Origin: Clostridia bacterium
GTDB taxonomy: Bacteria > Bacillota > Clostridia > Oscillospirales > CAG-272
Assembly: GCA_017540175.1 (NCBI GenBank)
Contig: JAFYBN010000009.1
Location: 1 to 59,001 of the forward strand
Length of the DNA: 59,001 nucleotides
Reading direction: 5' to 3'
Positions 1-59,001 of the stretch are shown piece after piece; position 1 is the first letter of the stretch, and every line of letters begins with the position of its first letter. The notes under the pieces were generated by a model, which was not told the DNA's origin, ran no database searches, and worked only from the letters and a program-made list of their open reading frames with translations. Position numbers and translations under genes: made by a program.

Positions 1-484
1 ATCTGAACGCGCCCATGTAATGCGCGTTTATGAGCGCATGAGGAAATTCGCGCAGGCGCGAATTTCCAAGTTTCGGCTGCAGCGTATTTAGTTCGCGCTG
101 AATCTGTTCAAGTCCAGTTCCTTTGTCACTTGCTGTTCGCCGGCAAGTACCGCTGAATAGGTGAGAGGAGTGAAGCTGCACCGTCGGAGCCGCTGAAGAG
201 GATCAAGAACAACAGATTGGATGGCCAAGGGGGCCCTCGGGGAGGGCACCTGCGGCCTGAGCTGGTGCCCTCCCCGCGCCGCCCGCGTAGGACAATACTT
301 CGTTCCACAAACGCGAAGCGTTTGTTTCAAAAACCATGCGGTTTCAGCAAATTCTACCCGTGACACCGACCGCACCCTCGACGCAGTCAGGCTGGGCAAT
401 ACAAATCCGTAATTCCCAAACACGGAAGTTCGCACTGCGCGCGAACTCGGGCGAGGAGTTTGTTTCCTAAGGCGCAGTACAGCA
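1..484. other. Non-coding region with several inverted repeats
   Basis: No convincing gene is seen. Small open frames here lack ribosome binding sites and recognisable motifs. Inverted repeats are frequent: an 11-bp stem at 42-52/57-67, a 12-bp perfect stem at 239-250/264-275 with a 13-nt loop, a 7-bp stem at 308-314/318-324 and short stems near 331-344 and 427-448. The pattern suggests a dispersed intergenic repeat or a structured RNA, but I cannot name a family. Confidence 0.5.
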
Positions 485-519
485 AAAAACCTGCTCCCGA
501 AAAACGAAAGCAGGTTTTT
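485..519. terminator. Bidirectional intrinsic terminator
   Basis: An 11-bp perfect stem, AAAAACCTGCT (485-495) against AGCAGGTTTTT (509-519), has A/T tracts on both flanks. It lies about 60 bp beyond the stop codon of the minus-strand binding-protein gene and would end that transcript. Confidence 0.75.
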
Positions 520-580
520 GTCGTTATCGCTGTGCGCTGTCAGCGCGAATTCCCCGCCGGGGAACGAAAGGGATACGAAA

Positions 581-2092
581 TCAGCCGGCGCGCTGCGCCT
601 GCAGCTTTTCGAGCTTCTCCAGCGCCTTGTCGCGCGATTTTCCGAACAGCTTGATGCTGCGCTGCCACGCCGACGCCAGTCCCGTGCCGCCGCCGTAGAT
701 GACGTTGAAGACGGTTCCGGAGAAGCTGCCCCATTCGTTGATGTACGCCGGGTCGTAGCACCGGGAGGACAGGATGATGTCCATCATTTCGGAGGATTCC
801 TGATCGCGCATGTACTTGTAGGTCAGGGCGGTGTCGTAGTACGCGACGGTGAGGGTGGTCATGGACTTCGCCGCCATCGCCTCGATGATCGCGCCCGCCA
901 TTTCGGTGTTGTTCTGCGAAACGGGAATGACGACCGCCTTCGCCGCGGTGTTGTGCACGAAGTTGTAGAAGCGGCTCTGCCCCTCGTCGAACTTCGGCCA
1001 CGGGATGACGCCGAACTCCGTCTCGCTGTTGCGCATGCGGATGATGCACTGCGCGACCTCGCCGTAGAAGAGGGCGCGGCCTTCCTCGAAGATGTAGCGC
1101 AGATCATCCGTGCCATAGCTCGTGCGGTCGGAGACGAAGACGTTGTCGAGATCGCCGAGGATCATGCCCGCCTTTTCCACCACGCGGGTGACGCGGTCAA
1201 GATCGGTGATCAGGGTCGGGATGCCCTCCGCGTTCTTCGGGGCGAGCTGTTCGCCCGAGGCATAGAGCAGGCCGTAGCAGGTGTTCGCCGTCGTGACGAA
1301 GCCGAACTGGTCGATCTGGGGCTTCAGCTTGCCGTCGCCGTCCAGATCAAGCGTTGCGACCTTCAGCATTTCGTAAAGCGTGTCGTAATACCAGCGGTCC
1401 TCGCGCACAAGGGTGTAGATGTCGTCCAGCTGGTAGTCGGCGTGCAGTTTCTTGTTGAACATCAGAATCCACGTCGCGTCGTTGTCGATGACGGTGATGT
1501 CGCCCGTGCCGAGATAGACGTCGCCGTAGAGGGAGCAGTCCTCGGTGAGCCGGTGATCCCACCACGGTTTTTCGAGATTGATGTAGGGCATGTCGTACAT
1601 ATTGTAGACGTAGCCGTCGATGCCGAGGGTCTGGCACCGCATAATGCCGGTGAAGCCCGCGTCGTACGAGCCGCCGCCCGCCTTGATGTCGGTGACAAGA
1701 TCGCCGCGGACGGTGTTGTTCGTTTTATATTCGCCGAAGACGATGTTGTAGGTTCCCATCAGGTAGTCGTTGCGCTCGTAAACCGCGTCGTTGATGACGT
1801 CGCCGGTGATCTCCTCAACGAAGACGTCATAGGTAACCCAGTCCGAGCCGCAGTCGTCGTTCGCGCCCGCGGTGATGACCGTGAAGTCCTCGCCCCCGAA
1901 ATCGAGATCGGGAATGTCGGGCTTGATTTCCTCGGTTTCGGCAACGGCCTCCGCGCCTTCCGCCGAGGGAGCCGACGGGTCCGCGGCAGCCGCCGTGTCG
2001 GATTCGTCCGTGTTCTGCTTGCTTTCCGAGCAGGCGAGAAGCCACGAGGACGCCATGCACAAAACGAGGAGAAGGGAAATCAGTTTTTTCAT
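581..2092 (-). CDS. Extracellular solute-binding lipoprotein (sugar ABC type), orphan
   Basis: This 503-residue protein starts with a lipoprotein signal: basic MKK, a hydrophobic stretch and the lipobox LLAC, so it should be lipid-anchored outside the cytoplasmic membrane. A Ser/Thr/Glu/Ala-rich linker follows, then an FGGEDFTV segment and a large domain carrying YDVFVEE, a DLDGDGKL segment and FGVIPWPKFDE. These resemble the large carbohydrate-binding proteins common in gut Clostridia. The gene at 45319 shares the same layout and several motifs (DFGG, INDA/VNDA, DGDG, PFPK/PWPK), so the two are paralogues. No permease or ATPase gene is adjacent; it may share a membrane complex encoded elsewhere. 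The start is supported by AAAGGAG seven bases upstream. The ligand cannot be read from the sequence. Confidence 0.85.
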   Translation of the reverse strand: MKKLISLLLVLCMASSWLLACSESKQNTDESDTAAAADPSAPSAEGAEAVAETEEIKPDIPDLDFGGEDFTVITAGANDDCGSDWVTYDVFVEEITGDVINDAVYERNDYLMGTYNIVFGEYKTNNTVRGDLVTDIKAGGGSYDAGFTGIMRCQTLGIDGYVYNMYDMPYINLEKPWWDHRLTEDCSLYGDVYLGTGDITVIDNDATWILMFNKKLHADYQLDDIYTLVREDRWYYDTLYEMLKVATLDLDGDGKLKPQIDQFGFVTTANTCYGLLYASGEQLAPKNAEGIPTLITDLDRVTRVVEKAGMILGDLDNVFVSDRTSYGTDDLRYIFEEGRALFYGEVAQCIIRMRNSETEFGVIPWPKFDEGQSRFYNFVHNTAAKAVVIPVSQNNTEMAGAIIEAMAAKSMTTLTVAYYDTALTYKYMRDQESSEMMDIILSSRCYDPAYINEWGSFSGTVFNVIYGGGTGLASAWQRSIKLFGKSRDKALEKLEKLQAQRAG

Positions 2093-2141
2093 GAAGCGCT
2101 CCTTTCAGTTGTTGCGATACGGGTGTTGTGAATGTTGTTTT

Positions 2142-2170
2142 ATTATATAAAAAAACTCCGTGTTTGTCAA
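2142..2170 (-). promoter_or_regulatory. Promoter of the binding-protein gene
   Basis: On the minus strand TTGACA (2165-2170) is followed after 17 bp by TATAAT (2142-2147), a perfect vegetative-type promoter for the gene starting at 2092. Confidence 0.8.
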
Positions 2171-2274
2171 GGGGAAACCTGCCTGTTCTTGTGCAGATTC
2201 ACCGTTTTATGCGCGGAGTTGGATGAAATTTGAGATGTTTTTTCGCTTTTTCGCGTCCCGTGCCGGATTTTGCC

Positions 2275-2303
2275 TTGCCAAGCCGCGCGGGATGTGCTAT
2301 AAT
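2275..2303 (+). promoter_or_regulatory. Promoter of the esterase gene
   Basis: TTGCCA (2275-2280), 17 bp, TATAAT (2298-2303). It precedes the start at 2357 by about 50 bp. Confidence 0.7.
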
Positions 2304-2356
2304 GAAAACACTTGGGACGCGGCGGAACGCGCCCGAAAATCAAGGAGGAATTTCTT

Positions 2357-3124
2357 ATGCTGAAGGATTTTTCAAAGGAAGTGTTTGACGTCGTGATCCA
2401 GGCGGGTCAGTCGAACGCCGAGGGCTGCGGAATGGGCGAGACCGAGGACGCGTTCGGACAGGACGGCAGGATCTGGTATCTGAACAACGATTTCACGATC
2501 AGCCTCGCGGCGGAGCGGGTCTGGGGGAACGAGATCGCGAGCGATTTCTCCCTGTCCTTCGCGCGGGAATACCTGAGAGCCGGGCTTCTCGCGCCGGAGC
2601 GCAAGATTCTCATCGTCCGCAGCGCGGTGGGCGGCACGGGCTTCCGCGACAACCGCTGGAAGCCGCAGGACGATCTCTTCCTCCGCATGACCGACATGAT
2701 CAAAACGGCGATGGAGCTGAATCCGGCGAACCGCCTCGTCGCGCTGATCTGGCATCAGGGGGAGACCGACGCCGGCTTGAACGCGGGCTATGAGGAGCAT
2801 TACAACAATCTTATGACCCTGTACCGCCTGACCGCGGACGGCTTCGGCGTCCCGGAAATCCCCTTCATCGCGGGAGATTTTGTGCAGCAGTGGAAGACGG
2901 CGAACGCGGCGATCTGCGAGCCGGTCATCCGCGCCATCCGGGACGTGTGCCGCGACGTCGGCGGCGCGTTCGTCGAAACGGACGGACTCTGCTCGAACAC
3001 GCAGGAAAAGCGGCAGATCCCGCTCGCGTGGGAGGACACGATCCACTTCTCCCGCCGTTCGCTCGTCGAGCTGGGCAAGCGGTATTTCGCGGCGTATCGG
3101 GGCATTCTCGCAAAGAACGGCTGA
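2357..3124 (+). CDS. SASA/CE6-like carbohydrate acetylesterase
   Basis: The 255-residue protein has the opening motif VIQAGQSNAEG near its N terminus, typical of the sialate O-acetylesterase / carbohydrate esterase family 6 (SGNH hydrolase) fold: the GQSN block carries the nucleophilic Ser. Later blocks are VGGTGF, WHQGETDA (the conserved W-Q-GE-D block) and a C-terminal IHFSRRS containing the Asp/His region. Family members remove acetyl groups from xylan or sialic acid. There is no signal peptide, so it probably acts on imported oligosaccharides. The start at 2357 was chosen over an upstream in-frame one because AAGGAGG lies just before it. The gene is flanked by its own promoter and by the promoter of the next operon, so it is probably monocistronic. 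The exact substrate is not determined. Confidence 0.75.
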   Translation: MLKDFSKEVFDVVIQAGQSNAEGCGMGETEDAFGQDGRIWYLNNDFTISLAAERVWGNEIASDFSLSFAREYLRAGLLAPERKILIVRSAVGGTGFRDNRWKPQDDLFLRMTDMIKTAMELNPANRLVALIWHQGETDAGLNAGYEEHYNNLMTLYRLTADGFGVPEIPFIAGDFVQQWKTANAAICEPVIRAIRDVCRDVGGAFVETDGLCSNTQEKRQIPLAWEDTIHFSRRSLVELGKRYFAAYRGILAKNG

Positions 3125-3179
3125 GACGGAGAGGAGCCGGGGGGCGCGCACAAAAAATGTCGATTCCCGCCGCATACGC

Positions 3180-3208
3180 TTGATTTTCGAAGAACGGTAT
3201 GATATAAT
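3180..3208 (+). promoter_or_regulatory. Promoter of the ExbB/ExbD-like operon
   Basis: TTGATT (3180-3185), 17 bp, TATAAT (3203-3208), about 30 bp before the first start codon at 3241. It indicates that the three genes 3241-4828 form their own transcription unit. Confidence 0.7.
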
Positions 3209-3240
3209 CAAATCGAAAACAGAGCGCGGGAGGGGATACC

Positions 3241-3762
3241 ATGGGCTTTTTGGCGTTCGTGCGGAAAATGATCGACAGCGTTTTTGATTTCGCAAACATC
3301 TTGATCTTCATCGTGGCGCTTTTGGCATTGGCGTGCTTCTTCATCGTCAAAAACGAAAACAGCAAGGTCGATCTGAACTTCGAGGAATGGAAGAACGAAA
3401 ACTATTATTCCCGGGACGTCTACCGCAAGCTGAAGTTCGGTTATACGGCCTTTCTCACGTGCATTACCCTCTTCCCCCTGCTCGGCATGCTCGGCACGGT
3501 GATGTCCCTGGTCATGCTGGATTTTTCGGACGCCCAGGGACTCATCAGCGCGCGCAGCAGCTTCTTTGTCGCGCTGACGTCGACGGCGTGGGGGATCATC
3601 TTTGCCATCATCTTCAAGGTTTTGAACGTGTTCATCGCAACAAGCGCCGACGACAATATCCGCAAAATGACGGAACTCATCGACCGCAAGGCGCTGAACG
3701 TCGACAGCCGCCGTGTGAAGGTGGTCGACGTGAAGCCCGGACGCCGCAAATGGAGAAGGTGA
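3241..3762 (+). CDS. MotA/TolQ/ExbB-family proton channel protein (short form)
   Basis: A 173-residue membrane protein with three predicted helices at about residues 17-36, 67-93 and 107-133. The second and third carry the family signature: PLLGMLGTVMSL, then FFVALTSTAWGIIFAI, which match the GLLGTV and AL-TTA-GL blocks of ExbB/TolQ/MotA. The C-terminal tail is basic. It is shorter than ExbB (about 240) but keeps the channel-forming core. It is the first gene of a tight cassette: four bases separate it from the ExbD-like gene at 3767. I infer a stator-like proton channel that converts ion flow to mechanical work; its target is unknown. No TonB, flagellar or outer-membrane gene is near. The family is well supported, the role is not. 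Confidence 0.8.
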   Translation: MGFLAFVRKMIDSVFDFANILIFIVALLALACFFIVKNENSKVDLNFEEWKNENYYSRDVYRKLKFGYTAFLTCITLFPLLGMLGTVMSLVMLDFSDAQGLISARSSFFVALTSTAWGIIFAIIFKVLNVFIATSADDNIRKMTELIDRKALNVDSRRVKVVDVKPGRRKWRR

Positions 3763-3766
3763 GCGC

Positions 3767-4375
3767 ATGAAGTTCAAGGACGTCACGCTCGATTTTACCT
3801 CCTTGCTCGACGTGATTCTCATCATACTGTTCTTCTTCATCCTGTACAGCGTGTTCGACATGGATCAGGCCATCGCAGAGACGGAGCAGACGCGCGAATC
3901 CTACGAGCAGATGAGCGCCGACCTCGAAGACGAATACCGCCGGAAGCAGGATGCGCTCGACGAGGAGCGGGAGCAGGCGCGCGAAAAGATCGAAGCGGAA
4001 TGGGACAGACTACTCGCTCTCGGGGATGAGAGCGCGGCAAACCAGCGCGCGCTCGACCGGTTCGAGGGGGGCGGAATGCCGACCTTTCGCCTTCTGATCC
4101 CGGACGACGATCCGTCCGGAAACTGGAGCCTGCGCGTTCTGCGCGGGGGCGAGATCGCGGACGAGATCCTCCCGGGCGAGCCGCTGGACGAGCGGATCCG
4201 CGAAGCGCTCGCGACGGTTTTCGCGGAGGATAATGAGGTCATGCTCGTGACCTTTCTGTACGACGGGAACGCGCTCGGCTCAAACCGGCTGTGCGCGGCG
4301 ATCCTCGACGCGTTCGGCAGGGTGGGCGCGGCAAAGAGCGGCTTTTATCTCAACACCATCAATATATCCAGATGA
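3767..4375 (+). CDS. ExbD/TolR-like protein with coiled coil
   Basis: The 202-residue protein begins with a short cytoplasmic stretch and one membrane helix (about 13-30) whose start, DFTSLLDVILIILFFFI, has the ExbD/TolR pattern P-x-x-D-V-x-LVLLIIFM, with Asp15 in the place of the proton-carrying Asp of ExbD. A charged coiled coil (about 34-100, rich in Glu, Arg, Gln) replaces the flexible linker of ExbD. The remaining 104-202 looks like a beta-alpha extracytoplasmic domain. It lies four bases after the ExbB-like gene and twelve before a third protein, so the three are probably made together. The coiled coil is unusual for ExbD and could set the distance to a cell-wall partner. Confidence 0.7.
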   Translation: MKFKDVTLDFTSLLDVILIILFFFILYSVFDMDQAIAETEQTRESYEQMSADLEDEYRRKQDALDEEREQAREKIEAEWDRLLALGDESAANQRALDRFEGGGMPTFRLLIPDDDPSGNWSLRVLRGGEIADEILPGEPLDERIREALATVFAEDNEVMLVTFLYDGNALGSNRLCAAILDAFGRVGAAKSGFYLNTINISR

Positions 4376-4387
4376 GGAGGATCGGAA

Positions 4388-4828
4388 ATGGAAAAGAAAA
4401 AGAAGAGTAAGGTCGGCGGAACCGTGGGAGCGGTCGCCGTGGTTGCGGTCGTGCTCGGCGTCCTCTTCGGAACGGGCAAGCTCGGCTTCGGCAGCGGACT
4501 GGGACTCGGAGGTTCCGCGCCCGAGGCGGAAAAGACCGCCGCTGAGACGCCGGCGGAGACGCCCGCGGACACGCAGGAACGGAGCGGGGAGTCCGAGACG
4601 GATAAGGTCTTCGAGATTCGGGTACAGGGCCGAGAATACAATTATGAGAACGTCACCTACGGCGGAGCGGAGCATCCTTTGGACGATCTGATCGCGGCGC
4701 TCGCGGACGCGGACAAGGACGCGCGGATCCAGTTGATCGTGGAGGACAGCGCGACGAAAAACGCCGTGGACGACCTCAAGGCCGCGCTGACGGCCGCGGG
4801 ATTCACGAACGTGCATTCCGAAGACTGA
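4388..4828 (+). CDS. Small membrane protein with ExbD-like C-terminal domain
   Basis: The 146-residue protein has a Lys-rich N terminus, one helix (about 10-30), an acidic Pro/Thr/Glu linker (about 43-72) and a compact domain (73-144). The domain layout is beta strand (VFEIRVQG), beta (YNYENVTYGG), helix (HPLDDLIAALADADK), beta (RIQLIVEDS), helix (AVDDLKAALTAAGF), beta (NVHS), which parallels the periplasmic domain of ExbD. The helix lacks the conserved membrane Asp, so it would be an accessory or second ExbD-type subunit. GAGGAGG lies just before the start. I do not recognise a named family; the ExbD relation is read from the pattern and needs structure prediction. Confidence 0.6.
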   Translation: MEKKKKSKVGGTVGAVAVVAVVLGVLFGTGKLGFGSGLGLGGSAPEAEKTAAETPAETPADTQERSGESETDKVFEIRVQGREYNYENVTYGGAEHPLDDLIAALADADKDARIQLIVEDSATKNAVDDLKAALTAAGFTNVHSED

Positions 4829-4873
4829 CGGCTGACGGCGTGACGGCGGATCGATCCAAAAACCTTAAAACAT

Positions 4874-4921
4874 AAAACCCTCCCGGCGGCAGGACGAAGC
4901 CTGAACCGCAGGGAGGGTTTT
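4874..4921. terminator. Bidirectional intrinsic terminator
   Basis: AAAACCCTCCC (4874-4884) pairs with GGGAGGGTTTT (4911-4921). It sits between the convergent ExbD-like and DUF6171 genes and can end both transcripts. Confidence 0.8.
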
Positions 4922-4922
4922 G

Positions 4923-5174
4923 TCACCATTTTTTCCCCTTGACGTCGGGGCATTTTGATTTTTTGAATGCCGCGCGGAGCTCAACGTAGCATCCGCATTT
5001 GAGGCACATGCCGGAGAGCAGAAAATCACAGCTCCGGCACGCGGCAAGGCGGCGTTCGTACAGCGCTTCGTCCGTCCGGTCCTTTTCCGGGATGCGTCCG
5101 ATCCCCGCCCGGACCGCTTGGTACACGTCTCCTTCTGCGGCCTCCCGGAGCAGACAGCGCCTGCATTCCTTCAT
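4923..5174 (-). CDS. DUF6171-like small Cys-rich protein
   Basis: An 83-residue protein with an N-terminal C-x-x-C (ECRRC) and a second cluster CRSCDFLLSGMC-LKCGC, then a basic end with KCPD. The spaced Cys residues suggest a zinc- or iron-binding fold, in the style of the DUF6171 proteins of Clostridia. Function is unknown. It starts 25 bp after the GH51 gene stops, in the same direction, so both are probably on one mRNA. There is no signal peptide. Confidence 0.65.
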   Translation of the reverse strand: MKECRRCLLREAAEGDVYQAVRAGIGRIPEKDRTDEALYERRLAACRSCDFLLSGMCLKCGCYVELRAAFKKSKCPDVKGKKW

Positions 5175-5199
5175 CGTTTCGGCGTTTCCCGGGAAGGGT

Positions 5200-6678
5200 T
5201 CAGCGGACGAGGAATTTCACGACGGAGCAGGGCGGCAAAGTCGCCGTGAAGCCGTCCGCGGTCAGCTCGAACGCGTCGAAGCCCGTGGTCTTCACCTTGT
5301 CCGGCGTCTCGAAGGTGTTGTGGTCGTGCGGGTCGCCCGTGAGGATTTCCGCCGTCACCTCCGTCACGCGGCGGTCGGCGATCTGGCAGAGGATTTCCGC
5401 ACTTTCCGTGAGGGAGGTGTTCACGATCGTCGAGACGATCGTGCCGTCCTCCTTCATCGACGCGCTCTCGATGAGCGTCGGGAACTTCCTCCTGCGGTCG
5501 ATCTCGGTGACGGGGGTCGTCAGGTGGGAGCCGAGCAGGGTGTTGTCCTGATGGTCGCGGAACAGGGCGAAGGCGTAATAGGTCGGGGTGAGGAGCATGT
5601 CCGCCCCGTCGGTCAGCGCGACGGACTGGAGCACGTTGATCGTCTGCGCGATGTTCGCCATCGTCACGCGGTCGCTGTGCTTGTTGAAGATGTTCAGGGT
5701 CATGCCCGCGACGATGGCGTCCCGGATCGCGTTCTGCTGGTAGAGGAAGCCGGGGTTGGTGCCCTCTTCCACGTCGTGCCAGATGCCCCATTCGTCCACG
5801 ATGAGACCGACGCGCTTTCTCGGGTCGTACCGGTTCATGATCTCGCTGTGGCGGGTGATGATGTCGTCGATCTGGTACGCGCTCGCGAGCGTGAGGGCGT
5901 ATTCCTCGTCGTCAAATTCCAGCGCGCTGCCCTTGTGGCCCCAGTCGTGGGTGATGGTGTAGTAGTGCAGGGAAAGTCCGTCCATCATGCCGCCCGCGCG
6001 TTTCATGAGCACGTCCGTCCAGTTCACGTCCCCGCCGTTCGGACCGCAGGCGATCTTCATGACGCGGTTGTCCCGGCTGTACTGGCGGACGTAGGTTGCG
6101 TAGCGGCGATACTGATCCGCGTAGAATTCCGCGCTCATATTGCCGCCGCAGCCCCAGTTTTCGTTGCCCACGCCGAAGTATTTGAGCCGCCACGGCTTTT
6201 CGCTTCCGTTTTCGCGTCTGAGGTCCGCCATGGGGGAGACGCCGTCGAAGGTCATGTATTCGACCCATTCGCTCATTTCCTGCACGGTGCCGGAGCCGAG
6301 GTTGCCGGTGACGTAGGCGTCGCACCCGAGCTGGCGGCAGAGCTCGAAGAACTCATGCGTGCCGAAGGAATTGTCTTCGATGACCCCGCCCCAGTGGGTG
6401 TTGATCATCTTCTTACGCTTTTCCTTCGGACCGATGCCGTCCTTCCAGTGATACTCGTCGGCGAAGCAGCCGCCCGGCCAGCGGAGCACGGGAAGCCCCA
6501 TGGCCTTCAGCGCGTCCACGATATCCTTTCTCATGCCGTTTACGTTCGGGATGGGGGAATCCTCTCCGACGTAGGTGCCCTCGTAGATGCACCGTCCGAG
6601 ATGCTCGCTGAACGTGCCGTAAATGTCGCGGTTGATCTTGCTCAGGGGCTGGTTGGGATTGATCAGGTATTTTTCCAT
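5200..6678 (-). CDS. abfA: GH51 alpha-L-arabinofuranosidase
   Basis: A 492-residue cytoplasmic glycosidase of family GH51, the usual length. The N terminus has [19 protein letters not shown] and [20 protein letters not shown], both hallmark GH51 blocks. The acid/base Glu lies in [11 protein letters not shown] (about residue 174) and the nucleophilic Glu in VDEWGIWHD (about residue 294). The C-terminal beta-sandwich follows from about residue 370. It releases terminal L-arabinose from arabinan, arabinoxylan or arabinogalactan oligosaccharides; lack of a signal peptide implies that the substrates are imported first. GGAGG precedes the start and a strong promoter lies upstream. The DUF6171 gene follows it. 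Confidence 0.93.
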
Positions 6679-6708
6679 GGTCTGCCTCCGTTTTTAATAT
6701 TCACCCGC

Positions 6709-6737
6709 ATTATAGCATATGGGTGGGGCGGTGTCAA
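6709..6737 (-). promoter_or_regulatory. Promoter of the GH51 gene
   Basis: Minus strand TTGACA (6732-6737), 17 bp, TATAAT (6709-6714). Confidence 0.8.
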
Positions 6738-6877
6738 GACAGAAAATGAAGAGGGCTGTCCGCCCGTGCATCCGACGCAAACCGGCACGAAATGTCCTTC
6801 CCGAAGGTCCGGTTTCCGCAACGGGCGGGAGATTACTCTCCCCCGCCGACTTCGTTTCACAAATTTTCCTCAAAGGA

Positions 6878-6906
6878 TGGACACGGCGCGCGGAATGTGA
6901 TACAAT
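6878..6906 (+). promoter_or_regulatory. Promoter upstream of the UroD-like/feo cluster
   Basis: TGGACA (6878-6883), 17 bp, TACAAT (6901-6906), about 57 bp before the UroD-like start. No strong terminator is visible between here and 12786, so feoAB and later genes may be read from it. Confidence 0.6.
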
Positions 6907-6962
6907 GAAGCAAAGATCGACCCGGGCTCCGGCGGAGCGCGGGTCGGGCGGAAAGGGTTTGG

Positions 6963-8054
6963 ATGATGGCCGTACATTTTGACAGGGAACGCATGGCGCG
7001 CGTCATGGAGACCCATGAGCTGTGGTGGGAAGGAAAGCTGGACAGACCCCTCGTCCACCTCTCCCTCGGAGGGCGGTACCCGGCGGAGGGCAGTCCGCGG
7101 GCGCCCTAGCTGTCGCAGGCGACCTGCGCGGATTTTTCGTGGTCCGCGGAGGAGATCGTCGACACGTTCGATTGGGCGCTCAGCCAAAACGAATACATGG
7201 GCGACGCGTATCCGAGCGTAAATTTCGACGCCTTCGGCCCGGGCGTGCTCGCGGCGTTCTGCGGGGCGCGCCTCGACAACTCCAGCGGCAGGGTCTGGTT
7301 CTGGCCTGCCGAGGACAAGCCGATCTCCGGGATCCACGCGGTCTACGACCCGGAAAACAAATGGGTGAAGCGCATCCGGGACATTTACCGGGCAGGGGTC
7401 TCGCGCTGGGAGGGCAGGGTCATCATGGGCATGCCCGACCTCGGCGGCATCCTTGACGCGGCGGCTTCCCTTGTGGGGACGGAAAATCTCCTTTACGCGC
7501 TCATCGACGAGCCGGAGGAGGTGGACCGCCTGGTCGGTGAGCTCGAGACCGCGTGGCACGCCGCGTACCGGGATTTCGCCGCCGTGCTCGCGCCGCAGGG
7601 CGGCTTCACCGACTGGAACGGACTGCTTTCGAAATCGCCGGCGTATGTTTTGCAGTGCGATTTCTGCTATATGATCGGACAGGAGGCGTTCCGGCGCTTC
7701 GTGCTCGGCACGCTGAGGCGGGACACCGAAAAGCTCACCCATACGATCTACCACCTCGACGGCATCGGGGAGCTGATCCACCTCGACGACATCCTGAGCC
7801 TGCCGCGGCTGAACGCGGTGCAGTGGGTGTACGGGGCGGGCAAGCCGGGCGCGCGGCATTGGCTCGACGTGTACCGAAAAATCATGGACGCGGGCAAGCA
7901 GATCATGATCATCGACGGCGTGGCGGAATTCTTTGACGTCTGGCGGCAGCTCGGGGGCACGCCCTACGCGCGGTGGGGAATGCCCGCCGCCGAGCGGGAC
8001 CGGGCGCTCGCCTTGCTTCGGGAAATCGGAATTCGGGAAGACATCGGGGGATGA
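6963..8054 (+). pseudogene. UroD-superfamily protein gene interrupted by in-frame TAG
   Basis: Read in one frame, 6963-8054 encodes a 363-codon UroD-like protein except for a TAG at 7107-7109 (codon 49). Reading before the stop (ELWWEGKLDRPLVHLSLGG) and after it (LSQATCADFSW, then DAYPSVNFDAFGPGVLAAFCG) joins naturally, so one gene has been split. The rest has the family pattern YHLDGIGELIHLDD and QWVYGAGKP. Such proteins resemble uroporphyrinogen decarboxylase and corrinoid-linked methyltransferases, but the Cys zinc ligands of MtaA-type enzymes are not evident here. GGAAAGGG precedes the start. A restart at ATG 7197 would lose the N-terminal part. The TAG may be a true nonsense mutation, a consensus error or a decoded amber; elsewhere (rnpM) TAG is an ordinary stop. 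The end overlaps the spacer to feoAB by a few bases. Confidence 0.75.
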
Positions 8055-8058
8055 CGGT

Positions 8059-10398
8059 ATGAAGACGCTGAAAGACGCGAAAATCGGAGAGGTTGTCGTT
8101 GTGACGAAGCTGAACGGGGAAGGCGCGCTCCGTCAGCATTTTCTCGATATGGGCGTGATCCCCGGCACGGAGATCACGGTCGTGAAATACGCGCCGATGG
8201 GGGACCCGGTCGAGCTTCTGCTCCACGGCTACAAGCTCACCCTGCGGCTCGAGGACGCCGCGAAGATCGACGTGGAGCCCGCCGGAGAGAAATCCGGATC
8301 AGAGAGCCGCGGGGCGCGCAGAAAGGTCAGCGAGCACCCCGGACTCGGCGAGCCGGGCAAGTACCATCCGAAGGGGAGCGGCGATCCCCTCCCGGACGAT
8401 ACCCTGCTCACCTTCGCGCTCGTGGGGAATCAGAACTGCGGCAAGACCACCCTGTTCAACCAGCTCACGGGGGCGAATCAGCACGTCGGCAATTTCCCCG
8501 GCGTCACGGTCGACCGCAAGGACGGCGCGGTGCGGGGCTACCCGAACACCCGCGTGACCGATCTGCCCGGCATTTATTCCATGTCCCCGTACAGCAGCGA
8601 GGAGATCGTGTCGCGCAATTTCGTCCTCGACGAAAAGCCGAAGGCGATCATCAACATCGTAGACGCGACGAACATCGAGCGCAACCTCTTCCTCACGATG
8701 CAGCTGCTCGAGATGAACATCCCGATGGTGGTCGCGCTCAATATGATGGACGAGGTCACGGCGAACGGCGGAACGGTCGACGTGAACGAAATGGAATCCG
8801 CGCTCGGCGTGCCGGTCGTCCCGATTTCGGCGGCGAAAAACCAGGGCATCGCGGAGCTGATCGAACACGCGATCCACGTCGCGCATTTCCAGGAGCGCCC
8901 CGCGCGGCAGGATTTCTGCGACGAAAGCGATCACGGCGGCGCGGTGCACCGCTGTCTGCACAGCATCTGCCACCTGATCGAGGACCACGCCCGGGACGCG
9001 GAGATTCCCCTGCGCTTTGCGGCGTCCAAGCTTGTGGAGGGGGACGCGCTCGTGCTCGAGAAGCTGAAGCTCGATCAGAACGAGCGGGAAACCATGGAGC
9101 ACATCATCCTCCAGCTGGAAAAAGAAAGAGAGCTGGATCGAAGCGCCGCCGTCGCGGACATGCGCTATACCTTCATCACGAGAGTGTGCGAGGCGTGCGT
9201 GAAAAAGCCGAAGGTGAGCCGGGAAAGCGTGCGCAGCGAAAAGATCGACGCGGTGCTCACCGGAAAGTGGACGGCGATCCCCTTCTTCATCCTCATCATG
9301 GGGCTCGTATTCTGGCTGACCTTCGACATCATCGGCGGGACTTTGCAGGGGCTGCTCGAGAGCGGGATCGAAGCGCTTACCGCCGCGGTTGACCGCGGCA
9401 TGAGCGCGGCGGGCGTGAACGAAACGATCCACGGGCTCGTCATAGACGGCATTTTCGCCGGGGTCGGCTCGGTTCTGAGCTTTCTGCCCATCATCGTCAC
9501 GCTGTTCCTCTTCCTCTCCCTGCTCGAGGACAGCGGTTACATCGCCCGCGTCGCGTTTTTCATGGACAGGCTGCTGCGCCGCATCGGTCTTTCGGGGCGG
9601 AGCATCGTGCCGCTGCTCATCGGCTTCGGCTGCACCGTCCCGGCGGTCATGGCGACCCGGACGCTGCCGAGCGAGCGCGACCGCAAAATGACTATTCTGC
9701 TCACGCCGTTCATGAGCTGCACGGCAAAGCTGCCGATTTACGCCTTCTTTGTGGACGCCTTCTTCGCTGAACACAAGGCGGCGGTCATGATCGGGCTCTA
9801 TCTGCTCGGCATCGCGGTCGGCATCTTCATGGCGTTCCTCTTCAAGGGGACGCTGTTCAAGGGCGAGGCGGTCCCGTTTGTGATGGAGCTGCCGAATTAC
9901 AGAATGCCGGGCGCGAAAAACGTGCTCCGGCTGCTCTGGGAAAAGGCGAAGGATTTTCTGCAGCGCGCCTTCTCCGTCATACTCATCGCGACCGTGGTGA
10001 TCTGGCTCCTGCAGAGCTTTGACTGGAGACTGCGGCTCGCCGCCGATCAGCAGTCGAGCATCCTCGCCACGATCGCAGGCTGGATCGCGCCCGTCATGCG
10101 GCCGCTCGGACTGGGAGACTGGCGCATCTGCACCTCCCTCATCAGCGGCTTCATGGCAAAGGAAAGCGTTGTCTCCACCATGGGCATCCTCTTCGGCGAG
10201 AGCGTTTCCGCCGTGCTGACCGTGCCGTCCGCCGCGGCTCTGCTCGTGTTCTCCCTGCTCTATACCCCGTGCGTGGCGGCGATCACGTCCATTCGGAGGG
10301 AGCTCGGCGGCAAGTGGGCGCTCGGGGTTGTCGTATGGCAGTGCGCCATTGCGTGGATCGCCGCGTCGGTCGTCCATTTGATCGCAATCCTGCTCTGA
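8059..10398 (+). CDS. feoB: FeoA-FeoB fusion ferrous iron transporter
   Basis: The 779-residue protein fuses FeoA (residues 1-75, SH3-like, with GALRQHFLDMGVIPG) to FeoB. The G domain follows a linker: G1 GNQNCGKTT (about 122), switch region VGNFPGVTVDRKDG, G3 DLPGIYS, G4 NMMD and G5 SAAKNQG. The membrane part holds the Gate motifs with conserved Cys in GFGCTVPAVMATR and FMSCTAKLPIY. It imports Fe2+ across the cytoplasmic membrane, with GTP binding controlling the pore. The start at 8059 is the only one that opens cleanly on the FeoA domain; it is four bases after the stop of the preceding gene, so translation is probably coupled. A FeoB-associated protein follows. Confidence 0.95.
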   Translation: MKTLKDAKIGEVVVVTKLNGEGALRQHFLDMGVIPGTEITVVKYAPMGDPVELLLHGYKLTLRLEDAAKIDVEPAGEKSGSESRGARRKVSEHPGLGEPGKYHPKGSGDPLPDDTLLTFALVGNQNCGKTTLFNQLTGANQHVGNFPGVTVDRKDGAVRGYPNTRVTDLPGIYSMSPYSSEEIVSRNFVLDEKPKAIINIVDATNIERNLFLTMQLLEMNIPMVVALNMMDEVTANGGTVDVNEMESALGVPVVPISAAKNQGIAELIEHAIHVAHFQERPARQDFCDESDHGGAVHRCLHSICHLIEDHARDAEIPLRFAASKLVEGDALVLEKLKLDQNERETMEHIILQLEKERELDRSAAVADMRYTFITRVCEACVKKPKVSRESVRSEKIDAVLTGKWTAIPFFILIMGLVFWLTFDIIGGTLQGLLESGIEALTAAVDRGMSAAGVNETIHGLVIDGIFAGVGSVLSFLPIIVTLFLFLSLLEDSGYIARVAFFMDRLLRRIGLSGRSIVPLLIGFGCTVPAVMATRTLPSERDRKMTILLTPFMSCTAKLPIYAFFVDAFFAEHKAAVMIGLYLLGIAVGIFMAFLFKGTLFKGEAVPFVMELPNYRMPGAKNVLRLLWEKAKDFLQRAFSVILIATVVIWLLQSFDWRLRLAADQQSSILATIAGWIAPVMRPLGLGDWRICTSLISGFMAKESVVSTMGILFGESVSAVLTVPSAAALLVFSLLYTPCVAAITSIRRELGGKWALGVVVWQCAIAWIAASVVHLIAILL

Positions 10399-10482
10399 CG
10401 TCTGAGGGGCAGGGGGCGGGAGGCGGCTCGTCCGCCCCGCACAACGCATATCCGCGCATAGAGGCACGGAGGAGGAAGGCGT

Positions 10483-10746
10483 ATGAATTTCTGGGATGTT
10501 TTGATCCTCGCGGCGGTTGCCCTCGCCGTCGCCCTCGCGGCGCTTCAGCTGTATAAAACGCGCAAGCGCGGGGGCTGTTCCTGCGGGGAATGCTCCTCCT
10601 GCGGCGCATGCCCGTCCCGCGGCTCGTGTTCTTCCCGCGGCGCGTGTCCGTCCTGCGGGAAAACGAAGGCAGCAAAGGATCACAAAGTAACCGAAGAAAA
10701 CAAGGACGGCGTCGGAAACGAAGGCAGCGGGGAAAACGAAAGATAA
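10483..10746 (+). CDS. FeoB-associated Cys-rich membrane protein
   Basis: An 87-residue protein with one N-terminal membrane helix (about 4-22), a short basic stretch, then a Cys-rich run with repeated C-x-C and C-x-x-C units (CSCGECSSCGAC, then CPSCGK) and a hydrophilic Lys/Glu/Asn tail. This is the layout of the FeoB-associated family found directly after feoB in Clostridia. It may bind or hand over iron on the cytoplasmic side. CACGGAGGAGG stands just before its start. The number of Cys-Gly-Ser repeats looks expanded compared with shorter relatives. Confidence 0.85.
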   Translation: MNFWDVLILAAVALAVALAALQLYKTRKRGGCSCGECSSCGACPSRGSCSSRGACPSCGKTKAAKDHKVTEENKDGVGNEGSGENER

Positions 10747-10783
10747 AGAATAACTGAGATCAAATTCACGGGAGGAGCCTTTT

Positions 10784-12013
10784 ATGAACGACAGGGAAAT
10801 CGTGCGCGATCTCGCGCGGGCATACGCCGCGGTCGCGTTTTCCGACGAAACGAAGGCAAAGGCCGCGAACTGGGGGCGGATCAACGCCCTTGACGCGAAC
10901 GCGCGCCCGCCGATCATCCTCGATCAGCTTCCGTGGCACGAGTTCGCGGGGCACGAGGATCTGAAATGCCTGTGCGCCGATCCGTTTCTCAGGGACATGG
11001 AAAACTATTTCCGCTGCGAGCTCTTCCGCGTCCGGCATTTCGGCGCGGACCTCGTCCTGCCGCCGTATTACCCCTGTTATAAGGTCATGGACGACACGGG
11101 GTACGGCATCTCAACCGTCACGCAGGACGAAAGCGGGCACGCGGGCGCTCAGACCCATCTCTTCGTCGACCAGCTTCCGGACGACGCCTCGCTCGCGAAG
11201 CTGAAACGGCGTGTCGTCACCGCGCGCCCCGAGGAGACGGCGCGCAGAAAAGAGCGCATGGAGGACGTGATCGGGGACATCCTCGAGGTGCGTCCCACGG
11301 GGGTCATGATCTGGGCGGCGATCTGGGACCGGATCACGTTCTGGAAGGGCGCGGAGGCGTGCCTCTGGGCGCTGATCGACGAGCCGGATTTCGTGCGCAG
11401 AATGATGGCGCGGCTCGTGGAGATCGAGATGGACTACGTCGACCAGCTCGAGGCGCAGAATCTTCTTGCGGCGGGCGTGGGGACGAAGTGCCACTGCGTG
11501 GAGACCTACGTCGACGAGGAGCGGTGGAGACGGATCGATCAGGCGCACATCCGCACCGAGGACTGCTGGATCTCGGGCGCGGCGCAGATCTTTTCGGAGG
11601 TCTCCCCCGCCATGCACGACGAGTTCGAGATCGAATTCATGAAGCCCCTCTACGACCGCTTCGGCTGGGTGAATTACGGCTGCTGCGATCCCTTAGACAG
11701 AAAGATCGACATCGTGCGCAAGCTCAAAACGGTGCGCTCCATATCGGCGAGCCCGTGGACGAACGTGGAGATGCAGGCGGAGGCGATGGGCGGCGACTAC
11801 GCCATGATGCGCAAGCCCAACCCCGCCTACGTCCGCGCGGGATACCCCGAGCGCGACGCGGTGGTGAAGGAGACCCGCGCGACTCTGGCGGCGTGCCGGA
11901 GAAACCGCACGCCGGTCGCCTTCGTGCTCAAGGACATCACGACGGTGAGCGGCCGCGTCGAAGGGCTCGGCGAATGGGTCGAGCTCGTGAAAGCGGAGAT
12001 CGAAAACGGATAA
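10784..12013 (+). CDS. UroD-superfamily (corrinoid methyltransferase-like) protein
   Basis: A 409-residue protein of the uroporphyrinogen decarboxylase superfamily clade that is not HemE: it is longer than HemE (about 350), lacks the HemE N-terminal block, and instead has KCHCVETY and NYGCCDPLDRKIDIV. These Cys/His clusters resemble the zinc site of MtaA/MtbA-type methyltransferases, though spacing differs. C-terminal blocks VRSISASPWTN and MRKPNP are typical of uncharacterised clostridial members. It may transfer methyl or act on a tetrapyrrole or sugar-derived substrate; no corrinoid protein is nearby. GGGAGGAG precedes the start. The broken gene at 6963 belongs to the same superfamily but not the same subgroup. 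Confidence 0.7.
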   Translation: MNDREIVRDLARAYAAVAFSDETKAKAANWGRINALDANARPPIILDQLPWHEFAGHEDLKCLCADPFLRDMENYFRCELFRVRHFGADLVLPPYYPCYKVMDDTGYGISTVTQDESGHAGAQTHLFVDQLPDDASLAKLKRRVVTARPEETARRKERMEDVIGDILEVRPTGVMIWAAIWDRITFWKGAEACLWALIDEPDFVRRMMARLVEIEMDYVDQLEAQNLLAAGVGTKCHCVETYVDEERWRRIDQAHIRTEDCWISGAAQIFSEVSPAMHDEFEIEFMKPLYDRFGWVNYGCCDPLDRKIDIVRKLKTVRSISASPWTNVEMQAEAMGGDYAMMRKPNPAYVRAGYPERDAVVKETRATLAACRRNRTPVAFVLKDITTVSGRVEGLGEWVELVKAEIENG

Positions 12014-12135
12014 AGCGGCGGGAACATCGGACGTCATCGGAATCGGACAACATCAAACGGAACCGACGGCAAGGGCATCGGACTGCGGGGCGGGAGCAAG
12101 ACGGAAACAGAAAACAGCGAACGGAGGATATGGTA

Positions 12136-12786
12136 ATGAAGGAATTTGCCGAAAAGCACATCGCGGTCAACACCCAGAGCAGCGTCAGGATCGCCGGGGA
12201 AGGCGGCGCGGTCGTGTACGTCGATCCGCTTGAGATCGCCGGGGAGCCGCACGACGCGGATCTCGTCCTCGTCACCCACCGGCACGGGGACCATTTCTCC
12301 CCCTCGGATATTGCGAAGCTCGTAAAGCCCGGGGCGGTAATCGCCGCGCCGGAGGGAATGGCGAAGGAAGCCGAAAAAAGCCTCGGGATCCCGGTTCTGC
12401 CCGTCAGACCCGGCGAACGGTACGAGGCGGGCGGCGTCCGCTTCGAGACGGTCGCGGCGTACAACAAATTAAAGCCCTTCCATCCGAAGAGCGCGGGATG
12501 GGTGGGCTATGTGGTCGTCATGGACGGCAGAAGGATTTATGTCGCCGGGGACACGGACGCGACGAAGGAGGCGGAGGAGACCGTCTGCGACGTCGCCCTG
12601 CTGCCCGTGGGCGGCAAGTACACCATGACCGCGAAGGAAGCCGCTGGGCTCGTCAACCGGATGAAGAAAAAGCCCGCCGCGGCGATCCCCACGCATTACG
12701 GAACGATCGTGGGAAAGAGCACGGACGGGGCGGACTTCGCGTCGGGCGTGGAAGACGGCGTCGAGGTCGTTTTGAAACTCGGATGA
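12136..12786 (+). CDS. Metallo-beta-lactamase fold hydrolase
   Basis: A 216-residue protein with the metal-binding signature THRHGDHFS (H-x-H-x-D-H), a second His/Asp set in YVAGDTDATKEA, and a final IPTHYGTIVGK. This is the compact UPF0173/YtkL-like type with beta-strand opening VRIAGEGGAVVYVDPL. It should bind two metal ions and cleave a phosphoester or related bond; the substrate is unknown. The start at 12136 was preferred over 12130 because ACGGAGG ends eight bases before it. It follows the UroD-like gene by 122 bp. Confidence 0.8.
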   Translation: MKEFAEKHIAVNTQSSVRIAGEGGAVVYVDPLEIAGEPHDADLVLVTHRHGDHFSPSDIAKLVKPGAVIAAPEGMAKEAEKSLGIPVLPVRPGERYEAGGVRFETVAAYNKLKPFHPKSAGWVGYVVVMDGRRIYVAGDTDATKEAEETVCDVALLPVGGKYTMTAKEAAGLVNRMKKKPAAAIPTHYGTIVGKSTDGADFASGVEDGVEVVLKLG

Positions 12787-12803
12787 GAGTGAGAATATCG
12801 AAG

Positions 12804-12847
12804 AGGACCGCGCGGCGGCTTGAGCGTCTGCGCGGTCCTTTGTCTTT
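12804..12847. terminator. Intrinsic terminator between convergent genes
   Basis: AGGACCGCGC (12804-12813) pairs with GCGCGGTCCT (12830-12839) and is followed by a T-rich tail. It separates the plus-strand hydrolase gene from the minus-strand MATE gene. Confidence 0.7.
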
Positions 12848-14236
12848 TCACGGTTTCGCAGCTGTCGTTCCTCTGCCCCTTCCTGCTCTCTTTTTCCACA
12901 GCCCGGAGATCAGATAGGTTCCTCCGATGAGGAAGGGAACGAGCCCCGCGAGGGCGTTTCCGTACCAGAAGCCCACGATGCCGAGCCCGAGCTCGATCCC
13001 GAGCAGGAGCGCGAGCCCGATCCGCGCGGCGAGCCCGTCGAGCAGGGCGACCGCGAGGTTCAGCCACGAGTTGCCCGAGCCGTTGATCAAAGCGAAATTC
13101 GCCGGTCTCAGCGTCGCGCCGAGGTACTGCACGAGCGCGACGGGAACATAGATCAGCGCCATCTCAAGCACCGCCTCGTCGTCCGAGAAGAGCCCGAACA
13201 GCCATTCCGGATGGAACACGGTGACGACGGCGAAGAGGCTCGCCGGGATCGCGACCACCCAGAGCGCGGTGAAGACGATCTTCGGGACGCGCTCGAGCTT
13301 GCGCGCGCCCAGCGCCTGGGAGACCATCGCGCCGCCTGCCGAGGAGATCGCCTGCGACACGACGCCGATCATGCTCTCGAGCTTGCGCGCGACGCCGGTG
13401 ACCGCCACGGCGACCGTTCCGTAGGAGTTGACGTAGGAATTCACGAAGAGCATCGAAAACGTCACCGCGGCGGACTGGATCACCATCGGGATGCCGAGGA
13501 AGATGAGCGGGCGGGTCGTCTCTCGCCCCAGACGGAAATCGGCGGGGCGGAAGGCGAAGCGGATCTGCTCCCTGCCGCGGTATAGCAGGCGCAGAGCGAA
13601 GAGAAAGCTGAACGCCTGTCCGATCACGGTCGCAAGCGCCGCGCCGAAGGGACCCAGACCGAGCGGGCCGACGAAGAGGATGTCGAGCACGATGTTGATG
13701 ACCGACGCGATGGCGATGATCTGGAAGGGGTGACGCGAGTCGCCCATGCCGCGCAAAATCGCCGAGACGAGGTTGTAGCCGTAGATGAAAAAGGTTCCCC
13801 AGACGCAGGTGACGCTGTACTGCCGGGTGAATTCCCAAATGTCCTCCGGCGTGTTCAGCCAGCCGAGGATGCCCTGATAGGAAAAGAGGAACACGCCCGT
13901 GATGACGACGGCGAGCGCGCCGAGCAGGGTGAACAGCGTGCCGACCATTTCGCCGACCTTGTCCTTTTCGTCCTCCCCGACATAGCGGGAGATGAGGATC
14001 TGCCCCGCGTTCGAGAAGCCCATCGCGACGAAGGTGATGAGCTGGAGCACCTCGCCGCCGATCGCGACGGCGGAGAGCCCCTCCGTTCCGACGAATTTCC
14101 CAACGACGATCATGTCCACCATGTTGTAGACCATCTGGAGCAGGCCGGACAGGAACAGGGGTGTGGAAAAGCGGAGCAGGGTCTTCGGCACGCTGCCCGT
14201 CGTCAGGTCTCGGATCAGTTTTCCGTCCTTCGGCAT
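12848..14236 (-). CDS. MATE family efflux transporter
   Basis: A 462-residue, twelve-helix exporter of the MATE family (MOP superfamily). The N terminus LIRDLTTGSVPKTLLRFSTPLFLSG and the block VDMIVVGKFVGTEGLSAVAIGG are characteristic of the clostridial DinF/NorM-related branch. It would export drugs or metabolites by Na+ or H+ antiport. The start at 14236 is set by AAAGGAGG six bases upstream; an upstream in-frame start is not needed. A perfect promoter lies before it. The C terminus is basic. Confidence 0.92.
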   Translation of the reverse strand: MPKDGKLIRDLTTGSVPKTLLRFSTPLFLSGLLQMVYNMVDMIVVGKFVGTEGLSAVAIGGEVLQLITFVAMGFSNAGQILISRYVGEDEKDKVGEMVGTLFTLLGALAVVITGVFLFSYQGILGWLNTPEDIWEFTRQYSVTCVWGTFFIYGYNLVSAILRGMGDSRHPFQIIAIASVINIVLDILFVGPLGLGPFGAALATVIGQAFSFLFALRLLYRGREQIRFAFRPADFRLGRETTRPLIFLGIPMVIQSAAVTFSMLFVNSYVNSYGTVAVAVTGVARKLESMIGVVSQAISSAGGAMVSQALGARKLERVPKIVFTALWVVAIPASLFAVVTVFHPEWLFGLFSDDEAVLEMALIYVPVALVQYLGATLRPANFALINGSGNSWLNLAVALLDGLAARIGLALLLGIELGLGIVGFWYGNALAGLVPFLIGGTYLISGLWKKRAGRGRGTTAAKP

Positions 14237-14273
14237 GGGTGTCCTCCTTTCGTCGGATGGGATCTTGAAACTG

Positions 14274-14302
14274 ATTATACCATGCCCGGCTCCGTCTGTC
14301 AA
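14274..14302 (-). promoter_or_regulatory. Promoter of the MATE gene
   Basis: Minus strand TTGACA (14297-14302), 17 bp, TATAAT (14274-14279). Confidence 0.8.
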
Positions 14303-14403
14303 TGCGCGGACGGGATTTTGGCGGCCGAACCGGCGGGACCGGCGGCGGAGTAGGTTCTTTCGGGAGGCTTCTTTGCATCTCCCTCTTTGTTTACATTTTC
14401 CGC

Positions 14404-14432
14404 TTGAAAAACAGTGCGGACGCGGTTATACT
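14404..14432 (+). promoter_or_regulatory. Promoter of the lipoprotein-nifS-HAD operon
   Basis: TTGAAA (14404-14409), 17 bp, TATACT (14427-14432), about 34 bp before the start at 14466. Confidence 0.7.
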
Positions 14433-14465
14433 GAAAGGGAAATCATTTCGCGGAAAGGCTTTTCT

Positions 14466-14999
14466 ATGAAATACAGCTTCAGGACTTTTCTTTTGATCAC
14501 GCTCGCGCTGGCGCTTCTTCTGTCGTCCTGTGCGAAAAACGGAGCGGACGGTGCTCCCACGGGATACGTCAAAGCGTCGGACGAGCAGGCGGATTTCACC
14601 CTCTATGTTCCGCAGAACTGGACGATCGATCTCTCCTCCGCCGCGGCGGGGGCGTACTGCTCGGCGTCCGATCCGTCCTCCGTCAGCGTCATGGCGTGGG
14701 AGCTTCCGAACGCGGACACCACCCTCGACGAATGGTGGGAGCTGAACCGGAGCGAGATCGAATCCGTCTTTACGGAGTTCGCGGTCGTATCGGATGAAAA
14801 CACGACCGTCGACGGACTTTACGCGAAGAAGGTCGTCTACACGGCGTCCATCGGCGGGTACGCGTACCAGTACATGCAGGTCGCCGCGATCAAGGGGACG
14901 TCCGTGTACCTCTTTACCTACGCGTCCGTGGAGGAGAATTACGAGACCCACCTCGAAGAGGTCGCGAAGATGCTCGAGTTTCTGAAAATCGGATCATAA
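14466..14999 (+). CDS. PsbP-like lipoprotein of unknown function
   Basis: A 177-residue exported protein. The signal ends in the lipobox LLSSC, so it is lipid-anchored. The mature part (YVKASDEQADFTLYVPQNW, then YAKKVVYTASIGGYAYQYMQ) follows the pattern of the small PsbP/DUF1795-type fold: an opening beta sheet, W-containing strands and a C-terminal helix EVAKMLEFLKI. It is encoded four bases before a cysteine desulfurase, which may reflect shared transcription rather than shared function. No partner can be named. Confidence 0.65.
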   Translation: MKYSFRTFLLITLALALLLSSCAKNGADGAPTGYVKASDEQADFTLYVPQNWTIDLSSAAAGAYCSASDPSSVSVMAWELPNADTTLDEWWELNRSEIESVFTEFAVVSDENTTVDGLYAKKVVYTASIGGYAYQYMQVAAIKGTSVYLFTYASVEENYETHLEEVAKMLEFLKIGS

Positions 15000-15003
15000 T
15001 AAT

Positions 15004-16194
15004 ATGACGGAACATTATCTCGATCAGTCCTCGACCACAAAGCCGTCCGACGCGTCGGTCGAGGCGGCACAGCGCGTCAACCGCGAGCTCTGGGGCAACC
15101 CGTCCTCGGTGCACGCCGAGGGAAGGCGCGCCGCCCTCGCGCTCGCGGAGGCGAGAGCCGACGTCGGGCGCACGCTCGGGATGCCGCGCTTCTCGAAGGA
15201 CATGCTGGTTTTCACCTCCTGCGGCACCGAAGCGAACAACCTCGCCATGCTCGGATGCGCGCGCTCGAAAAAGCGCCGCCCCGAATGCCCCGGCACGGTC
15301 GTGATCTCCGCGGGCGAGCACCCGTCGGTCGAAAACCCCGCCGTCCTGCTCGAAAAGGAGGGCTATGCCGTCGTCCGCGTCCCCACGCGCGGGGGCAGGC
15401 TCGATCTCGGCGCGCTCGAGGAAGCTCTCGAAAGCGCCTCAGCGCCCGTGATCTTTGCCGCCTTCATGCTCGTGAACAACGAGACCGGAGCGGTTTACGA
15501 CGTGAAAGCCGCGGCGTCCCTCGTCCGGGCACACGCCCCCGACGCCGTGATCCACTGCGACGCGGTGCAGGCGTATATGAAAATGAAATTCACGCCGATG
15601 TCACTCGGCGTCGACACGATGACGGTCAGCGCGCATAAGATCCACTCCGTCCGCGGCGCGGGCGCGCTTTACGTTTCGGCGGACGTGCTGAAACGGCGCA
15701 ACCTCACGGCGGTCATGCCCGGTGGCGGTCAGGAGAACGGATTCCGCAGCGGGACCGAAAATCTTTCCGCCATCGCGGGCTTTGCGGCGGCGGCGCGGGA
15801 AGGGGCCGAGGAGCTGGACGCGCGGATCGCGAAAACGGCGGCGCTCAGGGCGAAGCTCGACGAGCTGCTCGCGCCTCTCTGCGAAAAAGGGGTGCGGATC
15901 GCCCTGCCCGAGGGGGCGTATCTCTCGAACATCGCGAGCGTCGTGCTCCCGTCCATACGGAGCGAGACCATGCTGAATTACCTCTCGGGGCGCGGCATTT
16001 CGGTCTCCGCCGGCTCCGCGTGCTCGGCGGCGTCGAAGAAGAAAAGCGCCGCGCTGCTCGCCTTCGGGCACGACGAGCGGACCGCTGATTTCGTCATCCG
16101 CGTGAGCATCGACCACACGAATACGGAAGACGATCTTGCCACCTTCGCCGAAGCGCTCTCGGAGGGGGTCGACGGGCTGCAGAGGAAACGGTGA
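15004..16194 (+). CDS. Cysteine desulfurase (NifS/IscS family)
   Basis: A 396-residue class V aminotransferase-fold enzyme. YLDQSSTTKPSD is the NifS opening; the PLP Lys lies in VSAHKIHSVRGAGALY; the catalytic Cys is in SAGSACSAASKKKS, close to the SACTS motif of IscS. It takes sulfur from cysteine to give alanine and an enzyme persulfide for Fe-S clusters, thiolated tRNA or thiamine. No iscU, thiI or mnmA is adjacent, so the acceptor is not known. No clear ribosome binding site precedes the start; it sits four bases after the previous stop and is probably translated by coupling. Confidence 0.9.
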   Translation: MTEHYLDQSSTTKPSDASVEAAQRVNRELWGNPSSVHAEGRRAALALAEARADVGRTLGMPRFSKDMLVFTSCGTEANNLAMLGCARSKKRRPECPGTVVISAGEHPSVENPAVLLEKEGYAVVRVPTRGGRLDLGALEEALESASAPVIFAAFMLVNNETGAVYDVKAAASLVRAHAPDAVIHCDAVQAYMKMKFTPMSLGVDTMTVSAHKIHSVRGAGALYVSADVLKRRNLTAVMPGGGQENGFRSGTENLSAIAGFAAAAREGAEELDARIAKTAALRAKLDELLAPLCEKGVRIALPEGAYLSNIASVVLPSIRSETMLNYLSGRGISVSAGSACSAASKKKSAALLAFGHDERTADFVIRVSIDHTNTEDDLATFAEALSEGVDGLQRKR

Positions 16195-16202
16195 CGGGTG
16201 AC

Positions 16203-16853
16203 ATGAAATACAAAAACTATATCTGGGACTTCGACGGCACCCTCTACGATTCCTATCCCCACGTCTGCGCCTGCTGCTGTCAGGTGCTCGCGGAGGAGGG
16301 GATCCCGTTTGAGCGGGAGGACGTCATGCGGCACCTGCTCGTGTCCTTCGGCGACATGAAGCGGCACACCGGCATGAGCGACGAGGCGTACCGCCGCTTC
16401 GTCGACCGCTCCCACATCGTGGGGGACGGGGAGATCGAGCCGGTCGCCGTGCCGTTCGACGACTGCGAGGCCGTTTTGCGCGCCGTGATCGAAGGCGGCG
16501 GACGGAATTTCATGTACACGCACCGGAACGAAACCGTGTACTATTATCTCGAAAAATACGGCATGAAGCGGTATTTCGCCGATTTCGTCACCTCCGAGGA
16601 GGGCTTTCCCTCAAAGCCCGCGCCGAACGCCGTGCTTGCCCTGATGGAACGCAATGGGCTTTTGCCGGAAGAGACGATCATGGTCGGGGACCGGGAGATC
16701 GACGGGCTGAGCGGACAGGCTGCCGGCATCGCGGGGGCGCTCGTGAATTATCCGCCCGCCCTGCCCGACGGGAGAAGTCCCGCCGAGGTCTCCCGCATGG
16801 ACGTGATCGCCGCCGATCTGAGCGATTTTGCCCGGCAGACGGGGATTTTTTGA
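16203..16853 (+). CDS. HAD-superfamily phosphatase
   Basis: A 216-residue HAD hydrolase. Motif I is WDFDGTLYDS, motif II is MYTHRNET, the motif III Lys is in PSKPAPN, and motif IV is MVGDREIDGLSG. This is the subfamily IA (PGMB-like) pattern. It probably removes phosphate from a small metabolite. The preceding stop overlaps a possible GTG start at 16191; I prefer ATG 16203, which begins just before the conserved core. It is the last gene of the operon that starts at 14466. Confidence 0.8.
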   Translation: MKYKNYIWDFDGTLYDSYPHVCACCCQVLAEEGIPFEREDVMRHLLVSFGDMKRHTGMSDEAYRRFVDRSHIVGDGEIEPVAVPFDDCEAVLRAVIEGGGRNFMYTHRNETVYYYLEKYGMKRYFADFVTSEEGFPSKPAPNAVLALMERNGLLPEETIMVGDREIDGLSGQAAGIAGALVNYPPALPDGRSPAEVSRMDVIAADLSDFARQTGIF

Positions 16854-16948
16854 ACGGCGGGCAACAGATGTGCCGCGGCTTTGTGCACCTCAAACGTTTT
16901 TTTTGCACGGGCTCGCGAAAGATTGTGAAATCTGCGGTGTTTTTGCTC

Positions 16949-16977
16949 TTGCGTACTTTGGCGGAATGTGGTATAAT
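16949..16977 (+). promoter_or_regulatory. Promoter of the rimP-nusA-infB operon
   Basis: TTGCGT (16949-16954), 17 bp, TATAAT (16972-16977). Transcription should begin near 16984, only some 16 bases before the leader hairpin. Confidence 0.75.
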
Positions 16978-16999
16978 ATGTACGTAAGATAGGAGTATG

Positions 17000-17034
17000 G
17001 AGAGTGGGTTCGAGCGAATCCGCTCTCTTGTTTT
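17000..17034 (+). promoter_or_regulatory. Terminator-like hairpin in the rimP leader
   Basis: GAGAGTGGGTTC (17000-17011) pairs over 12 bp (two G-U pairs) with GAATCCGCTCTC (17016-17027), with a 4-nt loop and then a T-rich TTGTTTT. It lies just after the transcription start and 17 bp before the rimP start. It could be an attenuator for NusA-dependent feedback; this is inference. Confidence 0.65.
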
Positions 17035-17050
17035 GAAACGGAAGGCCCAT

Positions 17051-17527
17051 ATGAAACAGAAACAAAGCGTCGCCGAGGTCGTTACCGCGCTGGCGAAGCC
17101 CCTGTGCGAAGAGTTCGGCTACCTGCTCTGGGACGTCGAATATGTGAAGGAAGGCGCGGACATGATCCTGCGGCTGACCATCGACACCGACGCGGAGGGC
17201 GGCATCACCATCGACGACTGCGAAAAGCTGCACCGCGCGATCGACCCCATTCTCGATGAAGCCGATCCCATCGAAGAGCCTTATATGCTCGCGGTTTCCT
17301 CCCCCGGCGTGGAGCGGACGCTCACCAAGCCCGAGCACTTCGAGCGCATGGCGGGCGAGGACGTGAATCTCCGCTTCTTCGCCGCGCACGACGGGAAAAA
17401 GCAGCTGCGCGCGACGCTCGAGGGTTACGATCGCGAAAAGGACGAGGTCGTCGTCCGGATCGACGGGGAAGAGAAGCGCTTCCCGCACAAGGAGCTCGCG
17501 AAATGCGAGACGGTATTTGACTGGTAA
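17051..17527 (+). CDS. rimP: Ribosome maturation factor RimP
   Basis: The 158-residue RimP (about 150 expected) has the N-terminal alpha-beta domain with YLLWDVEYVKEGADMILRL, the conserved DDCEKLHRAIDPILDE and SSPGVERTL, and a C-terminal SH3-like domain ending in HKELAKCETVFDW. It assists maturation of the 30S subunit. The ATG at 17051 was chosen over an upstream in-frame start because the latter lies inside the leader hairpin, and GGAAGG is placed correctly. It leads the nusA-infB operon, the universal Firmicute order. Confidence 0.95.
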   Translation: MKQKQSVAEVVTALAKPLCEEFGYLLWDVEYVKEGADMILRLTIDTDAEGGITIDDCEKLHRAIDPILDEADPIEEPYMLAVSSPGVERTLTKPEHFERMAGEDVNLRFFAAHDGKKQLRATLEGYDREKDEVVVRIDGEEKRFPHKELAKCETVFDW

Positions 17528-17565
17528 AGGACCAATATTTTCTTGAAAGGCATGGACAGGTTGAC

Positions 17566-18609
17566 ATGAACGCAGAGCTTTTTGAAGCCCTCGAAGCCCT
17601 CGAAAAGGTTAAAGGAATCCCGGTTGATTATATGCTCGAGAAGGTGGAGGCGGCCCTCCTCTCCGCCTGCAAGAAGGAGCTCGGCGGCGCGAACGCCCGC
17701 GTGGACATCGACCGCGCGAAGAAGGACATCCGCGTCTACAAGACCCGCACGGTCGTGGAAGAGGTCACGGACCCGAAGACGGAGATTTCCCTGGAAGCGG
17801 CGCAGGCGATCAGCCGCCGCTACGAGGTCGGCATGACCGTGGACGAGGAGCTGAAGACCAAGAACTTCGGGCGCATTTCGGCGCAGACCGCGAAGCAGGT
17901 GATCGTGCAGGGCATCCGCGAGGCGGAGAAGAACAACATCACCCGCGAATACGAGCGCAAAAAGGAAGAGGTCATTTCCGCGAAGGTCTCAAAGCGCGAC
18001 GACACGACCGGGGACGTCTGGGTCGACACTGGCACCTCGGAGGGCGTGCTTCTCCCGAAGAGCGAGCAGATTCCGGGCGAGGAGCTGATGGTGGGCGACC
18101 GCGTCCGCGTTTACGTCACCGAGGTGAACCGCTCCGATTACGACGGCGAGCCCGTCGTCACCCTGTCCCGCACCGCGAACGGCATGGTGAAGCGCATGTT
18201 TGAAACGGACATCCCGGAAATCGCCGACGGCATCGTGCTCGTCAAGGGCGTGGCGCGCGAGGCGGGTTCCCGCACGAAGATCTCTGTCCTCTCCCGCGAT
18301 CCCGACGTGGACGCGGTCGGCGCGTGCATCGGCGCCCGCGGCATGAGAACGGCGGCGATCGTGGAGGAGCTGAGAGGGGAAAAGATCGACGTGATCCAGT
18401 ACTCCGAAAAGCCCGAGGAATATATCGCCGCGGCGCTGTCCCCCGCCTCCGTCATCGACGTGGAGTTCGACGGGGAGCGCAGCGCGGTCGTGCACGTGGC
18501 CGGCGACCAGCTCAGCCTCGCCATCGGCAAGGAGGGACAGAACGTCCGCCTCGCCGCGAAGCTGACCGGGTGCAAGATCGACATCAAGGGGATCAAGCCC
18601 CAGCTCTGA
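17566..18609 (+). CDS. nusA: Transcription termination/antitermination factor NusA
   Basis: The 347-residue protein has the usual short Firmicute NusA layout: N-terminal RNA-polymerase binding domain (1-125), S1 domain (about 130-200, GDVWVDTGTSEGVLLPKSEQIPGE), KH1 with DPDVDAVGACIGARGMR and KH2 with LAIGKEGQNVRLAAKLTG. It binds RNA polymerase and nascent RNA and sets pausing and termination. It is 38 bp after rimP and 9 bp before rnpM in one operon, so it may act on its own leader hairpin. Confidence 0.97.
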   Translation: MNAELFEALEALEKVKGIPVDYMLEKVEAALLSACKKELGGANARVDIDRAKKDIRVYKTRTVVEEVTDPKTEISLEAAQAISRRYEVGMTVDEELKTKNFGRISAQTAKQVIVQGIREAEKNNITREYERKKEEVISAKVSKRDDTTGDVWVDTGTSEGVLLPKSEQIPGEELMVGDRVRVYVTEVNRSDYDGEPVVTLSRTANGMVKRMFETDIPEIADGIVLVKGVAREAGSRTKISVLSRDPDVDAVGACIGARGMRTAAIVEELRGEKIDVIQYSEKPEEYIAAALSPASVIDVEFDGERSAVVHVAGDQLSLAIGKEGQNVRLAAKLTGCKIDIKGIKPQL

Positions 18610-18618
18610 GATCCGGAT

Positions 18619-18927
18619 ATGGCGACGACGAAGAAAAAACAGACCCTGCCGAAGAAGAAGAGCCCCGAGCGGCGGTGCGTCGGATGTCAGGGGACGTTTG
18701 AAAAGCGGGACCTTCTACGCGTGGTGCGCTCGCCCGAGGGAGCGATCTCCCTCGACTTCACCGGAAAGAAATCCGGGCGGGGCGCGTACCTCTGCAAGAA
18801 CGAGGCCTGCCTCAAAAAAGCGAGAAAAACCGGTATCATCGCCCGCGCGCTCGCGTGCGAGATTTCCCCCGAGATCTACGACGAGCTCGAAAAGGAAATC
18901 AAGCTCGGCGCGCCGGATGAGGAATAG
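18619..18927 (+). CDS. rnpM: YlxR/RnpM family RNA-binding protein
   Basis: A 102-residue protein of the YlxR (DUF448) family, recently named RnpM in Bacillus as an RNase P modulator. Key block: RRCVGCQGTFEKRDLLRVVRS, followed by KKSGRGAYLC and CLKKARKTG. The basic head binds RNA. It is encoded between nusA and the L7Ae-like gene. It is one of the genes here that uses TAG as stop, which matters for the amber codon in the UroD-like gene. Confidence 0.92.
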   Translation: MATTKKKQTLPKKKSPERRCVGCQGTFEKRDLLRVVRSPEGAISLDFTGKKSGRGAYLCKNEACLKKARKTGIIARALACEISPEIYDELEKEIKLGAPDEE

Positions 18928-19002
18928 ACCGGAGAAAAAAGGAATAGAATCCTCCGGCGCACCCCGCCCCGGGGCTGAGCCGCGGAGGAAGAACAGGACT
19001 CA

Positions 19003-19356
19003 ATGACGGAAAAAACGGAAAGATTGATCGGACTCTGCAGAGCCGCCGGAGGCGTCGCCTGCGGAACGGACGCGGCGCTCAGGGAGATCCGGCGGGGACG
19101 CGCGAAATTCGTGCTCATCGCCTCGGACGCTTCGGAGCGCACGCGAAAACAGCTCACGGACAAATGCAAGTATTATCATGTAACCTATTTTGACGGAATT
19201 TACAGCGGCACGGCTTTAGCGGATATGCTCGGCAGGCATTCCTGTTGCGCGGCAGCCGCGTTTACCGGCACCGGACCGTGGGAGGGCGTGAAGAACGCTC
19301 TCGCACCAAGCCTCACCGAACGCACAGGGGAATGCCGCGATAGGCAGAAAGGATGA
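19003..19356 (+). CDS. L7Ae-like ribosomal/RNA-binding protein (YlxQ)
   Basis: A 117-residue member of the L7Ae/L30e/YlxQ family: RLIGLCRAAGGVACGTDAAL opens the fold, and KFVLIASDASERTRKQLTDKC is the conserved kink-turn binding region. The C-terminal 25 residues are less conserved. It lies seven bases before infB and is part of the operon. Confidence 0.88.
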   Translation: MTEKTERLIGLCRAAGGVACGTDAALREIRRGRAKFVLIASDASERTRKQLTDKCKYYHVTYFDGIYSGTALADMLGRHSCCAAAAFTGTGPWEGVKNALAPSLTERTGECRDRQKG

Positions 19357-19362
19357 TGGATC

Positions 19363-22300
19363 ATGGCAACGAAGTCAAATTCGATGTTCAGGGTATCGCA
19401 GCTCGCGAAGGACCTCGGACTCAAACCGAAGGAGCTCAGCGTCATGCTCGAGGATCTCGGCGTGAATGTGAAGAGCACCTCCGCGACGCTTGAAGCGGAC
19501 GAAGTGAACCTTTTGTTCGAGCATCTTTCCGCGGGAGCGCGCATTCGCGACATTGACGGATATCTGAGTAAAAAGACAAGCATCACGCTTCCCGAATCTC
19601 CCGACGCCCGCGCCGCCCGCGAAAAGGCGGAGGCGGAAGAGGCCGAAAAGGCCCGTCTCAAGGCGGAGGAGGAAGCGAAGAAAGCTGCCGAGGAAGCCGC
19701 AAGGATCGCCGCCGAGAAAGCAGCCGAGGAAGAAAGACGCCGTGCGGAGGCGGAGGCAAAGCGCAAGGCCGAGGAAGAGGCCAAGGCGCGCGCCGAGGCC
19801 GAAGCGCGCGAAAAGGCGGAAAAGGAAGCCGCCGAAAAGCGCCGCGCCGAGGAAGAGGCGAAGGCCCGCGCCGAGCGGGAAGCCGCCCAGCGCGCGCAGC
19901 ATACGCAGCAGCAGGGTCAGCAGGGTCAGCGTCCGCAGCAGCCCCGTCCGGCCGGCCAGACCGGTCAAACCGGCGGCCAGATCGGCGGCCAGACGCCGAG
20001 ACCCCAGCAGGGCGCCGCACAGGGGCAGAGACCGCAGACTCCGGGCGGCCAGCCCTACCAGCCCCGCACGGGCTACGGCTATGGAGCGAACACGGGCATG
20101 AGACCCGGCGACAACCGCCAGAGTCAGGGCAGACAGGACGGCACGAGACCCGCGGGCACATACGGTACGGGTACCTCCGGCTCGTTCGGCGGGCAGAGAG
20201 GTCAGCAGACCGGTCAGCAGGGACAGAGACCGTACGGTCAGGGCGGCCAGCAGCAGAGACCGGGCGCCTCCCAGAACCGCGGCTTCTCCGGACGGGACAA
20301 GGATGGCGGCGAACGCGCTCCGATCCAGCCCCAGCCGAAGCCGAAGATCGAACAGGGCGTCGAGAGAAAGCGCACGGGCAGCACCCGCATCGTGGATACC
20401 CGCACCGGCTCGAACGCGGTCGATCTGTCGAAATACGACGAGAGACTCGATAACTTCACGCCCGAGATGGACGAAAAGAAGTCCTCCTCCGGGAAGCAGA
20501 AGCTGAAAAAGCAGAACCAGAAGGGCGATCAGCGCGGAACGGGCCGCAAGAGCGACAAGGAACGCGCCGCGATGGACAAGATCGCGAAGGCGAACCTCGA
20601 AAAGGCGAGAAAACAGCCGCTCAAGGTTTCCCTCCCCGACGAGATCACCGTGGGCGAGCTCGCCCAGAGACTGAAGATCACCGCCGCGGAATGCGTCAAG
20701 AAGCTCATGATGATGGGCGTGATGGCGACCGTCAATCAGGTGGTGGATTACGATACCGCGTACCTCGTTGCCGACGAGCTCGGCGCAGTGGTGACGAAGG
20801 AAGTCAAGGTCACGATCGAAGAGCGGCTCTTCGGCGGCGAGGATACCGTCAGCGAAGACGAGCTTGAGATCCGCGCGCCCGTCGTCGTGGTCATGGGCCA
20901 CGTCGACCACGGCAAGACCTCCATCCTCGACGCGATCCGCCACACCAATGTGACGAGCGGTGAAGCCGGCGGCATCACCCAGCACATCGGCGCGTACCGC
21001 GTCAACGTGAACGGACGCGACATCACCTTCCTCGACACCCCGGGGCACGAGGCGTTCACCGCTATGAGAGCCCGCGGCGCGCAGTGCACCGACATCGCCA
21101 TCCTCGTGGTGGCGGGCGACGACGGCATCATGCCGCAGACGGTCGAGGCGATCAACCACGCGAAGGCGGCGGGCGTCGACATCATCGTGGCGATCAACAA
21201 AATGGATAAGCCGGACGCCGATGCGGAGCGCGTGAAGACCGAGCTGACGAAATACGAGCTCGTGCCCGAGGAATGGGGCGGCGACGTCATGTGCGTCCCG
21301 GTTTCCGCGAAGACGGGCATGGGTCTGAACGATCTGCTCGAGGACATCCTCCTCGTCGCGGACGTGAAGGAATACAAGGCGAATCCGCACAAGAGAGCGA
21401 AGGGCGTCGTCATCGAGGCGAAGCTTGACAAGGGCCGCGGCCCCGTTGCGACGGTGCTCGTACAGGACGGCACGCTCCGCTCCGGCGACATCGTGATCGC
21501 GGGCACGTCCGTGGGCCGCATCCGCGCCATGACGAACGACAAGGGGCGCACGCTCAAGGAAGCGGGTCCGTCCGTTCCGGTAGAGATCATCGGTCTTGCC
21601 GAAGTCCCGGTCGCGGGCGACGAGTTCAACGCGGTCGAAGACGAGCGCATGGCGAGAGAGCTTGCCGACCAGAGACGCGAGAGAGCGAAGGAAGAGCAGT
21701 TCAAGCTCTCCGCGAAGGTCTCCCTCGACGATCTGTTCAACCAGATCGCGTCCGGCGTCAAGGAACTCAACATCATCGTCAAAGCGGACGTGGGCGGCTC
21801 GGCGGAGGCTGTCAAGCAGTCGCTTGAAAAGCTCACCAACGAGGAAGTGCGCGTTCGCGTCATCCACGCGGCGGTCGGCGGCATCACCGAATCCGACGTC
21901 ATGTTCGCGGCGGCGTCCAACGCCATCATCGTGGGCTTCAACGTCCGTCCGGACAAGAGCGCGATCGATTCCGCGGAGCGCCAGAACGTCGATATCCGCA
22001 CCTACCGCATCATTTACGAGTGCATCGAAGAGATCACCGCCGCCATGAAGGGCATGCTCGCCCCGCAGTACAAGGAGGTCCTGCTCGGCCACATCGAGGT
22101 CCGTCAGGCGATCCGCGTGCCGAACGTCGGCATCATCGCGGGCTCCTACGTGCAGGACGGCAAGGTCACCCGTCAGGCGCAGATCCGCATCGTCCGCGAC
22201 GGCATCGTCATCATGGAGGACAAAATCTCCTCGCTGCGCCGCTTCAAGGACGACGTCCGCGAGGTCGCGCAGGGCTATGAGTGCGGCATCGGGCTCGAGA

Positions 22301-22365
22301 AGTGCAACGACATTCAGGTCGGGGACATCCTCGAGGCGTTCGTGATGGAAGAGGTCGCGCGGTAA
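19363..22365 (+). CDS. infB: Translation initiation factor IF-2
   Basis: A 1000-residue IF-2. Residues 1-70 are one IF2_N domain. Residues about 85-185 form a long Ala/Glu/Lys/Arg helix; 185-330 are rich in Gln, Gly, Pro and Arg with repeated QQGQ and GGQ units; a second IF2_N domain ([10 protein letters not shown]) follows near 420. The GTPase has G1 GHVDHGKTS (about 512), switch [11 protein letters not shown]3 DTPGHEAF, G4 NKMD and G5 SAKTGMG. Domains II-IV end at VMEEVAR. It brings initiator tRNA to the 30S subunit. The ribosome binding site is AGAAAGGATG. The linker is unusually long and low in complexity. Confidence 0.97.
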
Positions 22366-22410
22366 CAGGAGTACGCGGCTTTCTGAAGAAAGCCTGGCAA
22401 AGACTTTAAT

Positions 22411-22464
22411 AAACGAGGGGAGCCCGGAACGGTATGAAAACACCGTTCCGGGCTCCCCTCGTTT
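22411..22464. terminator. Very strong bidirectional terminator
   Basis: A perfect 23-bp inverted repeat, 22411-22433 against 22442-22464, with an 8-nt loop. Its outer arms are AAACGAGG and CCTCGTTT. It lies between the convergent infB and asnS genes and should stop both transcripts. Confidence 0.85.
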
Positions 22465-22524
22465 ATGCCTCCGATCCGCCGGGCGGATCATTTCTGAAAG
22501 TTTTTCCGTGTCCCTTTGGTTTTC

Positions 22525-23916
<1,392 letters not shown>

Positions 23917-23955
23917 GATTTGGATTCCTTTTCGAACTAGAATTGATAATAGCGT

Positions 23956-23984
23956 ATTATATCACATCCGCACAAGGATTTCAA
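23956..23984 (-). promoter_or_regulatory. Promoter of asnS
   Basis: Minus strand TTGAAA (23979-23984), 17 bp, TATAAT (23956-23961). Confidence 0.75.
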
Positions 23985-24059
23985 GGGGTTTTCGCGCTTT
24001 TTCCGAACGCCGCGGGCAGCGGATTTCTAAAAAAACTTTGCCGATTTCAAAAAAAGCCC

Positions 24060-24088
24060 TTGACAAGCCCGCACTTTCGTGCTATAAT
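24060..24088 (+). promoter_or_regulatory. Promoter of the T-box/ECF operon
   Basis: TTGACA (24060-24065), 17 bp, TATAAT (24083-24088): a perfect consensus promoter. Confidence 0.88.
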
Positions 24089-24094
24089 GCGCTA

Positions 24095-24378
24095 AACCGA
24101 TGAGGAAGAGTGAGTACGTTCCGAAAGAACCTCCCAGAGAGCCGCGGGCGGTGGGATCGCGGCAGGCATCGCGGAGCCGAATGGACTTCCGAGGGCGACC
24201 GGAAAGGATGCGGATGCGCGTCCCGGTATGGAAGCCGGAGTTTTGGACCTCCGTCAAAAAAGTCCGGCGTATGATGGTACGCACTGAGTGGACGTGTTTC
24301 ACGTCAGGCCGGGTGGCACCGCAGGATCGAATTTGAATCCTGTCCCAGCAAGCTTTTGTTGGGACGGGATTTTTGTTT
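24095..24378 (+). promoter_or_regulatory. Tryptophan T-box riboswitch leader
   Basis: The leader has stem I features (GAGTACG, AGAGAG, GGTGGGA), a specifier-loop sequence GAATGGAC with the codon TGG at 24182-24184, and the universal T-box GGGTGGCACCGC (24311-24322). A terminator hairpin follows (about 24336-24369) with a T run to 24378. The UGG specifier means the leader senses uncharged tRNA-Trp: when tryptophan is short, the antiterminator forms and the ECF operon is expressed. Confidence 0.92.
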
Positions 24379-24445
24379 TCAGACTTCTCCGTTCCGGGAA
24401 ACCATCGTAAAATTCATATCCGCAAAGCGGAAAGGAGAAACTGTC

Positions 24446-24985
24446 ATGGCAGAAAAGAGAACCGTCGTCACCGAGGAGAAGAAGGGCTTCTCCGTTCAGG
24501 ACCTCATCGTGGTCGCCGTCCTGCTCGCGGCGGGCGCCGTCCTCAAGCTCGTTGTGGGCAGCGTCGTCAACTTCTTCGGCATGAAGCCGAATTTCGTCAT
24601 CGCTTCCTACTGTCTCGCCATCCTGCTCACGCGTCCGAAAATCTATCAGGCGGCGATCATCGGGCTGCTTGCGGGCGCGATCTGCCAGTTCCTGCCCGGC
24701 ACGCCGTGGCTCAACCTGATTTCCGAGCTGATCGGCGCGACGGCGATGGGACTCTTCATCCGAGTGCCTATGAAGCTCGGCAAATTCGACGCGAACCCGA
24801 TGATCTCCACCTTTATCTCCACCGTTCTCTCCGGCGGCGCGTACACCATATGCCTCTTCGCGTTCGTGAAGGCGACCGCGGAAGGGCTCGTCGCCTACGT
24901 TCCGATCGTGCTCTGCACCGCGCTCATCAACATGGTGCTCGTGCAGCTCTTCTATATCCCGCTGCAGAAAGTTCTCAAAAAATAA
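24446..24985 (+). CDS. trpP: Tryptophan ECF transporter substrate-binding (S) component, TrpP-like
   Basis: A 179-residue membrane protein with about five to six helices after a cytoplasmic head of 20 residues. The core has SVQDLIVVAVLLAAGAVLKLV, FFGMKPNFVIASYCLAI, and GLLAGAICQFLPGTPWLNLISE, a pattern like the TrpP/YhaG-type tryptophan transporters and ECF S components. It should bind the substrate and dock on EcfT. The AAAGGAG before 24446 sets the start. Placement directly behind a UGG T-box and before ecfA-ecfA-ecfT makes tryptophan the likely substrate; this rests on regulation, not on a binding-site residue. Confidence 0.8.
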   Translation: MAEKRTVVTEEKKGFSVQDLIVVAVLLAAGAVLKLVVGSVVNFFGMKPNFVIASYCLAILLTRPKIYQAAIIGLLAGAICQFLPGTPWLNLISELIGATAMGLFIRVPMKLGKFDANPMISTFISTVLSGGAYTICLFAFVKATAEGLVAYVPIVLCTALINMVLVQLFYIPLQKVLKK

Positions 24986-24996
24986 GGAGGCGCCGC

Positions 24997-25836
24997 ATGA
25001 TTTCCGTCCGTTCGCTTTCTTTCAAGTATGCCGGAGCCTCCGAGCCCACTCTCAGGGATATATCCGCCGAGATCCCGGACGGGGAATTCCTCGGGATCAT
25101 CGGTCCCGCCGGGGCGGGAAAAACCACGTTCGCAAGCTGTCTTTCGGGGATCATCCCCCACGCGGTCCGCGGGGATTTCTACGGCGCGGTTCTCGTCGAA
25201 GGGCTGGACACGGCGGACAACCGTCTGACGGATATCTCCCGCCTGGTCGGTACGGTGTTTCAGGACGTCGAAAGCCAGATCGTCTCCTCCGTCGTGGAGG
25301 ACGAGCTGCTCTTCGGGCTTGAGAACTTCGGCATCCCGCGGGACGAGATCGAAGAGAGGCTGACCTTCGCCCTCGAAAGGGTCGGGATCGCCGCGCTCCG
25401 TCACAGAACGATCGCCTCTCTCTCCGGCGGACAGCGGCAGAAGGTCGCCATCGCCTCCCTCGTCGCCCTGCGTCCGAAGATCCTCATTCTGGACGAGCCG
25501 ACGGGAGAGCTCGACCCCGGCAGCAGCAGGCAGGTGTTTTCCCTGCTCCGCGATCTGAACCGGGACTACGGCATGACCGTGGTGGTCGTCGAGCAGAAGA
25601 TCATGCTGCTGTGCGAATTCGCGCGGCGGCTTGCGGTCATGAGCGAGGGGCGGATCGTGCGGGACGGTACCGTGCGCGAGGTGCTCGGCGACGTGGGCGC
25701 GCTTGAGGAGATCGGCGTCAACTGTCCCCGCTCCGCGCTGTTCTCCTCCTTGCTCGCCGAAAAGACGGGGGAGGATATCCCGGTCTGCATCAACGCGGAC
25801 GAGGCGGAAGACGCGGCAAGGAGGCTCATCGGATGA
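24997..25836 (+). CDS. ECF transporter ATPase 1
   Basis: A 279-residue ABC ATPase. Walker A is GPAGAGKTT (about 37-45), signature LSGGQ (142-146), Walker B LILDEPTGELDP with its catalytic Glu. The switch (H-loop) position is Gln200 (VVVEQK) instead of His, which should weaken the ATP site that this subunit contributes with its own Walker motifs. It pairs with the second ATPase, whose gene overlaps this one by four bases, and with EcfT. AAGGAGG precedes the start. Confidence 0.9.
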   Translation: MISVRSLSFKYAGASEPTLRDISAEIPDGEFLGIIGPAGAGKTTFASCLSGIIPHAVRGDFYGAVLVEGLDTADNRLTDISRLVGTVFQDVESQIVSSVVEDELLFGLENFGIPRDEIEERLTFALERVGIAALRHRTIASLSGGQRQKVAIASLVALRPKILILDEPTGELDPGSSRQVFSLLRDLNRDYGMTVVVVEQKIMLLCEFARRLAVMSEGRIVRDGTVREVLGDVGALEEIGVNCPRSALFSSLLAEKTGEDIPVCINADEAEDAARRLIG

Positions 25837-26657
25837 TACGCGCTGAAAACGTCAGCTACGGCTACACCGGGCTTGCCCGGACGGTAGAGGATCTTTCGTT
25901 CCACATCAAGGCGGGCGAATTCGCCGCGATCCTCGGCGAAAACGGCGCGGGCAAGACCACGACCGTGAAGCTGATCGACGGACTCCTTCTCCCCACCTCC
26001 GGAAAGATGTTCGTGAACGGTCTCGACACGGCGAAAACAAGGGTCAGCGAACGGGCAAAGCAGGTTGGATTCCTGTTCCAGAACCCCGACCGGCAGATCT
26101 GCCGCAATACCGTGCGGGACGAGATCGCCTTCAGCCTCCGCGCCGTGTGGGGGAAAAAGGAAGGCGAGCGGATTGAGGAGAGGACGGAGGAAATGCTTTC
26201 CCTCTTCGGCTTTACGGGGGATGAAGAGCCGTTTTCTCTCTCCCGCGGTCTCAGACAGCAGGCGGCGCTGATGTCCGTTCTGGCGGTAAAGCCGTCCGTG
26301 CTCATCCTCGACGAGCCGACGACAGGGCTCGATTACCGCGAATGTACCCGCATCATGGAGTTCATCCGCGAGCTGAACGAAAAAGAAGGCACGACCGTCG
26401 TGATGGTGTGCCATGATATGGAGGTCGTTCTCGATTACGCGAAGCGCGCGCTTGTGATGGCGGGCGGACGGCTGCTCGCGGACGGCGACGTTCACGATAT
26501 TTTCAGAGACGCCGCGCTCATGGAGAAGGCGTCCCTTCTGCCGCCCCAGATCGTCCGCGTCGCCTCCGCCCTCGGCGGGGAATTCGCCGAGGCGGACGAC
26601 GCCGAAACGCTCGCCTCCCTCGCGGCGGCCGCGCACGAAAGGAGGAAGAGAGCATGA
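25833..26657 (+). CDS. ECF transporter ATPase 2 with degenerate signature
   Basis: A 274-residue ABC ATPase with Walker A GENGAGKTT, Walker B LILDEPTTGLD and a normal switch His194 (VCHDM). The signature motif is LSRGL (136-140) instead of LSGGQ. Because ABC sites are built from one subunit's Walker motifs and the other's signature, the site made by ATPase 1 (Gln switch) and this LSRGL is doubly degenerate, while the opposite site is intact. The start overlaps the previous stop; the stop overlaps ecfT's start. Confidence 0.88.
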   Translation: MIRAENVSYGYTGLARTVEDLSFHIKAGEFAAILGENGAGKTTTVKLIDGLLLPTSGKMFVNGLDTAKTRVSERAKQVGFLFQNPDRQICRNTVRDEIAFSLRAVWGKKEGERIEERTEEMLSLFGFTGDEEPFSLSRGLRQQAALMSVLAVKPSVLILDEPTTGLDYRECTRIMEFIRELNEKEGTTVVMVCHDMEVVLDYAKRALVMAGGRLLADGDVHDIFRDAALMEKASLLPPQIVRVASALGGEFAEADDAETLASLAAAAHERRKRA

Positions 26658-27403
26658 CGGAGTTGTTTCAGTATGTGCCCGGGAGCTCCCCCCTGCACCG
26701 CATGAACCCGATCACGAAGATCGGGCTGACCCTGTGCGTCTGCGTCGCGGCGTTTCTCACGGATAATCTCTTTTACCTGCTGGGACTCTTGCTGTTCGAT
26801 CTCATGATCGGCGTCGTCGGCGGGTGTGCGAAAAAAGCGTTCTCGGTCCTCAAAGGACTCGTCAAGGTATCCGTCTTCCTCTTTATCCTGCAGGCGCTCT
26901 TCGTGCGGCGCGGAACCAAGCTGTTCTGGATCATAACGGACGAAGGGCTTCTCACCGCCGCCGGGGTCGTGCTCCGGCTGATCGTGGTGTGCCTCCCACT
27001 GACGCTCGTTCTTTCCGTTACGCAGGTATCGGACATCTCGGGCGCCATGGTGCAGATTTTGCGCATTCCCTATGCCTACGCCTTCACCTTTGCCGCCGCC
27101 ATCCGCTTCATCCCGCAGTTTATGGAGGAAATGAGCGGGATCATGGAGGCGCAGACCGCGCGGGGTGTGGAATTCGACACGAAGAACGTCTTCAAAAAGC
27201 TCGGCATGATCCTCCCGCTCTGCGCGCCGCTGCTCGTCACGTCCGTGCGCAAGTCCGGCGCGACGGCAACGGCCGCCGAGATCAGGGGATTTGAACTGCG
27301 AAAAGCGGATTCCGGCTATAAGAAATACGGCTTCGGCGCCGTCGACCTTGCGGCGCTCCTCATCGCCGCCGCCCTGATCGCCGGGGCGGTCCTGATCCCG
27401 TAA
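26654..27403 (+). CDS. ecfT: ECF transporter transmembrane component EcfT
   Basis: A 249-residue protein with helices at about 25-65, 75-95, 105-130 and a C-terminal helix. Two coupling motifs typical of EcfT, EAQTARGVEF (about 168-177) and AAEIRGFEL (about 206-214), carry the Ala-Arg-Gly groups that touch the two ATPases. Opening SSPLHRMNPITKIGL is also family-typical. With the S component and both ATPases it completes a dedicated (group I) ECF importer. No clear terminator follows. Confidence 0.9.
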   Translation: MTELFQYVPGSSPLHRMNPITKIGLTLCVCVAAFLTDNLFYLLGLLLFDLMIGVVGGCAKKAFSVLKGLVKVSVFLFILQALFVRRGTKLFWIITDEGLLTAAGVVLRLIVVCLPLTLVLSVTQVSDISGAMVQILRIPYAYAFTFAAAIRFIPQFMEEMSGIMEAQTARGVEFDTKNVFKKLGMILPLCAPLLVTSVRKSGATATAAEIRGFELRKADSGYKKYGFGAVDLAALLIAAALIAGAVLIP

Positions 27404-27464
27404 GCATCCCTGCGGCATCCGTCCCGCGCTGAGGCCCGCGGCGGAAAACCGGACGCGCCATCAT

Positions 27465-27506
27465 ACGCCGCACGCCGCACGCCGCATGCCGCACGCCGCA
27501 AGCTGC
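27465..27506 (+). repeat. Seven-base tandem repeat, six units
   Basis: Six units of ACGCCGC-type sequence (27465-27506), three perfect and three with one to two changes. It lies in the spacer 29 bp upstream of the promoter -35 of the lipoprotein gene. Confidence 0.85.
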
Positions 27507-27534
27507 ACGGTCCGCATTTTTTCCGGCCGGAGGC

Positions 27535-27563
27535 TTTACAAATCGCCGGATCTGTGGTACAAT
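27535..27563 (+). promoter_or_regulatory. Promoter of the three-repeat lipoprotein gene
   Basis: TTTACA (27535-27540), 17 bp, TACAAT (27558-27563). The 5' leader is about 120 bases. Confidence 0.7.
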
Positions 27564-27688
27564 CAGACAGTATAAATGCCGAGAACTCATGCGGATTCCG
27601 GCTTGACGCGCCCCGATCCGACGGACCGGCAGGTCTGCGGGTTTGCCCGGCGGAGACGCTCGCAAACACAACGGGAGGTATTGTCTCG

Positions 27689-29017
27689 ATGAAAAAAATG
27701 CTGTGCTTATTCCTTGCCGCGGTTCTGCTGCTCTCGCTCGCCGCCTGCGGATCGTCCCCCGCGGGGAAACCCGGATCCGATGAGACGGATCCCGCGAAGC
27801 CCGGAATCGAAAGCCCCGCGGCGGAAAACGAAACGCCCGCGCCGGTTTATACCCTCTCCGACGAAGTGATCCTCGACAACGACGTCTGCATCTTCAAAAT
27901 CACAAAGGTCGATCCCGACGATTATTTCGGCTTCGTTTTGAAGTGTTATTTTGAAAACAAAACCGAGGCCACATCCCTGTACTTCACCGTCGACTATCCG
28001 TCGATCAACGGATATATGGTCGAGTCCTATTTCAGCGAAACCGTCGCGGCGGGGAAAAGGTCCAATACGGAAATCAGCTTCTCGAAAACTGCGTTGGCCG
28101 ACGCCGGCATCACCTCGGTCGATGAAATCGAGTTCACGCTCACCGCGCGGGATTCGGACAACTGGCTCGGCGATCCGCTTGTCGACGAGGCCGTTACGAT
28201 TCATCCGACGGGCAAGAGCGCGGAGGAGATCAAGGTCCCCGAAAAACCGTCTTCGGACGGCGGGATCACGGTCGTTTCGGACGGGACCTGCGACGTCTCC
28301 GTTCTGAGCACGTACAAGAACACCGTGTGGGACGACTGGTGCCTGGTCTTCTACCTCGAAAACCGTACGGACACCGTTCTGAACTATTCATGGGAGGACG
28401 TTTCCGTGAACGGATATATGATCGATTCCCTGTGGTCGGCCACGGTCACGCCGGGCAAGCGGATGATCACGACCTATGGCATATCGAAGTCCACGCTCGA
28501 AAAAATCGGCATCTCCACTCCCGACGAGGTTGAATTCGCCCTCAGCGTCACGGAGCGCGGCAACTGGACGAAGGACCCCTATATCAGCTCCGACTTCACG
28601 ATCCGTCCCACGGGCAAGAGCGCGGACGAAATCGTGATCCCCGAGAGACCGATGCGTGCGTCGGAAAAGGTCATCGTTTCGGACGACACCTGCTCCTTCG
28701 TCATACTGGAGTATTACGTCGATGAAATCTGGGGCGGCAGCCTTTCCTGCTGGCTCGAAAACAAAACGGACGAGAAGCTCAGCTTCTCGTGGGAAAACGT
28801 TTCCGTCGACGGCTATATGATCGACCCGTACTGGATGTCGAACGTCGCGCCCGGCAAGCGGAAGATGGTTTCCATCGCCTTCTCGGACACCGCGCTCCGG
28901 GAAAACGGGATCACGGAGCCGACCGAGATCGAGTTTACGCTGAGAGTCCGGAAATTCGACGACTGGTTTTCGAGCGATCTGATCAACGAGACGCAGAGCT
29001 ATTTCCCGCAGTCCTGA
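27689..29017 (+). CDS. Lipoprotein with three tandem immunoglobulin-like repeats
   Basis: A 442-residue exported protein with a lipobox (SLAAC). After a Pro/Glu linker, three repeats of roughly 125 residues follow one another. Shared blocks are V-x-SDDTC/VSDGTC, ENKTD/ENRTD, VNGYMI/VDGYMI, PGKR, and EIEFTL/EVEFAL, with a spacer IHPTGKSAEEI / IRPTGKSADEI between repeats. The strand-rich pattern resembles an all-beta fold. I do not recognise a named family. It might bind a wall polymer or carbohydrate. The start is set by GGGAGG. Confidence 0.8.
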   Translation: MKKMLCLFLAAVLLLSLAACGSSPAGKPGSDETDPAKPGIESPAAENETPAPVYTLSDEVILDNDVCIFKITKVDPDDYFGFVLKCYFENKTEATSLYFTVDYPSINGYMVESYFSETVAAGKRSNTEISFSKTALADAGITSVDEIEFTLTARDSDNWLGDPLVDEAVTIHPTGKSAEEIKVPEKPSSDGGITVVSDGTCDVSVLSTYKNTVWDDWCLVFYLENRTDTVLNYSWEDVSVNGYMIDSLWSATVTPGKRMITTYGISKSTLEKIGISTPDEVEFALSVTERGNWTKDPYISSDFTIRPTGKSADEIVIPERPMRASEKVIVSDDTCSFVILEYYVDEIWGGSLSCWLENKTDEKLSFSWENVSVDGYMIDPYWMSNVAPGKRKMVSIAFSDTALRENGITEPTEIEFTLRVRKFDDWFSSDLINETQSYFPQS

Positions 29018-29080
29018 CCGGCATGGGTTTTGTCCGTCTTTTCGGACTTCGGTTCTTGAAAGGACGCGGCGCACACGAAA

Positions 29081-29113
29081 AAACAGGGGAACTCCCGCGA
29101 GCTCCCCTGTTTT
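29081..29113. terminator. Bidirectional terminator
   Basis: AAACAGGGGA at 29081-29090 pairs with TCCCCTGTTT at 29103-29112, with one internal mismatch deeper in the stem, between the convergent lipoprotein and rubrerythrin genes. Confidence 0.75.
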
Positions 29114-29132
29114 GTATTTGTTTTTTCCGATC

Positions 29133-29681
29133 TTATTTGCCGAAATACCGCTCGAGCAGGCCTGCGAACGCCTTGCCGTGACGGGCTTCGTCCTTCGCCA
29201 TTTCGTGGACGGTGTCGTGGATGGCGTCGAGGTTCAGAGCCTTCGCCTTCTTCGCGAGCTCGAACTTGCCCTCGCAGGCGCCGTTCTCGGCGTCGACGCG
29301 CATTTCGAGATTCTTCTTCGTGCTGGAGGTCACGACCTCGCCGAGGAGTTCGGCGAACTTCGCGGCGTGCTCGGCTTCCTCGAACGCCGCCTTTTCCCAG
29401 TACAGGCCGATTTCCGGATAACCTTCGCGGAACGCGACGCGGGACATCGCGAGGTACATGCCGACCTCGGAGCACTCGCCGGTGAAGTTGGAGCGGAGAC
29501 CGTCTACGATCTCGGCGGGAACGTCCTTCACGATGCCGACCTCATGCTCGGTCGCCCAGGTCTTCTCGTCGTCGACGATTTCAACAAACTTTTCGCCGGG
29601 CGCCTTGCAGAGGGGACATTTTTCCGGACGGGTTTCGCTCTCCACGATCTCGCCGCAGATGGTGCATTTCCATTTCTTCAT
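29133..29681 (-). CDS. Reverse rubrerythrin
   Basis: A 182-residue protein with a rubredoxin-type iron site at the N terminus ([10 protein letters not shown] and KCPLCKAPG, two C-x-x-C) followed by a ferritin-like diiron domain with Glu/His ligands in [23 protein letters not shown] and [10 protein letters not shown]. The order (rubredoxin first) marks reverse rubrerythrin, an oxygen/peroxide reductase induced by air in clostridia. A promoter is found upstream. Confidence 0.93.
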
Positions 29682-29734
29682 ATGGGAATCTCCTTTTGTG
29701 TTTTTGAGGATTGAAGCATAGCTTTCTGTACCGT

Positions 29735-29763
29735 ATTATACCATGAATCGCCGGACGCGTCAA
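29735..29763 (-). promoter_or_regulatory. Promoter of the rubrerythrin gene
   Basis: Minus strand TTGACG (29758-29763), 17 bp, TATAAT (29735-29740). Confidence 0.75.
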
Positions 29764-29847
29764 GGGGGGGAAAACGCCGCCGGAAGATTTTTACGATTTA
29801 TGCGATATTACCGTTTCTGCGATATTGCCGCTGCGCCGCTTCGCCGT

Positions 29848-30846
29848 TCATTCCGTGCCTTCCGACGGGGCGGGGTCGGACTCGGAGGCCGCGTGCGCCG
29901 CGGCGAAGGCTTCGGTGATCGCCGCGACGTTTTCTTCGTCGAACACGGTGTCGCGCGGGGTGTGGATCTTATTCATATACAGCCCGACGAGCCGGGACCG
30001 CTTTAAGGCGCAGACCGCCGCCGAGCGCCTGAAATTCGCCTGATCGGAGGGGTAGAAGGTCCCCTTCTTCGGGCATACCTCGACCTGCTTTCCCCCGCGG
30101 GCGGCAAACGCAGCCTCGGCGGACTCCCGCAGGCGGGCGTAATACGCCCCGTCCTCCGTTTCGGCTTTCTTCGAAAAGAGCATGAGAATGTGATCCCCGT
30201 CCGAGACGCAGTCGAAATTCACGATCAGCGTACCGGTTTTCACGTGCTTGTGCGCGTTCGCGTATCCCGCAGAGCCGAGCAGCCCGATCTCCTCGTTGTC
30301 GAAGAGGATGAACGCGGCGTCTTTCTCATCCGCAAGCCGGTCTGCAAGCGTGAGCACGGTCACGACTCCCGAGGTGTTGTCGTTCGCGGTGTGGGGGTTC
30401 GCCTTGCCGAACATGAGGAGCCAGATCATGAGAAACAGCCCGCCGAAGAGCAAAATCTCCGACAGCAGCATGCGCGCGAACCCGTTCATTCCCGCGCTGA
30501 ACCGGATGAACAGATACTCGAGAACGGCGACCGGCAGCAGCAGAAGCACGGAGATCGCGATCTGATACAGCAGATAGACGAAGAAATTGCGCGGGGTGAT
30601 GAAATTCGGAAAGGGCAGGACGGCGCAGGTGTCGTAATGTGCCGTGTAAACCGCCTTCGCCTTTTCCGGATCGCCGATCACGATGTTGCGGCTTTTGAGG
30701 AGCGTTCCGCATTCCTCGACGCGGAGCCTTTCGCCGTATCGCTCCCGCAGCATTTCGATGAACTCCGTCTTCTGCTTCTTTGATTTGCGCACCTCAAAAC
30801 GAGGGAAGATGATGTCCTTCCAGTTTCGCTCCATGTTGTCCTCCAT
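29848..30846 (-). CDS. M28-family metallopeptidase with membrane hairpin
   Basis: A 332-residue M28 (aminopeptidase Y/S type) protein. Metal ligands are His70 and Asp72 (TAHYDT), Asp156 (NDNTSG), Glu185/186 (DNEEIG), Asp212 (NFDCV) and His295 (NKIHTPRDT). Two hydrophobic helices (about 88-115 and 125-147) are inserted between the first His and the second Asp, so the enzyme is anchored in the membrane. It is likely to cleave N-terminal residues of peptides. Two in-frame ATGs (30846 and 30834) both have GGAG upstream; I keep the first. Confidence 0.82.
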   Translation of the reverse strand: MEDNMERNWKDIIFPRFEVRKSKKQKTEFIEMLRERYGERLRVEECGTLLKSRNIVIGDPEKAKAVYTAHYDTCAVLPFPNFITPRNFFVYLLYQIAISVLLLLPVAVLEYLFIRFSAGMNGFARMLLSEILLFGGLFLMIWLLMFGKANPHTANDNTSGVVTVLTLADRLADEKDAAFILFDNEEIGLLGSAGYANAHKHVKTGTLIVNFDCVSDGDHILMLFSKKAETEDGAYYARLRESAEAAFAARGGKQVEVCPKKGTFYPSDQANFRRSAAVCALKRSRLVGLYMNKIHTPRDTVFDEENVAAITEAFAAAHAASESDPAPSEGTE

Positions 30847-30943
30847 ACATTCTCCGCGGCATCGCGCCGCTTGTCGGGGATGGTGATCCGTCCCGCCGAC
30901 CCGCGCTCAGACCTTCCCGCGCGCGCCCGCCGGATTCGACACC

Positions 30944-30972
30944 ATTCTACTCCTTTCCCGTTCCTGTGTCAA
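30944..30972 (-). promoter_or_regulatory. Promoter of the M28 peptidase gene
   Basis: Minus strand TTGACA (30967-30972), 17 bp, TAGAAT (30944-30949). The leader is about 90 bases. Confidence 0.7.
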
Positions 30973-31068
30973 GGGGGAGAGAGGGGGAAAAGCGGCGCTG
31001 CAGAGGTGTCCGGCATCGTCCCTCCGATCGCCGCGCGGACTTCTTAGGAAGAATTTCACAAATATCTC

Positions 31069-31096
31069 TTGACAGATCGCGGTTTTTATATATAAT
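31069..31096 (+). promoter_or_regulatory. Promoter of the Gfo/Idh/MocA gene
   Basis: TTGACA (31069-31074), 16 bp, TATAAT (31091-31096). The 100-bp span between this and the divergent M28 promoter is the only spacer between the two genes. Confidence 0.75.
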
Positions 31097-31202
31097 TATA
31101 GTTGGGTCGAAGGACCTCCCGCGGCAATTGCCGACATCTTGCCCGTTCATTCGCAGCGCGGGCTCACCGCCCTCTCTTTGCGGCGGAGAAATGGAGAAAT
31201 CT

Positions 31203-32258
31203 ATGGCAACCATGAAAAAGAAAGCGGCCGTGATCGGTTACGGCGGTATGGGCGCCGGCTTCCACGTCAAGAATATCCTGTCCAGCGACGTTGTCACCCT
31301 CGCCGGCATCTACGATATAGACCCCGCGAAGCGGGCAAAGGCGGCGGCGGACGGCGTTCATGTCTATGAAACGCGCGAAGAACTGCTCGCCGATCCCGAG
31401 ATCGAGCTCGTAACCATTGCCACCCCGAACGACGTGCACGAGGAAATCGCCCTCGCCGCGTTCGAAGCCGGCAAGAACGTGATCTCCGAGAAGCCCGTCA
31501 CCCTGTCGCTCGAATCCCTCGAGCGCATGATCGCGGGAGCGAAGAAAGCGGGCAAGGTCTTCTCCGTCCACCAGAACCGCCGCTTCGACGTGGACGCGGT
31601 CGCCATGAAGCAGATCGCGGACTCCGGCGACATCGGCGAGGTCATGAACATCGAGTCCCGCATCCACGGCAGCCGGGGCATCCCCTCCGACTGGCGCGGC
31701 ATCAAGGCGTACGGCGGCGGCATGCTGTACGACTGGGGCATCCACCTCATCGATCAGGCGTGCATGATCCTCGGCTACGACGTGAAGTCCGTGCAGTGCC
31801 GCTTCGACCACATCACCAACAAGGAAGTGGACGACGGCTTCGGCCTGACGATCGAATACGAAAGCGGCAAGCGGGCGTACCTCGAGGTCGGGACTTATAA
31901 TTTCATTCCCATGCCGCGCTTCTACATGAGAGCGACGAAGGGCTCCGCCATCATCACGGACTGGCGCGTCCCGGCGCACGTCGTCAAGTGCAAGGCATGG
32001 CACGAGAGCGACGTGATCCCGGTCGTCAACGGTTCCGGCCTGACGAAGACCATGGCGCCACGCGACAGCATCACGGTGGACGAATACGACGTTCCCCGTC
32101 CCGTGACCGACGTGCACAACTACTACCGCAATTTCGTGCGCGCCATCGACGGGCTCGAGGAGCAGATGGTGACTCACGACCAGATGCGGTGCGTGCTGAA
32201 AATTATCATGACGGCGTTCGAATCCGTCGAAAAGGATTCGGCCAAGATTTACTGGTAA
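31203..32258 (+). CDS. Gfo/Idh/MocA family oxidoreductase
   Basis: A 351-residue dehydrogenase. The Rossmann dinucleotide motif is IGYGGMGAGFH (G-x-G-x-x-G), then VTIATPNDVHEEIALAA, the family's catalytic EKPVTLS block, and DWGIHLIDQA. It would oxidise a sugar or inositol with NAD(P). The start at 31203 has GGAG six bases upstream; an ATG at 31191 is too close to any ribosome binding site. A terminator follows. No sugar-utilisation genes are adjacent, so the substrate is unknown. Confidence 0.88.
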   Translation: MATMKKKAAVIGYGGMGAGFHVKNILSSDVVTLAGIYDIDPAKRAKAAADGVHVYETREELLADPEIELVTIATPNDVHEEIALAAFEAGKNVISEKPVTLSLESLERMIAGAKKAGKVFSVHQNRRFDVDAVAMKQIADSGDIGEVMNIESRIHGSRGIPSDWRGIKAYGGGMLYDWGIHLIDQACMILGYDVKSVQCRFDHITNKEVDDGFGLTIEYESGKRAYLEVGTYNFIPMPRFYMRATKGSAIITDWRVPAHVVKCKAWHESDVIPVVNGSGLTKTMAPRDSITVDEYDVPRPVTDVHNYYRNFVRAIDGLEEQMVTHDQMRCVLKIIMTAFESVEKDSAKIYW

Positions 32259-32277
32259 AAGGCGCAAGTTCTTTTCC

Positions 32278-32306
32278 GGGGGAGTCCGCGAGACTCCCCC
32301 GTCTTT
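32278..32306 (+). terminator. Intrinsic terminator
   Basis: GGGGGAGTC (32278-32286) pairs with GACTCCCCC (32292-32300), followed by GTCTTTG, just after the oxidoreductase gene. Confidence 0.65.
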
Positions 32307-32330
32307 GTAAGAAGGAAAGCACGGCCCCTT

Positions 32331-32407
32331 CGCTGTTCCGGTCGTATGAAAGTTCTTTGCCCACGATGCGGAGCATCGTCAGCTTTCATTTTGGGGAAAG
32401 CCGCGTT
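32331..32407 (+). repeat. Dispersed repeat, copy 1 (before cinA)
   Basis: A segment of about 75 bp with TTCTTTGCCC, GCATCGTCAGC and GAAAGCCGCGT that recurs in inverted orientation at 33866-33940, beyond cinA. It is non-coding. Confidence 0.7.
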
Positions 32408-32489
32408 CCCCCCTGGCTTGCGGTTACTATAAATCCCAACACCGCGGGGCGGGGAAGGGCTGCGCAAAATCCATACTGTGAGGTGCGAA

Positions 32490-33764
32490 ATGATTCTCGA
32501 AATTCTTTGCGTCGGCACGGAGCTCTTGCTCGGCGAGATCGTCAACACAGACGGCGCGTTCATCGCCCGGGAGGCAGCCGCGCTCGGCTTTTCCTCCTAT
32601 CATCAGACAACGGTCGGGGACAACCCCGAGCGCCTGCTCGAGGCCCTGCGGCTCGCGCTGTCCCGCGCGGATATCGTCGTCACCACAGGCGGGCTTGGTC
32701 CCACCTGCGACGACATCACAAAGAACGCCGCCGCCGAGGTCTTCGGCAAAAAGCTCGTCTTCCACGACGAGGTCCGCGAGGATCTCGAAAAATTCTTCTC
32801 CCGCGTCGGGCGTCCCATGACGGAGAACAATCTCTCCCAGTGCCTCGCGCCGGAGGGGGCGGAGATCTTCTACAACAAATGGGGGACCGCGCCGGGACTT
32901 GCCGTCACCGGGGAGATCGACGGGCGGAGCAAGCGGATCATCCTTCTGCCCGGGCCGCCCTCGGAGTGCGAGCCGATGTTCGAGGAATGCGTGAAGCCTT
33001 ATCTGCGGGCACTCTCCCCGGAGGTCATCCGCAGCCTGAATCTCCACCTCTACGGGATCGGGGAATCCTCGGCGGAGGCGATCCTGCGCCCCCTGATGGA
33101 AGAGTCCGTCAATCCCACCGTCGCGCCCTATGCGGGCGAGTTCGAGGTGCGTATCCGCGTCACGGCGAAGGCGGCGGATGAGGAAGAAGCGCTTTCGATG
33201 TGCCGCGCTATGGCGGACCGCGTCCGCGCGACCGAGGCGGGGGCGTACGTCTACGCGGAAACCGGCGATCCCTTCTCGGCGAAGAACGCCGCTGCCGTCA
33301 CCCTGCTCTCCGAATTCGGAAAGCGCGGGCTGACCTTCGCGACCGCGGAAAGCCTCACCGCGGGCATGATCGGATCGCTGACGGCGGATATCCCCGGCTC
33401 GTCCTCTGTCTATCTCGGCGGGATCATCTCCTATTCCAATTCGGTGAAGCGCGACGTGCTCGGCGTGCCCGCCGCGGTTCTCGACTCCGTCGGCCCCGTG
33501 TCGGAGGAATGCGCGGCCGCGATGGCACAGGGCGCGCGTCGGCTCACGGGAGCGGACGTCGCCGTGTCGGTCACCGGGATCGCGGGTCCCGGCGGCGCGG
33601 AGCCCGGCAAGCCCGTCGGCACCGTCTGGTTCGGCGTCGCGACGAAGAACGGGACGCACACCGAAATGCGGCTTTTCGGCGGAAAGAAGGACAGAGCGAA
33701 GATCCGCCGGCTCACCGCGGCGCACGCCATGATGCTCGCCATCCGCGCGGCGAAGGAGCTGTGA
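32490..33764 (+). CDS. cinA: Competence/damage-inducible protein CinA
   Basis: A 424-residue CinA. The N-terminal molybdopterin-binding-type domain (1-170) has GTELLLGEIVNTDGAFIA and TTGGLGPTCDDIT; the C-terminal nicotinamide-nucleotide amidohydrolase domain (about 260-420) has AESLTAGMI, GGIISYSNSVKRDVLGV and TGIAGPGGAEPGKPVGTVW. The combination handles damaged pyridine nucleotides. GAGG precedes the ATG at 32490. It is framed by an inverted pair of the dispersed repeat. Confidence 0.95.
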   Translation: MILEILCVGTELLLGEIVNTDGAFIAREAAALGFSSYHQTTVGDNPERLLEALRLALSRADIVVTTGGLGPTCDDITKNAAAEVFGKKLVFHDEVREDLEKFFSRVGRPMTENNLSQCLAPEGAEIFYNKWGTAPGLAVTGEIDGRSKRIILLPGPPSECEPMFEECVKPYLRALSPEVIRSLNLHLYGIGESSAEAILRPLMEESVNPTVAPYAGEFEVRIRVTAKAADEEEALSMCRAMADRVRATEAGAYVYAETGDPFSAKNAAAVTLLSEFGKRGLTFATAESLTAGMIGSLTADIPGSSSVYLGGIISYSNSVKRDVLGVPAAVLDSVGPVSEECAAAMAQGARRLTGADVAVSVTGIAGPGGAEPGKPVGTVWFGVATKNGTHTEMRLFGGKKDRAKIRRLTAAHAMMLAIRAAKEL

Positions 33765-33828
33765 GAGGGCAGAAGCCATGACGCTCGGCGGGGATCTGCC
33801 CGTAGATTTCCGTGCGTCGGGCCGGCTC

Positions 33829-33849
33829 GCTTCGACTTCGAGCGAGCTT
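33829..33849 (+). other. Short hairpin downstream of cinA
   Basis: GCTCGCT and AGCGAGC form a short stem around TCGACTTCG followed by TTTA. It could be a weak terminator of cinA. Confidence 0.35.
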
Positions 33850-33865
33850 TACGCCGGGCACGAGA

Positions 33866-33940
33866 TACGCGGCTTTCTCCGAAAGCAAGGCTGACGATGC
33901 CCCACCTCGCGGGCAAAGAGCTATCATAGGGGGAACGGCG
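33866..33940 (-). repeat. Dispersed repeat, copy 2 (after cinA, inverted)
   Basis: The reverse complement matches copy 1 (32331-32407) through CTCTTTGCCC, GGGCATCGTCAGC and GAGAAAGCCGCGT, with scattered changes. It has no open frame. Confidence 0.7.
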
Positions 33941-34031
33941 AATCAGCGCGCCGGAAGCCGCCGCGCCGGAAAATCGTATGATTGCACCGCGTCGGGGAGA
34001 AAACCGGGGTGAAAAATAGCGGTTTTCCCAC

Positions 34032-34060
34032 TTGAAACACGCGGTGCAAACGTGTATAAT
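34032..34060 (+). promoter_or_regulatory. Promoter of glnN
   Basis: TTGAAA (34032-34037), 17 bp, TATAAT (34055-34060). Confidence 0.75.
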
Positions 34061-34118
34061 GAAAGCAATACAGGCGGTCCGCGCAAATCCGTGCGCCGCC
34101 TCATAACGGAGTGGAACT

Positions 34119-36218
34119 ATGTCCATTGTATCAGAGTATTTCGGATGCCTCACCTTCAACGACGGCACCATGAAGGAGCGGCTCCCGCGGGACACCTACC
34201 AGTCCCTGAAAAAGACCATTGACGAGGGGCGAGGGCTCGATCCCGAGATCGCCAGCGTTGTCGCCAACGCCATGAAGGACTGGGCGATCGAAAAAGGCTG
34301 CACCCACTACACGCACTGGTTCCAGCCGCTGAGCGGCGTGACCGCGGAAAAGCACGAGAGCTTTATTTCCCCGGTCGGCGACGGCAAGGTCATCATGGAG
34401 TTTTCCGGCAAGGAGCTCGTCCGGGGCGAGCCGGACGCCTCCTCCTTCCCGTCAGGCGGTCTGCGCGCGACCTTTGAGGCGCGGGGCTACACGGCGTGGG
34501 ACCCCACGTCCTACGCGTTCATCAAGGACCGCACGCTCTGCATCCCCACGGCGTTCTGCTCCTACGGGGGCGAAGCGCTGGACAAAAAGACGCCCCTGCT
34601 GCGTTCGATGGCGGCGATCAACACGCAGGCGATGCGCATCCTCCGCCTCTTCGATCCGACGACGAAGGTCGCGTGCGTGCGCACCTCGGTCGGCGCGGAG
34701 CAGGAGTATTTCCTCGTCCCGAAGCATCTTTACAATCAGCGGCGCGACCTGATTTTCACGGGCCGCACCCTGTTCGGCGCGAAGCCCCCGAAGGGGCAGG
34801 AGTTGGACGACCACTATTTCGGCACGATCAAGCCGGCGGTCGACTCCTTCATGAAGGAGCTGGACGAGGAGCTCTGGAAGCTCGGCATCCTCGCGAAGAC
34901 GGAGCACAACGAGACCGCGCCCGCCCAGCACGAGCTCGCCCCGATCTTCACGCAGGCGAACATCGCGACCGACCACAACCAGCTCATCATGGAAATGATG
35001 CAGAAGATCGCGAAGCGGCACGATCTCGTCTGCCTCCTGCACGAAAAGCCCTTTGAGGGCGTGAACGGCTCCGGCAAGCACAACAACTGGTCCATCGCGA
35101 CGAGCGACGGCACGAACCTTCTGACGCCGGGCGAGACTCCCGCGCAGAACGCGCGTTTCCTGCTCTTCCTCTGTGCCGTGATCAAGGCGGTGGACGAGTA
35201 TCAGGACCTCTTGCGCATCAGCGCGGCGACGGCGGGCAACGATCACCGCCTCGGCGCGGCGGAGGCGCCGCCCGCCGTGATTTCGATCTTCCTCGGCGAC
35301 GAGCTGACCTCCATTCTCGACGCGCTCGAGGCGCATCAGCAGGTGGATTCGAAAAAAGCGGATCAGCTCCAACTCGGCGTGGACGTTCTGCCGAAATTCC
35401 CGAAGGACAACACAGACCGCAACCGGACCTCCCCCTTCGCCTTCACGGGGAACAAATTCGAGTTCCGCATGGTCGGCTCCTCCAATTCCGTCGCGGACTG
35501 CAACGTCGCGCTGAACACCGCGGTGGCGGAATCCTTGCGCGTCTTTGCCGACCGGCTCGAAGCCGCCGACGATTTCACCTACATGCTGAACCACCTCATC
35601 CGCAAGACCGTGCGGGAGCACCGCCGCGTCATCTTCAACGGCAACGGCTATGACGAGGACTGGATCCGCCGCGCGACGGAGGAAAGGGGACTTCTCAACC
35701 TTCCCTCGGTGCCGGACGCCCTGCCGCGCATGCTCGATGAAAAGAACGTCTCCCTCTTCACCCGGCACAAGGTTTACACCGAAGCGGAGATCCGCTCGCG
35801 GGTGGAGGTCGCGCTGGGCAACTACGTAAAGACGACCCGCATCGAAGCGAACACCATGATCGACATGGTCTGGCGCGAGATCCTGCCCGCCGTCGAAGCG
35901 TACGGAAAGGACATGGCAGACACGGCGCTTTCGAAGCTCGCGCTTCCTGCGGGCACGGTATCCGCCGACGTGGAGCTGAAGCTCGCCGCCCGTCTGTCCT
36001 CCCTCGCGTCCCGGATCGCCGGATGCGCCGAGGAGCTCGCGAACACGCTCGGCGAAATCGGGAAGGGCGATCTTGAAACCCAGTCCCGCGCCGTCCGCGA
36101 CCGTCTGATCCCCGCGATGGAAGAGCTCCGCCGCGCCGCGGACGAAGCGGAAACGGTCACGGCGGAAAAGTACTGGCCGTTCCCCACCTACGCAGCCCTC
36201 CTGTTTGGGGTGGAATGA
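34119..36218 (+). CDS. glnN: Glutamine synthetase type III
   Basis: A 699-residue GSIII (about 700 expected). Blocks are [20 protein letters not shown], the ATP/metal region [29 protein letters not shown], and the C-terminal [21 protein letters not shown]. It makes glutamine from glutamate, ammonia and ATP as a dodecamer, distinct from GlnA types I and II. It has its own promoter. Neither a GlnR site nor a P-II gene is evident close by. Confidence 0.96.
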
Positions 36219-36452
36219 CCCCCTGTTTTTTCAGGTGGAATGAACCCCCGCTCTTCGGGGCGGAACGAGACCGCGCGGCAAATCGGGAGCCGCGGAAGAG
36301 ATCCGCGGAACGGATTTCACGCGTCTCACGCTCCGCGTCCCCGCGTTAGCGGGATTCTTCGTTATCTTTTCTCCTTCCTTCTGCATAAAGAGAGCCAAAA
36401 CCGTCCACAATAGGGACGACACAAACTCTCAGCGCAAAGGAAGGATTTTTTC
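36219..36452 (+). other. Spacer with degenerate tandem copies of the glnN 3' end
   Basis: GGTGGAATGA, the end of glnN, is echoed at about 36232 (GGTGGAATGA) and 36260 (GCGGAACGAG), each followed by a C-run. The rest holds a weak 5-bp hairpin near 36340-36353 and a possible forespore promoter at 36383-36412. No gene is seen. Confidence 0.5.
36383..36412 (+). promoter_or_regulatory. Possible sigma-G/sigma-F type promoter
   Basis: GCATA (36383-36387), 18 bp, CACAATA (36406-36412), compared with the forespore consensus GHATR-N18-CATNHTA (one mismatch). It is placed 41 bp before the M23 peptidase start. No vegetative promoter was found here. Confidence 0.35.
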
Positions 36453-37217
36453 ATGAACGCACAAACCAAAGCCAACCGGATCCTTGCCGTCGTTCTGACG
36501 GCAGTCTTCGCCGCCGTGATCATTCTGACCATCGCCGCCTCCGCGGCAAACAAAAAGACCGCTCCCGCATCGGATCAGCCCCCGCTCGAGCCCAAGGTCG
36601 AGGAAGCGGAAAAGGCGGAAAAGCCCGCCGACCCCGCGGTGAAGGAAGCCGCGGAGGAAGAAGTCGTCACAAGGGCACAGAAGTCGGAGCCGTCCGAAAA
36701 GCCGGATGAGGACAAGGCCGCCGACGGGAAAACCGAAGAGGTTTCCGCCTCCGTTCCGGCCGAGAACATTCTGCCCGATTTCATCCTGCCCGTGGAGGGC
36801 GGCATCGTTGTGAAGGAGGCAAGCCCGACCGTCCCCGTGTGGTCCTGCACCATGGACGACTACAGGACGCACCGCGGCGTTGACTTCGCCGCCGTGCCCG
36901 GCACGACCGTTCTCGCCGCCGCTCCCGGCACGGTTTCGGAGGTCCGCCGCGATCCCATGATGGGCGCGACCGTTTCCGTCCGCCACAACGGCGGAGCGGA
37001 GACCAGGTACCAGAACCTCACGGAGGATTCGTTGAATCTCCTCTCCGTCGGTCAGACCGTCGCGGCGGGTCAACCCCTCGGCGCGGTCGGGGAGACTGCC
37101 CTTGTCGAATCCGCCGAGGAAAACCACCTGCATTTCGAACTCCTGATCGGGGGCAAGCCCGAGGACCCCGCGGAGTATCTGCCCATAGTTCGTCTCTCCT
37201 CTCTGACGGAGGACTGA
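36453..37217 (+). CDS. M23-family peptidase (SpoIIQ-like candidate)
   Basis: A 254-residue protein with one N-terminal membrane helix (about 10-30), a long charged Pro/Glu/Lys linker (33-110) and a LytM/M23 domain. Zinc ligands are intact: HRGVDF (His and Asp, about 140-145) and HLHFEL (His, about 225-230). It would cleave peptidoglycan cross-bridges outside the membrane. The single-helix-plus-linker-plus-LytM architecture, and the possible forespore promoter, suggest SpoIIQ, which in clostridia keeps the catalytic His; other M23 roles remain possible. Confidence 0.8.
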   Translation: MNAQTKANRILAVVLTAVFAAVIILTIAASAANKKTAPASDQPPLEPKVEEAEKAEKPADPAVKEAAEEEVVTRAQKSEPSEKPDEDKAADGKTEEVSASVPAENILPDFILPVEGGIVVKEASPTVPVWSCTMDDYRTHRGVDFAAVPGTTVLAAAPGTVSEVRRDPMMGATVSVRHNGGAETRYQNLTEDSLNLLSVGQTVAAGQPLGAVGETALVESAEENHLHFELLIGGKPEDPAEYLPIVRLSSLTED

Positions 37218-37226
37218 AAAAGAAGC

Positions 37227-37275
37227 GCTGCCGTACGGAGCCGTGCAAACGGGGAAGTACGGCGGCTTTTTCTTT
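37227..37275 (+). terminator. Intrinsic terminator of the M23 gene
   Basis: GCTGCCGTAC (37227-37236) pairs with GTACGGCGGC (37257-37266), followed by a run of T. Confidence 0.7.
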
Positions 37276-37320
37276 TTCATTTTGCGTGCGGAGGAGGGGA
37301 GTCTGCTGAACGCATCAAAG

Positions 37321-37428
37321 AGAATGCTGACCCCTTGAAGGGAAGGCAATCCCCTTGCCTCGCCGGTGCGACTGCCGTGCCGACGCTGTCGCACTTGGCA
37401 CGCGGGAGAGGCAAGGGAACAGCATTCT
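37321..37428. repeat. Palindromic element of about 108 bp
   Basis: AGAATGCTGACCCCTTG (37321-37337) is mirrored by CAAGGGAACAGCATTCT (37412-37428) with 15 of 17 pairing. Nested arms CCTTGCCTC/GAGGCAAGG and GTGCGAC/GTCGCAC lie inside. It is non-coding and looks like a structured RNA or mobile palindrome. Confidence 0.65.
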
Positions 37429-37549
37429 GGAGACTCTTCGCTGCCCCGGTTTCCCCCCTCCCCCTCCCCCCGTCATACCTTCCCCCGCCGCGGCATATTC
37501 TCATGCGAGGTTCCCGCTTTTTTCCGGAATACGAATTTAAGCCAAGCTC

Positions 37550-37578
37550 TTGCAAAAAATCACCGCTTATGCTAAAAT
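37550..37578 (+). promoter_or_regulatory. Promoter of the GHL10-amidase gene
   Basis: TTGCAA (37550-37555), 17 bp, TAAAAT (37573-37578). Confidence 0.65.
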
Positions 37579-37628
37579 AGTTCCAGATAATTGTCGAAAA
37601 CCCGACCTATGCCGCGAAAGGACGTCCC

Positions 37629-40808
<3,180 letters not shown>

Positions 40809-40854
40809 CCGCCCCGCATCCTCCTTTCTTCCGTCGACCGAAACCGAACGATCT

Positions 40855-40898
40855 CCCCCGCGCGGCTTGTGGATCCCGCATCGCCGCGCGGGGGTTTT
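40855..40898 (+). terminator. Intrinsic terminator
   Basis: CCCCCGCGCGGC (40855-40866) pairs perfectly over 12 bp with GCCGCGCGGGGG (40883-40894), then TTTT. Confidence 0.8.
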
Positions 40899-40986
40899 CC
40901 GTCCGTCCCGCTTCCCCGGCTCGCTTTCCCGCCCGCCGCGTTTCGGCTGGATTATTAAATTTCTCGCAAAACAATGTAAAAAAGCA

Positions 40987-41015
40987 TTGCGCACGCGCGG
41001 GAAATCTGATATAGT
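40987..41015 (+). promoter_or_regulatory. Promoter of the NhaC-type gene
   Basis: TTGCGC (40987-40992), 17 bp, TATAGT (41010-41015). No riboswitch lies between it and the start at 41062. Confidence 0.6.
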
Positions 41016-41061
41016 GGAGAAAACAAAAACCGGGAAACCCGGTTGACGAAAGGACGAAACC

Positions 41062-42639
41062 ATGATCGAAACAGGCTGGGTATCCATCATACCGCCGCTG
41101 ATCGCCATTCTCCTCGCGCTGATTACGAAAGAGGTGTATTCCGCCCTCTTCATCGGCGTGCTCTCCGGAATGACGATCTACGTCATCGCGGCGCACGAGC
41201 CGTTCATGGCGATCTTCGCCCATCTCTTTGATATGATGGCGGAGAAGATTTCGGACAATTCGTATATGATCATCTTTCTCGCGCTGCTCTGGGCGGTCAT
41301 CACGCTCGTCGGCAAATCGGGCGGCACGGCGGCTTACGGCCGATGGGCGCAGAAAAAGCTAAAGACGAAGCGCTCGACCCGGCTCGCGACGGCGCTGTTG
41401 GGTGTGCTGATCTTCATCGACGACGGCTTCAACTGTCTGACCATCGGCACGGTCATGCGTCCGATCTATGACCGGCACCGCATCTCGCGGGAAAAGCTCG
41501 CGTACATCATCGACGCAACCGCGGCTCCCGTCTGCATCATCGCGCCGGTTTCCTCGTGGGCGGTGGCGGTGGCGTCCGAGGTCAGCGAGACGAACGGCTT
41601 CCACATCTTCCTTTCCACGATCCCGTATAACCTCTACGCCCTTTTCACCATTCTGACGGTCGTCTTCGTCTGCGTGACGGGGCTGGATTTCGGCAAGATG
41701 AGAAGGGCGGAGGAGCGCGCACAGCTCGAGGGAAATCCGGAGACGACGGAAGAAAAAGCCCCGGAAGGCGAGAAGCCCAAGGGACGGGTCCCCGAAGGAC
41801 GGGTCCCCGAAGGACGGGTCCCCGAAGGACGGGTCCCCGAAGGACGGGTCCCCGAAGGACGGGTGATCGATCTCGTGCTCCCCATCGTTGTCCTCATCGT
41901 CTGCGCGATCCTCGGAATGGCGTACGTCGGCGGCTTTTTCAGCGGCGTCCCCTTTTCGCAGGCGATCGGTGAAAACCCGACCGCGGGGCTCTCCCTCGGC
42001 GCGTTCGCGGGGCTCGTGACGGCGTTCGTTCTCTATATCCCGCGAAAGATCATTCGTCCGAAGCAGTTTGTGGAATCCATCGTGCAGGGCATCGGGAGCA
42101 TCGTGCCGCCCATGCTGATCCTCATCCTGTCATGGAGTCTCGGCGGGGTCTGCCGGAGCATGATCGGAACGGGCGAATTCATTTCGGGCTTCGTTGCGTC
42201 CGCGAACCCGCCGATGGGGCTCTTGCCCTTCCTCGTGTTCGTCATCGCGGCGGTCATGTCCTTCTCGATGGGAACGTCGTGGGGAACGTTCGGGATGCTC
42301 ATTCCGATCGTCACCATCATCTGCTCCACGGCAGGCTATGAAGCGTTCCTGATCCCCGCCCTCGGCGCGACGCTCGCGGGCTCCGTCTACGGCGACCACT
42401 GCTCCCCGATCTCCGACACGACGATCCTCGCGTCCACGGGCGCGCAGTGCGAGCACATCCGCCATGTGGAAACGCAGATCCCCTACGCCACTCTTACCGC
42501 AGTGATTTGCGCGGTAGGTTATCTGATCGTCGGCTTCACCGGCATGCCGTGGATCGGCCTCATCGTCGGCGCGGCCATGCTGCTCGGCGCGCTGTTTGGA
42601 CTGGGGTATCTCGGCAAGAAGAGAGCGTCACTGGAGTAA
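41062..42639 (+). CDS. NhaC-family Na+/H+ antiporter or amino-acid transporter
   Basis: A 525-residue, about twelve-helix transporter of the NhaC family. Key blocks: IPPLIAILLALITKEVYS, IDDGFNCLTIGTVM, GTSWGTFGMLIPIV and GDHCSPISDTTILAS. Its cytoplasmic loop (residues about 221-270) contains a Gly-Arg-Val-Pro-Glu tandem repeat. It resembles the lysine-riboswitch-controlled transporter at 56316 but lacks the N-terminal extra domain. Ion and substrate are therefore open: Na+/H+, malate/lactate or amino acid. Confidence 0.88.
   Translation: MIETGWVSIIPPLIAILLALITKEVYSALFIGVLSGMTIYVIAAHEPFMAIFAHLFDMMAEKISDNSYMIIFLALLWAVITLVGKSGGTAAYGRWAQKKLKTKRSTRLATALLGVLIFIDDGFNCLTIGTVMRPIYDRHRISREKLAYIIDATAAPVCIIAPVSSWAVAVASEVSETNGFHIFLSTIPYNLYALFTILTVVFVCVTGLDFGKMRRAEERAQLEGNPETTEEKAPEGEKPKGRVPEGRVPEGRVPEGRVPEGRVPEGRVIDLVLPIVVLIVCAILGMAYVGGFFSGVPFSQAIGENPTAGLSLGAFAGLVTAFVLYIPRKIIRPKQFVESIVQGIGSIVPPMLILILSWSLGGVCRSMIGTGEFISGFVASANPPMGLLPFLVFVIAAVMSFSMGTSWGTFGMLIPIVTIICSTAGYEAFLIPALGATLAGSVYGDHCSPISDTTILASTGAQCEHIRHVETQIPYATLTAVICAVGYLIVGFTGMPWIGLIVGAAMLLGALFGLGYLGKKRASLE
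41782..41864 (+). repeat. Fifteen-base tandem repeat in the antiporter gene
   Basis: Five perfect copies of GGACGGGTCCCCGAA (41782-41856) plus a partial sixth. Each codes for Gly-Arg-Val-Pro-Glu in a cytoplasmic loop. Confidence 0.93.
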
Positions 42640-42677
42640 ACCGGAAGAGAAACGAAACAAGTTCAACCAAGATAAAA

Positions 42678-42912
42678 GGGCCTGTCGCAAATAGTCCCAA
42701 AAGTTTTCGTCCACCTTTTTCAAAAGGTGGTGGGGTGTCGGGGCAATGCCCTGACCCGAGGTCCGCAGACCTCGGAACACCCAAGACACAGAAGGAGTTC
42801 CTCTTTTTGGTCCTTTTTCTCCTCGATAAAGGAGAAAAAGGACAGCTGTCGGCTCTGAAAAGCTAGCGGGCTGTTGCATTTCTCCGTTTTCTGGAGTTAA
42901 TGCGACAGCCCC
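42678..42912 (+). mobile_element. MITE-like repeat with terminal inverted repeats, copy A
   Basis: About 235 bp bounded by GGGCCTGTCGCA at the left and TGCGACAGCCCC at the right (inverted, one mismatch). It contains stem-loops CACCTTTT/AAAAGGTG, GAGGTC/GACCTC, TCCTTTTTCTCCT/AGGAGAAAAAGGA and a 3' hairpin ending in the terminal repeat. No open frame is convincing. A second, inverted copy begins at 58857. It looks like a non-autonomous transposable unit. Confidence 0.7.
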
Positions 42913-42990
42913 CTTTCTCCGCCGGCTCAGCCCATGCGTTGTGGTTTTGCCCTTCCAAACGCCAGAGAGGCGCCCGGTGAGCGGGAGAAA

Positions 42991-43040
42991 AGCCGCGTCG
43001 AATCCTCCTCCGGCCGAAACACGGAAGAGCCGACGCGGCT
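42991..43040. terminator. Bidirectional terminator
   Basis: AGCCGCGTCG (42991-43000) pairs with CGACGCGGCT (43031-43040), with T runs on both sides, immediately beyond the TetM-like gene's stop. Confidence 0.75.
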
Positions 43041-43045
43041 CTTTT

Positions 43046-45085
43046 TTACATCTCGTCGATGCTCAGCTGATACGCGCCTCTCGCCCACAGGATCCACTTC
43101 GAGCGATCCAGCGGATTCACGCCGCGGCGCGGATTGACGTGCTCCTCACCTGCCGGGCATTCCCGGTAGCCGTGGAAGGAGACGCCGAGCGTCGCTTTGC
43201 CCGAGGACCACGACGCGAGCTTCACGGGAAAATCCATCGAGGTCGCGACGGGGACAATGGCGTCGAAGCTCACGCTGTCGCCGCGGAACACGGGGGTATC
43301 GTACTCGCCCCGCATCCGCATGATCTCCCCGGTGATCTTCGGCGAGAGGGAGGATGGGGCACAAATCCGCATGTTCAGGAGCGGCTCGAGCAGGGTCGAG
43401 CCGAGCGACTGCATCCCGTTCATGAACGCCATCGGCGTGCAGACGAAAAAGTCGAGCGGGTGGGTGTGGATCGTGTGGTGCTGTCCTCCTACGAGGGTGC
43501 AGCGGAAATCCGTGACCTCCCAGCCGTAGAGCCCCTGTTCGAGGCATTGATAGAACGAGGTGCGGATGTGGGTCTGGTAGCGGTAGAAGCATTGGTTCGA
43601 CGGCAGCTTCCCGTGATAGGACACGCCGTAGCCCCGCGGCATCGGCTCGAATTTGAACTGCACCACCGCCCAGCAGGGCTTGGGCATGGTATAGTCCGCG
43701 TAGGCAAAGCCCGCGCGGGACGGGGTCTCCTTGTAGATGACGGTCGGCGGGGAAAAGGCGGCGGTGAGACGGTAGCGCTCCCGCAGGAGGGCGTCGAGCA
43801 CCTCGAGCTGGATCTTGCCCGTGGTGGAGATCGTGATCTCGCGCTGTCCGTTTTCCCATTTCGCGTCGATGTAGGGCTCCTCGTCGGAAAGCTCCGCGAG
43901 GGCTTTCGCGAGGGGCGGGAGCTTTTCGGGATCTCCGTCCGGGGGCGTGACCCGCACCCGCAGATAAGGCGTCGCAAGGCGGTACGCCTTTCCGAGCTCG
44001 AGCGAGCCGAGGAACTGCCCGGCTTTTGCAGAGGAAAGACCGCACAGCGCCGCGATATCCCCAGCTTCCACCGCGCCGGCGTCCGCGTACCGGCCTCCGG
44101 TGAATTTGCGGATCTGCGTCACTTTTTCGCGCGCCGGGGGCCTCTCTTCGAGGGCGACCGCGTCGTCCTCCTCGCCCGCCGGGTTGACGCGGCGCTCGTC
44201 CGGCGGGGAGAGCAGGGTGACCTCGTCCCGGTTGACGATTTGTCCTCCGAAGAGGCGGATGTGGGAGAGCTTGCCCATCTGTTTGTCGTGCTCGATCTTG
44301 AAGACGATCCCGCACAGCTCGTCCGCGGCGCGGAAGGAGGCGTCCGGCATATACGCCGTCATGAAGTCGAGCAGCTCCCGCACGCCGAGGCAGAGCTTCG
44401 CCGCCCCCGCGAGCACGGGGATGAGGCGGCATTCGCGCACGGCGCGGCGGACCAGGTCGGCGGCGCGCTCGTGGGGCAGGACCTCGTCCGAGAGAAAGGC
44501 GTCGGCGGCCTCGTCGTCAAACTCCGCGAGCACTTCCGTCGCGCGGGCGTCGAACGCCGCGTCCGAAAGAGCGGAGACAGAAACGGAATCGCGACCCTCG
44601 TCCTTCACGTCGGAGAGGAAGAGCAGGGGCTTTTCCGTCGTCTCATGAAGCTCCGCGAGCACACCTTCCGTGTCCGAACCCGCCCGGTCGGCCTTGTTCA
44701 CGAAGACGAGGCGCGGGATGTTCATGTCCTCGAGCGCCCGGAGAATGTTTTCGGTGTGGGCGCGCACGCCGTCGGGCGCGGAGACGACCACCACGGCGTA
44801 GTCGAGGGCGGCGAGGGAACGCTCCACCTCCCCCGCGAAATCCACGTGCCCGGGGGTGTCGATGAGATTGATGACCGCGCCGTTCCACATGGCGTACGCC
44901 GTCGAGGTGCGCACGGAAATGCCGCGGCGCTGTTCGATGGGGAGGCTGTCGGTCGCGGCGGTCCCGTCGTCGACGCTCCCAGCGGAGCGCACCTCGCCTG
45001 TGAGGTAGAGGATCTGCTCGGTGAGGGTGGTCTTGCCCGCGTCGACGTGCGCGAGGATGCCGATGTTGTGATAAATCCGCTGCAT
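43046..45085 (-). CDS. TetM/EF-G-like translational GTPase
   Basis: A 679-residue GTPase with the layout of ribosomal protection proteins: G1 AHVDAGKTT, G3 DTPGHVDF, G4 NKAD, a domain II, then EF-G-type domains III-V. The C-terminal tail WILWARGAYQLSID lacks the exact TetM ending. It is slightly longer than TetM (639). Chromosomal genes of this type in Clostridia often do not give tetracycline resistance, so I do not assign a resistance name. It may release stalled ribosomes or an antibiotic. No leader peptide was seen. Confidence 0.85.
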   Translation of the reverse strand: MQRIYHNIGILAHVDAGKTTLTEQILYLTGEVRSAGSVDDGTAATDSLPIEQRRGISVRTSTAYAMWNGAVINLIDTPGHVDFAGEVERSLAALDYAVVVVSAPDGVRAHTENILRALEDMNIPRLVFVNKADRAGSDTEGVLAELHETTEKPLLFLSDVKDEGRDSVSVSALSDAAFDARATEVLAEFDDEAADAFLSDEVLPHERAADLVRRAVRECRLIPVLAGAAKLCLGVRELLDFMTAYMPDASFRAADELCGIVFKIEHDKQMGKLSHIRLFGGQIVNRDEVTLLSPPDERRVNPAGEEDDAVALEERPPAREKVTQIRKFTGGRYADAGAVEAGDIAALCGLSSAKAGQFLGSLELGKAYRLATPYLRVRVTPPDGDPEKLPPLAKALAELSDEEPYIDAKWENGQREITISTTGKIQLEVLDALLRERYRLTAAFSPPTVIYKETPSRAGFAYADYTMPKPCWAVVQFKFEPMPRGYGVSYHGKLPSNQCFYRYQTHIRTSFYQCLEQGLYGWEVTDFRCTLVGGQHHTIHTHPLDFFVCTPMAFMNGMQSLGSTLLEPLLNMRICAPSSLSPKITGEIMRMRGEYDTPVFRGDSVSFDAIVPVATSMDFPVKLASWSSGKATLGVSFHGYRECPAGEEHVNPRRGVNPLDRSKWILWARGAYQLSIDEM

Positions 45086-45114
45086 ACGGTTCCCCCGGAA
45101 AATGGTTTTGTACC

Positions 45115-45143
45115 ATTATACAGCACATCGGGCGCGGAGTCAA
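45115..45143 (-). promoter_or_regulatory. Promoter of the TetM-like gene
   Basis: Minus strand TTGACT (45138-45143), 17 bp, TATAAT (45115-45120). The leader is only about 25 bases. Confidence 0.75.
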
Positions 45144-45238
45144 GGGAAAGCGGCGCGCTTCGGGGACGAATTGCGCCGCGCGTGCCGAAGAATTTGCTTG
45201 TGCGCGCCGGACTTTCTGAATCGACCGTTCAAAAACGA

Positions 45239-45267
45239 TTGACGCGGCCCACAAAATGTGATACAAT
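45239..45267 (+). promoter_or_regulatory. Promoter of the second binding-protein gene
   Basis: TTGACG (45239-45244), 17 bp, TACAAT (45262-45267). Confidence 0.7.
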
Positions 45268-45318
45268 GAAATAAAGCGGCGCGCTGCGCCCGATTATTTC
45301 GATGATGCGAGGTGTCCC

Positions 45319-46776
45319 ATGAAAAAGATTTCCCTTCTCATGCTCGCGCTTCTTCTTGCCCTCGGCGGGCTGCTCAGCGCCTGCTCCGAGTCCGGCACGA
45401 ATCCGGAGACCGAAACCGACGCCCCCGTTCCCTCAGCGGCTGAGGAAACGGCGGAAGAGCCCGCGGCGGACGAACCCGATATCCCCGAGCCCGATCTTCC
45501 CGCCAACGCGGACTTCGGCGGCGCGGAATTCAACGTGATCTACCCCGACTGGTCGCTGTACGAGCACTATCTCAGCGCACAAGAGCTGAACGGCGAGGTC
45601 GTCAACGACGCGATGGTGAACCGCAACGACGCGGTGGACGAGCGGCTGAACGTCAGCATTTCCTTCGTCACGAAGGGCTACATCGATACCATCCTCGAGG
45701 AGGTCAGGGCGGCGGTCACCGCGGGCGACAGCACCTGGGACATGGCGGTGACGCACTGCATCAACGGTCTGCAGGGACTTCTGACCGGCAGGCTGATTTA
45801 CGACTGGAACAAGATCCCCTACGTCGACATGACGAAGCCGTATTGGAACGAGTCCATTCTCGAACAGCTTACGATCGGGGGCGTGACCCCGTTCGCCGCG
45901 AGCGATCTGCTCATCGCCGACCCGAACGTCATTTGGTTCAACAACGACATCGCGACGGATCTGCAGCTCGAGAACCTCTACGATCTGGTCCTCGGCGGTA
46001 CGTGGACGGTGGACAAAATGACCGAGCTCTGCGACAAGGCGATCCGGGACCTCAACGGCGACGGACACATGACCGTCAAGGATCAGTACGGCGTCATGGG
46101 CAACGACGGCTGGCCGATGATCAGCTTCATGTACGGCTGCGATCAGTTCGTGGCGGAGTTCGCGGACGGCAAGCCGCAGGTCGCGCTCCAGACGGAAAAG
46201 GCGGCGGACATTATCGCGAAGTTCTACAAGCTCTTCTGCGAGGGCGGACGCGCGTTCCTCGGCGTGAACGACCGCTACATCCCCTTTGAGTCGAACCACG
46301 CGCTGTTCTACTTCATGTCGCTCAGCTCCATGGAGCAGTACCGCGCTACGGAGGTGGACTACGGCATCCTTCCGTTCCCGAAATACGACGAGAATCAGCA
46401 GGAATACGTCTCCCTCAACTGGACGGGACTGCAGTGCGTTCCTGTCTCCTGCAAGAGCGCGGAAATGACCGGCATGGTCGCGGAGGCGCTCGGCTATGAG
46501 AGCAAAAAACAGGTTTTGCCCGCGTATTTCGACTATCTGCTCGACGGCAAGATCGCGCGGCACGAGGAGACGCGACAGATGCTCGACATCATCTTCGACG
46601 GCAGCGTGTACGACTTCGGCATGAACTTCTCGAATCAGGCGAACTTCCTCTACACCCTGCCCGACCTCATGAAGCAGAAGAGCACGGACATTGCCTCCTA
46701 CATCAAGAAGAACATCAAGGTGACGGACAAGATGTACGACAGGGTCCTGAAGGGCTACGAAGGGCTGAACGGCTGA
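45319..46776 (+). CDS. Extracellular solute-binding lipoprotein (sugar ABC type), orphan
   Basis: A 485-residue lipoprotein: signal with lipobox LLSAC, then a Glu/Pro/Ala linker and NADFGGAEFNVIY. Common blocks with the gene at 581 are VVNDAMVNRNDAVDE, DLNGDGHMTVKDQYG and YGILPFPKYDE. It would bind an oligosaccharide outside the membrane. No permease lies next to it. The following genes are potABCD but in a separate transcription unit with a polyamine-type binding protein of its own, so they are not its partners. Confidence 0.87.
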   Translation: MKKISLLMLALLLALGGLLSACSESGTNPETETDAPVPSAAEETAEEPAADEPDIPEPDLPANADFGGAEFNVIYPDWSLYEHYLSAQELNGEVVNDAMVNRNDAVDERLNVSISFVTKGYIDTILEEVRAAVTAGDSTWDMAVTHCINGLQGLLTGRLIYDWNKIPYVDMTKPYWNESILEQLTIGGVTPFAASDLLIADPNVIWFNNDIATDLQLENLYDLVLGGTWTVDKMTELCDKAIRDLNGDGHMTVKDQYGVMGNDGWPMISFMYGCDQFVAEFADGKPQVALQTEKAADIIAKFYKLFCEGGRAFLGVNDRYIPFESNHALFYFMSLSSMEQYRATEVDYGILPFPKYDENQQEYVSLNWTGLQCVPVSCKSAEMTGMVAEALGYESKKQVLPAYFDYLLDGKIARHEETRQMLDIIFDGSVYDFGMNFSNQANFLYTLPDLMKQKSTDIASYIKKNIKVTDKMYDRVLKGYEGLNG

Positions 46777-46955
46777 GAGCTTTCCAGCGTCCGGCTTGCG
46801 GACGGAGGGAAGGGAAGATCCCGGTGAATAAGAGCGGCGGAGAGGGCATGATCGGTCCCCATCCGCCGTTTTGTGTGAAAAACGGAATTCTATTCCGCCG
46901 GATTTGTCGAAAAGCATGATTTGTCGGCGCGAAGGGAGATTTTTCGGCAAACGCA

Positions 46956-46984
46956 TTGACTTTTCCCCCGAAAAATAGTATAAT
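46956..46984 (+). promoter_or_regulatory. Promoter of potABCD
   Basis: TTGACT (46956-46961), 17 bp, TATAAT (46979-46984). It lies about 450 bp before the potA start, so the leader is long. Confidence 0.7.
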
Positions 46985-46989
46985 AAATT

Positions 46990-47440
46990 TTGCACGATTT
47001 TGCATCTGTGCTGACACATCCGCGCCGCGCAAAGGCGGGCGGATTTTCAAAACATCGGGCGCGCGGGTAAAATATACGGAGGGATTTGTCAGGTCCCGCC
47101 GTAAAGCATAGGACGCGCGGCGTATACAACCGAATACTGATGTTCACATCCGGCAGTTTTAACAAAACCGGGATACGTTATCGTATCTGAGAAATCGCAG
47201 CAAGCGGGAAGCGGCTTCGCGGTGCCACGCACCGCCTCAGGCGCCGAGCGCGGGAACTCTTTGCGGGGGCTGCGATTAGCCGAGTGTGGGTCTCGCGCAG
47301 AGCTGTACCACGGCTTACGCGGAGTCCGTCGGAAGACGCTGTTTTCCCCCGAGGGGAACTCGGCTGTTTTCCGCAAGGCGGGCTCCTGGGAGGAAATCCG
47401 CCTCCCGGTGATTCCTTTGCCGCAAAGGGGGATGCAAAAC
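46990..47440 (+). promoter_or_regulatory. Long untranslated leader of potABCD
   Basis: About 450 bases without a supported gene. Hairpins include GATACG/CGTATC (47172-47187), TTCCCC/GGGGAA around 47344-47358 and GGCGG/CCGCC before the start. I do not match it to a known riboswitch class. Confidence 0.45.
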
Positions 47441-48607
47441 ATGAACCAGAAGAATATCATCGAACTGAAAGACATCACCGTCCGGTTTGACGGCGAAACG
47501 GTTCTCGATCACCTGAACCTTTCGATCCGCGACGGAGAGTTCGTCACGCTCCTTGGCTCGTCCGGGTGCGGAAAAACGACGACTCTGCGCATCATCGCGG
47601 GGTTTCTCGAACCCGACGAGGGCGAGGTGTTTTTCGGTGAGAAGAACATGAATGGTGTTCCCGCTCACAAGAGAGAGGTCAACACCATTTTTCAGCGTTA
47701 CGCGCTTTTCCCGCACTACAACGTCTTCGACAACGTGGCGTACGGGCTGAAGGTGCGCCATCTGCCGAAAGCCGAGATCGAACAGCGCGTGCACGAGATG
47801 CTCCGCCTCGTGAACCTCGAGGGGTTCGCGAAGCGCTCCGTCGCGAAGCTCTCCGGCGGTCAGCAGCAGCGCGTCGCCATCGCCCGCGCGCTCGTTCTGA
47901 AGCCGAAGGTGCTCCTGCTCGACGAGCCGCTGTCCGCGCTGGACGCGAAGCTGCGCAAGGACATGCAGGTGGAACTGAGAAACATCCAGCAGGCGACGGG
48001 CATCACGTTCATCTTCGTCACGCACGATCAGGAGGAAGCGCTCTCCATGTCGGACACCGTGGTCGTGATGAACGAGGGGCACATCCAGCAGATCGGCTCT
48101 CCGGAGGACATCTACAACGAGCCGCAGAACGCCTTTGTCGCGGACTTCATCGGCGAATCGAACATCCTTGACGGCGTGATGAAGGAGGACTACAAGGCGT
48201 CCTTCTCCGGACATACCTTCCGGTGCGTCGACAAGGGCTTCGAGCCGAACGAGCCCGTGGACATCGTCGTGCGGCCGGAGGACGTGGACATCGTTCCGGC
48301 GGAGAAGGGCATGCTGAAGGGCATCGTCACCTCCATCACCTTCCTCGGCGTCCATTACGAGATCATCGTCGACATCGGCGGCTTCAAGTGGATGATCCAG
48401 ACGACGGATTCCGCCGCGATGGGCGACACCGTCGGGCTCTCCATCGACCCGGACGCCATCCACGTCATGAAGAAATCGAAGTATTCCGGTCTCTACGGAG
48501 ACTACTCCACCTTCTCCGACGAAATGGAAGAGATGAACCAGATGTCCGAGGAGCTCGCGGAGGAATACGCCGGGGAGCTCGCGGAGGAGAAGGAGGACGA
48601 AGAGTGA
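47441..48607 (+). CDS. potA: Spermidine/putrescine ABC transporter ATPase PotA
   Basis: A 388-residue ABC ATPase. Walker [11 protein letters not shown] (about 38-47), Q-loop [20 protein letters not shown], signature LSGGQQQR, Walker [16 protein letters not shown] and H-loop VTHDQEEA. The C-terminal TOBE-like domain (about 250-360) is the regulatory part, followed by an acidic Glu-rich tail that is longer than usual. It powers polyamine import with PotB and PotC. The ATG at 47441 has AAAGGGGG at a workable distance; an ATG at 47432 is too close. Confidence 0.93.
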
Positions 48608-49434
48608 AAAAACGCTCCCTTCTTCAGCGTCTGATCGGCGCGCCCTACGTCCTCTGGGCGGCGATCTTCATCGTCGTGCCGCTTTTCATCGTCGCGTACT
48701 ATACCTTCACGGACGCGGACGGCGGTCTGACGCTCGAGAATCTCAAAAGCCTCACGGAAGCCGAGTACCGGAAATCGTTCCGCCTTTCGATCCTCTATTC
48801 GCTTGCGGCGACCGTGATTTCCCTCGTCATCGCCTATCCCTTCGCATACGTGATGAGCCGGAAAAGAGAGCGCACCCAGAAGATCATGATGGTGCTCGTC
48901 ATGCTTCCCTTGTGGATGAGCCTGCTCATCCTCACCTATTCGTGGATGAACATCCTCGAGCGCAACGGGCTCGTCAACAATCTGCTCACGTCGCTCGGCG
49001 TGAAACGGCTCAACCTCATCGGCACGCCGGGCGCGGTGATCTTCGGCATGGTCTATAACTACATCCCGTATATGATCCTGCCGATCTATTCCGTCATGTC
49101 GAAAATCGATCCTTCCGTGCTCGAAGCGGCGGAGGACCTCGGCTCCGGCGGCGTCTCAAAGCTCTACCGCATCATTCTTCCCCTCTCCATGCCGGGCGTC
49201 GTTTCCGGGATCACCATGGTCTTCGTCCCCTCCGTCAGCACCTTCTATATCAGCCAGAAGCTCGGCGACGGCAAGATCCTCCTGATCGGCGACATGATCG
49301 AGCGACAGATCCAGGCGCAGAACAACTACAACGTGGGTGCGGCGCTCTCCCTCGTGCTCATGGTCCTGATCGTGCTTTCCATGGCGCTCATGAAGCTCTT
49401 CGCCGGGGAAACCGACGACAATCTCTATGTGTGA
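48604..49434 (+). CDS. potB: Spermidine/putrescine ABC permease PotB
   Basis: A 276-residue permease with six helices and the coupling (EAA) motif [25 protein letters not shown]. It starts with GTG overlapping potA's stop by four bases, so translation is coupled. It forms the channel together with PotC. Confidence 0.93.
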
Positions 49435-49449
49435 GGGGAGGCGGGGAAT

Positions 49450-50262
49450 ATGAAAAAAACGCTCGGCAATATCCTCATGGGCATCGTCTATTTCGTCCTC
49501 TATCTGCCCCTCATCGTCATGGTGTTCTTCTCCTTCAACTCTGGCAGAGGCACGACCGTTTTCAAGGGCTTCTCCCTTAAATGGTACGCGGAGCTCTTCT
49601 CGAACAGCGATATCATGGTTCCGCTGAGAAACACCCTGCTTCTTGCCGCTTTGGCGGCCGTGATCGCGACCGTGATCGGCACGGCGGCGGCGGTTTATAT
49701 CTACTACGTCAAAAGCAAGGCGTGGAAGAACACGCTGAACACCGTGACGAACATCCCGATGATGAACCCCGACATCGTCACGGGCGTCTCGCTCATGCTG
49801 CTCTTCGTCTTCGTCGGAAGACTGATCGGCGCGAAGAACTCCCTGAACTTCTTCACCTTGCTCATCGCGCACATCACCTTCAACATCCCCTACGTCATCC
49901 TGAACGTCCTGCCGAAGCTGAACCAGACCGACCCCCACCTCGCGGAGGCGGCGCAGGACCTTGGCTCGACCCCGACGGAGGCGTTCTTCAAGGTGGTGCT
50001 CCCGTCCATCATGTCGGGCGTCACGTCCGGGTTCATGATGGCGTTCACGCTGTCCCTCGACGACTTCGTCATCAGCTATTACACGACGGGCGCGACCTTC
50101 CAGACGCTGCCGCTCTACGTCTTCAATATGGTGAAGAAGCCGGTCAGACCCCATATCTACGCGCTCTACAGCCTGATCTTCCTCCTCGTGCTCGCGGTGC
50201 TGCTCTTTACGAACATCTCCGGCATGAAGGACAATAAAAAGAAGAAAAACAAATCCAAATAA
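49450..50262 (+). CDS. potC: Spermidine/putrescine ABC permease PotC
   Basis: A 270-residue permease with six helices and the EAA motif EAAQDLGSTPTEAFFKVVLPS. SFNSGRGTTVFKGFSLKWYAELF is a typical PotC opening. The tail is Lys-rich. It follows potB by 15 bp. Confidence 0.93.
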   Translation: MKKTLGNILMGIVYFVLYLPLIVMVFFSFNSGRGTTVFKGFSLKWYAELFSNSDIMVPLRNTLLLAALAAVIATVIGTAAAVYIYYVKSKAWKNTLNTVTNIPMMNPDIVTGVSLMLLFVFVGRLIGAKNSLNFFTLLIAHITFNIPYVILNVLPKLNQTDPHLAEAAQDLGSTPTEAFFKVVLPSIMSGVTSGFMMAFTLSLDDFVISYYTTGATFQTLPLYVFNMVKKPVRPHIYALYSLIFLLVLAVLLFTNISGMKDNKKKKNKSK

Positions 50263-50280
50263 AAACAGAGGAGAACCGAA

Positions 50281-51396
50281 TTGAAAAAACTCATTGCCAT
50301 CCTGCTTGCCGTCCTCATGACGGCCGTCCCCTTTGCGCTTTCCTCCTGCGGCTCGGACGACACGTCCGGGGAAGTCGAATACCGCGCCGAATACACCCGG
50401 GATTATGAAGGTACCTCGATCAACGTCTTCAACTGGGGCGAATACATTTCCGACGGCACGGAGGGCAGCTTCAACGTCAACAAGGCGTTCGAAAACCTGA
50501 CCGGCATCAAGGTCAACTACATCACCTACGATTCCAACGAATCGATGTACGCGAAGCTGAGCGCGGGTGCGGTGTCCTACGACGTTATCATCCCCTCCGA
50601 CTACATGATCGAGCGCCTGATCTCGGAGGACATGATCCAGCCCCTCGATTTTTCGAAGCTCACGAACTACGACCTGATTGATCCCCAGTATAAGAACCTC
50701 TACTTCGATCCGGACAACAAGTACAGCGTACCCTACAACGTCGGGCTTGTCGGACTCATCTACAACACGACCATGGTGGAGGGCACGCCGGACAGCTGGT
50801 CGATCATGTGGGACGCGAAGTACGCCGACCAGATTCTGACCTTCAATAACCCCCGCGACGCCTTCGCCATCGCGCAGTTCTTGATCGGTGTGGACGTCAA
50901 CTCCGAGAACAAGGCGGACTGGGACGCCGCTGCCGAAAAGCTGAAAGAACAGAACAGCGTTCTCCAGGCCCGCGTGATGGACGAAGTCTTCCAGAAGATG
51001 GAGGGCGGAAACGCCGCGATCGCGCCGTACTATGCGGGCGACTATCTCGTCATGGTGGAGAACAACCCCGATCTCGCATTCGTGTACCCGAAGGAAGGTA
51101 CGAACATTTTCGTCGACTCCGTCTGTGTGCCGAAGAACGCGTCGAATTATGACGCGGCGATGATGTACATCAACTTCCTGATGGAGCCCGAGGTCGCGCT
51201 CGCCAACGCGGAATACATCTGCTACGCCAGCCCGAACACCGCCGTCGCCTCGAATCCGGATTACTCGTACTACGAAGAAGAGATTCTCTATCCGGATCCC
51301 GAAAACCTCCCGAAGACGGAATACTTCCACGACATCGATCCCGAGATCCGCTCCTATTACGAAAAGCTCTGGGACGGCGTCCTTCTCGCGGACTGA
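50281..51396 (+). CDS. potD: Polyamine-binding lipoprotein PotD
   Basis: A 371-residue periplasmic-type binding protein anchored as a lipoprotein (lipobox LSSC). Family blocks: INVFNWGEYI, DVIIPSDYMIERL, YNVGLVGLIYN and YINFLMEPEVALANAEYICYASPN. It captures spermidine or putrescine for PotABC. It uses a TTG start with GAGGAG upstream. A terminator follows. Confidence 0.93.
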   Translation: MKKLIAILLAVLMTAVPFALSSCGSDDTSGEVEYRAEYTRDYEGTSINVFNWGEYISDGTEGSFNVNKAFENLTGIKVNYITYDSNESMYAKLSAGAVSYDVIIPSDYMIERLISEDMIQPLDFSKLTNYDLIDPQYKNLYFDPDNKYSVPYNVGLVGLIYNTTMVEGTPDSWSIMWDAKYADQILTFNNPRDAFAIAQFLIGVDVNSENKADWDAAAEKLKEQNSVLQARVMDEVFQKMEGGNAAIAPYYAGDYLVMVENNPDLAFVYPKEGTNIFVDSVCVPKNASNYDAAMMYINFLMEPEVALANAEYICYASPNTAVASNPDYSYYEEEILYPDPENLPKTEYFHDIDPEIRSYYEKLWDGVLLAD

Positions 51397-51442
51397 CGCC
51401 GACCCGGACCCGATCTTCGAAATAAGAACCGCATAAAAAAGG

Positions 51443-51487
51443 CCGGACTGCCGATCCCCGTATGGTATGGGGGGGCAGTCCGGTTTT
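51443..51487. terminator. Bidirectional terminator
   Basis: CCGGACTGCC (51443-51452) pairs with GGCAGTCCGG (51474-51483), with A run before and T run after, between potD and the convergent minus-strand gene. Confidence 0.8.
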
Positions 51488-51523
51488 CATTCTTTTTCGG
51501 AGCCGATGTTTTTGTCAGTCGTG

Positions 51524-52966
51524 TCAGCCTCTGCCGCCGGGTCTGCCGCCCCAGCCGCCGGGCATCTGGCCTCCTCCGGGACCGCCGCCGAAGCCGCCGC
51601 GGCCGCCGCCGAAGCCGCCCATCATTTCAGAAGGGATGGCGTCGACCTCGGTGCCGTTGATGATGATGGTGCCGCCGTTGAATTCCGCGCCTCCGTCGTA
51701 GTCGAAGGACGCCATGCCGCTGGTCGTGATGTTGATCGTGCCGCCGTTTACGATGATTTTGCCGTTTGCGTCGATGCCGTCGGTGTCGCCGGACGCCATC
51801 GTGATGACGAGCTCGCCGCCGTTGACTTCGACGACGACGCTGTATGCCGTGCTCTTGCGGGAGGCGTTGATGCCGTCGTCGGACGCGCCGATCGTGATGC
51901 TGCCGCCGTTGATCTGGATATAGGTGCCTTCCACGCCCTCGGACGCGCTGATCGTGAGCGTCCCGCCGTCGATCTGGACGAAGGGCGTGCCCTGAATGCC
52001 GTCGGACTTCGCGGTGATGTCGATCGTGCCGCCGCCGATCCAGATCCAGCCGAGGCTCTGATCCTCGTCGTTTTCGCAGTGAATGCCGTCCTTGTTCGAA
52101 TAGATCGAAAGCGTGCCGCCGCAGACCGAAACGGAGTCGTTCGCCTCCAGCGCGTCAAGCTGGGACGCGACTTGGAGCGTGCCGCCCGTGATTTTGAGGT
52201 CGTCCTTCGAGGTGATGCCGTTTCCGTTCTGCGAGATGACGGTCAGGGAGCCCAGTCCGTTCAGCGTGAGGTCTTCCTTCGAGAAGATTACGGCGTCGGT
52301 TTTGGTCGAGCCGTCTGCACGGAAGGTCCCGGTGACGGAGAGGCTGTTCTCCGTGCCTTCGAGGGTGGTCACGAAGACCTTATCCGCCGAGACGACGTAG
52401 ATGACCGGGAAATCGGTATTCTCGACCGTGACGCCCCCCAGCACAAGTTGGACCTTCTCTGTTTCGTCCGCGTCCACGAGTATGGTGCATTCCTCCGCGT
52501 TACCGGAGATCAGGTAGACGCCTTCCTCGGTGATCCGGACGGTCGCGCCGGAGGAGACGGCGACGGCGCGCGCTTCGGAGAGATCCGCGGTCTGCAGAAG
52601 GTCGCGGTCGGTGAAGAGCTTGCTCTCCACAGCGGAGACCAGTCCGCCCGCCGCGCTTTGATAGACCGCCGAGACGGGGGCGTATTCCGAGGAGAGGACG
52701 GCGCTCACGGATCCGGCGGCCGCCGCGGAGACTGCGTCATCGGACGCCGCACCGGAGGAGGAAGCGATGTTCCCGGAGGTCTGCGCGCTCGCTTCGCTCT
52801 CGTCCTGCGCGAAAAGGGAGGCGCTGATTTCGGTGGTCTCACCCGCGGTCTTTTCCGCGCCGCGGTCCCGGTCCGCGGATCCCGCGGTGTGCGCGCAGGC
52901 TGTGAAAGAGGCGGCGCACAGCAGGGCGAGGAGGGCGGACACGGCTTTTGTTTTTCTGTTTTTCAT
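51524..52966 (-). CDS. Carbohydrate-binding (Cthe_2159-like) lipoprotein
   Basis: A 480-residue exported protein with a lipobox-like FTAC. After a Ser/Ala/Glu-rich region (30-125) comes a beta-helix of repeated short strands: GNGITSKDDLKITGGTL, DGIHCENDED, DGIQGTPFVQIDGG and DGIDANGKIIVNGG, in the manner of the Cthe_2159 (PF14262) pectate-binding family. The C-terminal 31 residues are Gly/Arg/Pro-rich. It may bind polygalacturonate or a similar polymer. It is divergent from the rhamnosidase gene. An upstream TATAAT (53006-53011, minus) exists but no good -35. Confidence 0.82.
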   Translation of the reverse strand: MKNRKTKAVSALLALLCAASFTACAHTAGSADRDRGAEKTAGETTEISASLFAQDESEASAQTSGNIASSSGAASDDAVSAAAAGSVSAVLSSEYAPVSAVYQSAAGGLVSAVESKLFTDRDLLQTADLSEARAVAVSSGATVRITEEGVYLISGNAEECTILVDADETEKVQLVLGGVTVENTDFPVIYVVSADKVFVTTLEGTENSLSVTGTFRADGSTKTDAVIFSKEDLTLNGLGSLTVISQNGNGITSKDDLKITGGTLQVASQLDALEANDSVSVCGGTLSIYSNKDGIHCENDEDQSLGWIWIGGGTIDITAKSDGIQGTPFVQIDGGTLTISASEGVEGTYIQINGGSITIGASDDGINASRKSTAYSVVVEVNGGELVITMASGDTDGIDANGKIIVNGGTINITTSGMASFDYDGGAEFNGGTIIINGTEVDAIPSEMMGGFGGGRGGFGGGPGGGQMPGGWGGRPGGRG

Positions 52967-53341
52967 TTGTTTGCTTCCTTTTCCGTCTTTGATCTTGCTG
53001 CGCCTATTATAACCCGGGATTTTGAGGGGGGAAGGGCGGTTGTGTGAAGATTCGGCGAAAATCAGGTGTATTTTTCCTCCTCACGGGGAAAAAGGTGCGC
53101 CGCGATTGAAATTCTCATAACGCTTTCTTTGTTTCCCGTCCCTGCCGGCCGAACCAGCTCACCCGACTTTGTCAGATATCGTCCATCCTTGTCCGTATCC
53201 GACACGATCTGCGAAGCGGGAGTTTTGTTCACGGAAAGAAAACACGAATGCCGCGTATTGTTCATGATTTCATGATAGAGTAGAATCGGAAAACCGGAAC
53301 GCTTCGGCGTATCCTATCTTTTTTGAAAGAGGGCATTGGAT
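52967..53341. other. Divergent intergenic region
   Basis: Contains the start regions of the two divergent genes, a TATAAT on the minus strand at 53006-53011, a short stem TTTTTCC/GGAAAAA near 53072-53092 and a weak plus-strand promoter (TTGTTC 53258-53263, 17 bp, TAGAAT 53281-53286). No small gene is supported. Confidence 0.5.
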
Positions 53342-56179
53342 ATGGAACAGAAGACCCGCATCGTTGGCATGAGAACCGACGATCTGAAAGCGCCGCTCGG
53401 CATTTCTCCCGCGCACCCCGTGTTTTCGTGGAAGACCGAATCGGACGAGCCTCGCTTTTTGCAGGCCGCGTACCGCATCGAGGTGAAGACCGCCAACCAG
53501 ACCGTGTGGGACAGCGGCAAGGTGGAATCTCCCGCGTCGACCGGGATCGTCTGCCCGCTCGTTTTTGAGCCCCGCACCGCGTACACCTGGACGGTGACGG
53601 TGTGGGACAAAACGAACCTCGTGTTTGAAAAGACCGCCGACGGCGTCCACTGCAGCTACGATTCGAAGATCGCGGCGGTCGGCGAGGCGGCTTTCGAGAC
53701 CGGACTCTGCGATTTCGGCGGCGCGAAGTGGATCGCGTGCGCCGAACAGGAAAAGAAGACCGCCCTGCCGGTGTTCCGCCGGGAATTCGAGGTCGGAAAA
53801 GGGCTCGCACAGGCGCGGCTCTACACCTCCGGTCTCGGCGCGTACGAAAGCTGGCTGAACGGCGCGCGCGTCGGCAGAACGGAAGACGGCGTCACGGTCT
53901 ACGACGAGCTGAAGCCCGGCTTCACCCAGACGCAGAAGAGAAAATTCTATAATACCTACGATATCGCGCCCCTGCTCCGGGAAGGGAAGAACGCCCTTGC
54001 CGCCGTGGTTTCCCCGGGCTGGTGGAGCGACGACGTGAACCACAACGCGGGCAAGGAGGACGCATACCTCGCGAAGATCGTTCTTGTCTACGCCGACGGC
54101 ACCGAAACCGTGATCGATTCGAATGAAGAATGGAAGAGCGCGCGCGAGAGCCGCTTCGTGTATGCCGACATTTTCACGGGCGAAACCTATGACGCGCGGA
54201 TCGACGAGGGCTGGATGCTTCCCGGCTTCGACGACGGCGCGTGGGCATGCGCGAAGATCAGCGAAGAATTTCGCGGCGTGATCATCCCGTGGCAGGGTTC
54301 GCCCATCCGCACGAGAAAGGATCTCGAACGTCCCGTCTCCGCCGTGACGGTCTGGTCCGGCGCGGACGGCGCGGACGAGGAGCGCTTCGGCGTCATCCAT
54401 GTGCTCGACAAGCCCGCCGAACTCCCCGTATCGGTCAAGCCGGGCGAGGTTCTGCTCGTCGATTTCGGACAGAACTTCGCGGGCAGGGAAGCCCTCACCG
54501 TCAGCGGCGCACGCGGAGCGACCCTTTCGGTGCGTCACGGCGAAATGCTCAACGACACCGACGGCCTGAAATCCCGCGGGAACGACGGCCCCGGCGGCTC
54601 GGTCTACAACCAGAATTACCGCGGCGCGAAGGCGACTACGACGTACATCCTCGCGGGCGGCGGGGAGGAGAGCTATGTTCCTCTCTTCACCTTCTACGGC
54701 TTCCGGTATGTCGAGATCACGGCGGACGCGCCGGTCACGGTGCACGCGCTGGCCGGTCAGGTCGTCACCTCCGTGGAGCGTGAGACCGGCTTCTTCGAGA
54801 CCTCGGACGCCTCGGTCAACAAGCTGATCTCCAACATCCGCTGGGGGCAGTATTCGAACTATCTCAGCGTCCCGACCGATTGCCCGCAGCGCGACGAGCG
54901 GCAGGGCTGGACGGCGGACACGCAGGTCTTCACCCGCGCGGGCTGCTTCCTCGCGGATTCGAAGAGCTTCCTCACGAAGTTCGCGGGCGACATCTGCGAC
55001 ACGCAGCGTGAGGACGGCGCGCTTCCCGGAACGGCTCCCACGGGCTGCTACAACGGCGGCGGCTGGGGCGGCACCGGCTGGGCGGACGCGGGCGTCGTCA
55101 TCCCCTATACGCTCTGGCGCATGTACGGCGACGCGGGCGTGATCCGCTCGAGTTGGGACATGATGCAGAAATACGTCGACGGCTATCTCGGAAAGCAGGG
55201 GCTGAGAGGTCCGTGCAACATCTACGGCGACTGGCTCGCCTACGAGAGCAACGACGGCGAGATCCAGGACATGCTTGCCGTCGCGTTCGCGGCGTGGGAC
55301 GGCAAAATGATGATGGAAATGGCGCGTCAGATCGGCAGATTTGAGGATTCGCGCCGCTATCGCGGTCTTTACGAGCGGGAAAAGGCATACTTCATCGAAA
55401 AATACGTGAACGAGGACGGCTCCCTGAAGCGTCCCGAGCAGTCCGTTTGCGCCTACGCCCTCTATCTCGACCTCCTTCCGGATGAGAATTCCTATGAGAC
55501 GGTGAAGAAGATGCTCGTCTCGAACATCGAATCGAAGGGCAGCCGCCTCCAGACCGGCTTCCTCGGCACGGCGATCCTTCCGGACACGCTCACGAAGATC
55601 GGTCGCGCGGACCTCGCCTATACCCTCCTTCTCCAGCACGAAAACCCGTCGTGGCTCTATTCGGTCGATCAGGGCGCGACGACGATTTGGGAGCGCTGGA
55701 ACTCCTATACCATCAAGGACGGCTTCGGCGACGTGGGCATGAACTCCTTCAACCATTACGCCTACGGTTCGGTGCTCGGATGGATGTTCGAGGGCATGGC
55801 GGGCATCAAGCCGAGCTTGCCGCTGAGCTTCCGCCGCTTCCGTCTCGCGCCCCATCCGGACGAAAGACTGTTCTTCACGGCGAGCTACGATTCCGCGTAC
55901 GGCGTGATCGAGGCGTCGTCCTCGTACGAATACGACGGCGAAGGCGGAAAGACCTGGGTCTATGCCTGCACAGTCCCGGCGAACACCACGGCGAGCGTCA
56001 TTCTTCCGGCACAGGGCGCGGAGGCGGTGACCGTCTGCGGCAAGGCGGCATGCGAGCTGACGCAGGAAGCGGACGGCATCGAGTACATTGAGCCTGCCGA
56101 GGATGACAAGAAGGCCGCGGGCTGCGCGTGTTTCGAGGCGATGCCGGGACGGTATGTGTTCCGGGTAAAGCAAGCCTGA
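53342..56179 (+). CDS. GH78 alpha-L-rhamnosidase
   Basis: A 945-residue family GH78 enzyme, the usual length. N-terminal beta-sandwich modules (1-330) contain LYTSGLGAYESWLNGARVG; the (alpha/alpha)6 barrel has DCPQRDERQGWTADTQVF (catalytic acid Glu and flanking Asp, about residue 511-528) and TTIWERWNSY (base Glu, about 782). A C-terminal beta domain with PANTTASVILP follows. It removes L-rhamnose from pectic or flavonoid glycosides. There is no signal peptide, so it acts inside the cell. The AAAGAGGG before 53342 sets the start. Confidence 0.94.
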   Translation: MEQKTRIVGMRTDDLKAPLGISPAHPVFSWKTESDEPRFLQAAYRIEVKTANQTVWDSGKVESPASTGIVCPLVFEPRTAYTWTVTVWDKTNLVFEKTADGVHCSYDSKIAAVGEAAFETGLCDFGGAKWIACAEQEKKTALPVFRREFEVGKGLAQARLYTSGLGAYESWLNGARVGRTEDGVTVYDELKPGFTQTQKRKFYNTYDIAPLLREGKNALAAVVSPGWWSDDVNHNAGKEDAYLAKIVLVYADGTETVIDSNEEWKSARESRFVYADIFTGETYDARIDEGWMLPGFDDGAWACAKISEEFRGVIIPWQGSPIRTRKDLERPVSAVTVWSGADGADEERFGVIHVLDKPAELPVSVKPGEVLLVDFGQNFAGREALTVSGARGATLSVRHGEMLNDTDGLKSRGNDGPGGSVYNQNYRGAKATTTYILAGGGEESYVPLFTFYGFRYVEITADAPVTVHALAGQVVTSVERETGFFETSDASVNKLISNIRWGQYSNYLSVPTDCPQRDERQGWTADTQVFTRAGCFLADSKSFLTKFAGDICDTQREDGALPGTAPTGCYNGGGWGGTGWADAGVVIPYTLWRMYGDAGVIRSSWDMMQKYVDGYLGKQGLRGPCNIYGDWLAYESNDGEIQDMLAVAFAAWDGKMMMEMARQIGRFEDSRRYRGLYEREKAYFIEKYVNEDGSLKRPEQSVCAYALYLDLLPDENSYETVKKMLVSNIESKGSRLQTGFLGTAILPDTLTKIGRADLAYTLLLQHENPSWLYSVDQGATTIWERWNSYTIKDGFGDVGMNSFNHYAYGSVLGWMFEGMAGIKPSLPLSFRRFRLAPHPDERLFFTASYDSAYGVIEASSSYEYDGEGGKTWVYACTVPANTTASVILPAQGAEAVTVCGKAACELTQEADGIEYIEPAEDDKKAAGCACFEAMPGRYVFRVKQA

Positions 56180-56255
56180 TGCCGCGTGCGACGGAGCAGA
56201 CGTGCTGCCCGCGCGGCACGGCGCGGGCGATGATAGGAAGAATAAGATAAAAGGA

Positions 56256-56284
56256 CCCGGCGGGCTAAAAACCCGCCGGGCTTT
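56256..56284. terminator. Bidirectional terminator
   Basis: CCCGGCGGG (56256-56264) pairs with CCCGCCGGG (56272-56280), with A/T-rich flanks, between rhamnosidase and the convergent transporter. Confidence 0.8.
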
Positions 56285-56315
56285 TCATGTTCAGGAGTTT
56301 TGTGCAGACTTCGTA

Positions 56316-58250
56316 TTATTTCGCCTTCTTCGCGTTCATCGACCGGATGACGAACATGGTGCCGATCATGAGGACGATGGCGACGGGAAGCGAGATGAAC
56401 CAGGACTGACCGGGAACGAGAATGCTGACCGCGCCCGCGATGAGGAAGGAGACGAACGAGACGCCCGCGACGGTGAGCGCATAGGGCAGCTGCGTCGAGA
56501 CGTGGTTGACGTGATCACAGCGCGCGCCCGCCGAGGACATGATGGTCGTATCGGAGATCGGGGAGCAGTGGTCGCCGCAGACCGCGCCGGCGAGGCAGGC
56601 GGACATGCCGATGTACATGAGCTCGGAGGTCGCCGGAAAGATGGTCACGACGATCGGGATCAGGATGCCGAACGTGCCCCACGAAGTACCCGTGGCGAAC
56701 GAGATGAAGACCGCGACGAGGAAGATCACGGCGGGCAGCATCGCGTTCAGACCGGCGGAAGCGCCCTTCATGAAGTTTTCCACGAATTCGGAGGAGCCGA
56801 GCAGGGAGGTCATGTTCTTCAGCGAGCCCGCGAAGGTCAGAATGGTGATGGCGGGAACCATGGCCTTGAAGCCTTCCGGAATGCACTCAAGCGCGTCCTT
56901 GAAGGTGATGGTGCGGCGGATGAGGAGGTAGATCACTACGACGATGAACGTGATGATGCCGCCCCACGGGAGACCGACGGTCGCGTCCGTGTCGGCAAAC
57001 GCGGCGATGAAGCTGCCCGTATTGCCTTCACCGGCAGCGCCGAAGAAGCCGCCGACGTAAATGAGACCGATAACGCAGAAGAGGATCAAGGCGACGATCG
57101 GGAGAACAAGGTCGATCACCTTGCCCTTCGTGCCCTGCTTGCCGGTGTCCTGCGCGGCGTGCTCGGTGCCGGAGGTGAAGAGGTCGCCGTTCAGAAGGGC
57201 GTTTCTTTCATGCTTTGCCATCGGACCGTAATCGAATTTCATCAGCACGAGGGAAATGATGAAGACGAAGGTGAGCAGGGAATAGAAATTATAAGGGATC
57301 GCGCGCACGAAGAGGGCGATGCCGGAATAACCCGTGCCCTTCGCGTAGCTCGAAACCGCCGCCGCCCAGGAGGAGATCGGGGCGATCATGCACACGGGAG
57401 CCGCCGTCGCGTCGATCAGGTAGGCGAGCTTCGCGCGGGAGATCTTGTGCGTGTCCGTGACCGGCTGCATGACGGAGCCGACCGTGAGACAGTTGAAATA
57501 GTCGTCGATGAAGATCAGCACGCCGAGGATGAAGGTCGCGATCTGCGCGCCGACACGGGTCTTGATGTTCTTCTGCGCCCATCTGCCGAACGCCGCGGAC
57601 GCGCCCGTGCGGTTGAGCAGGGCGACGAGAGCGCCCAGGATGACGAGGAAGATGAAGATGCCCGCGTTTCCGGCAACCGCGGAGATGATGCCGTCGTTGA
57701 TGATGGTATCAAGCGTTCCGGAGAAGGAGAAGTTCGTCGCGAGGAGCGCACCCGCTATAATACCCACGAACAGGGAGGAATAGACCTCCTTCGTGATCAG
57801 CGCGAGCACGATGGCGATCAGCGGCGGGAGAAGGGACAGCGCGGTGCCGAAGACACGGCTGTCGGAAGGAGCGTCCTCGGAGAAAATGACGATTCCGGCG
57901 CCCGATGCCGTGAGAACGGCAGTCGGTTCGGGAGCCTCAGATTCATCTTCATCTTCGGGCTCGGGATACGGACATACCGCCACGGTCTTTCCGTCAAGCT
58001 CGAAAGTCGCGAGCGCGGTATCGTCGCCCGGGTCCTCGCAGAGGATGCACTTCGTTCCGCCGAGATCAAAGACCGGGGTCGCGCCGGCATCTCCGGGGAC
58101 TACGGTGTAGATGACGCCGTCCATCTCGAAGGTCGCAAGCGCCTCGGACGTGCCGCCTTCCGCGGCTGAAACGAAGGAGGCGAGCGTCATGACGAGAATG
58201 ACGCAGAGCAGGATCAGGGGAATGATGCGGGGTGTTCTGCGGTGTTTCAT
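56316..58250 (-). CDS. NhaC-family transporter under lysine riboswitch control (LysW-like)
   Basis: A 644-residue protein. A signal peptide (1-29, cleavage after FVSA) is followed by an extracytoplasmic domain (about 30-125) with two echoes of ALATFExDG, one CILC and one more Cys, and an acidic linker. The rest is a full NhaC transporter with LLPPLIAIVLALITKEVYS, IDDYFNCLTVGSVM, GTSWGTFGILIPIV and GDHCSPISDTT. The lysine riboswitch upstream fits the proposed LysW lysine uptake transporters of this family. The extra domain is not usual for NhaC. Confidence 0.85.
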   Translation of the reverse strand: MKHRRTPRIIPLILLCVILVMTLASFVSAAEGGTSEALATFEMDGVIYTVVPGDAGATPVFDLGGTKCILCEDPGDDTALATFELDGKTVAVCPYPEPEDEDESEAPEPTAVLTASGAGIVIFSEDAPSDSRVFGTALSLLPPLIAIVLALITKEVYSSLFVGIIAGALLATNFSFSGTLDTIINDGIISAVAGNAGIFIFLVILGALVALLNRTGASAAFGRWAQKNIKTRVGAQIATFILGVLIFIDDYFNCLTVGSVMQPVTDTHKISRAKLAYLIDATAAPVCMIAPISSWAAAVSSYAKGTGYSGIALFVRAIPYNFYSLLTFVFIISLVLMKFDYGPMAKHERNALLNGDLFTSGTEHAAQDTGKQGTKGKVIDLVLPIVALILFCVIGLIYVGGFFGAAGEGNTGSFIAAFADTDATVGLPWGGIITFIVVVIYLLIRRTITFKDALECIPEGFKAMVPAITILTFAGSLKNMTSLLGSSEFVENFMKGASAGLNAMLPAVIFLVAVFISFATGTSWGTFGILIPIVVTIFPATSELMYIGMSACLAGAVCGDHCSPISDTTIMSSAGARCDHVNHVSTQLPYALTVAGVSFVSFLIAGAVSILVPGQSWFISLPVAIVLMIGTMFVIRSMNAKKAK

Positions 58251-58280
58251 TTTTTATCCATCCTTTCCGAAACAAAAACA

Positions 58281-58311
58281 GACGCCCCGCTTCAAGCTGA
58301 TGCCGGGCGTC
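58281..58311 (-). terminator. Riboswitch-linked terminator hairpin
   Basis: On the minus strand GACGCCC and GGGCGTC pair around an 18-nt interior and are followed by TGTTTTTG (plus 58272-58280). It is the likely expression platform of the lysine riboswitch. Confidence 0.75.
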
Positions 58312-58353
58312 CTGTGCATCCGGGACAGAGTCCCGAATGAGAAAGGACGGGGT

Positions 58354-58513
58354 CAGCAGCGCTCCACGGTTTGTGACAGTCCATGCCGTATTCCGGCATG
58401 TCCCAAGGAGCGCCCGGGTCCGCGCCCCTTTCGGCGGATCGGCCTCCCGCCCGGTCAGCGTCCCTCCCGTCGGGACTCGTGGACCGGGGTTCATCCTCTC
58501 CGCGCCTCTGCTG
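58354..58513 (-). promoter_or_regulatory. Lysine riboswitch (L box) aptamer
   Basis: On the minus strand the aptamer opens CAGCAGAGGCGCG (P1 and the AGAGGYGCG consensus) and closes with GTGGAGCGCTGCTG. Inside are CCGCCGAAAGGGG (58425-58437), a stem CATGCCG/CGGCATG (58382-58400) and ACTGTCAC (58373-58380). These match the L-box order. Lysine binding would favour the terminator at 58281-58311, turning the transporter off. Confidence 0.85.
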
Positions 58514-58529
58514 TTTTGATTCTGTCGGT

Positions 58530-58558
58530 ATTATAGCATGAAAAAGCCCCTGTGGCAA
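58530..58558 (-). promoter_or_regulatory. Promoter of the lysine-riboswitch transcript
   Basis: Minus strand TTGCCA (58553-58558), 17 bp, TATAAT (58530-58535). Its -35 lies in the loop of the terminator of the upstream small gene. Confidence 0.75.
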
Positions 58559-58569
58559 GGGCTTTTTTT
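58541..58569. terminator. Intrinsic terminator
   Basis: AAAAAGCCC and GGGCTTTTT form a 9-bp stem with A and T tracts on both sides. It would end the DUF3789-like transcript on the minus strand. Confidence 0.7.
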
Positions 58570-58663
58570 GAAAAGATGAAAGAATTTTGATCGGATCCGG
58601 GGGTTTTTCGGTACCGTTTCCGAGACCTTCGGGGAGCGCTTCCCGGCTCCGCGCGCCGCGCTT

Positions 58664-58792
58664 TCACGGACGCTGTTCTTGCCCTCCGCGCTCCCGGCTC
58701 CGGTCCCCTGCCGCCGTCACGCACAGGCACATGACGAAGACCCCCGCCGCGCCGCCGACGAACATTCCCGCAAGAAAGATGACCCAGCCCAT
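58664..58792 (-). CDS. 42-residue single-helix membrane protein (DUF3789-like)
   Basis: The small frame on the minus strand begins MGWVIFLAGMFVGGAAGVFVM and continues with CLCV and a charged tail ending QEQRP. ACGGAGGAG ends four bases before the ATG, an excellent ribosome binding site. One helix with the Gly-rich GMFVGG pattern and a following Met-Cys is typical of the DUF3789 small proteins. Function unknown. It is too short for ordinary ORF calling. Confidence 0.7.
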   Translation of the reverse strand: MGWVIFLAGMFVGGAAGVFVMCLCVTAAGDRSRERGGQEQRP

Positions 58793-58856
58793 TTTCTCCT
58801 CCGTTTTTTAGAGTATCGGACAAAACGGACGTGATTATTCATTTTGAGAAAAAACA

Positions 58857-59001
58857 GGGAGCTGTCGCATTAACTCCCAAACCATGGAGAAATGCGACAG
58901 CCCGCTTGCTTTTCAGATCTGACAGCCGTACTTTTTCTCCTTTATCAGAGGAGCCGGTTCAGCAAGCTGAACCCAAAAGTACCAAAAAGAGGAACTCTTT
59001 C
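58857..59001 (-). mobile_element. MITE-like repeat, copy B, cut off by the window end
   Basis: The reverse complement matches copy A (42678-42912): GAGTTCCTCTTTTTGG, GATAAAGGAGAAAAAG, TCTGAAAAGC, GCGGGCTGT and the terminal TGCGACAGC are shared, while the middle differs. The element enters from the right edge; its other end is outside the window. Confidence 0.75.

Follow-up and report, generated by a model that had tools for sequence, protein, structure and literature searches.

Results

The window, a 59,001-nucleotide stretch of DNA from a member of the class Clostridia, carries three open reading frames on the same strand within 1.6 kb (P1, P2 and P3, Table 1). A purine-rich stretch is visible by eye ahead of the ATG of each. 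A sigma-70-like promoter candidate lies upstream of P1; it is a sequence match only, and the consensus scan returned two such sites in 4 kb compared with 0.6 in shuffled sequences. Downstream of P3 follows a strong hairpin terminator whose folding energy was equaled in none of 200 shuffles, and which a pattern scan missed because the loop exceeds the length allowed there. The two nearest genes beyond the terminator (DUF6171 and an arabinofuranosidase) are on the opposite strand, and a SASA-type esterase gene is located upstream of the trio. The first-pass annotation had described a three-gene cassette under one promoter and closed by a terminator, and the genes, a promoter candidate and the terminator are all found here. 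Its label Clostridium is too narrow, whereas the class Clostridia is correct and also includes Ruminococcus albus 8 (present NCBI name Hominimerdicola alba 8), a second carrier of the trio. One relative in the window's own genus is labeled uncultured Ruminococcus sp.

Table 1. Features of the trio locus and of related loci (window coordinates unless a locus is named)
Feature	Position	Strand	Details
Promoter candidate, sigma-70-like	3180..3208	+	TTGATT-17 nt-TATAAT, extended -10, 10/12 consensus matches
P1 gene	3241..3762	+	173 aa
P2 gene	3767..4375	+	202 aa
Codon of P2 membrane Asp15	3809..3811	+	conserved (see text)
P2 outer alpha/beta domain, residues 104-202	4076..4372	+	AF2, order b-b-b-a-b-a-b
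P3 gene	4388..4828	+	146 aa
P3 outer domain (predicted ExbD fold), residues 72-146	4601..4825	+	AF2 and fold search
Hairpin terminator after P3	4872..4923 (paired)	+	-34.3 kcal/mol, z -4.98
Second P3-domain protein beside trio	L012:8941-9393		lipoprotein-like signal (by eye)
Second P3-domain protein beside trio	L057:4668-5138		lipoprotein-like signal (by eye)
Second P3-domain protein beside trio	L134:5428-5940		lipoprotein-like signal (by eye)
Patatin (with DUF6363), metallophosphatase and M20 peptidase downstream of trio	L053:9096-12106		Pfam, this locus only

We located the complete, ordered trio at 51 distinct loci, counting loci at the same place once (L060-L062, L072 and L026 versus L012; L007 versus L011; L090 versus the window) and leaving out L075, which has P1 without P2 or P3. 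Chance does not account for this recurrence of an identical gene order at 51 loci, and the trio is a real unit. P1 is found at E 1e-5 in 27 of the 29 genomes of the R. albus 8 genus, all 27 of which have P1-P2-P3 in order; the co-occurrence with the ExbB-like gene that the earlier annotation had made its test is thus conserved in related genomes. Among 247 sampled genomes of the family of R. albus 8, 30 match P1, 24 of them strongly (E 4.2e-15 or better), and P2 and P3 lie beside P1 in 23 of these 24; the exception is G939 (L139), where a strong P1 has neither P2 nor P3 detected beside it. Around the window the distribution is sparser. Its genus has P2 homologues in 3 of 25 genomes, the window's own included, and P1 homologues occur in 3 of 98 relatives, all from this genus and each accompanied by P2 and P3. 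P1 matches number 2 in 395 genomes of the window's family (its own included) and 9 in 391 genomes of its class, with the trio present in three (window, G796 and G491) and absent in six. In a phylum sample of 398 genomes 34 match P1, only the window's own strongly; we obtained loci for 30 of the 34, one being the window's own, and found no convincing P3 gene in the other 29. The P3 profile matches weakly (E 0.005 to 0.6) in 10 of these 29, and seven of the 10 hits are an ordinary ExbD-type gene.

A scan of a species-genome collection with P2 returned at least two loci (uncultured Ruminococcus sp. and R. albus 8). Viral contigs scanned with P2 held no relative, and the window's P1 has zero matches in plasmid and phage records, which together with the presence in 27/29 genomes of one genus fits a housekeeping role. 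The pairwise distance matrices of P1, P2 and P3 are correlated (Spearman 0.64, 0.73 and 0.65, compared with a permuted maximum of 0.31), these raw values including shared species descent.

Judged by its sequence, P1 is a short channel subunit of the ExbB/TolQ/MotA type, in line with the short ExbB/TolQ core read from motifs before. It exceeds the cut-off of the Pfam family MotA_ExbB (35.8 versus 22.9 bits), which is matched at E 0.01 or better by 30/30 aligned P1 members, and it has no long cytoplasmic tail. A profile search with P1 recovered both MotA (best E 3.8e-5) and ExbB, with glucagon receptors scoring between them; its ALTST motif is, we presume, closer to MotA than to ExbB. In a tree of 81 sequences (47 of the 51 trio P1s and 34 of 41 others, the motif search having failed on 11), 46 of the 47 trio P1s fall into one clade (support 99/94). 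The non-trio sequences form separate groups of 22 and 12, which we named ExbB-type and MotA-like by length and, for some of them, by an adjacent ExbD gene. L083, a long-branched trio P1, is placed outside the main clade, and a monophyletic group of all 47 has no support (39/0). Besides P1, neither the window's genome (93.5% complete) nor that of R. albus 8 contains a MotA/ExbB protein that exceeds the family cut-off.

P2 residues 6-39 score 24.3 bits against Pfam ExbD, just below the cut-off of 25.4, and 8/30 P2 members match this family at E 0.01 or better. The membrane aspartate claimed for P2, Asp-15, sits within the helix motif LDFTSLLD and is indeed kept in all 51 P2 proteins, the window's included. 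As a reference for profile comparisons we used 17 ordinary ExbD-type neighbors of ordinary P1 relatives, with reversed profiles as controls; the P2 membrane segment matches this reference with P 7.3e-6 and an HHalign probability of 84% (controls 0.04-0.05). An AF2 model built on a three-sequence alignment (pLDDT 82, pTM 0.52) predicts a continuous helix for residues 4-100 followed by an outer domain, and by arithmetic on this predicted helix ∼69 residues, or ∼10 nm, would extend past the membrane. The first-pass annotation had drawn this segment as a coiled coil replacing the ExbD linker. The long helix is supported by the model, and a coiled coil is suggested for two of the ten stalks (of 30) that we put through a crude heptad test: the observed value was reached by 2 of 1000 shuffles for L006 and by 31 for L033, both under 5%, compared with 177 for the window's stalk and 61 to 380 for the remaining seven. 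The order of strands and helices in the P2 outer domain, as seen in the three-sequence model, is the same as in ExbD. A Foldseek search with this model gave zero matches at E 0.001 or better, and the outer-domain profile gave no signal against ordinary ExbD (P 0.53, controls 0.03-0.04). Apart from ExbD and a weak match of its helix to MotS, P2 received no informative name from Pfam, NCBIfam, PADLOC or PHROGs, and PDB sequence profiles link neither P2 nor P3 to ExbD.

P3 contains one predicted membrane helix and a Gly-rich stretch. Its best hydropathy window (19 residues) is acid-free in 51/51 proteins, including that of the window and counting for R. albus 8 its second, lipoprotein-like P3; the membrane-helix profile gives no signal against ExbD (P 0.14). 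The outer domain was modeled from a four-sequence alignment with pLDDT values of 61-86 by block, the membrane part lacking a confident model, and a fold search with the outer-domain model placed ExbD and TolR above every other solved fold. The outer-domain profile matches ordinary ExbD with P 1.2e-4 (reversed controls 0.006-0.011; HHalign probability 54% here and 54-65% across the comparisons). The P3 outer domain is thus predicted to have the ExbD fold. Model, profile and acid-free helix windows agree with the earlier description of a third membrane protein with an ExbD-like outer domain and no Asp; of the ExbD-type fold expected for both P2 and P3, the P3 half holds, and the P2 outer domain shows the ExbD order of strands and helices but no match by profile or, at E 0.001, by Foldseek. 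P3 reaches no Pfam cut-off, and NCBIfam, PADLOC and PHROGs likewise provide no informative name. A match to FliL (E 5e-4) was set aside, as it is confined to the basic, membrane and low-complexity part of the protein.

The profile comparisons cross: the P2 helix and the P3 outer domain match ExbD, whereas the P3 helix and the P2 outer domain do not. These are single comparisons with modest probabilities, and they agree with the P3 model. From the sequences it looks as if the two halves of ExbD sit on two proteins in a motor branch of single-membrane bacteria.

We compared 33 neighborhoods and found no gene besides the trio common to them, the next largest cluster comprising eight loci (the simple gene caller used here missed trio members in L126, L058 and others, and its rows do not enter the trio counts). 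Of the conserved trio and common partner sought by a neighborhood survey, the trio was recovered and the partner was not. Within the R. albus 8 genus, 23 of the 25 core-type loci have a patatin motif downstream; the sequence stretches of L044 and L050 stop within 90 bases of P3. In six core-type loci viewed more widely, patatin is followed by a metallophosphatase and then an M20 peptidase. In R. albus 8 (G822, L162), G845 (L163) and G840 (L164), P3 adjoins patatin at what seems to be the former core locus, and the surrounding 14 kb contain neither P1 nor P2. The whole genome of G840 lacks a P1 match at E 1e-5; R. albus 8 and G845 carry the trio at a second site, followed by a fourth gene encoding a lipoprotein-like second P3-domain copy. 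Second P3 copies are present in G822, G845, G885, G981 and G1015, some with a lipoprotein-like signal recognized by eye. P3 can hence outlive the motor genes; kept beside patatin without P1 and P2 in three genomes, it may serve a purpose independent of them.

Nothing in the sequence had pointed to an outer membrane. Omp85 was found in 0/7 trio genomes and in 7/14 control genomes, being a single outer-membrane marker scored in seven genomes of which G006 is 82% and G011 78% complete and two have no stated completeness. Among the trio proteins, Pfam reports no match of the TonB/TolA, TonB-dependent receptor, TolB or Pal kind, and no OmpA domain in P2 or P3.

Discussion

The family assignments, the aspartate invariant in 51/51 P2 proteins and the 51 loci support the original reading of the locus as an ExbB/ExbD-type unit. 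Comparison with known systems places the trio next to, rather than within, each of them. It shares with ExbB-ExbD-TonB an ExbB-family ring protein, an Asp-bearing ExbD-type helix, a third single-pass protein and an ExbD-fold outer domain; it differs in that Omp85 was found in none of the trio genomes tested, the ExbD fold resides on the Asp-less P3, and P2 has a long predicted stalk and an outer domain of its own in place of a ∼20-residue linker. PMC12905483 gives this linker length for ExbD, and ∼90 Å from inner membrane to wall in Gram-negatives. TolQ-TolR-TolA is likewise a three-part motor, and the fold search with P3 has TolR structures among its first matches, but no outer membrane marker was found in trio genomes and no helical TolA-like arm is predicted in the modeled part of P3. 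MotA-MotB also combines a ring protein with an Asp helix; P1, however, lies outside the MotA-like clade, P2 is without an OmpA-type domain, and the window's genome has no second MotA/ExbB protein above the cut-off. The non-flagellar relatives (ExbBD, TolQR, AglRS and some uncharacterized proteins) are treated as one structurally plastic group in PMC12505986. The trio is a new form of this known motor family, unusual in distribution and build, for which we infer a motor function; listings from the open-access literature showed no description of the trio.

We consider it probable that the trio is an envelope motor of monoderm Clostridia, built from three subunits and driven by an ion gradient. 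An ion-driven 5:2-type motor acting outwards on the envelope is the best-supported reading, in which we infer ring, stoichiometry, ion and task from the family, and the trio looks like a distinct branch of such motors in single-membrane bacteria. By analogy with ExbBD, TolQR and MotAB, P1 would probably form a pentameric ring with two P2 helices in its pore, and ion passage by the P2 aspartate would turn ring and helices relative to each other. The ∼10-nm P2 stalk would convey this motion towards the wall, where the P2 outer domain would act. P3, whose acid-free helix makes it an unlikely ion-carrying helix, would most likely dock at the side of the ring, as TonB and TolA do; the model for this position is the TolQRA study PMC12583513, in which TolQR binds one to three TolA. 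The ExbD-fold domain of P3 would work outside, contacting peptidoglycan, P2 or a surface partner. For the motor as a whole, the most likely task would be envelope upkeep, wall- or membrane-linked and Tol-like, not import across an outer membrane. A more specific version is tentative, and we rate it somewhat below an even chance: single-membrane Clostridia would have a dedicated 5:2-type motor branch with the halves of ExbD parted, in which the P2 helix drives a rigid ∼10-nm stalk, the ExbD fold sits on the separate, non-motor P3, and mechanical work is done on the wall or its lipids without an outer membrane. Counted against the motor reading, which we hold with moderate confidence, are models built on few sequences (3-4), modest profile links, the patchiness in the window's genus (3/25), L083 outside the clade, the lone P1 in G939 and the genomes that retain P3 with patatin.

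The patatin neighbor suggests another reading, in which the motor drives or senses lipid work with the adjacent patatin-like phospholipase as a machine for membrane-lipid or lipoteichoic-acid handling. The motif follows 23/25 core-type loci (with L044 and L050 too short), Pfam identifies patatin and a neighboring metallophosphatase at one locus, and patatin and P3 remain adjacent in the three genomes where P1 and P2 are gone. We regard this as unlikely all the same, because the window, L006, L011, L012, L023, L024 and L057 show no patatin motif, and among 20 stretches (8-14 kb, including the lone-P1 locus L139) around members outside the R. albus 8 genus a single one contains it; patatin is therefore not in the common core. 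The trio might instead be a gated ion channel or envelope sensor without mechanical output, in which P3 and its additional copies would report the state of the wall. Such a role would be consistent with the second, partly lipoprotein-like P3 copies (G822, G845, G885, G981 and G1015) and with the lack of a further gene common to the 33 neighborhoods; against it, PMC12905483 describes the family that shares this ring and Asp helix as one of motors, and we give the sensor only a small chance.

Slightly less probable still is a Ton-type system that has become cryptic or vestigial and lost its function, in line with a survey's proposal for monoderm Ton systems (PMC12204202 mentions those in monoderm Clostridia as likely non-functional). 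Patchiness in the window's genus and the apparent loss of P1 and P2 at three loci would fit decay, but 51 intact loci with the aspartate in 51/51, 27/29 genomes of one genus and a clade uniting 46/47 P1s speak for maintenance. A Zorya-like anti-phage system is very improbable. ZorA belongs to the same superfamily, and PADLOC gives weak ZorA matches (E 0.031 for the window's P1, E 0.001 for that of R. albus 8); against this, P1 is short and without the long cytoplasmic tail, there is no ZorB match and no OmpA domain in P2 or P3, no defense gene was recognized nearby (eight neighboring window proteins lack a PADLOC match at E 0.001), and the trio is present in 27/29 genomes of one genus.

If the trio is an envelope motor, it would bear on how this family is understood. 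ExbBD and TolQR are seen as carriers of inner-membrane energy to the outer membrane, and a conserved relative in bacteria seemingly without one would show that such motors have uses with the wall alone. It would also make the unsolved problem of force transmission out of the ring easier to approach, and would call into question the view of such monoderm genes as non-functional. R. albus is a rumen fiber degrader; among the genomes sampled from the R. albus 8 genus nearly all carry the trio, and the cultured members of this genus make these proposals testable.

Elsewhere in the window, FeoA and FeoB domains are joined in a single frame of 821 aa (7933-10746), followed by a FeoB-associated Cys-rich protein that scores slightly below its Pfam cut-off. 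The proteins encoded at 7197-8054 and 10784-12013 have no Pfam match at E 1e-5; by eye, we take them to resemble uroporphyrinogen decarboxylase-type proteins. A protein of 1059 aa (37629-40808) combines a glycosyl hydrolase-like 10 domain with an Amidase_3 domain, and a lysine riboswitch (65 bits) is located on the minus strand at 58349-58518.
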